Virus record (IMG/VR): IMGVR_UViG_3300020578_004039
Coordinates: 1-49,519 of that record
Length of the DNA: 49,519 nucleotides
DNA from: a virus
Reading direction: 5' to 3' (one strand)
This document shows positions 1 through 49,519 of this stretch, one piece after another. Both the position numbers and the translations under genes were made by a program. The notes under the pieces are model-generated. The model worked only from the letters and a program-made list of their open reading frames with translations. It made no database searches and was not told the origin of the DNA. Every line of letters starts with the position of its first letter. Position 1 is the first letter of the stretch.

Positions 1-1
1 G

Positions 2-121
2 CAACAACCCAAATGCCTGCCACTTGAGCAAAGTCTGGAACTACATTGTGCGGCCGACAAGGCTTCAGTAGCCTATCGTCAATACCTCCGTGAACATGCG
101 ATTCGCTTTGGCACGAACTAG
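2..121 (+). CDS. C-terminal end of an unidentified protein (partial)
   Basis: An open frame enters from the left edge and runs 39 residues to a TAG at 119-121. The visible tail ends with REHAIRFGTN and is rich in Ala, Leu and Arg. Codon choice resembles the neighbouring genes. The start lies outside the window, so neither length nor family can be judged. It is followed at once by the tmRNA gene. Confidence 0.55.
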   Translation, partial: QQPKCLPLEQSLELHCAADKASVAYRQYLREHAIRFGTN

Positions 122-181
122 TAGCCAGTGATGCTAAAATAATAGAATTACAACTAGAAAAACGCAGACTAATAAATATTT

Positions 182-506
182 GAATAGTCGTAATCCCTTC
201 AAAGCGAAGGAATCCAAGACTCGGGGGCAGTGCCCGAATGGTCCACCAAAAGCACATACATCGCTTCTCACCCGAAATAGTGCGATGTTACAGATGATAG
301 TGGTGAAGTAATATCTGCTTATGTGTGCTTTTGATGGGCCATACACAGGATCGATTGGGTTAGATAGTAGAGGCGGCGACTCGACAGGCGAAGAACGTAA
401 TTCTAGCAAACCAAATAGACGCAAACGACGACTATTTTATTCAGGACCTCAAGCTAGCCGCTTGAGCCTGACGGGGCAGGAAAAGGCCTTGTAACCAAAC
501 AAACCA
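182..506 (+). ncRNA. ssrA: Transfer-messenger RNA, circularly permuted (two-piece) gene
   Basis: tmRNA rescues stalled ribosomes and tags nascent proteins for proteolysis. The 3' half comes first: a T-arm-like stem (TCGGG 221-225, CCCGA 233-237), acceptor strand ATGGTCC 238-244, then ACCA 245-248. After an 87-nt spacer comes the mature 5' end GGGCCAT at 336-342. It pairs with 238-244 over seven base pairs, including G3:U70, the alanyl-tRNA synthetase identity pair. It is followed by a GGATCGATT element like the tmRNA D-loop. TTGGGTT 355-361 pairs with AATCCAA 211-217 as helix 2. The tag frame begins at GCA 421 in a context close to the E. coli one and encodes ANDDYFIQDLKLAA, stop TGA 463-465. 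The spacer ends pair (AAAGCACATA 247-256 with TATGTGTGCTTT 320-331), consistent with processing. The T-loop GGCAGTG is unlike the usual TTC loop. A weak TTACAA-16-TAATAA promoter lies at 148-175. The exact ends are estimates. Confidence 0.88.
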
Positions 507-523
507 GGGGCTTCGGCCCCTTT
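507..523 (+). terminator. Rho-independent terminator of the tmRNA gene
   Basis: GGGGC 507-511 and GCCCC 516-520 flank a UUCG tetraloop and are followed by TTT. It lies about 40 nt after the tag stop codon, so the transcript is too short to hold the usual downstream pseudoknots and acceptor end. This supports the permuted layout. Confidence 0.75.
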
Positions 524-586
524 CTCTTAGCAGTTATTGGCATTACCCAGTTTATTACCAATAACTTATTTGTTTACTCAAATTGT

Positions 587-615
587 TTGATTTTAAATGA
601 AATACTGTGTACAAT
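587..615 (+). promoter_or_regulatory. Sigma70-type promoter for the outer-membrane protein gene
   Basis: -35 TTGATT (587-592), 17-bp spacer, -10 TACAAT (610-615). It lies 34 nt upstream of the ATG at 649, whose Shine-Dalgarno sequence is AAAGGA. Confidence 0.7.
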
Positions 616-648
616 GTACAGGTAGTAATTATACTTGAAAGGAATTAA

Positions 649-1194
649 ATGAAGAAACTTATTGCAGTTTTTGCTCTAGCAGCATCTACCACAGCCGGTG
701 CCTCAGGATGGGCCAGTTATGATGTAGATGCAGTTGAAGGTCGTGGAAAAGCCAAAGACAGCACTGCTCAGTATCTACGAGTTGGCAAAAGTTTTGGTGA
801 TGTAAATTTGATGTTACAAGCTCGTACGGCAAGGTTTGATGGCGGTGGTTTGGTTGCCAGTGGAGAAACCACAGTAAGTACCAGGAAAGTCAGTTTAGGT
901 CCTGTAACTCCATTTGTGGGTGTTGGATACGACAATGGCTTCAATGGCGGACCAGATTTCTACTATGGTTTGATTGGTGCCACAATTGGTCAAAAACTAG
1001 GTCCTGGTTTTGCCATGGCTGGTGTTAAGACTCGTGTTGGTAGTACACAAGACCACATGACTCACCAAACTGTGTCTTTTGCTAGCTACAATATGCCTGT
1101 TACCAAGAGCCTAGGCGTAAATTTTAATGTCAGCCGCAGCGGTCAAGACATTAAAGAAAACGCAGTTGGTATGGGTGTATCTGTTAGGTTCTAA
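649..1194 (+). CDS. Secreted outer-membrane beta-barrel-like protein
   Basis: This 181-residue protein has a Sec signal peptide (MKK, a hydrophobic core, Ala-Gly-Ala/Ser cleavage region near residue 19). The body alternates short polar and aromatic strands with Gly-rich turns and ends in Val-Arg-Phe. A C-terminal phenylalanine is the classic signal for BAM insertion, so a small 8-stranded barrel in the host outer membrane is the likely product. It is monocistronic, with its own promoter and terminator. It might alter the infected-cell surface, for example to block superinfection, but this is inference. No family can be named. Confidence 0.75.
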   Translation: MKKLIAVFALAASTTAGASGWASYDVDAVEGRGKAKDSTAQYLRVGKSFGDVNLMLQARTARFDGGGLVASGETTVSTRKVSLGPVTPFVGVGYDNGFNGGPDFYYGLIGATIGQKLGPGFAMAGVKTRVGSTQDHMTHQTVSFASYNMPVTKSLGVNFNVSRSGQDIKENAVGMGVSVRF

Positions 1195-1211
1195 TCTACT
1201 TTGATTGAAAA

Positions 1212-1235
1212 AAACCTAGGTTCATACCTAGGTTT
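1212..1235 (+). terminator. Terminator hairpin after the barrel-protein gene
   Basis: AAACCTAGG (1212-1220) and CCTAGGTTT (1227-1235) form a perfect 9-bp stem around a 6-nt loop, 18 nt after the stop codon. The run of A before it suggests it may act in both directions. Confidence 0.75.
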
Positions 1236-1295
1236 CATGTTGCTAAATAAGGTACAATATATGCTAGAAACCTGCTACAAAGTTTCGCTTTTTTT

Positions 1296-1400
1296 ATGAA
1301 CGAACACATAAAACTGCTTGCTCAACAAGCTCAACTATGCTATAATTATTTGGGTTTGGAATCAGATAGGTTTAATGAATACAACACTAGACTGGAGTGA
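1296..1400 (+). CDS. Small conserved-type phage protein (34 aa)
   Basis: The short frame begins MNEHIKLLAQQA, the opening typical of a widespread family of tiny T4-like phage proteins (MNERIKxLAEQA). Function is unknown. There is no clear Shine-Dalgarno sequence: the ATG follows a run of T. About 140 bases between this gene and the next hold nothing I recognise apart from TGATCA direct repeats around 1408-1438. Confidence 0.55.
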   Translation: MNEHIKLLAQQAQLCYNYLGLESDRFNEYNTRLE

Positions 1401-1541
1401 CACTGATTGATCAGTGCAGAGTGTCTTACACTTGATCAGAGATTGATGTTTTTTATTAACCATTCTGTGTGCTTTTGTTCTTGACGACATTGTGTTCAAT
1501 AAACATTTTACTAAGAAAATTCACCGACAACTGGAAACTGA

Positions 1542-1775
1542 ATGATTGAAGAAGATAAATTAATTTATTCGGCCTGGAGAGACAGTGAATCCTATTCAGT
1601 GCCCATGACTGAAGAGGGACGAAAATTGGCTGATCAAAGATTTCGTGGTTTTCGTTTGGGATGGGTCTATGCCAAATTTCACAGTGAAACTGGTGATGTT
1701 TATCGTAAAGCCTATCTTGAATATGGACCAAGAACAGAGGATGATCTAGAGGACACCTTGGGATACAAAAATTAA
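1542..1775 (+). CDS. Hypothetical protein (77 aa)
   Basis: This acidic and aromatic small protein has no recognisable domain. Its stop TAA overlaps the ATG of the next gene by one base (TAATG), so the two are probably translationally coupled. That coupling is the main reason to accept it as a gene. Confidence 0.6.
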   Translation: MIEEDKLIYSAWRDSESYSVPMTEEGRKLADQRFRGFRLGWVYAKFHSETGDVYRKAYLEYGPRTEDDLEDTLGYKN

Positions 1776-2956
1776 TGAGAATTGCTATTATTGGAGCAGG
1801 TATAGTAGGAATTACTTCTGCTTACTACTTAACAAAAGCTGGTTATAAAGTAACTCTATTTGACAGCGAATCTGGACCTGCTCAACAGAGCAGCCATGCT
1901 AATGGCGGACAGATCAGTGTTAGCAATAGTGAAGTCTGGAATACTTGGCATAATATATACAAGGGTATAAAATGGTTGGCTAAAAAAGATGCACCTCTTT
2001 TGATCCGACCCAGTTTAGATTGGGATAAGACACTTTGGCTTCTTAAATTCTTATACTATACAGCTACTAATACCTATGAAAGAAATAGTATTGCCACTAT
2101 TAAACTGGGTTTACAGGCCCGTAAACTTTATGAAAAAATTATTGTAGAAGAACAGTTAAAATTTGATCAACGATATGAAGGCATACTGCACATTTATAGA
2201 AACAAAAATTGGTTTAAACAAGCCAAACAAAGGCAACAGTTATATGTCTGGAACGATTGTGATCATGCGATCTTGACAAATAAAGACGATATTCTTAAAA
2301 TAGAACCCAATCTGTTTAAAATTCAAGATATAGTTGGTGCTTCTTATACAAAATCTGATTGGACCGGAGATATCTATCAATTCTGTAATAATTTATTTAA
2401 TGTATTAACAACAAAATATTCTGTTGAATATGAATTCAATAGAAAAATAAGATTTATGTATGAGTTAAGTACTTATGATAAAATAGTTGTGGCCAACGGA
2501 TCTCAAGCTAGACATTTGAGTAGACAAATTGGTGATTGTCATCCCGTGTATCCTGTGAAAGGATACAGTATCACTATTCCTGCACAAGGCATAAAAAATG
2601 ATGATGCTATGCCCACAGTGAGTATTTTAGATGATGAAAATAAAATAGTATGCAGTAAACTTGGTACTAGATTGAGAGTGGCAGGAACCGCAGAAATCAC
2701 TGGTGATGATACAACGATAAGATCAGAAAGAATAGAACCTCTTGTGAGATGGGTAAATAAAAATTTTCCTGATATTAATACTGAACGATATGATAGTTGG
2801 GCTTGTTTAAGACCTATGACTCCAAATATGTTACCCATAGTTAAACAAAGTAAATTCAATGCTAAAGTATTTTATAATATTGGTCATGGACATTTAGGTT
2901 GGACATTGAGTACAGCCACAGCAAAAAAATTAACTGATATGATATCAAGCTGCTAA
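1775..2956 (+). CDS. FAD-dependent D-amino-acid dehydrogenase-like oxidoreductase
   Basis: This 393-residue protein resembles DadA-type oxidoreductases, which deaminate D-amino acids with FAD. The N-terminus carries the Rossmann dinucleotide motif GAGIVG (residues 7-12), an acidic residue ending strand 2, and then a SSHANGGQIS stretch matching the DadA flavin-binding region. The C-terminus carries LRPMTPNMLP and GHGHLGW, the usual second FAD contact. The length is slightly short for DadA (about 416-432). Base composition is clearly AT-richer than the 5-kb region downstream, which suggests separate acquisition. Such an enzyme is unusual in a phage; substrate and benefit cannot be read from the sequence. 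Related glycine or sarcosine oxidases are an alternative. Confidence 0.8.
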   Translation: MRIAIIGAGIVGITSAYYLTKAGYKVTLFDSESGPAQQSSHANGGQISVSNSEVWNTWHNIYKGIKWLAKKDAPLLIRPSLDWDKTLWLLKFLYYTATNTYERNSIATIKLGLQARKLYEKIIVEEQLKFDQRYEGILHIYRNKNWFKQAKQRQQLYVWNDCDHAILTNKDDILKIEPNLFKIQDIVGASYTKSDWTGDIYQFCNNLFNVLTTKYSVEYEFNRKIRFMYELSTYDKIVVANGSQARHLSRQIGDCHPVYPVKGYSITIPAQGIKNDDAMPTVSILDDENKIVCSKLGTRLRVAGTAEITGDDTTIRSERIEPLVRWVNKNFPDINTERYDSWACLRPMTPNMLPIVKQSKFNAKVFYNIGHGHLGWTLSTATAKKLTDMISSC

Positions 2957-2973
2957 AGACGGAGACGCCGTGA

Positions 2974-2981
2974 TATAAATA
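2974..2981 (+). promoter_or_regulatory. T4-type late promoter element TATAAATA
   Basis: An exact TATAAATA lies 9 bp before the ATG at 2991. The short distance means the transcript would be nearly leaderless, so it may instead serve the genes further downstream. Confidence 0.5.
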
Positions 2982-2990
2982 ATTACCACT

Positions 2991-3227
2991 ATGACAAATG
3001 AAAATGACTTACACCAAATAATCTGCGATGCCATGTTTCGAGTTTTGGAATTGTGCCATCAGCAAGGAGTGACCACCACATGGCGAGACATATTTATATT
3101 TTTGCGTTTTCCTGAATCGTCATGGAGCAGTGAAGTGGATCTTGACGAAAAAATCATAGTCAACAGTCTGGCCGATCTTGAAATTGCTCGAGCCATGATT
3201 TCAAGTTATTTTGCCACCAAACACTGA
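2991..3227 (+). CDS. Hypothetical protein (78 aa)
   Basis: A small, mostly helical protein with the aromatic patch TTTWRDIFIFLRFPESSW. I recognise no domain. It follows a TATAAATA element. Confidence 0.55.
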   Translation: MTNENDLHQIICDAMFRVLELCHQQGVTTTWRDIFIFLRFPESSWSSEVDLDEKIIVNSLADLEIARAMISSYFATKH

Positions 3228-3280
3228 GTAAAGAATAAACAAAGAATGTGTAGTACTATTTTTAAAAACAAGGTAAACCA

Positions 3281-3460
3281 ATGATTAATTCACTTTTGAA
3301 ATCAGATGTTTTGTATCGTAAAATATATGATGGACAAATTAGTCTGAAAGAATTTGAAACTTGGTTAAAACAAAAACTGCAACAGGCATATGATCAAGGT
3401 GTGCGTGATGCAGATGCACCTCCTAGTTACGATGATATTTCTAAAAGTGCGTATGATTGA
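3281..3460 (+). CDS. Hypothetical protein (59 aa)
   Basis: This frame is preceded by AAGGTAAACCA, a usable ribosome site. The product is a Lys/Gln-rich amphipathic protein ending in an acidic tail. Its TGA overlaps the ATG at 3460 (TGATG), implying coupling with the next gene. Confidence 0.55.
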   Translation: MINSLLKSDVLYRKIYDGQISLKEFETWLKQKLQQAYDQGVRDADAPPSYDDISKSAYD

Positions 3461-3696
3461 TGGTACAGTTAAAAATACAATTTACACAAAATCCAAATCA
3501 ATTTGAAATTTGGCCTTTAGATAAATGGAGTCGAGACAATTTGACTAGAATCATGGCAGAAAATAAAATTGCTTATACATTTGAGCCTACCACCATGGGC
3601 ACTGTATGCCTGAGATTCAAAACTCAAAAAGATTTCGATTCAGCACTACAACTGGCAAAATTCACTATAATTGAAGACAAATATGGACGAAATTGA
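3460..3696 (+). CDS. Hypothetical protein (78 aa)
   Basis: The ATG at 3460 is preferred over an in-frame TTG one codon earlier because it overlaps the preceding stop. The product looks like a compact alpha/beta protein with a strand-rich C-terminus (TVCLRF). No family is recognised. Confidence 0.55.
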   Translation: MVQLKIQFTQNPNQFEIWPLDKWSRDNLTRIMAENKIAYTFEPTTMGTVCLRFKTQKDFDSALQLAKFTIIEDKYGRN

Positions 3697-3757
3697 ATTT
3701 ATTATGTTCATTAAATGCCAATATTTAATTAAAATTTCTATTTTATAACATAAACTC

Positions 3758-4852
3758 ATGAGAATCGAAGAAGATATAAAACTTGATTTTTGTGATGTGC
3801 TGATATGTCCCAAGCGCAGCACATTAGCAAGCCGTCGAGAAGTAGATCTTAAACGGACTTTTAAATTTAAACACAGTAAAATAGAATGGACAGGAGTGCC
3901 CATCATGGCCTCCAATATGGATGGCGTAGGAACAATTGAGATGGCCAATGCCCTAAGCAAACTGGGTTTATTTGTTTGCTTGGTTAAAAGTCTTAATAAA
4001 AATGTAGAAAATTTCAGACATTTTGTTGTGAATTCACAAAATTATGCTGTCAGTACAGGTACTGGCAATGATGATTTTGATAATCTTAATGTTATAGTAA
4101 CAGGCATAGGTAGTCAGTTTATTTGCATAGATGTGGCTAATGGTTATAGTGAGCATTTTGCTGACTATGTAGAAAAAATAAGAAGACGCTGGCCCACTAA
4201 AACTATTATAGCAGGCAATGTAGTCACCGGTGACATGACACAGGAGTTGATATTACGTGGAGCTGACATCGTCAAAGTGGGCATTGGTCCCGGCAGTGTT
4301 TGTACCACTAGAGTTCAAACTGGTGTTGGATATCCTCAACTATCAGCAATAATAGAGTGTGCCGATGCTGCCCATGGCTTGGGTGGTCATATCATTGCTG
4401 ACGGTGGGTGTTCTTGTCCTGGAGACGTTGCAAAAGCCTTTGGGGCAGGTGCAGACTTCGTAATGTTGGGCGGAATGTTAGCCGGACATGACGAGGGCGG
4501 AGGCGATGTAATTCATAAAAGTTTTCTTTCAAATGAATTAAACAACGAAACTGGTACACAATATGTAATTACTAAAGACTTTATTACGTTTTACGGTATG
4601 AGTTCTGATACCGCTATGGAAAAACATCATGGCGGTATGGCTGGTTATCGTAGCAGTGAAGGCAGAACAGTTGAAGTATTATATAAGGGCAAGGTGGAAC
4701 AAACTATACGAAACATTCTAGGTGGTTTACGCAGTACCTGCACTTACGTTGGTGCATCTACACTAAAACAACTACCGAAATGCACAACTTTTATTCGTGT
4801 GAATCGGCAGATCAACGAAATATTCATTAACCAAGAAAAGGAAATTCTATGA
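3758..4852 (+). CDS. guaC: GMP reductase (IMPDH/GMPR family)
   Basis: GMP reductase converts GMP to IMP and ammonia with NADPH. The 364-residue TIM-barrel protein has the family's catalytic loop [11 protein letters not shown] with the nucleophile Cys near residue 182, the GNVVTGDM strand, the IIADGGC phosphate-binding segment, and the flap-region [15 protein letters not shown] followed by YRSSEGR. There is no CBS domain insertion, which separates it from most IMP dehydrogenases. Length matches GuaC. It overlaps the queuosine-precursor transporter gene by ATGA, so they are probably co-translated. In a phage it may redirect guanine nucleotides, or feed a deazaguanine route as the neighbour hints; that is inference. 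Confidence 0.88.
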
Positions 4853-5550
4853 ATACTGTGACTAATCTCAATGACAAATTTTTTGAACGTGATCTTATTG
4901 AAGTTGATAATCGAACACTGTACTGGATCATAGGTCTCAGTGCCACCTTGATCATGGCCATGACAGTAGCAGATTTTGCTGCTGCCAAGTTCTTGGATTT
5001 TGGTTGGGTAGTAACACCAGCAGGTGCCTTGCTGTTTGCAGTTGTGTTTGTGGTCAGAGACATGCTGCACAAACTGGCTGGTGCTGCCATAGTGCAGCGA
5101 GTGATCTTGATGGGTGTGGTTTTGAACCTGGCTGTGGCAGCATTCATGTATGCCATGACCTTTATTCCTGCTCCAGAATTCAGACCCAGTGTGAATTTTG
5201 ATGCGGTGTGGAAAATGAGCCTGGGCATTGTGATTGGTTCAGAAATTGCCACAGTGGTCAGCCAATGGGTCAACACCTATGTGTATCAGGTGCTATGGGA
5301 AAAGGACTGGGGATCCTGGGCTAGAACATTTGTCAGCAACTTAGTCAGCTTGCCAGTGGACGCTGTGCTGTTTGTGCTGTTTGCTTTTGTGTTTATTCCT
5401 CCCTTGCTGGGCGGTGATGCCATGGACATCAACAAGGCCATTGCAAGAATAGTATCAGGCAGTACCTTGTTCAAATTGGCAGTGATTTTGGCATTGACTC
5501 CGGTGGTCAGTTTGGCTCCTTGGAGAGAAGAAGCCAGAGCCATGAAGTGA
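4849..5550 (+). CDS. yhhQ: Queuosine-precursor (preQ0/preQ1) transporter, YhhQ family
   Basis: YhhQ proteins import 7-deazaguanine precursors. The 233-residue protein has six strongly hydrophobic segments, a conserved [18 protein letters not shown] region, an Arg/His pair after it, and the late [11 protein letters not shown] helix characteristic of the family (formerly DUF165). It starts inside the last codons of guaC (ATGA). No queuosine or DNA-deazaguanine synthesis enzymes lie in this window, so the imported base would have to be used by host Tgt or by phage genes elsewhere. Deazaguanine modification of phage DNA against restriction is one possibility. Confidence 0.85.
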
Positions 5551-5789
5551 TTAATCTTTTAAGCAGGCCATGGCAATTTTGGTTCGAATGGGTCAACACA
5601 GCGATTTTGATAGCAGGTGCTGTGTTGACCAGCTTAAACATGTATCCTTTGAACATATGGTTTTTGTTTGTGGCTAATCTGGGATGGGCAGTGTTAGGCA
5701 TCATTTGGCGCAAGTGGAGTTTGTTGACAGTGCAGATCGTAATCACTATAATCTACATACCCCCAGTATTTAAAAGTTTTTGGAATTGA
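5547..5789 (+). CDS. Small integral membrane protein (80 aa)
   Basis: The GTG at 5547 gives a 4-base overlap (GTGA) with the transporter stop, favouring it over the in-frame TTG at 5520. Two to three hydrophobic segments are spaced like half of a PQ-loop or SemiSWEET-type transporter (a Trp/Asn-rich pattern, NIWFLFVANLGWAVLGIIW). The family assignment is only a resemblance. It could partner the preceding transporter. Confidence 0.6.
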   Translation: MINLLSRPWQFWFEWVNTAILIAGAVLTSLNMYPLNIWFLFVANLGWAVLGIIWRKWSLLTVQIVITIIYIPPVFKSFWN

Positions 5790-5833
5790 ATTTATATACT
5801 CCAACATTGGAGCATGTATTACAGGAGAACACC

Positions 5834-6025
5834 ATGCATCTTAACAGAACTGACCTAAGAAAAATTGCGGATATTTTGGAAAAGTTTCCCAGTGTTGAAC
5901 ATTTCAATCTAAATCAAATTGGCGACAATGGCATTGGCACAGTGACGGAAATTACCTTTGACTATAAAGTCAATGCCGTGGTGTGTAAACTGACCATGGA
6001 AATCTCAGGTGTGGATAATTGGTAA
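5834..6025 (+). CDS. Hypothetical protein (63 aa)
   Basis: The ATG at 5834 is chosen because AGGAGA lies 5 bases upstream; a longer in-frame start at 5780 has no such site. The product has an amphipathic helix (LRKIADILEKF) followed by a beta-rich half. Function is unknown. The stop overlaps the next start (TAATG). Confidence 0.6.
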   Translation: MHLNRTDLRKIADILEKFPSVEHFNLNQIGDNGIGTVTEITFDYKVNAVVCKLTMEISGVDNW

Positions 6026-6150
6026 TGTTAAACTTTGACAGCTCAATTTGGGATATATTGGAATTCAAGTTCTTGGTATTATTTGTCACTGTTGTGATTG
6101 CAGTTTATTTAGGCAACCGGCTTTACAATAAGAGAAAAAATGACAATTGA
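6025..6150 (+). CDS. Single-pass membrane peptide (41 aa)
   Basis: Start and stop overlap both neighbours (TAATG upstream, 11-bp overlap downstream). One hydrophobic helix (FLVLFVTVVIAVYLG) is followed by a basic tail, giving a predicted N-out/C-in topology. Confidence 0.5.
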   Translation: MLNFDSSIWDILEFKFLVLFVTVVIAVYLGNRLYNKRKNDN

Positions 6151-6391
6151 ATTTTGGATTGGTATTGTATTTTGGTGTTTTGATCAGACCTGTGGACTAG
6201 CCACGCACATCATCAGCTTTCCCACACGCCAAGAATGCTTGCGTGAAGTCAAGATCATGCAAAATCAAATTAAAATGGATCGTAATCAAAAACCCAATAT
6301 CATAGAAGGTCGTTGCAGTCCCCAACAAATACATGTCAGATATGATGATGGCACTGACGATGAACCAAGATCAGTTTCTAATTCTATTTAA
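6140..6391 (+). CDS. Hydrophobic-anchored small protein, paralogue of the gene at 24288
   Basis: The 83-residue protein begins with a hydrophobic segment (IEFWIGIVFWCF) and contains QTCGLATHIISF and IIEGRCSPQ. The gene at 24288-24551 shares IEFWIAIVFWC, QTCGMATHTISF and IIESRCSPQ at the same spacing, so the two are duplicates within one genome. Two conserved cysteines after the anchor suggest a periplasmic domain. Function is unknown. Confidence 0.65.
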   Translation: MTIEFWIGIVFWCFDQTCGLATHIISFPTRQECLREVKIMQNQIKMDRNQKPNIIEGRCSPQQIHVRYDDGTDDEPRSVSNSI

Positions 6392-6445
6392 TCGGTTATA
6401 CATAATGAATCAAAATGTGATGTTTTTTTTGCGGGACACTGATTC

Positions 6446-6607
6446 ATGAACACAGACACAATCATGTTCATGATTGGTGCAGTGTTGGTCACAGTCATGC
6501 TCACTGTTATAGGTTTGATATGGTTTGGTACCATGGGTGCTGTGGGTTTTTTCACGGGCACAATCATATTATGTGTGATCTGTGCCTTGAAAATAGACGA
6601 ATCATAA
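6446..6607 (+). CDS. Two-helix membrane protein (53 aa)
   Basis: Nearly the whole product is hydrophobic, with two transmembrane segments separated by a Gly-rich turn and ending in KIDES. Small double-span proteins of this kind include holins and inner-membrane accessory proteins; the sequence does not decide. Confidence 0.5.
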   Translation: MNTDTIMFMIGAVLVTVMLTVIGLIWFGTMGAVGFFTGTIILCVICALKIDES

Positions 6608-6642
6608 TCACAGAAGTATAAAGACACAGCATGAAGAACAAC

Positions 6643-6672
6643 GCTCCGATGGTGAAATAGGTAAACACAATA
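6643..6672 (+). pseudogene. 5' fragment of a tRNA-Leu gene
   Basis: The sequence reads like the first 30 bases of a leucine tRNA: acceptor strand and D-arm, including GGTGAAATAGGTAAACACAA. It lines up with the start of the intact tRNA-Leu at 7154. No matching 3' half follows: an HNH endonuclease gene does. It appears to be the remnant left when that element inserted. Confidence 0.6.
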
Positions 6673-6695
6673 TTATATGACTTCTATGTGTTTAG

Positions 6696-6703
6696 TATAA
6701 ATA
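6696..6703 (+). promoter_or_regulatory. T4-type late promoter element TATAAATA
   Basis: An exact TATAAATA lies 18 bp before the endonuclease ATG at 6722, with the ribosome site AGGAGAAGG between them. This is a well-placed late-type element. Confidence 0.55.
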
Positions 6704-6721
6704 AGCATATAGGAGAAGGCA

Positions 6722-7189
6722 ATGATAGATATCACTGAATTTATCACTAGGAGTAGAGATGAGAGAAGGCAGCATTTGAAATTAGAAGAGCCTTGTTGTT
6801 TGCGTGGAGGAAACAGTACCAATCATAAGGGTGTTCTAGCAGAGTATTTAGGAACAACTATACCAAAAGGTCGTATTCTTTTATGCCACGCTTGTAATAA
6901 TAGTGGTTGTTCAAATCCAAGACATCTATATTGGGGCACTGATTATGACAATATCATTATAGATGGAAAAGAATTTGGCACTCATAAAACTCCTTTTGAA
7001 AGAAAAGTTGAAAAATATGGTTTCGACAAAGCCTGTGCGATGAATGGGCGAGTTGGTAATACTTACGGGACAGGGAATAAAAGGAAACCTAAGAGTGAAG
7101 AACATAAGAAAAAGATTTCGGAATCAATAAGAAGGAAGTATAATAAAGAAGTAGCGAGTGTGGTGGAACGGAATACACAATTGACTTAA
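6722..7189 (+). CDS. HNH homing endonuclease with NUMOD3-like C-terminus
   Basis: The 155-residue protein has the HNH zinc-finger pattern seen in phage homing enzymes: a Cys in CCLRGG, then LLCHACNNSGCSNPRHLYWGT with the catalytic His/Asn region. A C-terminal KPKSEEHKKKISESIRRKY matches a NUMOD3 DNA-binding helix. The last 36 bases run into the tRNA-Leu gene: the stop TAA is in the anticodon loop. Together with the tRNA-Leu fragment upstream, this indicates an element that homed into a leucine tRNA and rebuilt the target downstream. Confidence 0.85.
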   Translation: MIDITEFITRSRDERRQHLKLEEPCCLRGGNSTNHKGVLAEYLGTTIPKGRILLCHACNNSGCSNPRHLYWGTDYDNIIIDGKEFGTHKTPFERKVEKYGFDKACAMNGRVGNTYGTGNKRKPKSEEHKKKISESIRRKYNKEVASVVERNTQLT

Positions 7190-7237
7190 AATCAATCGCC
7201 GAAAGGATTGAGGGTTCGAATCCCTCCTCTCGCACCA
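7154..7237 (+). tRNA. tRNA-Leu(UAA)
   Basis: The anticodon loop CTTAAAA reads UAA. A long variable arm, a T-loop TTCGAAT with stem GAGGG/CCCTC and an encoded CCA are present. The acceptor stem GCGAGTG/CTCTCGC has one T-T mismatch. The 5' end overlaps the HNH gene. Confidence 0.92.
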
Positions 7238-7241
7238 CGAT

Positions 7242-7317
7242 CTCGCCGTAGTTCAGAGGATAGAACACGAGCCTTCTAAGCTCGGGGTCGCAGGTTCGAT
7301 TCCTGCCGGCGAGGCCA
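7242..7317 (+). tRNA. tRNA-Arg(UCU)
   Basis: The acceptor stem CTCGCCG/CGGCGAG pairs perfectly. Anticodon loop CTTCTAA (UCU), T-loop TTCGATT, discriminator G and encoded CCA. It is 4 bp after tRNA-Leu, so both probably come from one precursor. Confidence 0.93.
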
Positions 7318-7320
7318 TAT

Positions 7321-7336
7321 GTTGTATACATACAAC
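7321..7336 (+). promoter_or_regulatory. Palindromic operator-like site GTTGTAT-AC-ATACAAC
   Basis: A 7-bp inverted repeat with a 2-bp centre ends 14 bp before a strong -35 box. The same half-sites, in the opposite order, occur 13 bp before the promoter at 14271. Shared spacing suggests a common repressor or activator. Confidence 0.5.
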
Positions 7337-7350
7337 AAATACCCACATGG

Positions 7351-7379
7351 TTGACAGGGTTATCCTTTTTTGCTATACT
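7351..7379 (+). promoter_or_regulatory. Strong sigma70-type promoter
   Basis: TTGACA (7351-7356), 17-bp spacer, TATACT (7374-7379). The expected start of transcription falls at or next to the ATG at 7386, so the GIY-YIG message would be leaderless. The first 14 bases are nearly identical to the promoter at 8219. Confidence 0.85.
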
Positions 7380-7385
7380 ACAAGT

Positions 7386-7712
7386 ATGGAAAAAACGACA
7401 TGCACTCGTAAACGCAGACAAGACACTAAACATGCTTTGTACATGATCGTGAACGTAGTCACCGACGAGCACTATGTTGGCATTACAGTATGCGGTAGCC
7501 AAGTCAATCGAGCACTTAAAATTCGTTGGCAAAAACATGTTCGTCGTGCCGTAACGGAGAATAAGTCGTGGGCTTTGTGCAACAGTATTCGTACTCATGG
7601 TGCAGACGCTCATGTTGTATTGTTGGTTGATGTTGTGCGTGGACGCAAACCCGCGCACGCCGCAGAGCGCGAAATTGTTAACAGTTGCAGTCCCGCACTT
7701 AACACACACTAG
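7386..7712 (+). CDS. GIY-YIG family endonuclease
   Basis: The N-terminal half has the GIY-YIG fold signature as ALYMIVNVVTDEHYVGIT, followed by a conserved Arg in RWQKHVRR and a Glu in AAEREIVNSC that matches the metal-binding glutamate. At 108 residues it is a minimal nuclease without a separate DNA-binding domain. An upstream ATG at 7347 would place the start inside the promoter, so 7386 is preferred. Together with the HNH gene just upstream it marks this as a homing-prone island. Confidence 0.8.
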   Translation: MEKTTCTRKRRQDTKHALYMIVNVVTDEHYVGITVCGSQVNRALKIRWQKHVRRAVTENKSWALCNSIRTHGADAHVVLLVDVVRGRKPAHAAEREIVNSCSPALNTH

Positions 7713-7721
7713 GAGATTAGC

Positions 7722-8210
7722 ATGGTCAATGATCTTACTTTGTCTCTGTTTGGTGAACAAGCTCTGAATAAACAAATGTCATTTAAGGATACACTTAGCC
7801 TGCTTCAAGAGCTAGACTTAATTAATGTAGGTGAGCTGGCAGAAAAAGCTATCGCTAAAAAAGTTGGCGTAGCACAAATGGCAAGGTGTAATATGTCTCA
7901 TGACCTCGAAAATGGCTGGGAAATTAAGCATGGGCAAAGTCATTTAACCGCAAACGGCACACAACGTAAGGCTTATATAGCCGGAATGGGGAACAAATTT
8001 TGTACCTTACGTGTAGTAATAACAGAGCGGTTGACTGGAAAACTTTATTTTTTCAAAATACCCTATGAGTCTTACTCAGACTACAGTACTAGTAGTTTGT
8101 CATGGTCGTTTAATGTAGATGGTTCTCCACAAAGAGAATTTTTACGAGTTAGTGTTCGTCCTAACTTTTGGGATTTTGAAGTTGCTAGTTTTGACGAACT
8201 TTGCACATAA
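7722..8210 (+). CDS. Probable PD-(D/E)XK nuclease-like phage protein
   Basis: The 162-residue product has MSHDLENGWEIKHGQ, which fits D-x(n)-E-x-K of the PD-(D/E)XK fold, then an RKAYIAG strand. The C-terminal pattern TGKLYFFKIPYESY with FWDFEVASFDELC is typical of a phage family I recognise by its ...FYYF-IP...FE-M ending. The gene at 8940 shares the overall plan. Nuclease activity is inferred from the motif only. The ribosome site is AGGAGAT. Confidence 0.6.
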   Translation: MVNDLTLSLFGEQALNKQMSFKDTLSLLQELDLINVGELAEKAIAKKVGVAQMARCNMSHDLENGWEIKHGQSHLTANGTQRKAYIAGMGNKFCTLRVVITERLTGKLYFFKIPYESYSDYSTSSLSWSFNVDGSPQREFLRVSVRPNFWDFEVASFDELCT

Positions 8211-8218
8211 CCCTACGG

Positions 8219-8247
8219 TTGACAGGGTTGATTTTTTTTGCTATACT
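8219..8247 (+). promoter_or_regulatory. Strong sigma70-type promoter
   Basis: TTGACA (8219-8224), 17-bp T-rich spacer, TATACT (8242-8247). It drives the zinc-ribbon gene at 8278, which has a normal leader with an ACGGAG ribosome site. Confidence 0.85.
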
Positions 8248-8277
8248 ATGGGTACACTGTAACAACGGAGATACAAA

Positions 8278-8925
8278 ATGGCATACAAAGGTTTTTATCG
8301 TGCTGCTCGTGTTGTTAGCCCTGACTCAGCTCAGGAACCCCAGGTACAAGCTCTTAGAAATGTCATGGGCACAATGACTGCTCGTGACGCAGAGTTTGCT
8401 GGCAGTTTGGTCAGCAACTTTTATCGTTTTGGTCGCTTGAGCGACAAGCAATTGGTTTGGGTTGATACCCTGACCCAACGTGCGACTAACCCTGCTCCGG
8501 CACCTGCCGCAGCAGTACAAGTCAATGTGCAACGTATTCAGGACATGTTTGATCGTGCCGGCAAGACGCTGAAGCGTATTAAAGTCAAGCTACAGTCAGT
8601 TGAAGGACAACCTGTGGCATTTGGTCGTGCTGGTCCCACTAGCAAGTACGCTGGTCAAATTCTTGTAACAGACGGTGGCCCGTTTGGTGCCAATCGGTAC
8701 TTTGGTCGCATTGACATCAACGGTGATTTCCATGCCACTAGACAAGCCGGTGCTGACGTGTTAGCATTGGTACAAGAGTTTGCCGCAGAGCCCGAAGCCA
8801 CTGCTGGCAAGTATGGACGTTTGACTGGTGCTTGCAGTTTTTGCAATCATGGTCTCAAAGATAGTCGCAGCACTGAATTGGGTTACGGCCCAGTTTGTGC
8901 CAAGCGTTTTGGTCTTGTTCACTAA
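8278..8925 (+). CDS. DUF6011-type zinc-ribbon protein
   Basis: The 215-residue protein ends in GACSFCNHGLKDSRSTELG followed by GYGPVCAKRFG, the treble-clef-like motif of DUF6011 (Cys-x2-Cys, then Gly-Pro-x-Cys). The N-terminal 90 residues contain FGRLSDKQLVWVDTL, common in phage and plasmid proteins that carry this domain. An Ala/Pro linker (NPAPAPAAAVQ) separates the halves, and the middle is beta-rich. It probably binds nucleic acid, but no activity is known to me. Confidence 0.75.
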   Translation: MAYKGFYRAARVVSPDSAQEPQVQALRNVMGTMTARDAEFAGSLVSNFYRFGRLSDKQLVWVDTLTQRATNPAPAPAAAVQVNVQRIQDMFDRAGKTLKRIKVKLQSVEGQPVAFGRAGPTSKYAGQILVTDGGPFGANRYFGRIDINGDFHATRQAGADVLALVQEFAAEPEATAGKYGRLTGACSFCNHGLKDSRSTELGYGPVCAKRFGLVH

Positions 8926-8939
8926 ACTAAGGAACAGTC

Positions 8940-9485
8940 ATGGCAACCACTCATGCTACAATAAAAGCTCATAGAGCAACTGCAATGTTTGCATACCAGT
9001 TAAAATCAAAGTATAAAATTACCAACGGGATCAAAGAATCCCAATGGATGGATATGTATGATAGTGGTGAAATCGAAATTAGTTCTGTTTTTGAAAATTT
9101 ACTAGTCCATGTTCGTAATCTTTACGGAAAACCCACAGTTAAAGTCTTAGAAAACACGCACGACTTTTCAAGTATTAGTTCGACAGGTGTTTTGGTACCA
9201 CTAGGTGACTTTAAAGTCGCTAGTTTACAGAAAGATGGCTATAAACGACGTTATGTAATTGGTAAGACTGCTAATAAAGTAGGCAATATCTATTCAGTAT
9301 GTTGGAATTGGATGACTAATAAACTGGCATTTTTTGTTATGCCTCCCGGGGATGATATTGGTCATTTTCATCCATATCAAGGATATAAAATAATGTGTTG
9401 TCCGGATACTGGAAAAATGGCCGGAGGATGGTACAACAAGAATTGTCATTACGATACTTTTGAAGAAATGTGTTTAGTTGATTAA
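8940..9485 (+). CDS. Phage protein related to the 7722 gene, possible PD-(D/E)XK fold
   Basis: The 181-residue product carries GDFKVASLQ before a KRRYVIG strand, comparable with WEIKHGQSH and RKAYIAG in the 7722 protein. It then has NKLAFFVMPP comparable with GKLYFFKIPY, and both end in a F-E/D-E-M/L-C motif. I read the two as distant paralogues separated by the zinc-ribbon gene. The N-terminus (HRATAMFAYQLKSKY) is an added helical region. Function is unproven. Confidence 0.55.
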   Translation: MATTHATIKAHRATAMFAYQLKSKYKITNGIKESQWMDMYDSGEIEISSVFENLLVHVRNLYGKPTVKVLENTHDFSSISSTGVLVPLGDFKVASLQKDGYKRRYVIGKTANKVGNIYSVCWNWMTNKLAFFVMPPGDDIGHFHPYQGYKIMCCPDTGKMAGGWYNKNCHYDTFEEMCLVD

Positions 9486-9494
9486 GGAAATAAC

Positions 9495-10820
9495 ATGGAC
9501 CAACCCTGGCAAGTTATATCGGCACTGGAAACTCATAATCTGCGTACCAACAAAGAGCAGATTATCCAAGCTCAAGCCGAGTCGGGTAATGCTGTATTCT
9601 TTGAAGGATGCCGTCTTGCCTTGGATCCCATGATTACCTTTGGCATCAAACAAGTGCCCGAGAAGCGAGCTACGGATCAGCTGACCAGTCCAGATGGCAT
9701 GAACTGGGATGCCTTTTCCCTAGCAATATCTGGCTTCGTCAACAGACAATTCACAGGCAATATGGCACGTGACATGCTGAACCACTTGATGTTAGCCAGC
9801 ACTGTGGCACAGTGGAATGGCTGGTATCGGCGTATCCTGATCAAGGATCTACGCTGTGGTGTCAGTGAAAAGACCATTAACAAGGTTGTGGAGCAAGATT
9901 ATCCCGGTTTCAGCGTGCCTGTGTTTGGCTGTCAACTTGCTCATGACAGTGCCAATCACGAAGGCAAAGTCGCAGGAAAAAAACTGGTCGAAGTCAAGCT
10001 GGATGGAGTTCGTGTCATCACTATTGTGCATCCAGACGGCAGAGTTGATCAGTTCAGTAGGAATGGTAAAGAACTCATAAATTTTGCACATGTCAAAGCC
10101 CAGTTTCATGTCATTGCTGATCAACTGCCCGCGGCCATGGTATTCGATGGCGAGATCATGAGCGACAGCTTCCAAGACTTGATGCGTCAAGTTCATCGCA
10201 AGAGTAATGTACGAGCCAATGATGCTGTACTCCATTTGTTTGATGCTCTGCCTTTGGCAGACTTTGAGCGTGGGCGTAGTGATACTACACAACTAGAACG
10301 CAGTCATGCTCTTCAGGCGTTTTATCAGCAGCATGAGGCTGTATTGACAAGTGTGCGTGTACTGGGTCAAGAGTTGGTAGACTTGGATACCCGAGCAGGG
10401 CAGGCTCGCTACCGTGAGATCAATCGTGCGGCCATTGCAGGCGGCTACGAAGGTATCATGATCAAAGATATCGCAGCCCCGTATGAGTGCAAGCGTAGTG
10501 TGGCATGGCTGAAACTCAAGCCTTTCATTGAAGTCAGCTTAAATATTGTTGAAATCGAAGCAGGCACTGGTAAAAATGCAGGGCGTCTTGGTGCCCTAGT
10601 TTGTGAGGGTGAGGATGACGGACGTAGAATCAGGGTTAATGTTGGTAGCGGTTACAGCGATGAGCTTCGTACTGGGCTGTGGGATAGTAGGACTCGTATT
10701 ATGGGCCAGGTCGTTGAGGTTCGTGCAGACGCTGTCACTCAAAATCAAGATAGCAGCTATTCGCTCAGGTTTCCGAGGTTTCTACGCTTTCGCGGTTTCG
10801 AGATTGGAGAAAAATTGTAG
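9495..10820 (+). CDS. ATP-dependent DNA ligase
   Basis: This enzyme seals nicks through a lysine-AMP intermediate. In the 441-residue sequence motif I is VEVKLDGVR with the nucleophile Lys168, motif III is VFDGEIMSD, motif IV is YEGIMIKD and motif V is VAWLKLKPF. An OB-fold domain follows (INVGSGYSD, then a basic C-terminus). An N-terminal all-alpha region of about 130 residues resembles that of T4/T7-type ligases. Length fits phage replicative ligases. The ribosome site is AAGGAAATAAC. Phages use such ligases in replication, recombination and repair. Confidence 0.9.
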   Translation: MDQPWQVISALETHNLRTNKEQIIQAQAESGNAVFFEGCRLALDPMITFGIKQVPEKRATDQLTSPDGMNWDAFSLAISGFVNRQFTGNMARDMLNHLMLASTVAQWNGWYRRILIKDLRCGVSEKTINKVVEQDYPGFSVPVFGCQLAHDSANHEGKVAGKKLVEVKLDGVRVITIVHPDGRVDQFSRNGKELINFAHVKAQFHVIADQLPAAMVFDGEIMSDSFQDLMRQVHRKSNVRANDAVLHLFDALPLADFERGRSDTTQLERSHALQAFYQQHEAVLTSVRVLGQELVDLDTRAGQARYREINRAAIAGGYEGIMIKDIAAPYECKRSVAWLKLKPFIEVSLNIVEIEAGTGKNAGRLGALVCEGEDDGRRIRVNVGSGYSDELRTGLWDSRTRIMGQVVEVRADAVTQNQDSSYSLRFPRFLRFRGFEIGEKL

Positions 10821-10821
10821 C

Positions 10822-10926
10822 ATGGATAAACAAATGATCAAAGACATGTTGTATGGAACTATATGTGAGATGCAGGCTTGTTTTGGATTCCAGGATTACA
10901 TTGTGAATCACACAAGTGTGTCATAA
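10822..10926 (+). CDS. Truncated paralogue of the 11048 protein (34 aa)
   Basis: Begins MDKQMIKDMLYGTICEMQ, matching MNKAVIKDLIYGGIRELQ of the next-but-one gene, but stops after 34 residues. This is either a minimised copy or a decayed duplicate. It starts one base after the ligase stop. Confidence 0.5.
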   Translation: MDKQMIKDMLYGTICEMQACFGFQDYIVNHTSVS

Positions 10927-10952
10927 TTGATAAATATGTCAAACACACACAC

Positions 10953-11051
10953 ATGGACGATTTTTTTGGTATTTTGATCATTGCTGCCATTCAAGAGGCC
11001 ATCATGGTTTCCCTGGGATTGATTTTGATTGACTGGGCGATAATTCCATGA
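10953..11051 (+). CDS. Single-pass membrane peptide (32 aa)
   Basis: An acidic N-terminus (MDDFF) is followed by about 25 hydrophobic residues. The TGA overlaps the ATG at 11048. A TAAATA element lies about 20 bp upstream. Function is unknown. Confidence 0.45.
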   Translation: MDDFFGILIIAAIQEAIMVSLGLILIDWAIIP

Positions 11052-11296
11052 TCATGAACAAGGCAGTGATTAAAGATCTAATTTATGGTGGTATCAGAGA
11101 ATTGCAACAAAACAGCAATTTTTATTATTCCAGTGTAGTGGGCGTGGAATACAGTCATTGGACAGAATCGGGCATGTTGGCACTGCATGCTCTGGTACAA
11201 AATTTATCGGTGGAAATAGATCGGTGCGAACGACAAATCAAGCAAAAAAACAGCGAAGAATATTTACTCAAAGAATTAGGAAAACATCATGTCTGA
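11048..11296 (+). CDS. Conserved small phage protein (82 aa)
   Basis: The pattern IKDLIYGGIRELQQN, YYSSVVGVEYSHWTESG, then a Glu-rich helix is a family I know from many tailed phages, without an assigned role. An internal ATG at 11054 is an alternative start. A truncated copy lies at 10822. The 3' end overlaps the next gene by 8 bp. Confidence 0.65.
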   Translation: MIMNKAVIKDLIYGGIRELQQNSNFYYSSVVGVEYSHWTESGMLALHALVQNLSVEIDRCERQIKQKNSEEYLLKELGKHHV

Positions 11297-11528
11297 AACT
11301 TCTCAATTAATTAATGTAAATGTTGAGGATTCTCCCAAAATCACTAAGCACAGCGAAACTTCATGGATTTTGACCTTGGAAGAGGATCCAGACACAGGCG
11401 ATTTGATAATGCCTTTGCCTGATGAAATTTTGGCCAGCCAAAATTGGCAAGTGGGTGATACCTTGACATGGAACGTAGACGATGATGGACAATGCACTCT
11501 CACCAAAGACACCAAGTCAAAGCCCTGA
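11289..11528 (+). CDS. AbrB/MazE-like small protein (79 aa)
   Basis: After a polar N-terminus the sequence has SWILTLEEDPDTGDLIMPLP, then DEIL, NWQVGDTLTW, a swapped-hairpin (SpoVT-AbrB) pattern: a strand, an Asp-Gly turn, P-x-P-D, then Gly-Asp-x-L. Such domains bind DNA or act as antitoxins. No toxin partner is evident beside it. Many phages carry this stand-alone form. Confidence 0.55.
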   Translation: MSETSQLINVNVEDSPKITKHSETSWILTLEEDPDTGDLIMPLPDEILASQNWQVGDTLTWNVDDDGQCTLTKDTKSKP

Positions 11529-12093
11529 CAGATACACTTTTCAGTGTAAAAGATACTTGACTACAATCAATGATCCAGAATCCAGTACTGAACAAGTGTC
11601 GGCAGCCACAGACATACTGAATATGTTTCAACTGCATAGGCATGCTAGCAGAGATCGAGAACAAAAGCCAGACTGGCACACACACAATCTCGAAGCTGAT
11701 CTCAGATGCGATCCTGTGATGCTGCGCCGAGTGCGCATGTGTGATGCTTATGCTCAAAATCTCTATGCTGCCTTGTGTAACAACAGTTTCACTCGTCGTG
11801 AGGTCATGAGCATTTTACAAGATAAGCAGTGGCATTGCAGTTGGCGTTATGCAGGCGGCATCATAGCAGACATGCGCGGGCACGGCGATTACATTGACTG
11901 GTATTGTAGTGGCATTCGTAGGAGCCACGACATGGAAGACATGCCTGTTGATGATGTCAATCCCACAGAACACTGCCTGGTACCAGAAGGCGTGATCACA
12001 GATCAGATCAGATCGGATCTCAGCACACTGGGATGGTTTCCTGCTGCAGGCGGAGACTGGGAAAAACTTGGAAGCCACAGTGATCATGGTTGA
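11482..12093 (+). CDS. Hypothetical phage protein (203 aa)
   Basis: The frame overlaps the preceding gene by 47 bp; ATG codons at 11482 and 11485 are both possible. The product is rich in His, Asp, Arg and Trp (DKQWHCSWRYAGGIIADMRG) and has a winged-helix-like central part (FTRREVMSILQDKQW). I cannot name the family. Confidence 0.6.
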   Translation: MMDNALSPKTPSQSPDRYTFQCKRYLTTINDPESSTEQVSAATDILNMFQLHRHASRDREQKPDWHTHNLEADLRCDPVMLRRVRMCDAYAQNLYAALCNNSFTRREVMSILQDKQWHCSWRYAGGIIADMRGHGDYIDWYCSGIRRSHDMEDMPVDDVNPTEHCLVPEGVITDQIRSDLSTLGWFPAAGGDWEKLGSHSDHG

Positions 12094-12118
12094 CACAATC
12101 AATCAATCACTGTATAAT
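12090..12118 (+). promoter_or_regulatory. Consensus sigma70 promoter
   Basis: TTGACA (12090-12095), 17-bp spacer, TATAAT (12113-12118): a perfect match to consensus. The -35 box overlaps the stop codon of the preceding gene. It serves the monocistronic gene at 12146. Confidence 0.9.
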
Positions 12119-12145
12119 ACATTTTTATTTAGAAAGGACAGAATC

Positions 12146-12391
12146 ATGAGTTTTACCAAAATCACTACCAACCAAAATGTTTTTCTTGAAAACTACCTAC
12201 GTGGTACCGGACGCAGTCTGAGTGCTCGTCAAGCTGAATCCGTGTATGGTATCAAAAACCTACGTGCTCGTATGACTGAGTTCCGTAACGCCGGCCTGAA
12301 AGTGGTTACCAAGCCTAACAGCTATGGTCGTATGACCTACTCGGTCAGTGCTCGTGATGTGACCGGAAGTCGTGCTGTTCGTTTCGCTTAA
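12146..12391 (+). CDS. Small winged-helix-like DNA-binding protein (81 aa)
   Basis: LSARQAESVYGIKNLRARMTE looks like a helix-turn-helix (helix, Gly-Ile turn, recognition helix). It is followed by a wing-like FRNAGLKVVTK, ending YGRMTYSVS. Related phage proteins share TKxQAxxLGIxNLxARIxELR. A perfect promoter and strong terminator enclose it, so it is expressed alone and probably abundantly and early. It is a candidate transcription regulator. Confidence 0.65.
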   Translation: MSFTKITTNQNVFLENYLRGTGRSLSARQAESVYGIKNLRARMTEFRNAGLKVVTKPNSYGRMTYSVSARDVTGSRAVRFA

Positions 12392-12409
12392 TTAGCGGTG
12401 TAACGGGGT

Positions 12410-12440
12410 AAAAGGCTGTGTGGTACAGCCTTTTATTTTT
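12410..12440 (+). terminator. Strong rho-independent terminator
   Basis: AAAAGGCTGT (12410-12419) and ACAGCCTTTT (12425-12434) form a 10-bp stem with a 5-nt loop, followed by ATTTTTT. Confidence 0.9.
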
Positions 12441-12454
12441 TGTAAGGATCTAAA

Positions 12455-12814
12455 ATGACTTTGGACGATGACTCAAGTTTATTCCTATTCAGTTGGGACT
12501 GTTATGGTATCGAAGGTATCATAGACTTAACAGCCTACGCAGACTGGGATCAACACCAACTACTAAATATGTTGTCGGATCGTCCCACTCAACCTAATCC
12601 AGCATGGAGTATGGTACAAAGCATCTTGATGCGAGCCAGGCACAATGGTCATAGACACTATGAAGTTTATATTGTCACATGTAATAACAGCATGACAGAA
12701 AATTATTGGCGTGAACAATGGGCATTGTTTCCACAAAATACAGCAGAAGTGGTACGTGCTCGTGGACATAAATTATGGTCGGATCGTGCTCCACAAGAGG
12801 TAGCAATAAGATGA
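12455..12814 (+). CDS. Hypothetical phage protein (119 aa)
   Basis: Ribosome site TAAGGATC. The protein is Trp-rich (FSWDCYGIEGIIDLTAYADWD, HYEVYIVTCNN, YWREQWALFPQ). It resembles a recurring family of large phages without known function. Its TGA overlaps the next ATG. Confidence 0.65.
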   Translation: MTLDDDSSLFLFSWDCYGIEGIIDLTAYADWDQHQLLNMLSDRPTQPNPAWSMVQSILMRARHNGHRHYEVYIVTCNNSMTENYWREQWALFPQNTAEVVRARGHKLWSDRAPQEVAIR

Positions 12815-13635
12815 GAATCTCGTACATGAGTGATCTCCACCTGGAGTTTGCGGACTTAGTGCTGCCAGGTGGAGACATTCTCATCCTGGCCGGCGACGTT
12901 GCCGAAGTCAAAAACATTGAGCGGACCTATGATCCTGCTTTTGCGTCACTGGGCACTGACATCACTCGTTATGGACGCCCAGATCGTGCTAGACGATTTT
13001 TCATAGAAGAATGTGCCAAATACAATCAAGTGTTCTATGTCATGGGCAATCACGAGCATTACCACGCAGAGTTTCTCGGCACTGAACAACGACTCAGAGC
13101 AGTGATGCCGGACAATGTCCGACTCATGGAACTCGATGATGTGACTGTTGATAGTATTCGATTTCTGGCATGCAGTCTTTGGACCGATCTCAATGGTGAT
13201 GATCCTCTAACTGCCACTGCCTTGCGTGGCATGATGAATGATTATCGTGTGGTAAAATATCACAATCCTGCCAACGACGCTTGGCATCGACTGACACCAG
13301 AAATCACTCGCGGTGTACACAGGGCCAGTGTGGTTTGGTTAAAGGATAGACTACGTGAACAACCCAATACACCCACAGTGGTAATCACACATCATGCTCC
13401 CAGCTTTCAGAGTATCCATAGTGACTATGTGCGTGATAAGTTGATGAATGGTGGGTACGCCAGTAATTTAGAAGACTTGATCTTGGATCATGTTCAGATT
13501 AGATATTGGGTACATGGCCACATCCATCAGCGTCAAGACTACCCAATTGGCACGTGCCGTGTGTTAGCTAATCCTCGTGGATACTCTGGCTATGAACATA
13601 TGGAGTTTGATGCCACATGCCAGTTCGAAATCTAA
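12811..13635 (+). CDS. Calcineurin-like metallophosphoesterase
   Basis: The five metal-binding blocks are present in order: SDLHLE (Asp/His), LAGDVAE, MGNHEHYH, VITHHAP and VHGHIHQ. The 274-residue enzyme therefore belongs to the calcineurin-like superfamily of dimetal phosphoesterases or nucleases. The ATG at 12811 overlaps the preceding stop (ATGA) and lies just before the first motif, so the longer in-frame start at 12775 is not used. The substrate is unknown; phage members include nucleases and cyclic-nucleotide phosphodiesterases. A shorter, distinct member lies at 24553. Confidence 0.85.
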   Translation: MRISYMSDLHLEFADLVLPGGDILILAGDVAEVKNIERTYDPAFASLGTDITRYGRPDRARRFFIEECAKYNQVFYVMGNHEHYHAEFLGTEQRLRAVMPDNVRLMELDDVTVDSIRFLACSLWTDLNGDDPLTATALRGMMNDYRVVKYHNPANDAWHRLTPEITRGVHRASVVWLKDRLREQPNTPTVVITHHAPSFQSIHSDYVRDKLMNGGYASNLEDLILDHVQIRYWVHGHIHQRQDYPIGTCRVLANPRGYSGYEHMEFDATCQFEI

Positions 13636-13865
13636 CTGTGGTCCGAGTGAGTTGGAACTTGAATTCGCCAACCCCTTGGAATCTAGTCACGGCTCGTGCA
13701 TTGGAAGTATTTGGTTTGCCAGGAGACAGATACCGAACGCATCTAACACAGGATTTCATGGAATATCATTTCCGCGATCCACATGATGCTACTTTATTCG
13801 TCCTAGAGCATTCGGGACAGATCGACATAGAAGTAGTCAGAGATTATGAGGTCACAAAATGTTGA
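13617..13865 (+). CDS. Hypothetical protein (82 aa)
   Basis: It overlaps the 3' end of the phosphoesterase gene by 19 bp and the next gene by 7 bp, fitting the chain of overlapping genes here. The C-terminal half looks like a globular small protein (LTQDFMEYHFRDPHDATLFVLEH). No family is recognised. Confidence 0.5.
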   Translation: MPVRNLTVVRVSWNLNSPTPWNLVTARALEVFGLPGDRYRTHLTQDFMEYHFRDPHDATLFVLEHSGQIDIEVVRDYEVTKC

Positions 13866-14008
13866 AATGGTATATGAGATATTGCTTTGTTGCAATCGCA
13901 GCTAGTATTTTTATAGCAGTTCTGGTGCATGATTTGGTACTGGCTGAGAAAAACTATATCATAATTCCCGGCCAAGTTGTGCCCGGCAAACAACCAAACA
14001 CCACATGA
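13859..14008 (+). CDS. Membrane-anchored small protein (49 aa)
   Basis: A basic N-terminus and one hydrophobic helix (FVAIAASIFIAVLVHDLVLA) are followed by a short hydrophilic tail with Pro-Gly. It overlaps both neighbours, the downstream one by ATGA. Confidence 0.5.
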   Translation: MLKWYMRYCFVAIAASIFIAVLVHDLVLAEKNYIIIPGQVVPGKQPNTT

Positions 14009-14241
14009 TTGATGTCAGGTTGACAGGCATCAAAGTAGACACGATACTAGACATTGTGCGTGAATTACGTCAAGTGGGACTGGTACAAGGGCAAGACTTT
14101 GATTTTGCTTATACACCTGAAAAGTACAAATACGATCTATCCGATAGTGCTACTCTGGTAAAGCGGCATACGGTGTTCAGTTTTTATAATGACGGCCTTG
14201 CTAGCTGGTTTGGTATAAAGTACGCAGAGTATTTGGCATAA
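14005..14241 (+). CDS. Hypothetical phage protein (78 aa)
   Basis: It starts inside the previous stop (ATGA). It has an alpha/beta pattern (IKVDTILDIVRELRQVGLVQGQDFDFAY, then VFSFYNDGLASWFGIKY). The motif recurs in other phages to my knowledge, without assigned function. Confidence 0.6.
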   Translation: MIDVRLTGIKVDTILDIVRELRQVGLVQGQDFDFAYTPEKYKYDLSDSATLVKRHTVFSFYNDGLASWFGIKYAEYLA

Positions 14242-14266
14242 ATACAACAAGTTGTATAAATACAAC
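14242..14266 (+). promoter_or_regulatory. Operator-like palindrome overlapping a late-promoter element
   Basis: ATACAAC-AA-GTTGTAT (14242-14257) is a perfect palindrome. TATAAATA (14255-14262) starts inside it, and a third ATACAAC half-site (14260-14266) follows. The promoter at 14271 is 13 bp from the palindrome. The half-sites equal those at 7321-7336. Confidence 0.5.
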
Positions 14267-14270
14267 ACGG

Positions 14271-14299
14271 TTGACAAGCGATAAGAAAACCAGTATTAT
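14271..14299 (+). promoter_or_regulatory. Sigma70-type promoter
   Basis: TTGACA (14271-14276), 17-bp spacer, TATTAT (14294-14299), upstream of the 42-residue frame at 14336. Confidence 0.75.
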
Positions 14300-14335
14300 A
14301 CGAACATAGCAGCAAAACATCTACAAGAGGAACAA

Positions 14336-14464
14336 ATGCAACTTACAGCGAGATCAGCGACACAAAAGATTAGTCATAAGGCATCTGTGCCCACATGGCC
14401 ATCATCGGGTTATGATCGCGCCAATGTGGCACAGGTCCCAGGGTTCCCCGAGAACCGGATGTAA
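14336..14464 (+). CDS. Small hypothetical protein (42 aa)
   Basis: AAGAGGAAC is a good ribosome site. The short product is polar, Ser/Ala/Pro-rich and ends PGFPENRM. A promoter and a terminator enclose it. No homology is recognised. Confidence 0.5.
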   Translation: MQLTARSATQKISHKASVPTWPSSGYDRANVAQVPGFPENRM

Positions 14465-14490
14465 GCAATACTAACATTCCAAGTTCTAAG

Positions 14491-14520
14491 AACCCTGATA
14501 TCGAAAGACTCAGGGTTTTT
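14491..14520 (+). terminator. Rho-independent terminator
   Basis: AACCCTGA (14491-14498) and TCAGGGTT (14510-14517) form a stem followed by TTTGTTTTG. Confidence 0.75.
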
Positions 14521-14587
14521 GTTTTGTGTAACGAGTGTGAGGCAACGCGAGCCTGCTGGCACTATAAACATCAGCTATAATGTGGGC

Positions 14588-14733
14588 GGACTACTTGATG
14601 AGAAGCTAGTGGCGATAACACTAGCGGTAAAACGGTAGTAGTAATAAAGCAGATTGCCGAACAGACAAATTGCAGTGGCAAGTCCAAAGCAGATGAGTAG
14701 TCTGCTTTATTACCAGCATTTGAAAAAGTGCTG
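14588..14733 (+). ncRNA. Candidate structured non-coding RNA upstream of tRNA-Tyr
   Basis: A TATAAT (14576-14581), without a clear -35, is followed 6 nt later by GGACT. The region then folds on paper into GCTAGTG/CACTAGC (7 bp around GCGATAA) closed by CTACT/AGTAG. Next is a perfect 13-bp stem, GTAATAAAGCAGA (14641-14653) with TCTGCTTTATTAC (14701-14713), enclosing TTGCC/GGCAA, and then a CAGCA/TGCTG hairpin. GGACT (14588-14592) could also pair with AGTCC (14681-14685) as a pseudoknot. No long frame runs through it. It could be a small RNA, a riboregulator or a leader processed together with the tRNA; no known family is recognised. Confidence 0.5.
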
Positions 14734-14744
14734 TAAATAGATAT

Positions 14745-14828
14745 GGAGATCGGGCGGCATAGGCGACCGCAGCTGACTGTAAATCAGTACTCTCTGAGCA
14801 CGGGGTTCGAATCCCTGGATCTCCACCA
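14745..14828 (+). tRNA. tRNA-Tyr(GUA)
   Basis: Acceptor GGAGATC/GATCTCC is perfect. Anticodon loop CTGTAAA (GUA), long variable arm as in bacterial tyrosine tRNAs, T-loop TTCGAAT, encoded ACCA. Confidence 0.93.
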
Positions 14829-14838
14829 AAAGGAACAA

Positions 14839-15114
14839 ATGAAAATTATCTTAAATTTTTGGCGTGACAGTTTTAGATCAAATCCTATAGCATTTTATCT
14901 AGAACTTATCAGTTTTATCTTTGTAGTAATAGCCACAGTGTTACTATCTATATCAGCCAAAAATCCAAATATGGCTTTAATATATCCATTCTTTTTATTA
15001 AGTAGTTTATCAGCAGTATTTGCACACCTAAGAAGGAAGTTAGCCTGGCCATTATTGGCTAGTAGTTACTTTGTATGTGTGAATATTGTAGGATTTATCA
15101 GAGCAATAAGTTAA
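14839..15114 (+). CDS. Three-helix membrane protein (91 aa)
   Basis: The gene begins 10 bp after the tRNA-Tyr CCA, with AGGA as ribosome site. Three hydrophobic segments are visible (about residues 16-37, 46-62 and 68-86). Function is unknown. An in-frame upstream ATG lies in the tRNA and is rejected. Confidence 0.55.
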   Translation: MKIILNFWRDSFRSNPIAFYLELISFIFVVIATVLLSISAKNPNMALIYPFFLLSSLSAVFAHLRRKLAWPLLASSYFVCVNIVGFIRAIS

Positions 15115-15138
15115 TTCCGGGGTAGTACAATGGCAGTG
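15113..15138 (+). repeat. Duplicated 5' part of tRNA-Trp (direct repeat, copy 1)
   Basis: Twenty-six bases match 15672-15697 with a single mismatch. Copy 2 forms the acceptor strand and D-arm of the intact tRNA-Trp. Copy 1 is not continued into a tRNA and is a fragment. The repeat brackets tRNA-Thr, a DUF3307-like gene and a decayed tRNA-Ile. Confidence 0.7.
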
Positions 15139-15154
15139 GCCCGTACCAAATTTC

Positions 15155-15228
15155 GCCCTTTTAGTATAATGGCATTACAGTGGATTTGTAATCCTCTGAT
15201 GGCAGTTCGATTCTGTCAAGGGGCACCA
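15155..15228 (+). tRNA. tRNA-Thr(UGU)
   Basis: Acceptor GCCCTTT/AAGGGGC (one G-T), anticodon loop TTTGTAA (UGU), T-arm GGCAG/CTGTC around TTCGATT, encoded ACCA. The anticodon stem has one T-T mismatch. Confidence 0.85.
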
Positions 15229-15236
15229 ATTGATAA

Positions 15237-15602
15237 GTAAGAGATGAATACTGTGATTCTTATTCAACCTTACTTTTTGTCAAACACTTTATAGTTGATT
15301 ATGTTCTACAAAAGGCCTATCACTTTAAAAACAAAGGTATATATGGTCACTTAGGTGGTATACAACATGCTGCTCTACATGGACTTGGTACTTTAATTTG
15401 TTTGTTTTATTTTACACCTTCAGCAATAACATATGGTTTAATTGATTTTGTTGTACACTATCATGTTGATTGGTTCAAGTCCAAGTATGGTCCTAAAGAT
15501 TCAAATAGTACCATGTTTTGGATATGGTTTGGTGCTGATCAACTTGCTCATGCTTTGACCTATCTATGGATAGTCAATGACCTAGTCACAATCGCGGGGT
15601 AG
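15237..15602 (+). pseudogene. DUF3307-family membrane protein gene without a canonical start
   Basis: The open frame is convincing from about 15270: VKHFIVDYVLQKAY, HLGGIQHAALHG, DFVVHYHVDWFKSKYG and FWIWFGADQLAHALTYLW are the conserved His/Asp/Gln blocks of DUF3307. No ATG, GTG or TTG exists in frame before these motifs; the first is a TTG at 15402, inside the domain. An ATG at 15244 opens a different frame (MNTVILIQPY) that stops after 16 codons, so a frameshift near 15250-15275 is likely. The stop codon is in the decayed tRNA-Ile that follows. It is either a recent pseudogene or uses an unusual start. Confidence 0.65.
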
Positions 15603-15668
15603 AGAAGAAAAAAACTCACTAGGCTTATAACCTAGAGATCGGCGGTTCAAATCCTCCTCCACAATCAA
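15593..15668 (+). pseudogene. Degenerate tRNA-Ile(UAU)
   Basis: The anticodon arm is perfect (CTAGG-CTTATAA-CCTAG, anticodon UAU). A D-stem GAG/CTC and a T-arm GGCGG/CCTCC with one mismatch around TTCAAAT exist, but the acceptor strands hardly pair and no CCA is encoded. The D-loop lacks the GG pair. Its 5' side overlaps the end of the DUF3307-like gene. Probably non-functional. Confidence 0.55.
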
Positions 15669-15674
15669 ATCAAT

Positions 15675-15748
15675 TCCGGGGTAGTATAATGGCAGTGCGG
15701 CGGTCTCCAAAACCGTTAGTGGGGGTTCGATTCCCTCCCTCGGACCCA
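15675..15748 (+). tRNA. tRNA-Trp(CCA)
   Basis: Acceptor TCCGGGG/CCTCGGA, anticodon loop CTCCAAA (CCA), T-arm GGGGG-TTCGATT-CCCTC, encoded CCA. The discriminator is C rather than the usual G. The first 23 bases are duplicated at 15116. Confidence 0.88.
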
Positions 15749-15765
15749 ATAATCTATAATTCATT

Positions 15766-15854
15766 GGAGGGTTATCTAGGCTGGGCCTAGCACTGATTTG
15801 AAATCAGAGGGACCGTTCATGCGGTTGGAGTTCGATTCTGCCATCCCTCCTCCA
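15766..15854 (+). tRNA. tRNA-Ser(UGA)
   Basis: Acceptor GGAGGG/CCCTCC, anticodon loop TTTGAAA (UGA), long class II variable arm (ACCGTTCATGCGGT), T-loop TTCGATT, encoded CCA. Confidence 0.9.
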
Positions 15855-15963
15855 ATACATTGTATTATATCATAAATACTGAGATATATTATGATCAGAG
15901 TAAAAATATGAACCCCCAAAGTGAATGGAATCTTAAATTACCAACAGGAGATTATGAATAGCC

Positions 15964-16674
15964 ATGCTTATCAGTGTTCTTATTATTACTTACCAAAGGC
16001 ATCGGCTTTTAGAAGAAGCTCTTTACTCTTTTCTACAACAAGACTACCAATCAGATACACAAGTTTTAATTGTCAATGACAGCGCCAATGTGGAATATCG
16101 ATTTGATCACCCGCGAGTTAGAATTATAAATCATAGTTCAAGATTTCCTAGTCTATTAGAAAAATTAAAATTTGGTTTTGAAAATAGTCGAGGGCAAAAT
16201 GTTTATAGACTAGACGATGACGACCTGATGATGCCATGGGCTTTGAGCTTGGTGGAATCGTATATTTTGAACAATCCTGGCTATGATGTTTACAGATGCC
16301 AAAATCACTATAATTTTAATGATAATAGATATTATGGTTTAGGAACTAATATCAACAATGGTAATTGCTATACCAAAGAATATTTAAATCGATTCGCTTT
16401 TGATTCTGTTAGTTTTGGAGAAGATGTTCTTTTGACTTGTGGGCCCAACACTAGAATGTATAATGGCAACACTGGCAAATACAGCATGGTATATCGCTGG
16501 GGTATGGGAACATTTCATGTGTCAGGATGGGGTGAACAAACACCCGAACAAGTCAATCAAAATGTAGATAACTTTATACAAAATCATTCAGAAGTAGAAC
16601 AAGGAGTCATAACTCTAAATCCACATTTTAGAGATGACTATTATGCCAAAATCACACAGCAAGCGTTGGTCTAA
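15964..16674 (+). CDS. Family 2 glycosyltransferase
   Basis: The 236-residue product has the GT-A opening LISVLIITYQRHRLLEEALYS, the nucleotide contact VLIVNDSAN and the metal-binding DxD region VYRLDDDDLMMPWAL. A soluble single domain without membrane segments is predicted. The sugar donor and acceptor are not determined. The remnant at 30810 begins with almost the same N-terminus, showing that this type of gene has moved within the genome. A short frame at 15909 and an ATAAATA element lie upstream. Confidence 0.85.
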   Translation: MLISVLIITYQRHRLLEEALYSFLQQDYQSDTQVLIVNDSANVEYRFDHPRVRIINHSSRFPSLLEKLKFGFENSRGQNVYRLDDDDLMMPWALSLVESYILNNPGYDVYRCQNHYNFNDNRYYGLGTNINNGNCYTKEYLNRFAFDSVSFGEDVLLTCGPNTRMYNGNTGKYSMVYRWGMGTFHVSGWGEQTPEQVNQNVDNFIQNHSEVEQGVITLNPHFRDDYYAKITQQALV

Positions 16675-16722
16675 AAAACCAGATAGCCTGGTCGAAACCG
16701 GCAAGGGATACTACTACAATAT

Positions 16723-16798
16723 ACCGCGTTAGTCTGGTGAATCAGGCACCTGTCTTCTAAACAGGTCATGGTTGGTTCGAATCCAACTCGCGTTGCCC
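16723..16798 (+). tRNA. Probable second tRNA-Arg(UCU)
   Basis: The anticodon arm is perfect (CCTGT-CTTCTAA-ACAGG, UCU), with D-stem GTCT/AGGC and T-arm GTTGG/CCAAC around TTCGAAT. The acceptor stem has two mismatches and the 3' end reads GCCC rather than NCCA. It may be impaired or need repair. Confidence 0.6.
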
Positions 16799-16805
16799 GG
16801 TCAAT

Positions 16806-16879
16806 GGTGTTGTTAGTGTAATGGTTGCACCGCTGTCTGTGAAACAGCAAGAGAGGGTTCGATTCCCCACTTCACCCCA
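16806..16879 (+). tRNA. tRNA-His(GUG)
   Basis: Anticodon arm GCTGT-CTGTGAA-ACAGC (GUG), T-loop TTCGATT, CCA at the end. The acceptor and T stems contain mismatches, so the exact ends are uncertain. An extra 5' G is encoded, as histidine tRNAs need. Confidence 0.75.
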
Positions 16880-16890
16880 TTAAATACTAG

Positions 16891-17139
16891 ATGTATTGGC
16901 AAGAAATAGATCAACTGGGATTCGCTCAAGACATAGTGGGCAATAGCGATCACGGGCTGGTGACCTGGATGTATATTCGTGGGCCAGTTGGTACTGTACG
17001 TGCCTACGATATAGGCTATATCACTGATGGCTACTATGAACAGTATCCAGACAGGTTATGGGACTTATATCGTGACATAGTGGCTGTGATCAACGGACAC
17101 TATCACTGCTGCTTGTCTGGTAGAGTCTGGAATTTGTGA
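16891..17139 (+). CDS. Hypothetical protein (82 aa)
   Basis: It starts 12 bp after tRNA-His with an AAATA element in between. An aromatic-rich, probably beta-rich small protein (HGLVTWMYIRGPVGTVRAYDIGY). Its 3' end overlaps a minus-strand gene by 37 bp. Confidence 0.55.
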   Translation: MYWQEIDQLGFAQDIVGNSDHGLVTWMYIRGPVGTVRAYDIGYITDGYYEQYPDRLWDLYRDIVAVINGHYHCCLSGRVWNL

Positions 17140-17309
17140 ATGTGTCTTTGCTGCCACCACATCAGCCATGGGCTGGTATGAGCAAAAGCCATGACCAACC
17201 ACATGACAGGCATTTCCATGCCATGATGTGAATATGCATAGCTGATCATAGCGCCCAGTAAGAACACAGGTGCAGGCGCTAGACTGAAAAATGTATTAAC
17301 ACGTCGCAT
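17103..17309 (-). CDS. Minus-strand small membrane protein (68 aa)
   Basis: One of only two minus-strand genes I accept. Residues 8-30 and 33-52 are hydrophobic (FSLAPAPVFLLGAMISYAYS, MWLVMAFAHTSPWLMWW), a pattern I associate with small phage membrane proteins. There is no clear ribosome site. It converges on and overlaps the 16891 gene. Confidence 0.5.
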   Translation of the reverse strand: MRRVNTFFSLAPAPVFLLGAMISYAYSHHGMEMPVMWLVMAFAHTSPWLMWWQQRHIHKFQTLPDKQQ

Positions 17310-17329
17310 TGGGTATTTATTGCTTTAGA

Positions 17330-17337
17330 TATAAATA
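17330..17337 (+). promoter_or_regulatory. T4-type late promoter element TATAAATA
   Basis: An exact TATAAATA lies 18 bp before the ATG at 17356, with AAAAAAGGATG as ribosome site: correct late-promoter geometry. Confidence 0.6.
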
Positions 17338-17355
17338 TCAAAAAAGGATGTAAAC

Positions 17356-17961
17356 ATGAGTGTGGAATTACTGAGAAAATACACAGACATAGTTAGTAAA
17401 TACCAAGACAAATCTGTGTGTGAGCAGGAGCACACAATGATTAAAGAAGCAGCTCCCATGGGGTTTTTCCAAGGTCTTAAAACTCGTGCATTGGCACCAT
17501 TCAGTCAAACACAACAAGGTCGTTTGGATCAAGGTGAAAGAGCCAATGAAATATATCGTGTGTTCAAAATATATGCTGGACAAACAGGCATCGATCTGTC
17601 ACGAGTCACAACACAACAATTAATAGATTTTTTTCAACAACACGATCTGCCCGTTTCCAAAGACAATCGGCTTTTGCAGACCCCTCCTACTCAAATACAC
17701 AATTTAAAAAACAGTACAGTTATTACAAAAATTTTTTCTAAAGTGGCACAAGATTCATACATGTCCATAGGAGGAGGCATGAATTTGGGACAACAATATG
17801 GTATACAGTCTGCTCCACCACCACCTCAACCACCTCAACCACCTCAACCACCGTCAAAACAACAGATCACACAGTCGATAACTCAAATGGCTGCTAATCT
17901 CAATCGTAATGACATACTGGCATTAATGCGTACATTGCGAGCAATGTTGGCCAGACCCTGA
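17356..17961 (+). CDS. Probable virion-associated protein with Pro-Gln repeats (201 aa)
   Basis: The N-terminal half is helical and contains MGFFQGLKTRALAPFSQTQQ followed by ANEIYRVFKIYAGQTG, similar to proteins seen in large aquatic phages. Residues 154-167 hold the tract PPPPQPPQPPQPPS, with PPQ repeats coded by near-identical 9-bp units (CCACCTCAA). The tract is followed by a C-terminal helix pair. The late-type promoter suggests a role in the particle. The proline tract is a candidate acceptor for the hydroxylase encoded 1 kb downstream, which is speculation. No function is known. Confidence 0.6.
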   Translation: MSVELLRKYTDIVSKYQDKSVCEQEHTMIKEAAPMGFFQGLKTRALAPFSQTQQGRLDQGERANEIYRVFKIYAGQTGIDLSRVTTQQLIDFFQQHDLPVSKDNRLLQTPPTQIHNLKNSTVITKIFSKVAQDSYMSIGGGMNLGQQYGIQSAPPPPQPPQPPQPPSKQQITQSITQMAANLNRNDILALMRTLRAMLARP

Positions 17962-18195
17962 CCCCTAAGGCACACGGGCTGGCTTTATATTCAAGCACAT
18001 TTTATTGCCTGTGCAGGCTGTTCTTGAGCTTATCTTCTTCTTTAATCAGCAGCTCAGATATTAGCTTGGAAATCTTTTAGCGCACGACCACGGGCAGTGA
18101 ACACTTACATGCCCAAATCAAATCACTTGATTTATGCTGTGAAAAAATATTACAATTGTGCCCACAAGGTTAAATAAATCACAAGGAGATCTAAC
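17962..18195 (+). other. Intergenic region, 234 bp
   Basis: No supported gene. Read on the minus strand, a short stretch near 18070-18120 encodes ARGRALKDFQANI before a stop, which might be the end of a decayed gene. A TTAAATAAAT stretch and the ribosome site AAGGAGAT precede the next gene. Confidence 0.4.
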
Positions 18196-18459
18196 ATGCG
18201 TGCCAGCCATATTTTAGTACAAACACCGGGTCATGCCCAACAAATTATCACAGAATTACTGAATGGACAAGATTTTTCTGCTCTGGCCATACAGCACAGC
18301 CAATGTCCCAGCGGCAAACAAGGCGGTGATCTTGGCGAATTTGCTCAAGGACAAATGGTTCCGTTATTTGAACAGGCTGTGTTGAGTTTGAAACCGGGCG
18401 AAATCAGTGAACCTGTGCAGACTCAATTTGGGTTTCATGTGATTCGTAGAACCAATTGA
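18196..18459 (+). CDS. Parvulin-type peptidyl-prolyl isomerase
   Basis: The 87-residue protein is a bare PpiC/parvulin domain: RASHILVQT, then FSALAIQHSQCPSGKQGGDLGEF, then MVPLFEQAVLSLKPGEISEPVQTQFGFHVI. The catalytic-site His and Cys/Gly-Gly-Asp-Leu-Gly blocks are in place. There is no signal peptide, so it acts in the cytoplasm, like E. coli PpiC. The ribosome site is AAGGAG. It is next to peptide deformylase, suggesting a nascent-protein maturation pair. Confidence 0.9.
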   Translation: MRASHILVQTPGHAQQIITELLNGQDFSALAIQHSQCPSGKQGGDLGEFAQGQMVPLFEQAVLSLKPGEISEPVQTQFGFHVIRRTN

Positions 18460-18472
18460 CCTGAGTTTCAAC

Positions 18473-18940
18473 GTGCGTTTAAATTCACAATTTCTTTATG
18501 AAATTTGTGAACCAGTGCTGTTTGACAAACCTCATGATAATTTGCGTCTGGTTCATAAACTTCTGCGTGTAATGAAAGCTCAAGGCGGCATTGGTCTAGC
18601 TGCGAATCAAGCAGGGCACAAACTCAAACTATTTGTCATGTGTGTGGATCATGAGTATTTTCACTGTTTCAATCCCAAAATTATCCATAAAAGTCACAGA
18701 TTTGAATATGGTACAGAAGGTTGTTTGAGTTTTCCAGATCAACGGTTGGTGGTGCCCAGGGCAGCGGAAATCACCGCCGAATGGCAGACCGCATATGGTC
18801 ATGTTCAAACCAGAAAATTCACTGGTTTAGCTGCTAGATGTTTTCAACACGAACTTGATCATTTATCAGGGGTGACCATGTTTCACAGAGCCATGACCCA
18901 CAGTGCCACAGGAGATCTTGAGTTTGAGTCAGCTCAGTAA
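18473..18940 (+). CDS. def: Peptide deformylase
   Basis: The enzyme removes the N-formyl group from new proteins. All three motifs are intact: GIGLAANQ, EGCLSFP and QHELDHLSG, providing the Cys and two His that bind iron. Its 155 residues are slightly shorter than the bacterial enzymes (about 168) because the C-terminal helix is trimmed, as in other phage deformylases. The start is GTG without a clear ribosome site; translation may depend on readthrough from the PPIase gene 13 bp upstream. Confidence 0.92.
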   Translation: MRLNSQFLYEICEPVLFDKPHDNLRLVHKLLRVMKAQGGIGLAANQAGHKLKLFVMCVDHEYFHCFNPKIIHKSHRFEYGTEGCLSFPDQRLVVPRAAEITAEWQTAYGHVQTRKFTGLAARCFQHELDHLSGVTMFHRAMTHSATGDLEFESAQ

Positions 18941-19493
18941 GCCCAATCCTGTGATCTATGCACTTTTGCCTGACATGGTCACGCCGGGGCAATGTCTGGA
19001 CATCATCAGGCTGGGCACCAGTCAAGAAGGCATTGAATCTTACACAGGCACAGAACGCAGTTATGATGCCGACATCAGGCGTAATCGAGTGCATTTTTTT
19101 TCACATGATCAATGTGCCTGGCTCTGGCAGTTGCTGTTAAGCACAGTGGAATCCCTAAATCATCAATTTTGGAGATACGACTTAGATCACATAGAAACCT
19201 TGCAATTCACCAGATACGATCGTGTTGGCGATCATTATGCAGCACACATAGATGGTCATGGACACGCAGTCAGTCAACGCAAATTGAGTTTTGTTTTGCA
19301 ATTGTCTGATCCTGCACAGTATGTGGGCAGTGAATTGCAATTGCACAGTGTTAATGGAGAATTTTACAGCTTGCCCAAGACGCCGGGCACACTCATAGTT
19401 TTCCCCAGTTTCACTGTGCACAGAGTCACTGCCATAACACAAGGATGTAGATACAGTTTGGTGGGCTGGGTCAAAGGCCCACCGTTTAGATAA
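18903..19493 (+). CDS. 2-oxoglutarate/Fe(II) oxygenase, PKHD (prolyl-hydroxylase-like) type
   Basis: The core has the iron ligands HIDG (His-x-Asp) and the distal His in FPSFTVHRV, plus the 2-oxoglutarate-binding Arg in GCRYSLVGWVKGPPFR. RKLSFVLQLSDP between them is typical of PKHD-type hydroxylases. The start is uncertain: GTG 18903 or a TTG at 18918/18924 behind AGGAG, all inside the end of def. Such enzymes hydroxylate proline or other residues. Phages often carry them near structural genes. The GT60-like and fucosyl-transferase genes at 29.9-32.2 kb suggest a possible pathway. Confidence 0.85.
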   Translation: MPQEILSLSQLSKPNPVIYALLPDMVTPGQCLDIIRLGTSQEGIESYTGTERSYDADIRRNRVHFFSHDQCAWLWQLLLSTVESLNHQFWRYDLDHIETLQFTRYDRVGDHYAAHIDGHGHAVSQRKLSFVLQLSDPAQYVGSELQLHSVNGEFYSLPKTPGTLIVFPSFTVHRVTAITQGCRYSLVGWVKGPPFR

Positions 19494-19504
19494 GGATCAC
19501 GCAC

Positions 19505-19699
19505 ATGCCAATCAAAACACTGCGAAACAAGTTCACCAGACAGCTGGTGATTTGTCGTGATTATCACACAAGACGTCAAATTGACGGTGTGGATTATGTG
19601 TGGGTAGAGCTCAAAGATCAGATACGTCCACGCAGTTTTCTCATGAGATTGGACAGTCTTGAGCCGTTGTCTGTGTCACAATCAAATCCAGTGACATGA
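19505..19699 (+). CDS. Hypothetical basic protein (64 aa)
   Basis: Ribosome site AAGGA. Basic N-terminus (KTLRNKFTRQLVICRDYHTRR) and a beta-rich middle. Function unknown. Confidence 0.55.
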   Translation: MPIKTLRNKFTRQLVICRDYHTRRQIDGVDYVWVELKDQIRPRSFLMRLDSLEPLSVSQSNPVT

Positions 19700-19765
19700 T
19701 CTAGAAAAAAAATTTCCAGCATGTATCCATACACAGCTAAGTAATATTTTACATCAAAGGAGTTT

Positions 19766-19963
19766 ATGATGGCAGATACACCTGCACCACCAGATTATAA
19801 TGCAGATCCGCCTGAAGACTTTGCTCGCCAACGAATCAATATTTGTCGCAGTTGTGAACACTACAGCATGTTCATCTGTGGTAAATGTGGCTGCTTCATG
19901 CCAGCTAAGACCAGATTCAAAGGCACTGCCTGTCCCATAGGACGCTGGCATCCTGTGCAGTAA
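19766..19963 (+). CDS. Small zinc-ribbon protein (65 aa)
   Basis: CRSCEH, then ICGKCGCFMPAKTRF and ACPIGRW give four to six cysteines arranged as a rubredoxin-like zinc ribbon, a family I know from many tailed phages. Ribosome site AAAGGAG. Either of two adjacent ATGs can start it. Confidence 0.7.
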   Translation: MMADTPAPPDYNADPPEDFARQRINICRSCEHYSMFICGKCGCFMPAKTRFKGTACPIGRWHPVQ

Positions 19964-19983
19964 CTCAAGCCGGAGAATCACAA

Positions 19984-20235
19984 ATGTCAATTGATAAAAG
20001 CTCTGTGGACATAGACATACAACAGGCCACGGCAAGAGTCGGTGGTTTGTTTGATCTAGTGCTGATCACGGTTAATCGTGCCAGAGAAATCATTCATGAA
20101 AGATCTCCAGCGGATCATCATCCGCACACTGCCATTGTCACAGCTTTGTTAGAGGTAGCAGCTGGTCAAATCAGTGTTGACTATCGCTATGGTCCAAGAA
20201 AACTGCACAAGCACACCAATCGTAGACGATATTGA
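19984..20235 (+). CDS. RNA polymerase omega subunit-like protein
   Basis: The 83-residue sequence contains GGLFDLVLITVNRAREI followed by a short linker and HTAIVTALLEVAAGQI. This follows E. coli omega, where NRFDLVLVAARRARQ precedes TTVIALREIEEG at almost the same spacing. The helix before it (IDIQQATARV) corresponds to TVQDAVEKI. It would bind the beta-prime subunit of host RNA polymerase. Ribosome site CCGGAG. The match is by eye but covers the whole omega core. Confidence 0.75.
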   Translation: MSIDKSSVDIDIQQATARVGGLFDLVLITVNRAREIIHERSPADHHPHTAIVTALLEVAAGQISVDYRYGPRKLHKHTNRRRY

Positions 20236-20347
20236 ATCGTATTGGGATTTTCACACTTGTTCACAAGTAGTGAATAAGGTGCGCAAAGACTATGGCACTG
20301 ATAAATACATGTATGGCACAGAACGGTATCAGCACTCTTGGCACTAA
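20189..20347 (+). CDS. Small phage protein (52 aa)
   Basis: It overlaps the omega-like gene in another frame and runs on to 20347. The product has IVDDIESYWDFHTCSQVVNK and DYGTDKYMYGTERYQHSW, a well-formed sequence rich in Tyr and charged residues. No function known. Confidence 0.5.
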   Translation: MVQENCTSTPIVDDIESYWDFHTCSQVVNKVRKDYGTDKYMYGTERYQHSWH

Positions 20348-20513
20348 GCAGGCCAAACAAGCAGCTAAACTCTCCACAGCCAGCACCAAACGTGCTGCAC
20401 GAGGGCGTAGATCCACGTTAGTCATTGGCCAGCTGCCCACCACTTACTCTAGCAATGTGCTTATAAACAATCCCAACACAGGTGGTTTGGTCACAGGACG
20501 GCCTTGGACCTAG
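20313..20513 (+). CDS. Conserved phage protein ending NNPNTGGLVTGRPWT (66 aa)
   Basis: The C-terminal pattern QLPTTYSSN, NNPNTGGLVTGRPW and the basic ISTLGTKQAKQAAKL start recur in large phages by recollection. The ATG at 20313 matches that pattern; an earlier in-frame ATG at 20292 is also possible. It overlaps the preceding gene by 35 bp. Possibly a small structural protein. Confidence 0.6.
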   Translation: MAQNGISTLGTKQAKQAAKLSTASTKRAARGRRSTLVIGQLPTTYSSNVLINNPNTGGLVTGRPWT

Positions 20514-20534
20514 CCAGAGTTTAACTCACTGTCA

Positions 20535-20563
20535 TTGACTCTGGGAGTAAGATCAGGTATACT
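20535..20563 (+). promoter_or_regulatory. Sigma70-type promoter for the subtilase gene
   Basis: TTGACT (20535-20540), 17-bp spacer, TATACT (20558-20563), 32 nt before the ATG at 20596, with GAGAGAG as ribosome site. Confidence 0.8.
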
Positions 20564-20595
20564 CTCCGTTAATAACCACCTGAGAGAGTGAATTC

Positions 20596-22569
20596 ATGAA
20601 AATTAAAAGGTCGTACACTTTGTGTGCCATGACTTTGGCCTTGAGTCTGGTATGTGATGTCACCTGGGCCGAGTCTGATATCAATTCAGTGTTGTCACAA
20701 ACCGGTGCCCAAGCAGCCCGTGATCGGGGTTTGACCGGACGGAACGTGTCTGTGGCTGTGATTGATCAAGGTTTTGATCTCACACATCGAGACATCATCA
20801 GATCCAATCTCGTCACAAGAAATTTTCAAGGTGGGGGATCTGTGACCTGGGGCAGTCATGGCACGGCCATGGTGGGCATCATCGCAGCCAATGTTAATGG
20901 TCTGGGCACTGTGGGTCTGGCGCCACAAGTGCGATTGATTTTGGCTCAGGCCGGTTCAGGCGGTAGCGTCCGCAGTCTCACCACACAAGCTGTGGCCAGA
21001 AGTCTTGACTGGGCCAGTGCTCAAGGTGCCGCAGTGGTTAACATGAGTTTTGGGGCTCCTTACACTGCGGCAGACATCTCTGTCATCAAACGAAATTTCA
21101 ACACAGGCATTTACTTTGTTAAAAATTTGCCCATGGTCGTAAACCCCAATGACTATAAATTGGCCACAGATCGCGGCTCCATATTGGTGATGTCAGCAGG
21201 GAATCAGGGTCTGGGCTACAGTGAATTTCCTGCACAGTTGGTGTCACGAGTTGATCAAAATGGCCGATTACTGTTATCGGGCCGTGCCATTGTGGTGGGA
21301 GCCGTGAATTCAAACAATGAAATAGCTGATTTCAGCAATAGAGCCGGACATATTTGTCAGTCCAGTTCGGGCACACGTTGTTTTGACACACATTTGACCA
21401 AAAATTTTTATGTGGTGGCACCCGGAGTCAATGTGATTTCCAGCTTGGCCAATCAAGTCAGTGCAGTACCACACAGCACATCATTGGTCAGTGGCACTAG
21501 TCCGGCTGCTGCTGTGGTCACAGGAGGCATGGCTCTGTTAAAGCAGGCCTGGCCTCAACTCAGACCCGAACAATTGGTGCAGTTGGTGCTGAGCACCACA
21601 CGCGATCTGGGTGCGCCCGGTGTTGATGACGTGTATGGTCGTGGTCTAGTGGATTTTGATAAAGCCACTAGGCCTCAAGGCCCAGTGGTGTTGGCACCAA
21701 AAACACAGAATCTCGGCGGGGGTGTGGTTGTGAAATCCAGTCCAGCTCGTGTATTAGTCTCTGGGAATATCACTCAGAGTCTGAAATCTTCCTCTGTGCT
21801 GAAAAACACACAAGTTATAGATCAATATCAGCGTAACTACAGCTGGGACATTTCTCAGTCGATCATGCCATCTCCGGCAGTGGTGGATCCATTATCACCA
21901 TATTTGATTTTTTCGTCGCACATGGTCCGTGAGGCTCAAATTCACGATTGGAAAATTTCTATTTCCACAGGTGACCATGTCACTGCTGTGAACCTTCGAC
22001 CCCGTCATGATCACGGCGGATTCATCTTTGAACTGGGCTCACAAAGTCAATCGCAAGGTTTTTTAGACAATCATGCACAGGGTGTGATGAGCATCAAGAA
22101 CTCATCCACTACCTGGCATTTTTTGGGATATCAGCTGCCCATCACTGATCACACACAGTTCACTGCTAGATTTGGTCAGGGCCGAACTGTTGTGGCCACA
22201 AATTCTGACTCCATGATGCAGATAACAGATCCTGTGATGTCTCAGACTTTCACATTGGGCATCACACGTGACAAATGGCTGTCACACAAGGATCAAGTCC
22301 AATTTGGTTTTGGTTCAGGCATGAAAATCACCCGAGGTCGAGCTGAAATCACCGCAGTCACTGGATACAAATTTGATGATACATCTGGAGATCATGTGCA
22401 AGCTCGTCCGGTGATCACACAAGAATCTATTGATTTAAGATCTCGACAAAACCCACACTTGTACTTTACATACATGATGCCTGTGAATGATGACAGTCAA
22501 CTGTCTGTGAATTTGACTGCCAACGCCTCCAATCACAGACTGGGCGTGAAATACAACATGAGATTTTGA
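20596..22569 (+). CDS. Secreted subtilisin-family serine protease with a barrel-like C-terminal region
   Basis: The 657-residue protein starts with a Sec signal (KIKRSYTLC, hydrophobic core, cleavage near TWA-ES). The subtilase triad is complete: Asp in VAVIDQGFD, His in WGSHGTAMVGII and Ser in SGTSPAAAVVTGG. From about residue 380 the sequence turns into alternating polar and hydrophobic strands and ends LGVKYNMRF, with the terminal Phe expected of an outer-membrane barrel. The plan (signal, S8 domain, roughly 260-residue barrel) is that of subtilase autotransporters. A strong early-type promoter drives it. It is rare in phages. Roles could include remodelling the host surface or degrading external proteins. 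It was probably taken from a Gram-negative host. Confidence 0.85.
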   Translation: MKIKRSYTLCAMTLALSLVCDVTWAESDINSVLSQTGAQAARDRGLTGRNVSVAVIDQGFDLTHRDIIRSNLVTRNFQGGGSVTWGSHGTAMVGIIAANVNGLGTVGLAPQVRLILAQAGSGGSVRSLTTQAVARSLDWASAQGAAVVNMSFGAPYTAADISVIKRNFNTGIYFVKNLPMVVNPNDYKLATDRGSILVMSAGNQGLGYSEFPAQLVSRVDQNGRLLLSGRAIVVGAVNSNNEIADFSNRAGHICQSSSGTRCFDTHLTKNFYVVAPGVNVISSLANQVSAVPHSTSLVSGTSPAAAVVTGGMALLKQAWPQLRPEQLVQLVLSTTRDLGAPGVDDVYGRGLVDFDKATRPQGPVVLAPKTQNLGGGVVVKSSPARVLVSGNITQSLKSSSVLKNTQVIDQYQRNYSWDISQSIMPSPAVVDPLSPYLIFSSHMVREAQIHDWKISISTGDHVTAVNLRPRHDHGGFIFELGSQSQSQGFLDNHAQGVMSIKNSSTTWHFLGYQLPITDHTQFTARFGQGRTVVATNSDSMMQITDPVMSQTFTLGITRDKWLSHKDQVQFGFGSGMKITRGRAEITAVTGYKFDDTSGDHVQARPVITQESIDLRSRQNPHLYFTYMMPVNDDSQLSVNLTANASNHRLGVKYNMRF

Positions 22570-22572
22570 TTC

Positions 22573-22785
22573 ATGAGTGCCTGTGTGTTGAGCATGAGTA
22601 ATCGCATTTGGTTTACGAATTTCATAGCTGATGCTCCTCCTTTTCACAGTGTCAGTGACTATCATAAATGGCTCACACAGAAACTGGCTGGGTATCGAGC
22701 AGAATTTGTACAAGATCACACAGGAGGACATGTGTGTTTCCATGACACAGATGATTTATTATTATTTTTACTTAAATGGAGTTAA
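22573..22785 (+). CDS. Small protein ending FLLKWS (70 aa)
   Basis: It follows the protease by 3 bp. The second half, FVQDHTGGHVCFHDTDDLLLFLLKWS, resembles the ending of the 22927 product (NFEFASELELSIFLLRWG); both fit a phage family ending in DxxxFxLRW. ATG 22573 or 22594 may start it. Confidence 0.55.
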   Translation: MSACVLSMSNRIWFTNFIADAPPFHSVSDYHKWLTQKLAGYRAEFVQDHTGGHVCFHDTDDLLLFLLKWS

Positions 22786-22787
22786 TC

Positions 22788-22961
22788 ATGTATCAATACG
22801 AACTTTGGGTAAGGCTCAATGATTTTCAAACCACACACACTTTGGTCTGGGCACCAGATGACCTCAGTGCCAAACTTCTGGGAGAAGCACAATATGGAGC
22901 GGGAAATGTGTTGAATTACACAAGATGTGCTGATCCCAATTATTGGACAAACAAAGATTAA
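22788..22961 (+). CDS. Hypothetical protein (57 aa)
   Basis: It starts two bases after the previous stop; GGAGTTAATC supplies the ribosome site. A compact beta-alpha pattern (YELWVRLNDFQTTHTLVWAPDD). Unknown function. Confidence 0.5.
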   Translation: MYQYELWVRLNDFQTTHTLVWAPDDLSAKLLGEAQYGAGNVLNYTRCADPNYWTNKD

Positions 22962-23178
22962 ACCACTAATCTGGAACCGATGTTTACATCGAGCTGGTAT
23001 AATTTTGCAAGCTCAAGTTCTAGATCATGATCACACACTGACATTACCAGACAGTGAAGATTTAGATATGGTGGGTAACTGGACTTTGAAAAATAAAATA
23101 GGTCGTAGAACCAGCTACACAAATTTTGAATTTGCTTCAGAACTTGAATTGTCAATTTTTTTACTGCGTTGGGGTTGA
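22927..23178 (+). CDS. Small protein ending FLLRWG, relative of the 22573 protein
   Basis: The only long start is GTG at 22927, overlapping the previous gene by 35 bp. The C-terminus parallels that of the 22573 product. The 110 bp after it, to the next promoter, hold no supported gene. Confidence 0.45.
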   Translation: MLIPIIGQTKIKPLIWNRCLHRAGIILQAQVLDHDHTLTLPDSEDLDMVGNWTLKNKIGRRTSYTNFEFASELELSIFLLRWG

Positions 23179-23288
23179 TGTGCACACCCGTGCCGATTCC
23201 AGATAGACCACATTGGATTTGGCACCATCTGGGATAGCTGCGGTCTTGGTTCATCAAAACCTTGTGCTTCATGTTGAGACTGTCTGAC

Positions 23289-23317
23289 TTGACAATGTGA
23301 TAAAAATCTTGTATACT
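23289..23317 (+). promoter_or_regulatory. Consensus sigma70 promoter, leaderless output
   Basis: TTGACA (23289-23294), 17-bp spacer, TATACT (23312-23317). The ATG of the next gene is at 23324, where transcription itself should begin. Confidence 0.85.
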
Positions 23318-23323
23318 ACTCAC

Positions 23324-23791
23324 ATGACTGAAACAATTCATCAGTTTCTTTACTTTGCATACGGAGCTAACACCAATGTGTCTGGCATGAGTCAGCGTTG
23401 TCCTCAGGCACAAAGCCTGGGTTCGGCCCAGCTGTTGGATCATGATTTCATGTTTGCCACTCACGCTAATGTTCAGCCCAGATCTGGACAACGTGTATGG
23501 GGAGTTTTATGGCTGATCACTGCTGAATGTCTGCACAGTCTTGACATGTTTGAAGGATATCCACACTATTATCAACGATATTTGGCTTTGACCAAACGTG
23601 GTCGTTTCAATCTGTGTTACGCATGGGTTTATGCCATGACACATGATCCGTATCATAGTCCGCCAGATCTCAGATACTTTAACCTTGTGAAACAAGGCTA
23701 TGAAGAGCACAATCTTGACACGAAAGTTTTATTTGACAGCTATACTAAATCTCTAGAGGCGCATGATGACCATGAACACATCAATTATTGA
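23324..23791 (+). CDS. Gamma-glutamylcyclotransferase-like (GGCT/AIG2) protein
   Basis: The 155-residue product opens with FLYFAYGANTNVSGM, the GGCT substrate loop (YGxN), and has LDMFEGYPHYYQR, the family's catalytic-glutamate region (D-x-x-E-G). GGCT-fold enzymes cyclise gamma-glutamylamines or gamma-glutamyl peptides; phage members are common and their substrate is unknown. The ATG coincides with the predicted transcript start, so the message is probably leaderless. Confidence 0.8.
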   Translation: MTETIHQFLYFAYGANTNVSGMSQRCPQAQSLGSAQLLDHDFMFATHANVQPRSGQRVWGVLWLITAECLHSLDMFEGYPHYYQRYLALTKRGRFNLCYAWVYAMTHDPYHSPPDLRYFNLVKQGYEEHNLDTKVLFDSYTKSLEAHDDHEHINY

Positions 23792-24005
23792 ATTGGCAGA
23801 GTCACTGGGCATGGATTTTTATGTGAGTGGTCAGCCCAGAAAACCCATACACATGCAACAGGTCTGTGAATTTGCAGAATTGATCATTGCATGTTGTGCT
23901 GAGAGAGTGGAATACTTGGTGCATAACGGAGTGCACAGTCACGAGCTGGCCATTCTGTTGCGAGAACATTTCACGTGTCATGGCACTGATTTGATGTCAC
24001 TGTGA
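23763..24005 (+). CDS. Small phage protein of the MNxxIxELAE type (80 aa)
   Basis: It overlaps the cyclotransferase gene by 29 bp. MNTSIIELAESLGMDF and FAELIIACCAERVEYL match a family of small T4-like proteins (MNERIKELAEQA ... KFAELIVRECA). Three close ATGs are possible starts. Function unknown. Confidence 0.6.
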   Translation: MMTMNTSIIELAESLGMDFYVSGQPRKPIHMQQVCEFAELIIACCAERVEYLVHNGVHSHELAILLREHFTCHGTDLMSL

Positions 24006-24304
24006 ACGTGTGTGTGCAACAGCAAGATAAAATCATGCACTTCCATCAGTGGATCAATGACAGAGACACAGTGTACTATGTGAGGTCTCAGGATGGCAGA
24101 ATATTGGGATCAGTCTGGCGCATGGTCTCACAGAATGTCATGCACAGTTGTAAAATATTTCTTGACGAAATTCCATTTACCAATGCCAGTGAGGTTTACT
24201 TGGGACACTATGATAGTTTGCAATCAGCCAAATGCAGAGTGGAACAATATTGGTTAACAGAGTCTAGGACTGTATTGGAGTTGAATCATGATTCATCAAA
24301 TTGA
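24002..24304 (+). CDS. Hypothetical protein (100 aa)
   Basis: A GTG start overlaps the upstream stop (GTGA); an internal ATG at 24035 is an alternative. The middle (YYVRSQDGRILGSVWRM) looks like a beta-hairpin domain, followed by a helical end. No family named. Confidence 0.5.
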   Translation: MNVCVQQQDKIMHFHQWINDRDTVYYVRSQDGRILGSVWRMVSQNVMHSCKIFLDEIPFTNASEVYLGHYDSLQSAKCRVEQYWLTESRTVLELNHDSSN

Positions 24305-24551
24305 ATTTTGGATTGCGATAGTTTTTTGGTGTGTGGGCCAGACCTGTGGCATGGCCACTCACACCATCAGCTTTGTTGAACGTGCTGAATGTGTTAAAGA
24401 AATCACTGTGATGGAACAAGGCATTCGTGCCAACAAAAGTCTTAATGCCAACATCATAGAAAGTCGTTGTAGTCCACAGAAAATTTCTGTACGAGTACTG
24501 CCCCAGTCCCCGGAATTTCCAGAATTTCGACGTCGTGAACCAGGAGTTTAA
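24288..24551 (+). CDS. Hydrophobic-anchored small protein, paralogue of the gene at 6140
   Basis: The 87-residue product shares the anchor IEFWIAIVFWC, the QTCGMATHTISF block and IIESRCSPQ with the 6140 product. The C-terminal tail differs. Duplicates kept 18 kb apart suggest a useful, perhaps dosage- or timing-dependent, role. Function unknown. Confidence 0.65.
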   Translation: MIHQIEFWIAIVFWCVGQTCGMATHTISFVERAECVKEITVMEQGIRANKSLNANIIESRCSPQKISVRVLPQSPEFPEFRRREPGV

Positions 24552-24552
24552 C

Positions 24553-25167
24553 GTGCCAGAGACTTGGATTTGGAGTGATCAGCATTTTGGCCACGAAAAA
24601 ACCTGCACCGTATTCAAGCGGGCAGATGGTACGCCTCTCCGTCCTTTTGCGTCAGCAGAAGAAATGAATGAAGTCATGATTGCTCGCAACAATGAACGAG
24701 TAGGCCGGAAAGACCGTGTGTACTACCTTGGTGATGTGGTGATCAACCGCAAGTTTCTTCACCTACTTGACAGGCTCAACGGGCGTAAAGTCTTGATCAA
24801 AGGCAACCATGATATTTTCAAACTTGATGACTATGCTGCTTACTTTGATGACATTCGCGGATACCATGTGCTGAACGGTGTTATCTTAAGTCATGTGCCT
24901 GTGCACCCGGAAAGCCTTGCTAGGTTTGGATGTAATGTTCATGGACACCTTCATGCCAATCGTGTACGCAGACCATGCAAGCTAGACAGTCTTGGCTCCG
25001 TGCCAGAAGTGGTATATGGAGATGACATTGATCCAAACTACTACAATGTGTCAGTGGAGTGTACAGACTTTGCACCAATCACTCTTGAATATCTTTATGC
25101 TAGGATTCGGGCACAAGGCGGTCATGTTGGCTTCCGGAAAAGCAACGGTGTTCAAGAAGTAGACTAA
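24553..25167 (+). CDS. Metallophosphoesterase, short YfcE-like type
   Basis: GTG 24553 is chosen because AGGAG lies six bases upstream; a GTG at 24535 would precede that site. The metal-binding blocks are WSDQHFGH, YLGDVV, IKGNHD, LSHVPVHP and NVHGHLH. At 204 residues it belongs to the compact phosphoesterase group found in many phages, distinct from the 12811 enzyme. Substrate unknown. Confidence 0.85.
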   Translation: MPETWIWSDQHFGHEKTCTVFKRADGTPLRPFASAEEMNEVMIARNNERVGRKDRVYYLGDVVINRKFLHLLDRLNGRKVLIKGNHDIFKLDDYAAYFDDIRGYHVLNGVILSHVPVHPESLARFGCNVHGHLHANRVRRPCKLDSLGSVPEVVYGDDIDPNYYNVSVECTDFAPITLEYLYARIRAQGGHVGFRKSNGVQEVD

Positions 25168-25188
25168 GTGGTCGTTAGATGTTACAAT
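25160..25188 (+). promoter_or_regulatory. Promoter for tRNA-Met
   Basis: TAGACT (25160-25165), 17-bp spacer, TACAAT (25183-25188), ending 9 bp before the mature tRNA. Confidence 0.55.
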
Positions 25189-25197
25189 AGCAGTATT

Positions 25198-25276
<79 letters not shown>

Positions 25277-25319
25277 GATTTTATCTTTAGGTTTTTAAAA
25301 AAACTTTGCAGGAGAAACC

Positions 25320-25529
25320 ATGAAACAGGTCATACAGCAGCGAGAAGCATACAGTCTGCACATGGAAATAACACCAGTGGGCGATAATCACTATGTGAAA
25401 TTTGAAACACTGTATGCCGAATCCAAAATGCCAGATCATCCTATCACCAAGTTGGAAATGTATCTCACTGATCTTGAGTTTGACACATTCAAGTGTTTCA
25501 TAAATAAATATATCACAAATCATAAATGA
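25320..25529 (+). CDS. Hypothetical protein (69 aa)
   Basis: Ribosome site AGGAGAAACC. A mainly beta product ending in a helix (FDTFKCFINKYI). It precedes the Fe-S genes by 4 bp and may be in their operon. No domain recognised. Confidence 0.55.
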   Translation: MKQVIQQREAYSLHMEITPVGDNHYVKFETLYAESKMPDHPITKLEMYLTDLEFDTFKCFINKYITNHK

Positions 25530-25533
25530 ATCT

Positions 25534-25860
25534 ATGATCACAATCACAGACCATGCCTATGCCAAGATACATGAGATACAGCAGCAAGAACACACACAAG
25601 ATCCTTTACGTGTGTTTGTTCAAGGTGGAGGTTGCAGTGGTTTTCAATATGGTTTTACCTTTGATAATAATCCCAGTGATCCTGCAGATTTCTGCATGAC
25701 CAATGATCATGGTGTGCGTGTGCTGATCGATGCCATGAGCATGAATCTCATGACCGGTGCTGAAATTGATTACGAAGAAGATTTGTTTGGAGAACAATTT
25801 GTCATTCGCAATCCTAATATGACATCTCAGTGTGGGTGTGGCAACAGTTTCAGTGTATGA
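25534..25860 (+). CDS. A-type iron-sulphur carrier protein (ErpA/IscA-like)
   Basis: The 108-residue protein has the three invariant cysteines: GGGCSGFQYGF and the C-terminal QCGCGNSFSV. These bind and pass on Fe-S clusters or iron. Acidic linkers and LIDAMSMNLMTGAEIDYEEDLFGEQFVIRNPN match ErpA-like proteins well. It is the first of two carriers in a short region that also holds IscU; there is no IscS, HscA/B or ferredoxin in the window, so sulphur would come from the host. Confidence 0.92.
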   Translation: MITITDHAYAKIHEIQQQEHTQDPLRVFVQGGGCSGFQYGFTFDNNPSDPADFCMTNDHGVRVLIDAMSMNLMTGAEIDYEEDLFGEQFVIRNPNMTSQCGCGNSFSV

Positions 25861-26021
25861 TCTGGCAAGCAGTGGTAAATTATATGCGTGAAGGACAAAA
25901 ACACAGACATTTGGTCTTGGTGGAAGCAGACACCATTGATCAAGCACTGGCGCAACTTGAACAACAGTATGGACCAGAGTGTGTGGATGTCGCACCAAGA
26001 CCAATGCCGGAAATACCATGA
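25857..26021 (+). CDS. Hypothetical protein coupled to the Fe-S genes (54 aa)
   Basis: It starts inside the carrier's stop (ATGA). The product has one helix-rich domain (DTIDQALAQLEQQYG) and the strand HRHLVLVEA, ending in a Pro-rich tail. No known function. Confidence 0.55.
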   Translation: MIWQAVVNYMREGQKHRHLVLVEADTIDQALAQLEQQYGPECVDVAPRPMPEIP

Positions 26022-26089
26022 CATGTGATCATGCTGCGAATAAAATTATCACATCAACTGACATAAACATATTAAGAAGAGTATAATAA

Positions 26090-27496
26090 ATGGCATATTC
26101 AACAAAAGTATTGGACCACTACGAAAACCCTCGTAATGTAGGCAGTTTTGCCAAAGATGATATTGATGTAGGTACGGGCATGGTGGGAGCACCTGCTTGT
26201 GGTGATGTAATGAAATTACAAATAAAGGTAAAAGATGGTGTCATTACAGATGCCCGCTTCAAGACATACGGATGTTTAACCAGTAATGCCCCTATTAATA
26301 CGCCATCAAATGTCAAAAAAATAAAAGACCTAAAAATCGGCGACGAAGTATTAGCATGGAACGGAAAAGAAATAGTTACTCAAAAAATTAAAGATATAAT
26401 CACTCGTGTAATGCCTGTTGAAGATCTTCTAGTAATAAAGTTTCAAAGAGAAACCAGCAGAAAGGGAATCTCGCCGGGCACATTTAATTTAATATGCACT
26501 AAAGAACATATTTTTTGGAATGCTGATAATAAACCAGTTGAAGCGCAAACATTGATTCCGGGACAGGAATTATATGAAATAACTGAATATGAACTAAGAA
26601 AGTTAACTAATGTTCGTCATAGAGATTGGTTAAAAGAAAAAAATAGCCAAAGGATAAAAGAGTGGAATTTAAGATTTGATCATTCCGTTCTACCACAAAA
26701 CCAACCAGGCCATATTTGTAAAAATATGGAAGAGAAAAAAATAAAATCTTCTCGGGCAGCAAAAAAGAAATGGGCAGATCCTTCCTACATTGAAAAATGG
26801 TCTGAAGGGATGAAAAATAGAGATTGGAGTAAACCAACTTCTGTTGAAACAAGATTTATTGATTTGTTCGAAGAATACAATGTAGGCGCAAGATGGAGTG
26901 CCGGAAAGATTTGGCTTCAGAGTGCAGATGGTCCAGTTAGCCCAGATTTTATCGTACCGGGTAAAAAGAAATGTATAGAAGTTTATACGAAAAACATGCC
27001 TACATTCATGCAGGATCGTTCTGATAATTCTAACTATATTGAAAAAAGGTCAGAACAGTTAAAATCAGCAGGGTATGAAAGTTTATTTTTGGCGATTGAA
27101 GAAATCGATCAAGCAGTTGAAAGAGTAAACAATTTTGTACATAACGGCATTAAAATAGTATCTGTTGAACCAGTATCTCATCATAATCAACTAAGAGGCT
27201 GTGAGAGAGACGGAAAGAATGTTGTAGTATATGATTTAAAATTAGAAAACGGTGCTCATGTTTTCTTCTCAAACAGAGTAGGATCACATAATTGCGGATC
27301 AGCGATCGCAAGTTCATCACTGGTCACAGAATGGGTCAAAGGCAAAACACTTGATCAAGCAGGAGAAATTAGAAATACGCACATTGCAGAAGAATTGGCT
27401 CTCCCACCTGTGAAAATTCACTGTAGCATTTTGGCAGAAGATGCCATCAAGGCTGCAATAAAAGATTATCAAATAAAGCATGATGCTGTCAACTAA
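26090..27496 (+). CDS. iscU: Fe-S scaffold protein IscU interrupted by an intein
   Basis: IscU is the scaffold on which [2Fe-2S] clusters are built. Joining residues 1-61 to 402-468 gives a complete 128-residue IscU, close to the E. coli protein in length and sequence, with Cys37 (PACGDV), Asp39, the Cys in YG-CGSA and the Cys in KIHCSIL. The LPPVK motif that HscA recognises is also intact. Residues 62-401 are an intein inserted exactly before the second cluster-binding Cys, so that Cys is also the splicing nucleophile (+1). The intein is more AT-rich than the exteins. The gene follows the A-type carrier and precedes another, forming a phage-borne Fe-S set. Confidence 0.95.
   Translation: MAYSTKVLDHYENPRNVGSFAKDDIDVGTGMVGAPACGDVMKLQIKVKDGVITDARFKTYGCLTSNAPINTPSNVKKIKDLKIGDEVLAWNGKEIVTQKIKDIITRVMPVEDLLVIKFQRETSRKGISPGTFNLICTKEHIFWNADNKPVEAQTLIPGQELYEITEYELRKLTNVRHRDWLKEKNSQRIKEWNLRFDHSVLPQNQPGHICKNMEEKKIKSSRAAKKKWADPSYIEKWSEGMKNRDWSKPTSVETRFIDLFEEYNVGARWSAGKIWLQSADGPVSPDFIVPGKKKCIEVYTKNMPTFMQDRSDNSNYIEKRSEQLKSAGYESLFLAIEEIDQAVERVNNFVHNGIKIVSVEPVSHHNQLRGCERDGKNVVVYDLKLENGAHVFFSNRVGSHNCGSAIASSSLVTEWVKGKTLDQAGEIRNTHIAEELALPPVKIHCSILAEDAIKAAIKDYQIKHDAVN
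26273..27292 (+). mobile_element. Intein (340 aa) with a putative homing endonuclease domain, in iscU
   Basis: It begins with Cys1 (CLTSNAPINT) and ends VYDLKLENGAHVFF...VGSHN before Cys+1, matching intein blocks A, F and G with the penultimate His and terminal Asn. VLAWNGKE and the ICTKEH stretch correspond to block B-like parts. The middle has a NUMOD-like region (SRAAKKKWADPSYIEKWSEG) and a PD-(D/E)XK/Vsr-like core: TRFIDLFEEYNV, SPDFIVPGKKKCIEVYTK. No LAGLIDADG motif is seen. Splicing is required to restore IscU. Confidence 0.92.
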
Positions 27497-27523
27497 AGTC
27501 AGTGCTAAGGCGTTAATAATAAT

Positions 27524-27547
27524 GCAGCAGTAAATGCTGCTACTTTT
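27524..27547 (+). terminator. Hairpin after iscU
   Basis: GCAGCA (27524-27529) and TGCTGC (27535-27540) with a 5-nt loop, followed by TACTTTT. The U tract is imperfect, so termination may be partial. Confidence 0.5.
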
Positions 27548-27565
27548 ATAAAATAGGAAATCAAA

Positions 27566-27760
27566 ATGAAATCATTGTTCGCAATTATCATGGCTGCATT
27601 TACAGCCACCGCTTTCGCAGCAGATGCTAAGAAAGACGAGAAGAAGACTGCTCCTGTTGCTGCTGCAACTGCTCCTGCTGCTGCTACACCTGCACCAGCC
27701 GCTGCTCCTGCAGCCCCTGCTGCTAAGAAAGAAGAAAAGAAAGTAGAAGCAAAGAAGTAA
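27566..27760 (+). CDS. Secreted Ala/Pro/Lys-rich protein (64 aa)
   Basis: A signal peptide (MKSLFAIIMAAFTATAFAA) precedes a low-complexity, highly charged tail of Ala, Pro and Lys (PAAPAAKKEEKK). Similar short periplasmic proteins occur in beta-proteobacteria. The mature peptide would be unfolded and strongly basic. Function unknown; capture from a host is likely. Confidence 0.65.
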   Translation: MKSLFAIIMAAFTATAFAADAKKDEKKTAPVAAATAPAAATPAPAAAPAAPAAKKEEKKVEAKK

Positions 27761-27966
27761 TACTTGTCCGACGTTTTGTCCCCACACTACCTAATCGTAA
27801 TTTAGAAGATGAGAAATATGTAGTTTTTGATGACAGCATAGCACGTAATTTAAAACGACTACGCTTAGTCACCGAAGATGATGTCGGATTATCAACAAGA
27901 ATAAGATTACGTCTGTGGTTGGCAAGACAACGGGCACTGCGTAAGTTCGATGAAGTATACGCATAA
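27727..27966 (+). CDS. Protein-like open frame without a recognised start codon
   Basis: From about 27757 the frame encodes VRRFVPTLPNRNLEDEKYVV, then FDDSIARNLKRLRLVTEDDVG and LRLWLARQRALRKFDEVYA, a well-formed basic and acidic protein sequence. The frame is open back to 27727 but has no ATG, GTG or TTG. It overlaps the end of the Ala/Lys-rich gene in the -1 frame. Entry by a -1 ribosomal frameshift on the A-rich run AAAGAAGAAAAGAAAG, a non-standard start or a lost start codon would each explain it. A terminator follows directly. Confidence 0.5.
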   Translation, partial: ERRKESRSKEVILVRRFVPTLPNRNLEDEKYVVFDDSIARNLKRLRLVTEDDVGLSTRIRLRLWLARQRALRKFDEVYA

Positions 27967-27967
27967 T

Positions 27968-27988
27968 AAAGGACCTTAGGGTCCTTTT
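27968..27988 (+). terminator. Rho-independent terminator
   Basis: AAAGGACC (27968-27975) and GGTCCTTT (27980-27987) around TTAG, followed by T and AA: an 8-bp perfect stem 2 bp after the stop. Confidence 0.75.
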
Positions 27989-28006
27989 AACTTGGTAAAT
28001 ATTATT

Positions 28007-28330
28007 ATGATTACACTCACTGAACGTGCAGCTGAAAAAGTTAAATTCAACCTGGAGCGTAGGGGTAAAGGCATAGGCATAAAAGTAGGTGTAAAAACCA
28101 CAGGGTGTTCTGGGTTGGCCTATGTGTTAGAGTTTGTGGACAATGATATGGAACGCTGCATGGAACATCATGATCAACACGGTGTTAGAGTGTTTATGGA
28201 TCCCAGACATAGGCCTTATTTGTATGGTATGACCATGGATTGGATCAAACAAGGATTAAACGAGGGTTTTGATTTCCAAAATCCCAATGAAAAATCCACT
28301 TGCGGGTGTGGCCAAAGTTTCACAGTATGA
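28007..28330 (+). CDS. A-type iron-sulphur carrier protein (IscA-like)
   Basis: The 107-residue product opens [14 protein letters not shown] and has [13 protein letters not shown] and the C-terminal CGCGQSFTV, the three-cysteine signature. [15 protein letters not shown] is typical of IscA. It differs clearly from the 25534 carrier ([20 protein letters not shown]), so this is not a recent duplicate but the IscA/ErpA pair seen in bacteria. There is no ribosome site; a TAAATA element is directly upstream. Confidence 0.9.
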
Positions 28331-28368
28331 CATCGTGCCAAACACAATGTTTGATCATTGCCACAGAC

Positions 28369-28397
28369 TTGACAAAGCACCGATAATCATGTAAATT
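28369..28397 (+). promoter_or_regulatory. Sigma70-type promoter
   Basis: TTGACA (28369-28374), 17-bp spacer, TAAATT (28392-28397). It precedes the 28461 gene and the glycosyltransferase cassette. Confidence 0.6.
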
Positions 28398-28460
28398 ATC
28401 TCATTATTAAAAGTTTGTAATTCTATTCCATAAAATAATAATCACAGGAAAAGTATAATT

Positions 28461-29003
28461 ATGTCAAATTCAATCCAGGCTCGTATAGATCAACAACTAC
28501 AACAGCTAGAGCCAAAAACTCCAGAATATCGTTACACGCCCGAACCCACAAAACCCCCCCCATTCGACCAAAATGTCACGGACTTGCTGGGCATGAATCT
28601 TCAAGATTTACACATAAAACCATTGGACCTTTCCAGTTTGACTCAGTCTTTGAATTGGAACAACTCCACCATGATGGGCACAGGCACTAACACTTATGGC
28701 AACTATACCACCACACACACCACTATGCCGCCTTTTTCTAGTACCATGAACACCACCAGCGCCGCCAGTTTAAATATCATTCACGGTCTCAGCGGGCCTT
28801 CCATAAGTGTGCCCGAAGGAGGAGACATCATGATTGGTAATCGGAGTGTGGGCGCCTCACTGGCCGCCATTGAAGCCAGACTGGCCATATTGGTACCAGA
28901 CCCTAAAAAGTTAGAACGTTATCAAGCACTGAAACAGGCCTACGAGCATTATAAAACCCTAGAAGCACTGTGCTCAGAAGAATCTAAAACAGGCATTATA
29001 TGA
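28461..29003 (+). CDS. Probable phage structural or assembly protein (180 aa)
   Basis: A Pro/Gln-rich N-terminus and a Thr/Ser/Asn-rich middle lead to IMIGNRSVGASLAAIEARLAILVPDPKKLERYQALKQAYEHYK. That last region (a short beta segment, then IExRLAIL-P-P and a coiled helix) recurs in many myoviruses. Function unknown. Ribosome site ACAGGAAAAG. Its TGA overlaps the next ATG. Confidence 0.6.
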   Translation: MSNSIQARIDQQLQQLEPKTPEYRYTPEPTKPPPFDQNVTDLLGMNLQDLHIKPLDLSSLTQSLNWNNSTMMGTGTNTYGNYTTTHTTMPPFSSTMNTTSAASLNIIHGLSGPSISVPEGGDIMIGNRSVGASLAAIEARLAILVPDPKKLERYQALKQAYEHYKTLEALCSEESKTGII

Positions 29004-29941
29004 GAAATCTAAGATTTATTTGTGCTCAACCTGCTATTTTATATTATGCCTGGCAAGTGGAAGTCATGTTAAACAACTTCCGAGACATGGGAGTCAACTT
29101 AAATCACATTGATGTGGTGTGTGGCATTGAAAACGGTGTTATACCCACCGAATGGACCAAGTTGGCATCCGGTTATGCTGCCAGGTTTTTCTTCTACAAC
29201 GACACAAGAGAAACCAAACACTATATCAGTAGTATAAGGCCTAATTTACTAAAGCAGCATTTTGCAGCAAGGCCAGAAATTTTACCAGAAGCTATTTTTT
29301 ATCACGACTGTGATATCATGTTTACCAATCCCATACATGAATGGATCACCACAGACATGATTAATGATCAAGTATGGTATGGCTCCGACACACGTTGGTA
29401 TATTGCTCATAGTTACATTAAAAGTAAAGGTGAGGATGTACTTACAGCCATGTGCCAAATAATAGATATCGATCCTGCGCTGGTAGAAGCCAATGAGCTC
29501 AATGCCATTGGAGCTCAGTATCTGATGAAAAATTTAACCAGTGATTATTGGGCACAAGTGGAACGAGACTGTGAACAGTTATTTAAAGACATAACACAAC
29601 TCAATACTCAAAAAAAGTCGGCTGATCCCAGTTATCATGAACTACAAATTTGGTGTTCTGACATGTGGTCTGTGTTATGGAATGCTTGGAAACGTCAATG
29701 GCGTACAGAATGTCACATGAATTTTAATTTCAGCTGGGCCACTTCTGACGTTCAAGAATACAGAAATTGTAACATTTTTCACAATGCTGGTATCACAACA
29801 AATCAAAACAGGCAGTTTTACAAAGCAGACTATATGAACACACTGCCTTATGGTTTAAATTTAGATATAGCAGAAAATACAGCTACCAAAATGTATTATG
29901 ATCAAGTACAGCGAGTAGGTGCCAAAAGCGTGTTAATATGA
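29000..29941 (+). CDS. Putative GT-A glycosyltransferase (313 aa)
   Basis: A DxD-like motif (FYHDCDIMFTNPI) lies mid-sequence after a Rossmann-like first half, and a Trp/His-rich acceptor part follows (CNIFHNAGITTNQ). It resembles phage nucleotide-sugar transferases of the mucin-desorbing or galactosyl type in layout, but I cannot assign a family. The last residues, GAKSVLI, are repeated at the end of the remnant at 30810, marking a recombination point. The next gene overlaps by ATGA. Confidence 0.7.
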   Translation: MRNLRFICAQPAILYYAWQVEVMLNNFRDMGVNLNHIDVVCGIENGVIPTEWTKLASGYAARFFFYNDTRETKHYISSIRPNLLKQHFAARPEILPEAIFYHDCDIMFTNPIHEWITTDMINDQVWYGSDTRWYIAHSYIKSKGEDVLTAMCQIIDIDPALVEANELNAIGAQYLMKNLTSDYWAQVERDCEQLFKDITQLNTQKKSADPSYHELQIWCSDMWSVLWNAWKRQWRTECHMNFNFSWATSDVQEYRNCNIFHNAGITTNQNRQFYKADYMNTLPYGLNLDIAENTATKMYYDQVQRVGAKSVLI

Positions 29942-29944
29942 TGA
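29921..29944 (+). repeat. 24-bp direct repeat bracketing the fucosyltransferase gene (copy 1; copy 2 at 30885-30908)
   Basis: The two copies differ at one base and each ends with the junction TTAATATGATGA, where one gene stops and the next starts. Beyond the repeat, ATCGCCAGTCACC at 29947 also resembles ATCGCCAGTTACC at 30925. The repeats look like the scar of a homologous exchange that inserted the fucosyltransferase. Confidence 0.75.
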
Positions 29945-30822
29945 TGATCGCCAGTCACCACGATATTGAACTGGTACCCGCTATGCTCATGGAATCTAGA
30001 ACAACTTTTAAACCCAAATATACCGCTAACCTTATGGGCGGTCTTGGTAATCAATTATTTCAAATCGCACATGGTTACGCACAGAGTTTAAAAAATAATA
30101 CAGATTTCGTACTGCCTAATGGTAGCGCATCAGGTAGTGGTGTAGATAGATACAGAGAAAATGTTTTACGTGATTTTACATTTGTTGATCATATATCAGA
30201 AGTAACTCAAGTTGGTGAGCCGTCTTGGGAATTCAATCCTGTTTCGTTTGATGTTAATCGTAACACCGCATTTAGCGGTTATTTTCAAAGCAGTAAAAAT
30301 TTCTACGGATACGATAAGGAGATCAGATCACGACTACGGCCCACACAAGACTACATAAGTGGTGCAAGAAATCAATTTCCTCAAATTATACAACCTAATA
30401 CTTTAGCTGTCCATATTCGTCGTGGTGACTATCTGTATTTACCGGCTTATCATCCAGTGCTGAGTCAACAATATATTCAAAGAGTTGTTGAAAGATTTTA
30501 TCATAACTTTTCTCATGTGTTTATTTTCAGTAATGATAAGATATGGGTACAGGAAACTTTTAATTTTAGTAATTCAACCATTGTATCACAGCAAAATGAT
30601 TATGAGGATATATGGTTAATGAGTTTATGTCAGAACCATGTTATTTCTAATAGCACATTCGGTTGGTGGGGAAGTTATTTGTCAAACCAAAACGGTTTAA
30701 CTTGCGCTCCTTCAGTTTGGTTCGGACCTGACGGGCCACAGATTTATAAAGACATATATCAATCTAATTGGATAGTAGTGCCAAGTGAATACCATAAAGG
30801 AGAAATAATTTGTCAGATCTAA
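29938..30822 (+). CDS. Alpha-1,2-fucosyltransferase (GT11)
   Basis: The enzyme transfers fucose from GDP-fucose. The GT11 motifs are all present: MGGLGNQLFQIAHGYA, LAVHIRRGDYLYLP and ISNSTFGWWGSYLS. The first about 30 residues (MMMIASHHDIELVPAML) are not part of the family; they resemble IASYRDPELVPTI from the start of the next gene, so the coding sequence has a chimeric leader. GDP-fucose must come from the host or other phage genes. Possible acceptors are host O-antigen or phage fibres. Confidence 0.9.
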   Translation: MMMIASHHDIELVPAMLMESRTTFKPKYTANLMGGLGNQLFQIAHGYAQSLKNNTDFVLPNGSASGSGVDRYRENVLRDFTFVDHISEVTQVGEPSWEFNPVSFDVNRNTAFSGYFQSSKNFYGYDKEIRSRLRPTQDYISGARNQFPQIIQPNTLAVHIRRGDYLYLPAYHPVLSQQYIQRVVERFYHNFSHVFIFSNDKIWVQETFNFSNSTIVSQQNDYEDIWLMSLCQNHVISNSTFGWWGSYLSNQNGLTCAPSVWFGPDGPQIYKDIYQSNWIVVPSEYHKGEIICQI

Positions 30823-30905
30823 TATCTATTTTGACGTTGACTTATCAAAGACACGAATTCTTAAAAGAGGCAATTTTTAGTGATGCCAAGAGCGTGTTAA
30901 TATGA
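30810..30905 (+). pseudogene. Remnant of a family 2 glycosyltransferase fused to a foreign tail
   Basis: A TTG preceded by AAAGGAG opens a 31-codon frame. Its first part, LISILTLTYQRHEFLKEAI, is the N-terminus of a GT2 enzyme, nearly the same as the intact one at 15964. It then switches to DAKSVLI, the C-terminal end of the 29000 gene. Most of the GT2 gene has been deleted. The TGA overlaps the ATG at 30902. Confidence 0.75.
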
Positions 30906-32155
30906 TGAATACCATATTTGTGCAAATCGCCAGTTACCGCGATCCTGAATTGGTGCCCACTATTCAAAGTTGCATAGACCATGCCACCAACCCTCAATGT
31001 CTGCGGTTTTGTGTGGTGAATCAAGGTCATGATCAAGATGAGTTTTATTCACATCTGGATAAATTTAGATCAGATCATCGATTTCGCGTCATAGACATTC
31101 TCCATACACAAAGTCAAGGTGTCTGCTGGGCTCGTGCTATGTGTCAATCACAATACAACAATGAAGACTATACCATGCAAATAGACAGTCACATGCGATT
31201 TGCCCAGGGCTGGGATGATTATTTTATACAATGTCTTGCTCAAAGTGGCACGTCACGTCCCTTGCTTTCAGCATATGTGGCCAGCTATGAAGTCACCCAG
31301 TCCTCAACTCAGTTTGAGCCACATCCAGGGTATCAAATGGTGCCTAACAGAATCACCGAAGATGGCAGTGTGCACTGTGTGGGCCATGGTTTTCCTCACA
31401 TGCCCGATCATGAACCAAACAGGCCTGTGCCTGCCAGATTTGTCAGTGGACATTTTTATTTCACTTTGGGTCAGCATTGCGTGGAATGTGCGTATGATCC
31501 CGATTTTTATTTTGATGGCGAAGAAACACATCTCACTGTGAACAGTTACACAAGAGGATATGATCTATTTCATCCTTATCAAAACTATGTATGGCACAAC
31601 TATCGCACCTATCCCAGAACCTTACACTGGGACGATCATGACAACACCACGAAGTCATCACAAGGGCTAACCTGGTGGCAACGAGACATCAGATCCAAAG
31701 CCAGATTAAGGAAATATTTAGGCATAGAACAAAATAATGAAGATCTAGGCTTTTATACAATGGGCACAGTACGCACACTGGCACAATACGAGGCCTGGGC
31801 AGGCGTGTGTTTTCGCAAACAAGTTCTTCATTATAACACGCTGCAAGGTCTATTACCGCCCAGTGTCACGGATCTCTCAGAGTCATGGCACAGAAATTTT
31901 CATCAGTGTTGGCACGACTTTGGACCTTGGTTAGAACAGGCTCGAACAGAAAACCCCATGTCCTATTATGTGGCTGTAGATGATGAGTTTGGTCGCAGCA
32001 TTTACCACCAGTGGTTTCAGCCACATGATCTTGAATCTTGGGGCACTGGAGGCAAAATCTTCAGTTTCCACTCAGACCAGCAGCCACGGACTTTGGTACT
32101 ATGGGGTTTACTGGAGGCAGATAAATGGGGCACCAAATTCACCAAAAATTTATAA
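30902..32155 (+). CDS. GT60-like (Skp1-type) GlcNAc-transferase
   Basis: The family's polypeptide-hydroxyproline/threonine GlcNAc-transferases are recognised by TIFVQIASYRDPELVPTI, the GVCWARAMCQSQY stretch and YTMQIDSHMRFAQGWDD, which contains the metal-binding D-x-H; all are here. PDFYFDGEETHLTV and LFHPYQNYVWHNY complete the catalytic domain. A C-terminal extension of about 100 residues is extra. In Dictyostelium the homologue (Gnt1) adds GlcNAc to hydroxyproline of Skp1. A prolyl-hydroxylase-like enzyme is encoded at 18903 and a fucosyltransferase next door. The acceptor here is unknown. Confidence 0.85.
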   Translation: MMNTIFVQIASYRDPELVPTIQSCIDHATNPQCLRFCVVNQGHDQDEFYSHLDKFRSDHRFRVIDILHTQSQGVCWARAMCQSQYNNEDYTMQIDSHMRFAQGWDDYFIQCLAQSGTSRPLLSAYVASYEVTQSSTQFEPHPGYQMVPNRITEDGSVHCVGHGFPHMPDHEPNRPVPARFVSGHFYFTLGQHCVECAYDPDFYFDGEETHLTVNSYTRGYDLFHPYQNYVWHNYRTYPRTLHWDDHDNTTKSSQGLTWWQRDIRSKARLRKYLGIEQNNEDLGFYTMGTVRTLAQYEAWAGVCFRKQVLHYNTLQGLLPPSVTDLSESWHRNFHQCWHDFGPWLEQARTENPMSYYVAVDDEFGRSIYHQWFQPHDLESWGTGGKIFSFHSDQQPRTLVLWGLLEADKWGTKFTKNL

Positions 32156-32158
32156 ATA
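32151..32158 (+). promoter_or_regulatory. T4-type late promoter element TATAAATA
   Basis: An exact TATAAATA ends 6 bp before the ATG at 32165, so output would be leaderless for that gene. It may instead supply IF-1 and SOD downstream. Confidence 0.5.
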
Positions 32159-32164
32159 CAAAAC

Positions 32165-32509
32165 ATGGAAAATTCAGAAATCGTAAACATCATCTTAAAT
32201 TTTGTACTATTCATATTAATGTTTAGGCTGGGACAATACTCAATGGCACGACATATCAATGGCTCGCAAAATCAAGCACGCACCTCACGTGTACATGTCA
32301 ACAATAAAATCACTTTAGAAGAAATCAATGGTGTGTTTTATGCTTATTGTGATAATGATTTCATAGCGCAAGGCAAAAACGTTGAAGAACTGTGTGAATC
32401 AATAGTGAAAAGATTCCCAGAAAAATTTAAAAACGCCAATGTGGTTTTTGCGTCGCCGGATCATGGACATGCACAAATAAAGATTAAACACACGAGGACA
32501 CAACTTTGA
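32165..32509 (+). CDS. Membrane-anchored hypothetical protein (114 aa)
   Basis: A hydrophobic N-terminal helix (VNIILNFVLFILMFRLGQ) is followed by a basic linker and a soluble domain with KITLEEINGVFYAYCDNDFIAQGKNVEELCESIVKRFP. That domain is also seen alone in other phages by recollection. The C-terminal end is His-rich. It overlaps the IF-1 start (TTGA). Confidence 0.6.
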   Translation: MENSEIVNIILNFVLFILMFRLGQYSMARHINGSQNQARTSRVHVNNKITLEEINGVFYAYCDNDFIAQGKNVEELCESIVKRFPEKFKNANVVFASPDHGHAQIKIKHTRTQL

Positions 32510-32733
32510 GTAAAGCAGATTTGATACGTTTATCAGGCTTGATCACAGAAATTTTACCTAATGCCATGTTCAAAGTACAGCTAGAAAACAATCACATGGT
32601 CACTGCTTATTTGGGTGGAAAATTGCGCAAAAATGAAATAAACATCACCACTGGAGATTCAGTAGAATTGGAACTCAGCCCCTATGATTTGACTCGTGGT
32701 CGAGTGGTTTACAGACAAAGACACCATGGCTGA
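32506..32733 (+). CDS. infA: Translation initiation factor IF-1
   Basis: The 75-residue product is a single S1/OB domain: IRLSGLITEILPNAMFKVQLENN, then TAYLGGKLRKNEI, then TTGDSVELELSPYDLTRGRVVYR. This follows bacterial IF-1 from end to end, including the final Y-D-L-T-R-G-R-I/V motif. It binds the ribosomal A site during initiation. Start is TTG overlapping the previous stop, with GAGG upstream, so expression is coupled. Phage IF-1 genes are known but uncommon. Confidence 0.92.
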   Translation: MSKADLIRLSGLITEILPNAMFKVQLENNHMVTAYLGGKLRKNEINITTGDSVELELSPYDLTRGRVVYRQRHHG

Positions 32734-33271
32734 AATCAGACATCTCATTGATTTAATCGAAGCCAAAAGTTCTAAAAAACTAACATTGGAGGATTTGCCT
32801 TATGGTATGTCAGCATTGGCACCAGTGATTTCTCAGCGCAATCTCACCAATCACTACGACAAATTGGCGCGTGGTTATGTGGATCGTTACAATCGTGGTG
32901 AAGGTGACCTCACCTTCAATGAAGCCGGTGCAGAACTACACAACTTGTTTTTTGCCCAATTAAGAGCACCGCGGTCACCCAATAATCCCACAGGAAGCAT
33001 AGCAGAACTAATAAAGAGAAAATTTGGCAATTTTTCTGGATTCAAGTCAGAGATTCTCAAAACAGCCATGAGTCTGCAAGGCAGTCATTGGATTTATCTC
33101 AGTCGCAATGGCGAGATAAAAACCATAAAAAATCATGCTCGTAGGAATGACATAAAATTGCTAATTGATTGGTGGGAGCATGCATGGTATCTAGATTATG
33201 GTGCTGATAAAAAACGCTATCTTGATAATTTTTGGCGTGTGGTTAATTGGTCGGTGATCAGCAGTAGATAA
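32726..33271 (+). CDS. Iron/manganese superoxide dismutase-family protein
   Basis: The 181-residue sequence follows the Fe/Mn SOD plan: LEDLPYGMSALAPVIS, NHYDKLARGYV (first metal His), AGAELHNLFFAQL (second His), GSHWIYLSRNGEI and IDWWEHAWYLDYGADKKRYLDNFW (Asp and third His). The inter-helix region LFFAQLRAPRSPNNPTG is atypical: the usual NHxFFW is replaced by LHNLFF. Phage homologues share this. It overlaps infA by 8 bp. Activity against superoxide is likely but the metal is uncertain. Confidence 0.85.
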   Translation: MAEIRHLIDLIEAKSSKKLTLEDLPYGMSALAPVISQRNLTNHYDKLARGYVDRYNRGEGDLTFNEAGAELHNLFFAQLRAPRSPNNPTGSIAELIKRKFGNFSGFKSEILKTAMSLQGSHWIYLSRNGEIKTIKNHARRNDIKLLIDWWEHAWYLDYGADKKRYLDNFWRVVNWSVISSR

Positions 33272-33278
33272 ACTCAAC

Positions 33279-33629
33279 ATGGCCAGTAATTTAATTACTC
33301 CGCCAGATCATATTGTCAGTGGTAACAGCTTGATGATAATCAATGCCAAGACCACTGCATTAGACACAGTGGTGTTATGGTTACGCACAGTGACAGATGA
33401 ATACGATTTACACCTGTATCACTCGCAGATGACCCAACAAGATGCCTGGGCAGTCAAAGTGGCACACTCTGTGACAAAAATTCTAGTCTGCAGATCATTG
33501 GCTAAATATCATTGCGTGAAATTACAACAGGCACTAGATACCAGAACTCAGTCAATAGTGGACTATGGACCAAACACAGTATATCCTGAATTAATACATT
33601 ATTTCTTGAAAAACCGTCAAATCCATTGA
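33279..33629 (+). CDS. Hypothetical phage protein (116 aa)
   Basis: Begins NLITPPDHIVSGNSLMIINA and has an alternating strand/helix pattern that looks like a small Rossmann-type fold. The same opening occurs in other large phages to my knowledge. Function unknown. The stop overlaps the -35 box of the next promoter. Confidence 0.6.
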   Translation: MASNLITPPDHIVSGNSLMIINAKTTALDTVVLWLRTVTDEYDLHLYHSQMTQQDAWAVKVAHSVTKILVCRSLAKYHCVKLQQALDTRTQSIVDYGPNTVYPELIHYFLKNRQIH

Positions 33630-33656
33630 CACATTTCCTGTGTTCCTGTATAAATA
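33626..33656 (+). promoter_or_regulatory. Overlapping early-type and late-type promoter before dnaK
   Basis: TTGACA (33626-33631), 17-bp spacer, TATAAA (33649-33654). The -10 box is also the beginning of an exact TATAAATA (33649-33656). dnaK could thus be read both by host sigma70 and by a T4-like late sigma. The leader is about 55 nt and ends with AAAGGAG. Confidence 0.7.
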
Positions 33657-33713
33657 AGTCTGTGAAGTGCTCAATTGAGGCTTTACGCAATCTTGCTTAA
33701 TAAAGGAGAACAT

Positions 33714-35624
33714 ATGAGCAAAGTCATCGGTATCGACCTAGGTACCACTAACAGTTGTGTGGCCATCATCGAAAATGGCCAATCTCGAGTAATTGAAAAT
33801 TCAGAAGGCGCCAGGACCACTCCCAGTATTGTGGCCTACACTGACGCAGAAGTCTTGGTTGGTGCACCAGCAAAACGACAAGCAGTGACCAATCCCCGAA
33901 ACACCATCTACGCTGCCAAGCGTTTGATTGGTCGACGTTTTGAAGAACCCACAGTGCAAAAGGACATCAAACTCATGCCTTATGCCATCATCCAAGCAGA
34001 CAACGGCGATGCTTGGATTGAGGCCAATGGTGAAAAGTTGGCTCCCCCACAGGTGTCAGCAGAAGTATTGCGTAAGATGAAAAAAACAGCAGAAGATCAT
34101 TTGGGCCATGATGTCACACAAGCTGTGATCACTGTGCCTGCTTACTTCAATGACAGTCAGCGTCAGGCCACCAAAGATGCTGGTCGTATTGCTGGCTTGG
34201 AAGTACTCAGGATCATCAATGAACCCACTGCTGCTGCGCTGGCTTATGGTGTGGACAAAGACAGTAAAGTGGATCGTAAGGTAGCAGTATACGATTTGGG
34301 TGGTGGAACATTTGACGTGAGTATCATCGAAATCTCCAATGTAGATGGCGATAAACAGATTGAAGTACTCAGTACCAACGGTGACACATTCCTTGGTGGT
34401 GAAGATTTTGACCAGCGCTTAATGGATTACTTGATTGATGAATTCAAACGCGAACAAGGCGTCGATCTCAGTCGCGATGTTTTGGCTCTGCAACGACTCA
34501 AAGAAGCTGCAGAAAAGGCCAAGATTGAACTCAGCAGCACCAACAGCACCGCAGTGAATTTGCCTTATGTCACTGCTGATGCCAGTGGCCCCAAGCACAT
34601 GAACATCAATGTCACCCGTGCCAAGCTCGAGGGCCTTGTGGATGAACTGATTACACGCACAGTGGGACCTTGTGAAACAGCCATGCGAGATGCAGGTGTC
34701 AAAACATCGGACCTAGACGAAGTAATTCTCGTGGGCGGCATGACTCGCATGCCCAAAGTACTGGAAACTGTGGAACGCTTGTTTGGTCGTGCACCGCGTC
34801 GCGACATCAATCCCGATGAAGCAGTGGCAGTGGGGGCTGCTGTGCAGGGAGCAGTGTTGTCTGGTGATCGCAAGGATGTGCTGTTATTGGACGTGACTCC
34901 TTTGAGTCTGGGCATTGAGACTTTGGGTGGAGTCATGACCAAACTGATTCACAAAAACACCACTATTCCCACCAAGCACAGTCAGGTCTTTTCCACTGCC
35001 GAGCATAATCAGCCGGCTGTGACCATTCGTGTGTTTCAAGGTGAACGTGAATTGGCTCAACACAATAAATTGTTGGGTGAATTTAATCTTGATGGCATTC
35101 CGCCTGCGCCTAAAGGCCAACCGCAGATTGAAGTCACATTTGACATCGATGCCAATGGCATCTTGAAAGTTCGTGCCACAGACAAAAACACAGGCAAGGA
35201 CAATCACATCACCATCAAGGCCAGTTCCGGTCTCAGTGAAGCAGAGATCCAGCAAATGGTTCGAGACGCAGAAGAAAATGCCGAAGCCGATCGGAAAGTC
35301 ATTGAATTGGTCAATGCTCGCAACAGTGCCGACAGTCAAATTGATTTTGTGAAAAAAGAATTTGATCAGTACCGATCTCAATTGCCAGAAGCCGAAGTGA
35401 CCAAGATCGAATCGGCCATGACTGCTTTGGAGGAGGCCAAACGCGGCGATGATCCTGAAGTGATTCGAACTCGTGTCACTGAATTGATGCAGTCCACCAA
35501 TGAACTATTCCGTGTGAAATCAGAGGCCGAACAGGCAGCTGCCTCTGCCACTGCCAGCACTGACTCTGGTGATGCCACCACAGTCAATGCACAAGCAGCT
35601 GAAAAATCTGCCGAAACCAAGTGA
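33714..35624 (+). CDS. dnaK: Chaperone DnaK (Hsp70)
   Basis: A complete 636-residue DnaK. The ATPase domain has [56 protein letters not shown] and [10 protein letters not shown]. The substrate-binding domain has [20 protein letters not shown] and the helical lid, ending in a low-complexity Ala/Ser/Thr tail without the canonical EEV/K-rich end. No grpE or dnaJ is in the window, so it must use host partners. A complete dnaK is unusual in a phage; sequence character is proteobacterial. It heads a proteostasis cluster with hsp20 and clpS. Confidence 0.97.
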
Positions 35625-35640
35625 CGATTAAAGGTGTATT

Positions 35641-35665
35641 GGGAGTGCCATGCACATGGGCTCCC
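35641..35665 (+). promoter_or_regulatory. RNA hairpin between dnaK and hsp20
   Basis: GGGAG and CTCCC close a stem containing CCATG/CATGG around CA, without a U tract. It may protect or process the transcript. The AAAGGAG of hsp20 lies 19 bp after it. Confidence 0.4.
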
Positions 35666-35698
35666 TAAAAAAACTTGCTTATGAAAGGAGAAAAGAAA

Positions 35699-36142
35699 AT
35701 GAATACACTGACTTTGAAATCTTTTGACATTCCCACGCTGCACAGGTTCAGTGTGGGTTTAGATGATATGTTTGATGAATTGATGCGCAATGCCTCATCC
35801 ACTAATTCAAGTAATTATCCGCCTTACAACATCATAAGGTTTGATGAAAATCGATACGCAGTGGAAGTGGCTGTGGCAGGCTTTAAAGAGGAAGAAATAG
35901 AAATCACAGTGCACGAGGGATATCTCACTGTGGAAGGCGAAAGCAAGATCAACGTTGGAACACATGTCAATTATCTTCATCATGGAATTGCCCGACGTTC
36001 ATTTCGTAAGACATGGCCTCTGGGCAATTATGTGGAGGTGACATCTGCCAATATTTCAGATGGAATCCTCACAGTAAATTTAGAAAGAATTATACCTGAG
36101 GCCTTGAAGCCAAGACGCATTGTGATTTCAAATCGTAGTTGA
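35699..36142 (+). CDS. Small heat-shock protein (Hsp20/alpha-crystallin)
   Basis: The 147-residue protein has the alpha-crystallin domain: YPPYNIIRFDENRYAVEVAVAGF, EEEIEITVHEGYLTVEGE and the A-x-x-x-x-G-I-L-T-V motif as ANISDGILTVNLERIIPE. A basic tail contains RRIVI, the C-terminal I-x-I-type anchor. It binds unfolding proteins and hands them to DnaK, encoded just upstream. Hsp20 genes are common in cyanophages and T4-like phages. Confidence 0.92.
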   Translation: MNTLTLKSFDIPTLHRFSVGLDDMFDELMRNASSTNSSNYPPYNIIRFDENRYAVEVAVAGFKEEEIEITVHEGYLTVEGESKINVGTHVNYLHHGIARRSFRKTWPLGNYVEVTSANISDGILTVNLERIIPEALKPRRIVISNRS

Positions 36143-36151
36143 TATCAATAT

Positions 36152-36180
36152 CAGGCAGTGTGTTCTGCACTGCCTGTCTT
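36152..36180 (+). terminator. Strong hairpin between hsp20 and clpS
   Basis: CAGGCAGTG (36152-36160) and CACTGCCTG (36168-36176) form a perfect 9-bp stem followed by TCTT. It is probably a partial terminator; a new transcript start for clpS is not evident. Confidence 0.55.
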
Positions 36181-36199
36181 ACTCAAAAAAGGTATAAAA

Positions 36200-36502
36200 A
36201 TGAGCACTCAAACAGCGATTCAAAATCGTGTATTACTAGATGTCAAAGAGCCACCCCGATTTCGTGTGATTTTCCTAAATGATGATGTGACCACGGTGGA
36301 ATTCGTCATTGAAAGTCTGATAATTATTTTCCATAAAACCAAAGACGAAGCCAGAGACATCACTTTGGAAATTCAAAATCAAGGATCTGCTGTGGTGGCA
36401 GTATTGCCTTACGAAATCGCCGAACAAAAGGGCATAGAAGTGAGTGTTTTGGCCAAACGCAATGGATTTCCATTAGTGGTAAAATTAGAACCTGAACAAT
36501 AG
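36200..36502 (+). CDS. clpS: ClpS adaptor protein
   Basis: The 100-residue protein carries PPRFRVIFLNDDVTTVEFVIESL, the ClpS N-end-rule binding region (conserved Asn-Asp-Asp), and GSAVVAVLPYEIAEQK, the ClpA-facing part. The downstream ligand residues are also placed normally, but the usual His in helix 1 (MxxVHxxG) is replaced: FHKTKDEARDITLEIQNQG. ClpS directs ClpAP to substrates with destabilising N-termini. A phage copy could steer host proteolysis. ATG 36200 is chosen for the AAAGGTAT ribosome site. Confidence 0.9.
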   Translation: MSTQTAIQNRVLLDVKEPPRFRVIFLNDDVTTVEFVIESLIIIFHKTKDEARDITLEIQNQGSAVVAVLPYEIAEQKGIEVSVLAKRNGFPLVVKLEPEQ

Positions 36503-36511
36503 GAAAAAATC

Positions 36512-36877
36512 ATGACAGTTTTTGAAGACCAAGCGCAATTCATGCAGGCCTGTGAACAGACTGTGGGCGTGTTTAACACAGATCAATTCAGACTGTATCT
36601 GGGACTGATTGAAGAAGAACACAAAGAACTGAAAGTGGCTGTGAACAATTCAGATCAAGTGCAGACTTTAGATGCACTCATAGACATCATGGTGGTAACA
36701 ATTGGTGCCATGCACAGCCTGGGAGTGGATATTCATGGAGCGTGGCAAGAAGTCATGCGCAGTAATTTGACAAAGATAGATTCGGAAACCAAAAAGATCA
36801 CACGCAGAGCTGATGGAAAAGTACTGAAACCTGCCACATGGCAACCACCTGATCTAAAACCCTATGTGAAAAGTTAG
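36512..36877 (+). CDS. MazG/HisE-like nucleoside triphosphate pyrophosphohydrolase
   Basis: The all-alpha NTP-PPase signature is present: LIEEEHKEL (E-E-x-x-E) and LDALIDIMVVTIGAMHSLG (D-x-x-x-D-x). At 121 residues it is one domain, as in phage PRA-PH-like proteins. It may hydrolyse dNTPs or (p)ppGpp-related nucleotides; the substrate is not given by the sequence. It follows clpS by 9 bp. Confidence 0.8.
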   Translation: MTVFEDQAQFMQACEQTVGVFNTDQFRLYLGLIEEEHKELKVAVNNSDQVQTLDALIDIMVVTIGAMHSLGVDIHGAWQEVMRSNLTKIDSETKKITRRADGKVLKPATWQPPDLKPYVKS

Positions 36878-36890
36878 ATTGGCAAACTAA

Positions 36891-36928
36891 AAAAATTTCC
36901 GTATAAATAAATTAATACGGAAATTTTT
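36891..36928 (+). terminator. Perfect 14-bp terminator stem carrying a late-promoter element
   Basis: AAAAATTTCCGTAT (36891-36904) pairs with ATACGGAAATTTTT (36915-36928); the loop is 10 nt and the 3' strand ends in five T. TATAAATA at 36902-36909 lies in the top of the stem and loop, 22 bp before the next ATG. One site thus ends the dnaK cluster and starts the next gene. Confidence 0.75.
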
Positions 36929-36931
36929 AAG

Positions 36932-37654
36932 ATGACATCAAGCTTTGTTAAATACTCTCGCATACTTTTTGAGTCTTTTGAACATAATTCTAGGTCTCAT
37001 GATATCGCTGTAAAAAAGCATCAGATCTTTGACGAACTCATAAACAATCAACCCAATTCTGTGCAATCGGTGTTGTTTGTGGGTTTTAATCCTGCCATAC
37101 TCTTGGCCAATAATTTCACTTTATATCAGACTCAGGTTGATGATGATGTGGTGTCATGGCTTCGCGGTCAAGGATTGGACATCACTGTGGTCGATCTCGA
37201 CACCACAGATCTAAAGTTTGACTCAATCTGGGCCATGGACGAATTTTTCACTTTTGCAGACACCACCACAGAACAACAGCTTATGATCACACAAATTGGT
37301 GCAATCTCATCGGGTTCAGTGTTCACCAGCCTTAGAGATTACAAAAATCAACACGCCAGAGATCGAGATTTCAGTGATCCTTGTGAAATTTTTCATGAAA
37401 CCAAATCCAAGATTTATTTTGAACAGTACAAATATAATAAAGACGATCAAAATTGTTTTCAATCCACTAACTATGTTATCAGTGACGATGAATCTGTGCA
37501 AATTGGTCCATTTGTCAGACGCAATATGTTTTTTAAACAGTTGGCCAAGTTTGGTTTTGATTCTGGAGTCAAACACTTCTCTGTGCACAAAAATCTCATG
37601 CACAAAAATCTCATAAAGAAAAATTACGAGCACATCATCATTCTGGAATTTTAA
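36932..37654 (+). CDS. Hypothetical protein, Rossmann/methyltransferase-like (240 aa)
   Basis: SVQSVLFVGFNPAILLA, then GLDITVVDLDTTDLKFDSIWAMDEFFTFAD looks like a class I methyltransferase-type fold (Gly-rich first loop, acidic end of strand 2), but motif spacing is unusual and catalytic motifs are not evident. It is preceded by a late-type element and followed by a structural protein, so a virion-assembly role is possible. Confidence 0.5.
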   Translation: MTSSFVKYSRILFESFEHNSRSHDIAVKKHQIFDELINNQPNSVQSVLFVGFNPAILLANNFTLYQTQVDDDVVSWLRGQGLDITVVDLDTTDLKFDSIWAMDEFFTFADTTTEQQLMITQIGAISSGSVFTSLRDYKNQHARDRDFSDPCEIFHETKSKIYFEQYKYNKDDQNCFQSTNYVISDDESVQIGPFVRRNMFFKQLAKFGFDSGVKHFSVHKNLMHKNLIKKNYEHIIILEF

Positions 37655-37657
37655 CGC

Positions 37658-38944
37658 ATGAATATTGCAGTGCCCACTGAAAATTTTGTCAAGGAAATAA
37701 CCAATAACTTGATCAATACCATGACCACAGAAATCAGACAACAGGTGGTGCATGATGTGGCCACAGCAGTGATGAATTTTGATCTAAGTGCGGAAATCCG
37801 AGCTCAGATCAACGGTGCTGTGAGCAGGGCCATTGAACACTACATGGATGTGGACAGTCAGGGTCGAGTCAATCCTTATGTGAACAATCCTGTGACAGGC
37901 GCTGTGTTTAATCAATTTGTCAACAGGACCGAACAGTTTTTACAAAGTTTGATACAGCGTGTGAACAATGATATAGTGGCAGATCTTTTCACCAAGTTGA
38001 ATTCCATCAACATACATGACATGATCATTGAAGAAACCAGACTCACTGTGGAGCGATTGTTGCAAAGATCCACCTGGCAATTTCCACCACGCAGTATTCC
38101 AGTGGAAACTTTACAAACAGAGCATATTCGTATTCCTGCCAGCAACTTACTGCCGGGCATGATCACAGGATTTCACAGTGTGGGCATTCAAGATCGGGCC
38201 AGTGAGGCCCAACTCACCATCACAGACAGTATCACTGTGGTGGAAAATCGTTTGGTGGCACACAGTTTAGACATTCATGGTGATCTTGCCATCAAAGGCA
38301 CAGTCAACCCAGAATTCATTCAAGATATAGTGAAAAGAACAATTTCAGATATTCAAACTGCACACAAAGATGGCGTCTATGATCAATATTGTGATCGTGT
38401 GATCACCAAACTCACTGATCAAGGTCTAGATGTGAGTCTGGTGAAAATTCATGGTGAATCATTGGTCATAGACCAAACCATGAATCCACGTGTGACCAAA
38501 AGTAACTTAAAGCGAGTGGGTTTATTGGAAGAATTACAGGTGTCCGGTGAAACAGTGTTGGATCACACTGTGTATGTGAGTAATAAACGCATGGGTGTGA
38601 ACACTCTTGAACCGGAACGAGTATTTGACCTTTGGGATCAAGAGGTTCAAGTGATCATGAGCAAGCGTCAGCGTGATGTGGCCATGATAGGCACACTGCG
38701 CAATCAGCGAGTGATTTTGAGTAGCAATAATCGTGACAATGTGATCTTAGATCCAGATGGTTCCTGTACAGTGTCAGAATTGCACATAGGCAAGATCACA
38801 CACAGCAGCAGTGAAACCAGACCCCGAGACCAAAAACCTCAAGGGCACATTGTATGGAACAGTCAACCCAGTCTTGGACATGCCATTGGTTGGGTCAGTC
38901 TAGGAGGAGCTCGTTGGGCTCAATTTGGCACGATCCAAGACTGA
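37658..38944 (+). CDS. Probable virion (tail or fibre) protein, 428 aa
   Basis: The N-terminal 150 residues are long helices, likely coiled coil. The middle is beta-rich (ITDSITVVENRLVAHSLDIHGDLAIKGTV), a repeated short-strand pattern typical of fibre shafts. The end VYVSNKRMGVNTLEPERVFDLWDQ resembles the IGxxTPxxxLDV segment before peptidase-type fibre tips, and the last 25 residues are Trp/Gly-rich (WVSLGGARWAQFG). The exact part of the particle is not identifiable. Confidence 0.65.
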   Translation: MNIAVPTENFVKEITNNLINTMTTEIRQQVVHDVATAVMNFDLSAEIRAQINGAVSRAIEHYMDVDSQGRVNPYVNNPVTGAVFNQFVNRTEQFLQSLIQRVNNDIVADLFTKLNSINIHDMIIEETRLTVERLLQRSTWQFPPRSIPVETLQTEHIRIPASNLLPGMITGFHSVGIQDRASEAQLTITDSITVVENRLVAHSLDIHGDLAIKGTVNPEFIQDIVKRTISDIQTAHKDGVYDQYCDRVITKLTDQGLDVSLVKIHGESLVIDQTMNPRVTKSNLKRVGLLEELQVSGETVLDHTVYVSNKRMGVNTLEPERVFDLWDQEVQVIMSKRQRDVAMIGTLRNQRVILSSNNRDNVILDPDGSCTVSELHIGKITHSSSETRPRDQKPQGHIVWNSQPSLGHAIGWVSLGGARWAQFGTIQD

Positions 38945-39005
38945 TTTGATTTTTGTTTGCACAACTGTTACACTGTGATTTGTTAAACTTCTCAAATGGC
39001 AAATC

Positions 39006-40037
39006 ATGACCATCAAACGCATAGGATTTCCTTGTAAATGGATTGATCGTCCTGATCAAATTGAAGGTATCAAGCCCAAGGATGATTGCCAAAAATACAA
39101 CAGACGTACCACCACAGTGGCCTGGTTGAATCGGCAAACTCGATCAGCAGCTGAACAGCGACTCTGGGATCTCATGGAAATCAACATCGAGTCCTGTCGT
39201 ATGTTGGTGGAGCGTGTGGGTGAACTGCCACTGGCTCAGCACATGGTGCGTCTCAGCAGCGACATATTGCCGGTGTTTACTGAGCCAACTTGGCGCTACT
39301 ATTGGCAACAGTCAGATGTACGAAATCGTGCTGAGTCGTTGTTCCGACAGGTTGGCGATGCTGCTAGACAACTAGATGTACGACTGAGTTTTCATCCTGG
39401 ACAATTCTGTGTACTGGCCAGTGAAAGCGATGACATTGTGGAGAGATCAATTGAAGAATTCGAATACCACGCGACCATGGCGGCGTGGATGGGTTTCGCT
39501 CGCCAATTCCAAGATTACAAGATCAACGTACACATCTCGGGTCGTAGGGGGCCCGATGGCATACGAGCGACCTACAATCGACTCAGCCCAGAAGCTCGCA
39601 ACTGTATTACAATTGAAAACGAAGAAATAAGCTATGGACTCGATGACTGCCTTCAACTTTGTGATATTATTCCTATTGTTCTTGATATACATCATCATTG
39701 GATCCGTGAAGGCGAATATATCTCGCACAGAGATGATCGTGTTAAGAGGGTTATCGATAGTTGGCGCGACCGGCGCCCTGTTTGCCATTATAGTGTTAGC
39801 AGGGAAGATATCTTGGTTGACCACTGCGTTCTTACACTTCCCAATCATAAGGTTCTCTTAGAATCCGGACATAAAAAACAAAAACTACGTGCTCATAGTG
39901 ATTTCTATTGGAACACAGCAGTCAACGATTGGGCACTTACTCACAATGACTGGGCAGACATCATGTGCGAAAGCAAGTCAAAGAATTTAGGAAGTGCTCA
40001 ACTATATGATCAACTCAAGTCTACTAATTTGTTATAA
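39006..40037 (+). CDS. uvsE: UV DNA damage endonuclease
   Basis: The 343-residue TIM-barrel enzyme shows the UVDE metal-site blocks: RLSSDILPVFTE, LSFHPGQFCVLAS, INVHISGRRG, ITIENEE, PIVLDIHHHWI and the late HSDFYWN. It nicks 5' to cyclobutane dimers and other lesions, an alternative to photolyase and UvrABC. Its presence suggests exposure of the virus or host to sunlight. There is no ribosome site; the upstream region is AAATGGCAAATC. Confidence 0.9.
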   Translation: MTIKRIGFPCKWIDRPDQIEGIKPKDDCQKYNRRTTTVAWLNRQTRSAAEQRLWDLMEINIESCRMLVERVGELPLAQHMVRLSSDILPVFTEPTWRYYWQQSDVRNRAESLFRQVGDAARQLDVRLSFHPGQFCVLASESDDIVERSIEEFEYHATMAAWMGFARQFQDYKINVHISGRRGPDGIRATYNRLSPEARNCITIENEEISYGLDDCLQLCDIIPIVLDIHHHWIREGEYISHRDDRVKRVIDSWRDRRPVCHYSVSREDILVDHCVLTLPNHKVLLESGHKKQKLRAHSDFYWNTAVNDWALTHNDWADIMCESKSKNLGSAQLYDQLKSTNLL

Positions 40038-40060
40038 GCTTGTGATGTGTAAATTCACAA

Positions 40061-40183
40061 ATGAGATTTAATTGCGCTGATGCAGCAGAGCATGTGTCCT
40101 ATGGTGTTTACCGTCAAATACAAAAGCCACTGATCACATATGATGTAACTATTTACGAGTTCGAGATTTTTTCACAGGCTTGA
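40061..40183 (+). CDS. Small hypothetical protein (40 aa)
   Basis: The product, MRFNCADAAEHVSYGVYRQ..., is well-formed and ends inside the convergent minus-strand gene by 35 bp. There is no strong ribosome site. Confidence 0.4.
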   Translation: MRFNCADAAEHVSYGVYRQIQKPLITYDVTIYEFEIFSQA

Positions 40184-40562
40184 CATCTGCCGAAGGTGGA
40201 GTCAAGCTCACATCAGAAGACGTTTTCGCCACGGTGCCTAACAATGGCGTGTCTGGGGCCTTTTTAGCTCTGGATCTGGTCTTGGTCTTGGTCACCGTGG
40301 CAGCAGCAGTGCCTGCGGGCTGTTCAGAATTCTTGGCCGACAGCAGAGCTGGCACATCTGTGAGTGATATGCGATTGACATTGTCAACCACATTCACGTT
40401 TTTCAGTGGTGCAGGTGTCGGTTCAGTGGATTCCGCAGGCACTTTTGGTTGGTATACAGGATCACTGGGTTTGACTTTGGGTTGTTGAATGTCCAAATAA
40501 ATGTATCTATAACTCAAATATCCTATGCCCACACAACCCAGTAAAATCAAAATGATGTCCAT
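40149..40562 (-). CDS. Minus-strand membrane-anchored Lys/Ala/Pro-rich protein (137 aa)
   Basis: The ATG at 40562 is preferred since AAAGGTC lies before it. One N-terminal hydrophobic helix (MDIILILLGCVGIGYLSY) anchors a long disordered tail with Pro, Ala and Lys, ending KPVKKSRTRK. It is transcribed divergently from the large modular gene; ATAAATA elements face both ways in the 80-bp gap. Function unknown. Confidence 0.65.
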   Translation of the reverse strand: MDIILILLGCVGIGYLSYRYIYLDIQQPKVKPSDPVYQPKVPAESTEPTPAPLKNVNVVDNVNRISLTDVPALLSAKNSEQPAGTAAATVTKTKTRSRAKKAPDTPLLGTVAKTSSDVSLTPPSADVKPVKKSRTRK

Positions 40563-40642
40563 GTCTTGACCTTTATCATATAAGATATTTATGGCAAAAT
40601 AATTTGCACAAAAAATAAATAAGATTAAAGGACACATTTATC

Positions 40643-43351
40643 ATGACTCTACAACCCAAAATAGGCGATATTATTGAAATTGAGCAGGGAGATTCCTGTT
40701 TTGAAGTGCGTGTCATGGGCATTACCAAAGATGGATATTTGTGTGAACAAGACAACATCCAAGGTGCTATTCTACTAGAGGGAACAGGATTAGATGAAGC
40801 TGATGCTACTGACATCGAAGATTTCTTACGCAGTGGTGGACGAGTTGAGCGTGTCCCATTTAAGAATACTAGAAAAGAAAAAGGTGCTGCTTTTAGATTT
40901 GGTAGCAAGCACATTGGTGCAGTTGGAGGATCAGGTAAAGGTATGGCGGAAATGGATAATCGTACTGCTGCTGGCGATAGGCGTGAACAACGAGCATATA
41001 GTCCAGAAAAATTAAAACAGCGTGAAAAAGAATTACAAGCAGACCTAAAAAAAGTAAGCCCTGAAATGCGTAAAAAATTACGCTTACCAGAACCAAAAGA
41101 AGGTGTGGCGGAAGGTCAGGCGGACATTGAAGAGTCCGGGCTACAGTACTATACTGGTGTTAAAAAGCATGGTGCAAAGTATATGAAACTGGCTGCCAAG
41201 GCCGGGCGTGAAGGTGCTAGCCAAGAAGAACTAGGCAGACTGCGTGATCGTTATAGCAAGGCAGAAAAGACCGACGAAGGTAGATTTGGTCGTGATAGAG
41301 ATCCATTTTATGGTGGTGATGACTTTCGTAATCGAGAGCGTAATGTAGGAGTAGAAAATGAAAGAAATAACTATCAAGTAGTGGTAAATGGAAAACTTTG
41401 GAAAGTTTTCGCTGATAGACAGCAAGCCATGAATATAGCTAGAAGTTTAAAAATGAAAGGTAAGGATGTAGAAGTTTTCCCTACTGGAGCCCCTCCATCA
41501 CAAAGTATGTCGGAAATGGAAGGTCATCAAAAAACTTTTAAAGTCGTGTATTACAGTCCAAAAACTGACAGAAATGTCAGTAAAATAATCAGAGCCAAAA
41601 ATGAATCCGACATCTGGGACCAATTTAAAGTCAAAGGTATTGATGTTGTTAGTGTAAAAGAGCAAGGTGTGGCGGAAGCCGGAATTGATCCTACCCTAGG
41701 GCCGCGTGGTAGGGATCGAGACATGAGAAGAATTGATCCGGGACCAGAAGAAAAATATTATTTTCAAGTGCCTTTTGAACTGAAAACTCTGGCCAAAGAC
41801 ATGGGATTGCGTTGGGATGCGGATAAGAAAAAATGGTTTACCACAAGCATTTTGACTAAAACACAAGCAGAAAAAAAATTCAAGCCATGGAAAGGTGTGG
41901 CGGAAGGCTCCGAGCAATATTACGCTATTGTCCATAAAGTAAATAACAAATCACTAAGCACACATCGTGATTTGGAATCAGCTAAAGATGAATGGCGTGG
42001 TTTAGATCAAAATCAAAGACAATTTTATAAAGTAGTTACTACTAAAAAAGCGCCAAAAGATTGGTCAATGAAAGAACAAGGTATGGCGGAGGACGCTGAT
42101 TTAGACCAAGGTTTCGCCCAACCCAACACATTAAAAGAATATTCGTTTGCTGAAAAACAAACTTATATGAATTTCCTAGCGGCAAAGGCTAAAAAATACG
42201 GTGTTCAATCTTTGAAACCTGAAGAACGTGCTGAATTAATGGCCTATCTGCAAGCTCAAAAAATGACTAAAGAACAGCAAGGTGTGGCGGAAGATGATTT
42301 AGACGAGGATTGGCGCAAGAAATTAGCCGCTGCGGGCATGGCCGGCATGATGGGTCTCAGCGGTGCAGCTGGTGCAGCAGATCGTGTACCGGATACTGCC
42401 AAAGAGCCTATCATAGCTACTGTAGTCATCGACGGTGAAGCGAGGCGATTAGATCTCACTCCTAAAGGATTTGATGATGTCAAAGAAGCAGAAAGATTTT
42501 TAAAAAAATTCTTGGCGGATCGAGGTATAAAAGATTGGCAGGCCAAGATAGAACGCAGTAAACCGGGCACAGGCAAGTATGAAAGATTGTCTATCTCAGG
42601 AATGGGAGGTTTAGAAAGCATACAAAGTCGGCAAGGTGTGGCGGAAGGCTCATTGAACGAATTAAGTACTGGTACACTGAAGAGTTATAGAGAAAAATCC
42701 AATCGTGAAGTCAATGCCTTTAAAGAAAAAGAAAAATCAGATCAACTGTCAGACAAAGATTTTTTTAAAAAGCAAGATAGACTGATGGGTATTACAGGAG
42801 CCTCAAAAAGAATTGACAAACGAGGTATAACAGGTGTCGGAGAAGATTCACTTAATGAATTATTTGAACCACAAACAGAATACTATGAGTTGTCAAATGG
42901 TGATATCATACAAGCTTCGTATAGACCTATGCCAAATCAAACTGCCATGCCCGGCACAGTCAAAATAAAGCACGTTGATCCTGCCTTAATGCCCAAAGGA
43001 TCTAGTTTTGATAGTACTGGTAGCATACAACGATGGGACAAGGCTCCTGATGGAGTAAAACAGGAAATAGAAAAATTTGTGGGACAAGCAAATAAAGTTT
43101 CACATGTGACCGAAGCCGAATATCAAGGTCGTAAAGTGCCCTTGGGCAAGAAAATGGCAGGAGATGTCAAAAAATCCAAAGTCTATGTTCGTAAACCAAA
43201 TGGCAAAGTGGTCAAAGTAAATTTTGGTGACAAGAACATGACAATCAAAAAGTCCAATCCAGCTAGACGCAAGAGTTTTCGTGCTCGTCATAACTGTGCA
43301 AACCCGGGACCTCGTTGGAAGGCCCGATATTGGTCATGCAGGTCATGGTAA
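40643..43351 (+). CDS. 902-residue modular protein punctuated by GVAEG motifs, DUF5872-like C-terminus
   Basis: Unrelated segments of about 20-135 residues are separated by (Q/K)G(V/M)AE(G/D/A/M). Visible segments: an N-terminal beta domain, a charged helical piece (REKELQADLKKVSPEMRKKL), a domain with YQVVVNGKLWKVFADRQQAM, a related TFKVVYYSPKTDRN piece, a DUF5710-type domain (YYFQVPFELKTLAKDMGLRW), a YYAIVHKVNNKSLS domain, a helical LKPEERAELMAYLQAQ, an Ala/Gly-rich hydrophobic stretch followed by a small alpha/beta domain, and two pieces opening with SLNEL. The last 60 residues (FGDKNMTIKKSNPARRKSFR, NCANPGPRWKARYWSC) match a C-terminal domain common in phages. V-A-E/G fits the T4-type prohead-protease site. 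A head-packaged polyprotein is my preferred reading; a scaffold or decoration protein is possible. Confidence 0.8.
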   Translation: MTLQPKIGDIIEIEQGDSCFEVRVMGITKDGYLCEQDNIQGAILLEGTGLDEADATDIEDFLRSGGRVERVPFKNTRKEKGAAFRFGSKHIGAVGGSGKGMAEMDNRTAAGDRREQRAYSPEKLKQREKELQADLKKVSPEMRKKLRLPEPKEGVAEGQADIEESGLQYYTGVKKHGAKYMKLAAKAGREGASQEELGRLRDRYSKAEKTDEGRFGRDRDPFYGGDDFRNRERNVGVENERNNYQVVVNGKLWKVFADRQQAMNIARSLKMKGKDVEVFPTGAPPSQSMSEMEGHQKTFKVVYYSPKTDRNVSKIIRAKNESDIWDQFKVKGIDVVSVKEQGVAEAGIDPTLGPRGRDRDMRRIDPGPEEKYYFQVPFELKTLAKDMGLRWDADKKKWFTTSILTKTQAEKKFKPWKGVAEGSEQYYAIVHKVNNKSLSTHRDLESAKDEWRGLDQNQRQFYKVVTTKKAPKDWSMKEQGMAEDADLDQGFAQPNTLKEYSFAEKQTYMNFLAAKAKKYGVQSLKPEERAELMAYLQAQKMTKEQQGVAEDDLDEDWRKKLAAAGMAGMMGLSGAAGAADRVPDTAKEPIIATVVIDGEARRLDLTPKGFDDVKEAERFLKKFLADRGIKDWQAKIERSKPGTGKYERLSISGMGGLESIQSRQGVAEGSLNELSTGTLKSYREKSNREVNAFKEKEKSDQLSDKDFFKKQDRLMGITGASKRIDKRGITGVGEDSLNELFEPQTEYYELSNGDIIQASYRPMPNQTAMPGTVKIKHVDPALMPKGSSFDSTGSIQRWDKAPDGVKQEIEKFVGQANKVSHVTEAEYQGRKVPLGKKMAGDVKKSKVYVRKPNGKVVKVNFGDKNMTIKKSNPARRKSFRARHNCANPGPRWKARYWSCRSW
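40940..42647 (+). repeat. Dispersed in-frame DNA motif GGTGTGGCGGAAG (7 copies)
   Basis: Near-identical 12-13-bp copies begin at 40940 (GGTATGGCGGAA), 41102, 41666, 41894, 42080 (GGTATGGCGGAGG), 42281 and 42635, with weaker relatives near 41505 and 42832. Identity at the DNA level, including third positions, while the intervening sequence is unrelated, points to recent copying or recombination at the motif rather than only protein-level selection. Confidence 0.85.
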
Positions 43352-43678
43352 ATGAGACTATACGAATTATTTGAAGCTGGCTTGACCTATCGTGGCTACG
43401 CCTGTACTCAGGACTGCTCGGGACATCAAGCCGGTCATGACTGGGCCATGCGATACGATGTGGGTTCAGACAATTGTCCTTACAGCAACAACAGTTTTTG
43501 GGAAGGCTGTGTCAGCAAAGATGAACCGGGATCTGACCAAACAGAATCCGTTGTAAAAGAAAAATGGACCAACAAGTATAAAAATAACATAGACTGCTCA
43601 CGTCCCCAAGGGTTCAGCCAGCGAGCTCATTGTCAGGACAGGAAAAAAAATCACATGTCCGGCAAGTCCAGCAAATAG
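43352..43678 (+). CDS. Cys-rich phage protein with a capsid-targeting-like N-terminus (108 aa)
   Basis: It opens MRLYELFEAG, like the T4 capsid-targeting peptide (M-K-x-x-x-E-F-x-x-E before the cleavage point) and like SLNELFE in the preceding gene. The next block, TYRGYACTQDCSGHQAGHDWA, is a small Cys/His domain present in other phages by recollection. The rest is polar with Cys in CSRP and HCQD. It directly abuts the modular gene (stop then ATG), suggesting co-translation. Confidence 0.65.
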   Translation: MRLYELFEAGLTYRGYACTQDCSGHQAGHDWAMRYDVGSDNCPYSNNSFWEGCVSKDEPGSDQTESVVKEKWTNKYKNNIDCSRPQGFSQRAHCQDRKKNHMSGKSSK

Positions 43679-43735
43679 TTAGTCACCGCAGTGTGTGGTT
43701 CACACACAACAGTGTTGTTGTTTTTAAGCCACAGG

Positions 43736-43764
43736 TTGACCAAAAACCAAAATAAGCATACAAT
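43736..43764 (+). promoter_or_regulatory. Sigma70-type promoter
   Basis: TTGACC (43736-43741), 17-bp spacer, TACAAT (43759-43764), before the 43797 gene (ribosome site AAGGAGCGC). A GTGTGTG/CACACAC hairpin and T run just upstream (43691-43725) may terminate the previous transcript. Confidence 0.75.
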
Positions 43765-43796
43765 ACACACATGATGAATCATATCACAAGGAGCGC

Positions 43797-44063
43797 ATGA
43801 TGTACGTGGTTTTTCATACCAGCAATCCGCACTTAGACAAACGCTATTTTAAAACTCTGGCAGGTGCCAAACGCAGTGCCACCTGTGCTAATCGCAACGC
43901 AGGCAAATTTGTGTACAATTTTGTAGAAAAATCCTGGTTTGATCTCAAGTACCCTGTGGGAACCAAAATTGTCACAAATTTGATCACAGGCGAGAAAATT
44001 GAAATTGCCTGTGACACTCCCAGATGTTGTGATCCCAGCTCAGAGCTTTACTGGAGCATGTGA
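43797..44063 (+). CDS. Hypothetical phage protein (88 aa)
   Basis: A good ribosome site and promoter support it. YVVFHTSNPHLDKRYFKTLAGAKRSATCANRNAG looks like a strand followed by a basic helix; a CDTPRCCDPSSELYWSM end is Cys-rich. Function unknown. Confidence 0.65.
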   Translation: MMYVVFHTSNPHLDKRYFKTLAGAKRSATCANRNAGKFVYNFVEKSWFDLKYPVGTKIVTNLITGEKIEIACDTPRCCDPSSELYWSM

Positions 44064-44092
44064 TTGCTGGCAATGTTTTTGATCAAACACAC

Positions 44093-44121
44093 TTGACACA
44101 AGACTGTGAAACACACACAAT
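44093..44121 (+). promoter_or_regulatory. Sigma70-type promoter, leaderless output
   Basis: TTGACA (44093-44098), 17-bp spacer, CACAAT (44116-44121). The -10 is weak. The ATG at 44128 is at the expected transcript start; the ACACACATGA end resembles the 43764-43776 sequence. Confidence 0.55.
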
Positions 44122-44127
44122 ACACAC

Positions 44128-44301
44128 ATGAGCAAAACACGTGACCAATCTTACGTTTTGGTTCTGGCTGTGCCAGCCAGAAACCATCGTGCTCATTTGA
44201 GCCTTTTTGCCCCGCACAGTCCGTTTCGTGCCCGAACTGTGGAAAATAAACGGCAATATTCCAGGCACGAAAAACACCGTAACAAACTTACCGGAGATTA
44301 G
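44128..44301 (+). CDS. Small basic phage protein (57 aa)
   Basis: The frame encodes a basic product with LFAPHSPFRARTVENKRQYS and HEKHRNKLTGD, similar to a small basic protein seen in other T4-like phages by recollection. No leader is expected. Its end overlaps the ribosome site of the next gene. Confidence 0.5.
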   Translation: MSKTRDQSYVLVLAVPARNHRAHLSLFAPHSPFRARTVENKRQYSRHEKHRNKLTGD

Positions 44302-44302
44302 C

Positions 44303-44500
44303 ATGCCTAAATATGAAGTGACTTTCAGTATTGGTCATCGTGGCCAATCAGGCACAGGTGCTTTCATTGGAGAAAGTACCTTGCAACATCAGAAAATCAC
44401 AGTGGAGGCCACTGGAGCTACCACTGCTCAACGTCTGGTGGAAAACATGTTTCGTGGACCCGAACACTGCATGGTGGGCACGGTCTGGGAATCTCGTTGA
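44303..44500 (+). CDS. Hypothetical protein (65 aa)
   Basis: ATG 44303 with GGAGATTAGC upstream. A beta-strand/helix pattern (YEVTFSIGHRGQSGTG, then TVEATGATTAQRLVENMFRG) that looks like a complete small domain. Unknown function. Confidence 0.6.
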   Translation: MPKYEVTFSIGHRGQSGTGAFIGESTLQHQKITVEATGATTAQRLVENMFRGPEHCMVGTVWESR

Positions 44501-44526
44501 TTAGTCGATAACTCAGGAGCGAAAAA

Positions 44527-45033
44527 ATGTCTCAAGACTCAAAACTGTTCACCTGTGCTGGTGTGAGCCTGGGCAAAACCGGCTATAAAGTCAGGTTTGC
44601 CAACTCCATGTCTCGTGTCAAAGTCATGCAAAAAACTGGCAACAGTGATGTGGTATTGCTGGAACTGCCGCAGGCCATGAGTAAATCTCAGGCCGTTGAA
44701 TTTCTCAAAACCACCGACTTAATGAACCATGGAGATCATGCCAAGGCCATCTTGGAAGCAGATGTTAAACACACGGTATGCGAACCTAAGAGTAAGGTCA
44801 GGATCAAGGACAGTCACAGCAGAGCAGTGATCAAGGCAGTCAAGCCCAGGCCCGACACACATTCTGTGTGTGCAGACAAACCTCAAAAATCACGGAAAAA
44901 AACTGGGCCCAGCATCGAAGAGATTCGCAGCAGAATCAAAAAAACTGCACACAGTGATATGCCTGCCGACATGCTCAGTGCAGCCATCGCTGCTTTGGTG
45001 AATGTGGGACAATCCGAGTTTGAGCAGGACTGA
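44527..45033 (+). CDS. Hypothetical basic protein (168 aa)
   Basis: Ribosome site AGGAGCG. The first 80 residues form an alpha/beta domain (GYKVRFANSMSRVKVMQKTG, LPQAMSKSQAVEFL). The rest is a basic, probably disordered linker ending in a short helical tail (IEEIRSRIKKTA). It may bind nucleic acid. No family recognised. A terminator follows. Confidence 0.6.
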   Translation: MSQDSKLFTCAGVSLGKTGYKVRFANSMSRVKVMQKTGNSDVVLLELPQAMSKSQAVEFLKTTDLMNHGDHAKAILEADVKHTVCEPKSKVRIKDSHSRAVIKAVKPRPDTHSVCADKPQKSRKKTGPSIEEIRSRIKKTAHSDMPADMLSAAIAALVNVGQSEFEQD

Positions 45034-45050
45034 TTAAAATTGTTGTAAAT

Positions 45051-45079
45051 AAAAAGACATCAATTACTGATGTCTTTTT
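45051..45079 (+). terminator. Strong rho-independent terminator
   Basis: AAAAAGACATCA (45051-45062) pairs with TGATGTCTTTTT (45068-45079) around a 5-nt loop: 12 bp with a long T run. Confidence 0.92.
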
Positions 45080-45101
45080 TTAATAAAAAGGTCATAAAAA
45101 A

Positions 45102-45800
45102 ATGTATGAAAATTTATCTGATTTAGGTTATTCTCCCAGTTATAGAACTGCCCAAGAGATCAATCAGGCCATGGCCAGAGTGTACAATCACATGTTTTTG
45201 GCAGTGGCCATGAGCATGATTGTGAGTCTGGCCATGGCCTCAAGCACTGCGGCCATGGCCATTTTCTTTGGTCCCATTACCAAATGGATCACAATTTTCG
45301 CCCCCTTGGCTTTTGTGTTTGCACTGCCTTGGGCCATCAATTCCAGTGTAAATCGCTTGGGAGCTCAGCTGATCTTGCTGGCTTTCGCTGCTGTCATGGG
45401 CTTGAGCATGAGTGCTTTGATGAGTTTGTTCACTGGTGCCAGTGTATTCACGGCGTTTCTTGGTGCTGCGGTGTTGTTTGGCAGCATGAGTCTATATGGT
45501 TATTTCACTGGTCGTGATCTGCATCATTGGGGCAAATATTTGTTTTTTGCAGTCTTGGCCATTGTGATTGTCAGTGTGATCAATGTGTTCATAGGCAGCA
45601 GTGTGATGCAGATGGTGATTTCCGCTGTGGCCATAGTGTTGTTCATGGCCTTGACTGCTTATGACACTCAGCAGATCAGACAAACGCTCTGCAGAGCAGA
45701 TGAAAATCACCGAGCCGAAGTCATGGGAGCCTTGAGTTTATATTTGAATTTTATAAATATATTCACCAGTCTACTGCATCTCACTGGAGATCGCGAATGA
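45102..45800 (+). CDS. Bax inhibitor-1/YccA family membrane protein
   Basis: The 232-residue protein has seven hydrophobic helices and the family's N-terminal approach (INQAMARVYNHMFLAVAMSM) plus LTAYDTQQIRQTL and ALSLYLNFINIFTSLLHLTG near the end, the signature of bacterial YccA/YbhL proteins. YccA modulates the FtsH membrane protease, and lambda CII stability depends on FtsH, so a phage copy might protect membrane proteins or block FtsH; this is inference. Ribosome site AAGGTC. Confidence 0.92.
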   Translation: MYENLSDLGYSPSYRTAQEINQAMARVYNHMFLAVAMSMIVSLAMASSTAAMAIFFGPITKWITIFAPLAFVFALPWAINSSVNRLGAQLILLAFAAVMGLSMSALMSLFTGASVFTAFLGAAVLFGSMSLYGYFTGRDLHHWGKYLFFAVLAIVIVSVINVFIGSSVMQMVISAVAIVLFMALTAYDTQQIRQTLCRADENHRAEVMGALSLYLNFINIFTSLLHLTGDRE

Positions 45801-45838
45801 AAACATTGAGAGAGTATATTACATACGAAAAGTTATAA
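45797..45838 (+). CDS. Very short frame resembling a capsid-targeting peptide (13 codons)
   Basis: It overlaps the YccA-like stop (ATGA), encodes MKTLREYITYEKL and stops 1 bp before the next ATG. It resembles the T4 capsid-targeting opening MKTxxEF. It may be only a coupling peptide for the next gene. Confidence 0.3.
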   Translation: MKTLREYITYEKL

Positions 45839-45839
45839 A

Positions 45840-46694
45840 ATGAGAAAGCATTATTGGAGTTGCAGCAGTTTTGCTGATTGGTTACGTGGATCAGAAAAGC
45901 CCACTGCCGAAACAAGTTTAAGCTGGGCACGTTGGCATAAGGCCAGCAAAGACAAATATCCTGTAAGATATTGGATTGCCGAGGAAGGTTTAGACTACAT
46001 ACAAAATTTTTTATGGTGGCCTGTAGATCGTGTGTATGACGTTAAGTATTACGTTAATAATCGTTGGGTCACTGCAACGCACTGTCTAACTGCTCACCCA
46101 CGAGATATTCCACGGGGACAATGGCGTGATGTTGGTAATCGTTTTTTACCTTGTCTTTTCAATGAACTCGTTGATTTTGTAGAAGTTGAGTCTGCTTGGC
46201 TACATATAGCATGGATGAAAAAAGAAGAAAGGGCCAAATATAATCCTCCATTTTGGGCCACTGGTTGGTTTCGTTGGCGTACTTGGCGTAGCACTGAAGC
46301 AGGTATTGATCATTTAAAGTGGGCTATGAGCCTTGTTTGGGAGAAAAATGAATGTGAACCAGGTAGTGAAAATATTGGCAAACCTACGCCGCAAGCCATC
46401 AATGCCAAAGAAATCTACGAACTATATACCTGGTGGAAAGAAGTTTATCCCCAGCGTCAAGATCCACATGAAGCTAGTGGTTGGAGTGCTCACTGTAAAT
46501 TGGGTAGAGAGAAGGCCAGAGCACAAGGTTTTGATGATCTGGCATTTTTGGGTAACGAAAGCGAGACTGAAGATGAACGTGCAGAAACTATGAAAATTTT
46601 GGATCTTTGCCAAAAGATTGAGCAAGAGCAAAAAAACGAAGATACCGAAATGATGTGTCGTTTAATTAAAATAAGGGATAGTCTATGGACATGA
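45840..46694 (+). CDS. Conserved large-phage protein of unknown function (284 aa)
   Basis: MRKHYWSCSSFADWLRG, ARWHKASKDKYPVRYWIAEE, YDVKYYVNNRWVTATHCLTA and NELVDFVEVESAWLHI are conserved in large phages of several hosts, to my recollection. Trp-rich, probably all-alpha at the C-terminus with an acidic tail. No catalytic motif stands out. It overlaps the following gene by 10 bp. Confidence 0.75.
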   Translation: MRKHYWSCSSFADWLRGSEKPTAETSLSWARWHKASKDKYPVRYWIAEEGLDYIQNFLWWPVDRVYDVKYYVNNRWVTATHCLTAHPRDIPRGQWRDVGNRFLPCLFNELVDFVEVESAWLHIAWMKKEERAKYNPPFWATGWFRWRTWRSTEAGIDHLKWAMSLVWEKNECEPGSENIGKPTPQAINAKEIYELYTWWKEVYPQRQDPHEASGWSAHCKLGREKARAQGFDDLAFLGNESETEDERAETMKILDLCQKIEQEQKNEDTEMMCRLIKIRDSLWT

Positions 46695-47206
46695 AACATG
46701 TTTTATTTGGATTTTGTCTCACAGTGTGCCAGCCTATGCATGCCCAGACCGATTGGGCCACTGTTGAACAACAGTTAAAAACCAATCGAGCCAATTGGGA
46801 AGAAGCCAATCAATGGAATGAACGCCAAAGTCGAAAATTATCTGACAATGTCAGGCGTGTGCAACATGAGGCCACATGGGACGTGGCCACGGTGGTCAGT
46901 CGTCAACCCAGGTTTGCCACTCAGTGGCAACAGATTTGTACTCAAGTTCCTGTGGAGCGAAGAAGTCCCATGGGAGGAGTGGTGGGAGGGGTCATAGGTG
47001 CTGTGATTGGAAACCAAATCGGCGACGGTCGAGGTCGTGATGTGGCCACTGCTGCCGGAGCAGTGATTGGCCACCAACTGGGCAGTGCTCAAGACACACA
47101 AGTGGAAATACAGACCAGATGCCAACAGCAACCTGTGCAGATACCACAAGGCGAGATAGTGACTTTTGATTATCGTGGACGTAGATTCACTCAAGTGTTT
47201 CCATGA
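46685..47206 (+). CDS. Exported glycine-zipper protein (173 aa)
   Basis: A signal peptide (MKHVLFGFCLTVCQPMHAQ) is followed by a helical region and the glycine-zipper 2TM motif MGGVVGGVIGAVIGNQIGDG, then AAGAVIGHQLG. This matches the 17-kDa surface antigen/SlyB-type domain of Gram-negative outer-membrane proteins. A beta tail, QGEIVTFDYRGRRFTQVF, ends it. It is host-derived in type and could change envelope permeability during infection. Confidence 0.8.
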   Translation: MDMKHVLFGFCLTVCQPMHAQTDWATVEQQLKTNRANWEEANQWNERQSRKLSDNVRRVQHEATWDVATVVSRQPRFATQWQQICTQVPVERRSPMGGVVGGVIGAVIGNQIGDGRGRDVATAAGAVIGHQLGSAQDTQVEIQTRCQQQPVQIPQGEIVTFDYRGRRFTQVFP

Positions 47207-47299
47207 TAGATGCTGTGGATTTAATTAGACTTTCATGGTGTTGATTTGGATGGCTGGTGTTTTTTTTGATATCATGTGCAGACGTTAAAGGACATTGAT

Positions 47300-47422
47300 A
47301 TGATTGATATCTTACTATGAATTGCCATAGAGGCTTTCATAGGTTGGAATTTTCCACGACCCGAATTTGTTAAAATTCTACAATCACGTGCGATATTTTT
47401 GTTTTTAAGGAAAGAGACATGA
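47300..47422 (+). pseudogene. Small membrane protein gene interrupted by an in-frame TGA
   Basis: After AAAGGAC and ATG 47300 the frame reads MIDILL-stop-IAIEAFIGWNFPRPEFVK and continues to a TGA that overlaps the next gene's ATG (ATGA). Related phage peptides share a hydrophobic start followed by GAFIGWNFPQP. The TGA at 47318-47320 stands where Trp (TGG) would fit. It is a single-base nonsense mutation or a readthrough site. Confidence 0.6.
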
Positions 47423-47631
47423 CTAAAATTTTAATCACTGTGTGCATTTCAATCATGATCACTGGGTGTGCTACCACAGCACAAACCAGCTTTGTCACAG
47501 GTGCAGTGGTGGGAGCAGTGGCCACTCAACAATTGAGACCTCCTGTGCTGGTGTCAAGGCCTCTGTTGTGCATGACTCATTATCACAGAGATTGGCGCGG
47601 ATTTGTCTATCCCAGAACAGTTTGCAGGTAA
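47419..47631 (+). CDS. Small lipoprotein (70 aa)
   Basis: The lipobox ITGC (Cys17) follows a basic, hydrophobic signal, so the product is lipidated. A short Gly/Ala helix (FVTGAVVGAVATQQL) and a Cys/His-containing end follow. It may belong with the exported glycine-zipper protein 200 bp upstream. Lipoproteins near tail genes sometimes act as spanins or superinfection blockers; undecided here. Confidence 0.75.
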   Translation: MTKILITVCISIMITGCATTAQTSFVTGAVVGAVATQQLRPPVLVSRPLLCMTHYHRDWRGFVYPRTVCR

Positions 47632-47689
47632 TTTTTTTATTTGTTTATGTCGAGGATAAATAAAAACATATTATCTCTGAGCATATTTT

Positions 47690-48715
47690 ATGGCCAAACA
47701 ATTCATAGTTAGATTGAAAAAAACAGACGGCACCATAGTGGCTAATTCACAGATCATAACTGTGAACGGTATAGGCACAGGTCCAATTTTGGCCAGTGAT
47801 TTCACTGATGGTGTGTTGACAGGCTCTGTGAGTACTAGTAATCGCAGCGGCAGTTTTACCAAAACCATAGCAGCGCCCACCACAAGCACCACCACGAGCA
47901 CCACCACAAGCACCACAACACAAGCAGGCACCACCACAAGCACCACAACACAAGCAGGTACCACCACAAGCACCACAACACAAGCAGGCACCACCACAAG
48001 CACCACAACACAAGCAGGCACCACCACAAGCACCACAACACAAGCTACTGGGTTCTTCTATACCAAGTCAACATTTACAGCTACGGCAAACCAAAACCAG
48101 TTTAATGTGCCGCGAGCAGCAGGGTATATTTTGGGACAATGTTTGGTATTCCAGAATGGAATATTATTGGATACTACAGAATATACAGATTCTGCGGGTA
48201 CTGTAACACTTACACGAGGCGCCACTTCGGACGACATAATATCAATAATGTCATTTAGGAGCACAAGCTATGGTAGCACAACAATCTCATTCAATAGAGT
48301 CTCTGACAACTTGACAAACGCTACTACTCATACAGTAACAACAGGTTTAACTTTAGAAAGTGGACGAGAATTGTTGTTTATCAATGGCACTGTAATCAGT
48401 GATCAAGCATATAAAATCACTAACCAAGTAATAAGTGATTTCCCAAATCCATTAACTGGTAAATTAACAATTATACACTGGGTATCAGACAAGCCAGTAA
48501 ATACTACAGCAAGCACACTGGTTGGGACAAGTCAATATCAGATAAATTTTGGTGATGTAAATAAATTTAATTTATATAATAATGGAGCATTATTAATGGC
48601 TGTAAATGATTATACAACAACAGGGGGCACTTCGTATACTTTAACGAGTAGTCCAAATACTACTACGAATCACTTATTACAACAAATATTCACAACAAGG
48701 ACAGGTGCAGCATGA
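47690..48715 (+). CDS. Fibre-like protein with a Thr-rich minisatellite (341 aa)
   Basis: A GATAAATAAAAA late-type element precedes it. The N-terminal 60 residues form a small beta domain (FIVRLKKTDGTIVANSQIITV). Residues 62-119 are almost only Thr, Ser, Gln, Ala and Gly. Then come short repeated beta modules (FTATANQNQFNVP, YILGQCLVFQNGILLDTTEYT and YNNGALLMAVNDYTTTGGTSYTL), a form found in phage fibres and baseplate wedges. It overlaps the next fibre gene by ATGA. Receptor specificity cannot be judged. Confidence 0.7.
   Translation: MAKQFIVRLKKTDGTIVANSQIITVNGIGTGPILASDFTDGVLTGSVSTSNRSGSFTKTIAAPTTSTTTSTTTSTTTQAGTTTSTTTQAGTTTSTTTQAGTTTSTTTQAGTTTSTTTQATGFFYTKSTFTATANQNQFNVPRAAGYILGQCLVFQNGILLDTTEYTDSAGTVTLTRGATSDDIISIMSFRSTSYGSTTISFNRVSDNLTNATTHTVTTGLTLESGRELLFINGTVISDQAYKITNQVISDFPNPLTGKLTIIHWVSDKPVNTTASTLVGTSQYQINFGDVNKFNLYNNGALLMAVNDYTTTGGTSYTLTSSPNTTTNHLLQQIFTTRTGAA
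47901..48046 (+). repeat. 30-bp minisatellite, five units, in the fibre gene
   Basis: Units starting at 47901, 47931, 47961, 47991 and 48021 encode a ten-residue TTSTTTQAGT-type period; the copies differ at one or two bases, and the last is cut short. Twelve-base ACCACCACAAGC-type repeats precede them. Near-identity at synonymous sites suggests ongoing expansion and contraction, changing fibre length. Confidence 0.9.
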
Positions 48716-49473
48716 CACAAGCATATAATCTTTCACAATTAGCAAATAAGGTAGATGCCAACGGTAAACTTGATATCACTACTGGTACATATTATAGTGG
48801 AACAAATAGCGGCAAATTTCTCAAAGCCGGCCTAAACGGCGCGATTGAATGGGCTGATGTTGGCAGTGGCGGAGGAGGTAGCGGAGGCTCAGCTGGTGAT
48901 GGTCACGCATTCTTTACCCAAGGATCAGGCAATTGGGTTGTACCCGCAGGAGTCAAAAATGTAAAAATAATTGTCATTGGTGGTGGGGGTGGTGGTCACT
49001 ACAAATTTGTCCCGCCGGAAAGTGATGCAACAGCCGGCCGCCACGTTTACGGGAGGGGCGGGTATGGCGGTTGTACGATTGGAATTTTTCCGGTTACTGC
49101 CAGTCAAACATACGCATATACTGTGGGTGCCGGCGGCAACGGCGGCCAGAGCGAACATCCACAAGTCGAAGGTACGGCTGGCACGACAAGCAGTATAAGT
49201 TTCGGTGGCAACCCCATTATTAGTGGAACTGGCGGAGGAACAAGAACAATTGCTCAAATGCACGCAAACGAAACCATACCTGGTACAGATGGAATAGGTT
49301 CGGGGGGTAATTTATTTATTGGCCGATACACAGGTCAGTATATATGGGGCAACCAATTTAATGAAACTACGCAGGGTGGACCTTGGATTCTGGCACAAAG
49401 TTTGATGCCAGGGGCAGCTGGTGTAGGGTACAAAGGCGGGGTTGGCGGTCTTATTTTGATTGAATATCTCTAA
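48712..49473 (+). CDS. Glycine-rich fibre tip/adhesin-like protein (253 aa)
   Basis: The first 60 residues resemble the collar of fibre proteins (VDANGKLDITTGTYYSGTNSGKFLKAG). A Gly/Ser linker precedes FTQGSGNWVVPAGVKNVKIIVIGGGGGG and several more Gly-rich runs (GAGGNGGQ, GGGTRTI, GGVGGLILIEYL), as in phage adhesins whose tips form polyglycine-II sandwiches. It overlaps the previous gene by 4 bp. Likely the receptor-contacting part. Confidence 0.75.
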   Translation: MTQAYNLSQLANKVDANGKLDITTGTYYSGTNSGKFLKAGLNGAIEWADVGSGGGGSGGSAGDGHAFFTQGSGNWVVPAGVKNVKIIVIGGGGGGHYKFVPPESDATAGRHVYGRGGYGGCTIGIFPVTASQTYAYTVGAGGNGGQSEHPQVEGTAGTTSSISFGGNPIISGTGGGTRTIAQMHANETIPGTDGIGSGGNLFIGRYTGQYIWGNQFNETTQGGPWILAQSLMPGAAGVGYKGGVGGLILIEYL

Positions 49474-49489
49474 TGATAAAATTTACATA

Positions 49490-49505
49490 TGCTCAAGTGT
49501 GAGCA
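49490..49505 (+). terminator. Hairpin after the fibre gene
   Basis: TGCTCA (49490-49495) and TGAGCA (49500-49505) form a 6-bp stem with a 4-nt loop, without a clear T run before the window ends. Possibly a terminator. Confidence 0.35.
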
Positions 49506-49519
49506 AACTAATAATTAAA

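Follow-up and report, generated by a model that had tools for sequence, protein, structure and literature searches.

How should a viral gene be read in which unrelated short segments follow one another, divided by a motif of a few repeated residues? Such a gene (40643-43351, + strand, ATG start, 902 aa, about 11 modules) lies in the window, by which the whole stretch of DNA analysed is meant, a fragment of 49.5 kb from the record of an uncultured virus. The original prediction held that VAE/ (the slash marks a cut or boundary throughout) was a prohead-protease site, that the segments were head cargo, and that the shared DNA motif drove their swapping. The gene likely encodes a polyprotein of internal head proteins, which would be processed by the prohead protease, its diversity arising from recombination at a shared linker; that it is cleaved, packaged and delivered, and that the agent is homologous recombination, is inferred, no proteomics being available.

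Five GVAE and two GMAE motifs were identified in the 902-aa protein, and three or more G[VM]AE were reached in 0 of 20,000 composition-preserving shuffles. The residue after the motif was G, A, D or M and the constant part was G-V/M-A-E, so that GVAEG, the form first proposed, was strictly true for 3 of the 7. Weaker hydrophobic-x-E boundaries were SMSE (aa 291), GVGE (aa 734) and HVTE (aa 824), and splitting at all of these sites together with every GVAE and GMAE gave eleven modules (Table 1), which are established together with their exact boundaries. The junction-type sites spanned aa 103-824, which met the expectation of a hydrophobic-x-Glu before each mature protein. Only two families were recognised, DUF5710 (aa 371-402, E 7e-7) and phrog_7595 (aa 825-902, function unknown). 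The original prediction held as to near-identical in-frame motifs separating segments (five exact copies of GGTGTGGCGGAAG and two GMAE variants), a DUF5710-type domain, two SLNEL openings, and a next gene beginning MRLYELFEAG. An AlphaFold model of module 11 from 48 sequences reached a pLDDT of only 64, with nothing below E = 1 by Foldseek against PDB, and a single-sequence model of the full-length protein was uninformative (pLDDT 44).

Table 1. Modules of the polyprotein gene, the neighbouring gene and the linker DNA motif in the window
Feature	Position	Strand	Remarks
Module 1	40643..40951	+	aa 1-103; ends GMAE; without CTS-like leader
Module 2	40952..41113	+	ends GVAE
Module 3	41114..41515	+	ends in variant site SMSE
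Module 4	41516..41677	+	ends GVAE
Module 5	41678..41905	+	DUF5710 at 41753-41848; ends GVAE
Module 6	41906..42091	+	ends GMAE
Module 7	42092..42292	+	ends GVAE
Module 8	42293..42646	+	ends GVAE
Module 9	42647..42844	+	opens SLNEL; ends in variant site GVGE
Module 10	42845..43114	+	opens SLNELFE; ends in variant site HVTE
Module 11	43115..43351	+	AEYQG...FRARHNC...W; phrog_7595
Neighbouring cargo-like gene, 108 aa	43352..43678	+	leader MRLYELFE/A, then VVKE/KWTNKYK module
Canonical DNA motif GGTGTGGCGGAAG	41102..41114	+	exact copies also at 41666, 41894, 42281, 42635
Two-mismatch variants of GGTGTGGCGGAAG	40940 and 42080	+	encode GMAE

Several modules were recovered in other proteins. Module 2 was 77% identical over 57 aa to modules of L242 and L259, there located after QGVAED, and L299 has it too; module 4 was 61% identical to a module of L176 with GVAE on either side, and module 6 was about 90% identical to a module of L038 located after GVAE. 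The homologues of module 1 (its first ~50 aa) come after the leaders MRLDEFTDND (L291) and MKINQVIVDE (L262), or after PVAE (L051). L291 is a 132-aa protein made up solely of modules 1 and 11 of the window protein, joined at SLLE/A, and L262 has the same two end modules with three GVAE motifs in between. The window protein looks like this L291/L262 frame holding more modules, a likely relation inferred from sequence alone.

At the DNA level, GGTGTGGCGGAAG was matched 8 times in the window at up to 2 mismatches versus 0.57 expected, with 7 of the 8 inside the polyprotein gene. GVAE was the core of a DNA element, AAAGAGCAAGGTGTGGCGGAAGG, present in well over 100 uncultured phage contigs, and at least ~120 stretches were returned by each of two IMG/VR scans for the linker. 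In 24 long records picked for carrying the motif 89 copies were counted, with 0 for the reversed control pattern. Of the 256 copies of GGTGTGGCGGA in the loci retrieved, 255 were in the GVAE reading frame. Codons were counted with an unbiased pattern, degenerate at all synonymous positions of KEQGVAE, in 104 copies from loci recovered solely by this degenerate scan. Val was encoded by GTG in 90% (background 20%), Ala by GCG in 83% (background 9%) and the Glu of KEQ by GAG in 78% (background 20%), and the Gly, Gln and Lys codons were likewise almost fixed. Since synonymous codons are nearly fixed, the DNA itself is kept uniform. Similarity around the motif fades within ~7 bases upstream and ~15 downstream, and the conserved element extends over more than 13 bp. 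A 30-mer linker query against a 50,697-record phage collection gave only partial matches of 16-19 bases (E ≥2), and a clear copy of the linker DNA was not found in any cultured phage of the collection searched, which may explain why the system was missed. Only one contig of the GTDB genomes had the 22-bp linker, L322 (WGNT01000147.1) of a Cytophagales MAG; this contig may come from a phage binned along with the MAG and may point to a host.

Swapping of modules at the linker is contemporary. From 284 motif-bearing proteins 877 segments were obtained, counted only at ≥25 aa, and those flanked by two motifs had a median of 75 aa. Segment families in at least two contigs numbered 114, 106 of them with differing neighbours. 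In 36 pairs of internal modules, the DNA identity was ≥90% (up to 100% over 182 nt) with both neighbours unrelated. DNA homology stopped within 6 nt of the motif at 17% of left and 25% of right internal ends, compared with 0.1% of random positions; many other homology ends lay away from any motif, as would be expected from older events and non-canonical junctions. Two records from two metagenomes, G033 and G034, are related to the window via a shared intein-containing NifU gene; around the NifU gene, 13.4 kb of the two were identical, and around the polyprotein gene the identity was 99.8-100%. In G034 the polyprotein gene has one 201-bp module more than in G033, bounded by the motif. This tandem-repeat difference might be an artefact of assembly collapse.

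It could be argued that the DNA motif is primary, being the site of a dedicated recombinase, a homing enzyme or a mobile cassette system, with VAE incidental. The almost fixed synonymous codons and the movement of modules with boundaries at the motif fit this explanation. However, an enzyme site would be expected also out of frame and between genes, junctions of different DNA retain xxE, and no cassette-borne enzyme was noticed, without a systematic search having been made. A DNA motif with an incidental VAE is considered very unlikely.

The constraint on the junctions was also seen at the protein level, for which homologous module starts without GVAE were gathered. Among 482 internal homologous junctions of this kind, [VILMFT]-x-E stood exactly at the boundary in 240, compared with 3-9% when the same test was shifted by 1-6 residues, and near-N-terminus homologous starts without GVAE had it at the boundary in 29 of 54. 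Roughly half of the non-canonical boundaries were without hydrophobic-x-E, partly from rough boundary calls. For module 11, 71 distinct homologous contexts were available, with Glu at P1 in 70 and a P3 residue from the set VILMFYT in 65. A KWSxKYK module inside other proteins was preceded by DVAE, PMSE, HLSE, ELNE, DITE, LLAE, VLDE or SLKE, and by VVKE in the window gene next to the polyprotein gene; as a stand-alone module it had the leaders MKAYEFITE and MRAKEFISE. The hydrophobic-x-E constraint is shown by these data, and GVAE is probably one DNA-fixed form of a general hydrophobic-x-E site of gp21 type, cleavage itself being inferred. A point against this is that L or I is favoured at P3 in T4 processing, V being less typical.

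Module 11 was found as a short single-module gene in 29 of its 71 contexts, behind a leader of up to 16 residues (usually 10), and these proteins were mostly of 87-93 aa. Leaders such as MKTFKQYITE, MLSFLQFIAE and MLHFKEWLAE match the form of T4 IPII and IPIII, both of which start with MKTYQEFIAE/A (from NC_000866). Targeting of T4 IPIII depends mainly on the N-terminal part of the leader, notably residues 4 and 7, and processing is controlled by residues 8 and 10 (PMC9026906). In the 26 distinct leaders of module 11, an aromatic residue was present at -7 in 23 and at -4 in 18, a hydrophobic one at -3 in 24, and Glu at -1 in all 26; at the 40 internal junctions of the same module the corresponding counts were 4, 2, 34 and 39. 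This split is what would be expected if internal junctions need processing and not targeting, again as inferred from sequence alone. T4-like leaders are a shown feature of the group, a CTS-like leader being present in 67% of multi-motif proteins versus 17% of other ORFs. The 902-aa protein starts with MTLQPKIGDI, which does not qualify as a capsid targeting leader; the neighbouring gene does have a CTS-like leader. It is possible that the leader of the window protein was lost, or that targeting relies on another part.

Other terminal features were observed. The N-termini of the polyproteins L254, L094, L165 and L304 read ...YxLE/SASGGGTSAG..., a sequence similar to the mature N-terminus predicted for gp23 of these phages (LAE/TASAGTTSAG). 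Short KRLAGL-like C-terminal tails were seen in some cargo proteins (L423, L424) and in the gp22-like scaffold (L314-L320); a C-terminal tag of the form [RK]LAG[L], in common with gp22, was enriched yet rare, and perhaps acts as a second core-binding tag. In the window, a Fe/Mn superoxide dismutase (32726-33271; PF02777, E 1e-22) has an extra N-terminal stretch of CTS-like form, MAEIRHLIDLIE/A, and could be a candidate head-packaged enzyme.

Most modules had no known match. Pfam analysis of 71 multi-motif proteins revealed GNAT acetyltransferase, NT5C nucleotidase, ribosome modulation factor (RMF), ParB-like nuclease (ParBc_2), a DnaJ zinc domain, a TAT signal and several DUFs, mostly with one member each. 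L204 combines a CTS-like leader, a GNAT domain (E 3e-6) and two more GVAE-separated modules without family match. The N-terminal module family of L222 was 24% identical over ~300 aa to a protein of jumbo phage PA5oct, annotated as a virion structural protein, and its relatives. No defence-type domains were detected by PADLOC. A late promoter upstream was set aside, the enrichment of TATAAAT/ATAAATA being weak (20% vs 14%). Elsewhere in the window, relatives of the tail-fibre-like gene (37658-38944) gave no matches, and the NifU-like protein (26090-27496) has an apparent intein (Hint-type match from ~residue 57), with close relatives both with and without the insert. Phage-borne genes for Hsp70 (33675-35624), ClpS (36158-36502), a UvdE-type UV endonuclease (39006-40037) and a Bax1-I family protein (45102-45800) were also present.

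Domains of this sort could suggest an uncut multidomain protein, in which the repeats are flexible, recombination-prone linkers of a large effector, injected or intracellular (a polyvalent protein), without any protease at work. Multidomain injected phage proteins with GNAT, ART and ParB are known and N4 vRNAP is packaged uncut (PMC5512222), and the GNAT, NT5C, RMF and ParB-like domains of some related proteins fit as well. However, a plain linker needs no P1 Glu and P3 hydrophobic residue at non-homologous junctions, and the T4-CTS-like leaders carry the same terminal hydrophobic-x-E. The uncut protein is thus held to be unlikely, and the reading as a cleaved polyprotein is retained.

Of 33 records, comprising the window and 32 others with the motif, 10 had Peptidase_S77 (T4 gp21), and the same 10 gave a strong match to PF07068 (gp23). 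Two further motif-bearing records, G037 and G039, had both, and each of the 12 motif-bearing records that have a gp23 gene also has a gp21-type S77 protease, a co-occurrence that is shown. In phages that hold them, the genes of gp21, gp22-like scaffold and gp23 lie side by side; the N-terminal region of gp23 has LAE/TASAG, LTE/SASAG or LKE/NASAG and the core-like protein upstream of gp21 often ends in VAE/S, all these sites being predicted, not measured. The remaining records had neither gp21 nor gp23, save a weak gp23 fragment in G027, and among records without gp21 or strong gp23 a portal gene was seen in G015 only, at the contig end. In the window record gp20, gp21 and gp23 were not found, and neither gp21 nor gp23 was found in the nearest relatives found, G033-G035; a profile built from five gp21 proteins gave no divergent gp21 in 18 records lacking one. 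Such records, including the window and G033-G035, are probably incomplete, which is not shown. The large motif-bearing records G014 (262 kb) and G016 (343 kb), where gp20, gp21 and gp23 were not found, and G034 (200 kb), where gp21 and gp23 were not found, may be incomplete genomes or have another head type.

Cleavage by another protease of host or phage, after infection and not in the prohead, would fit a window that has a subtilase gene (20596-22569) and no gp21. Against this, the form of the junctions fits the gp21 consensus and the CTS-like leaders, and S77 accompanies gp23 in every motif-bearing record that has it. Cleavage after infection is regarded as very unlikely, and the prohead protease is preferred. 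The proposals of the original prediction are supported on the whole. VAE/ as a prohead-protease site is backed, without direct cleavage evidence, by the hydrophobic-x-E kept at homologous junctions lacking the motif, and is sharpened to one form of a general junction; head cargo is backed, without direct packaging evidence, by the same modules occurring as single genes behind T4-CTS-like leaders; and swapping by the shared motif is backed by DNA homology that stops at it and by segment shuffling between related genomes. An always encoded gp21-like protease was borne out where gp23 is present; in the window and the other records, which are probably incomplete, no gp21 was found. Corrections concern the length of the DNA element, the absence of head genes from the contig, and the absence of a CTS-like leader from the protein itself.

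Among known systems, the T4 internal proteins IPI/IPII/IPIII and Alt, processed by gp21/Peptidase_S77, are similar in the 10-aa leader with aromatics at 4 and 7 and hydrophobic-x-Glu at 8-10, in the variable cargo, and in the T4-type head genes of relatives. T4 has one mature cargo protein per gene, whereas here up to 11 consecutive modules share a DNA linker, with a cleavage-type junction inside the protein for each of them. The polyvalent proteins found in phages and in conjugative elements (Iyer et al. 2017, PMC5512222) likewise have several unrelated small domains per polypeptide, are thought to be injected, and share some domain classes (GNAT, ParB-like). They differ in being multidomain and in places autoproteolytic, and a repeated prohead-protease site or conserved DNA linker is not described in the relevant sections; a polyvalent protein has at least two disparate domains, and DUF5710 is the sole recognised domain of the window protein. 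Head proteins of SPN3US/phiKZ also undergo multiple cuts after Glu per protein (PMC10052503), but the extra cuts there fragment propeptides and those here would separate apparent cargo modules. Mosaicism of phage proteins such as tail fibres and endolysins (PMC10684548) is similar in its still ongoing domain shuffling, but the swap boundary here is a conserved linker also readable as a protease site, and head cargo is absent from the outlier classes named in the relevant sections. Repeated prohead-protease sites separating cargo were not found described in the open-access literature searched, most subscription papers being outside reach.

In the proposed mechanism, the precursor would be directed to the core of the prohead; across the group, this would usually be the task of an N-terminal peptide like the T4 capsid targeting sequence (CTS). 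The gp21-type prohead protease would then cut after Glu at every hydrophobic-x-Glu junction (V-A-E in the canonical linker), and the small proteins freed in this way would stay in the head until their ejection along with the DNA. Meanwhile the linker DNA would serve as a short homology patch for in-frame gain, loss and exchange of modules, by which the linker would be kept uniform and each recombinant would remain cleavable. By analogy, operation like the T4 internal protein system is likely, presence in virions and ejection being inferred. A bolder reading is favoured only by a narrow margin: uncultured T4-type and jumbo phages would draw on a common fluid pool of small injected proteins, with cassettes exchanged via a single ~22-bp linker that is both recombination patch and prohead-protease site, so that any recombinant would automatically be packaged and released, as plug-and-play cargo across many phages.

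In T4, a tag of 10 residues has been shown to be able to bring a protein into the phage head. If the present reading is true, natural phages would use this tag principle modularly, each gene carrying many cargos and the linker allowing them to be exchanged safely. The sequence rule, hydrophobic-x-E junctions flanking shared modules, would allow hundreds of proteins of unknown function to be picked out as candidates for injection and host takeover. Tailed phages would then possess a testable polyprotein mechanism, by which a single gene could supply the head with many different proteins, to be injected into bacteria.
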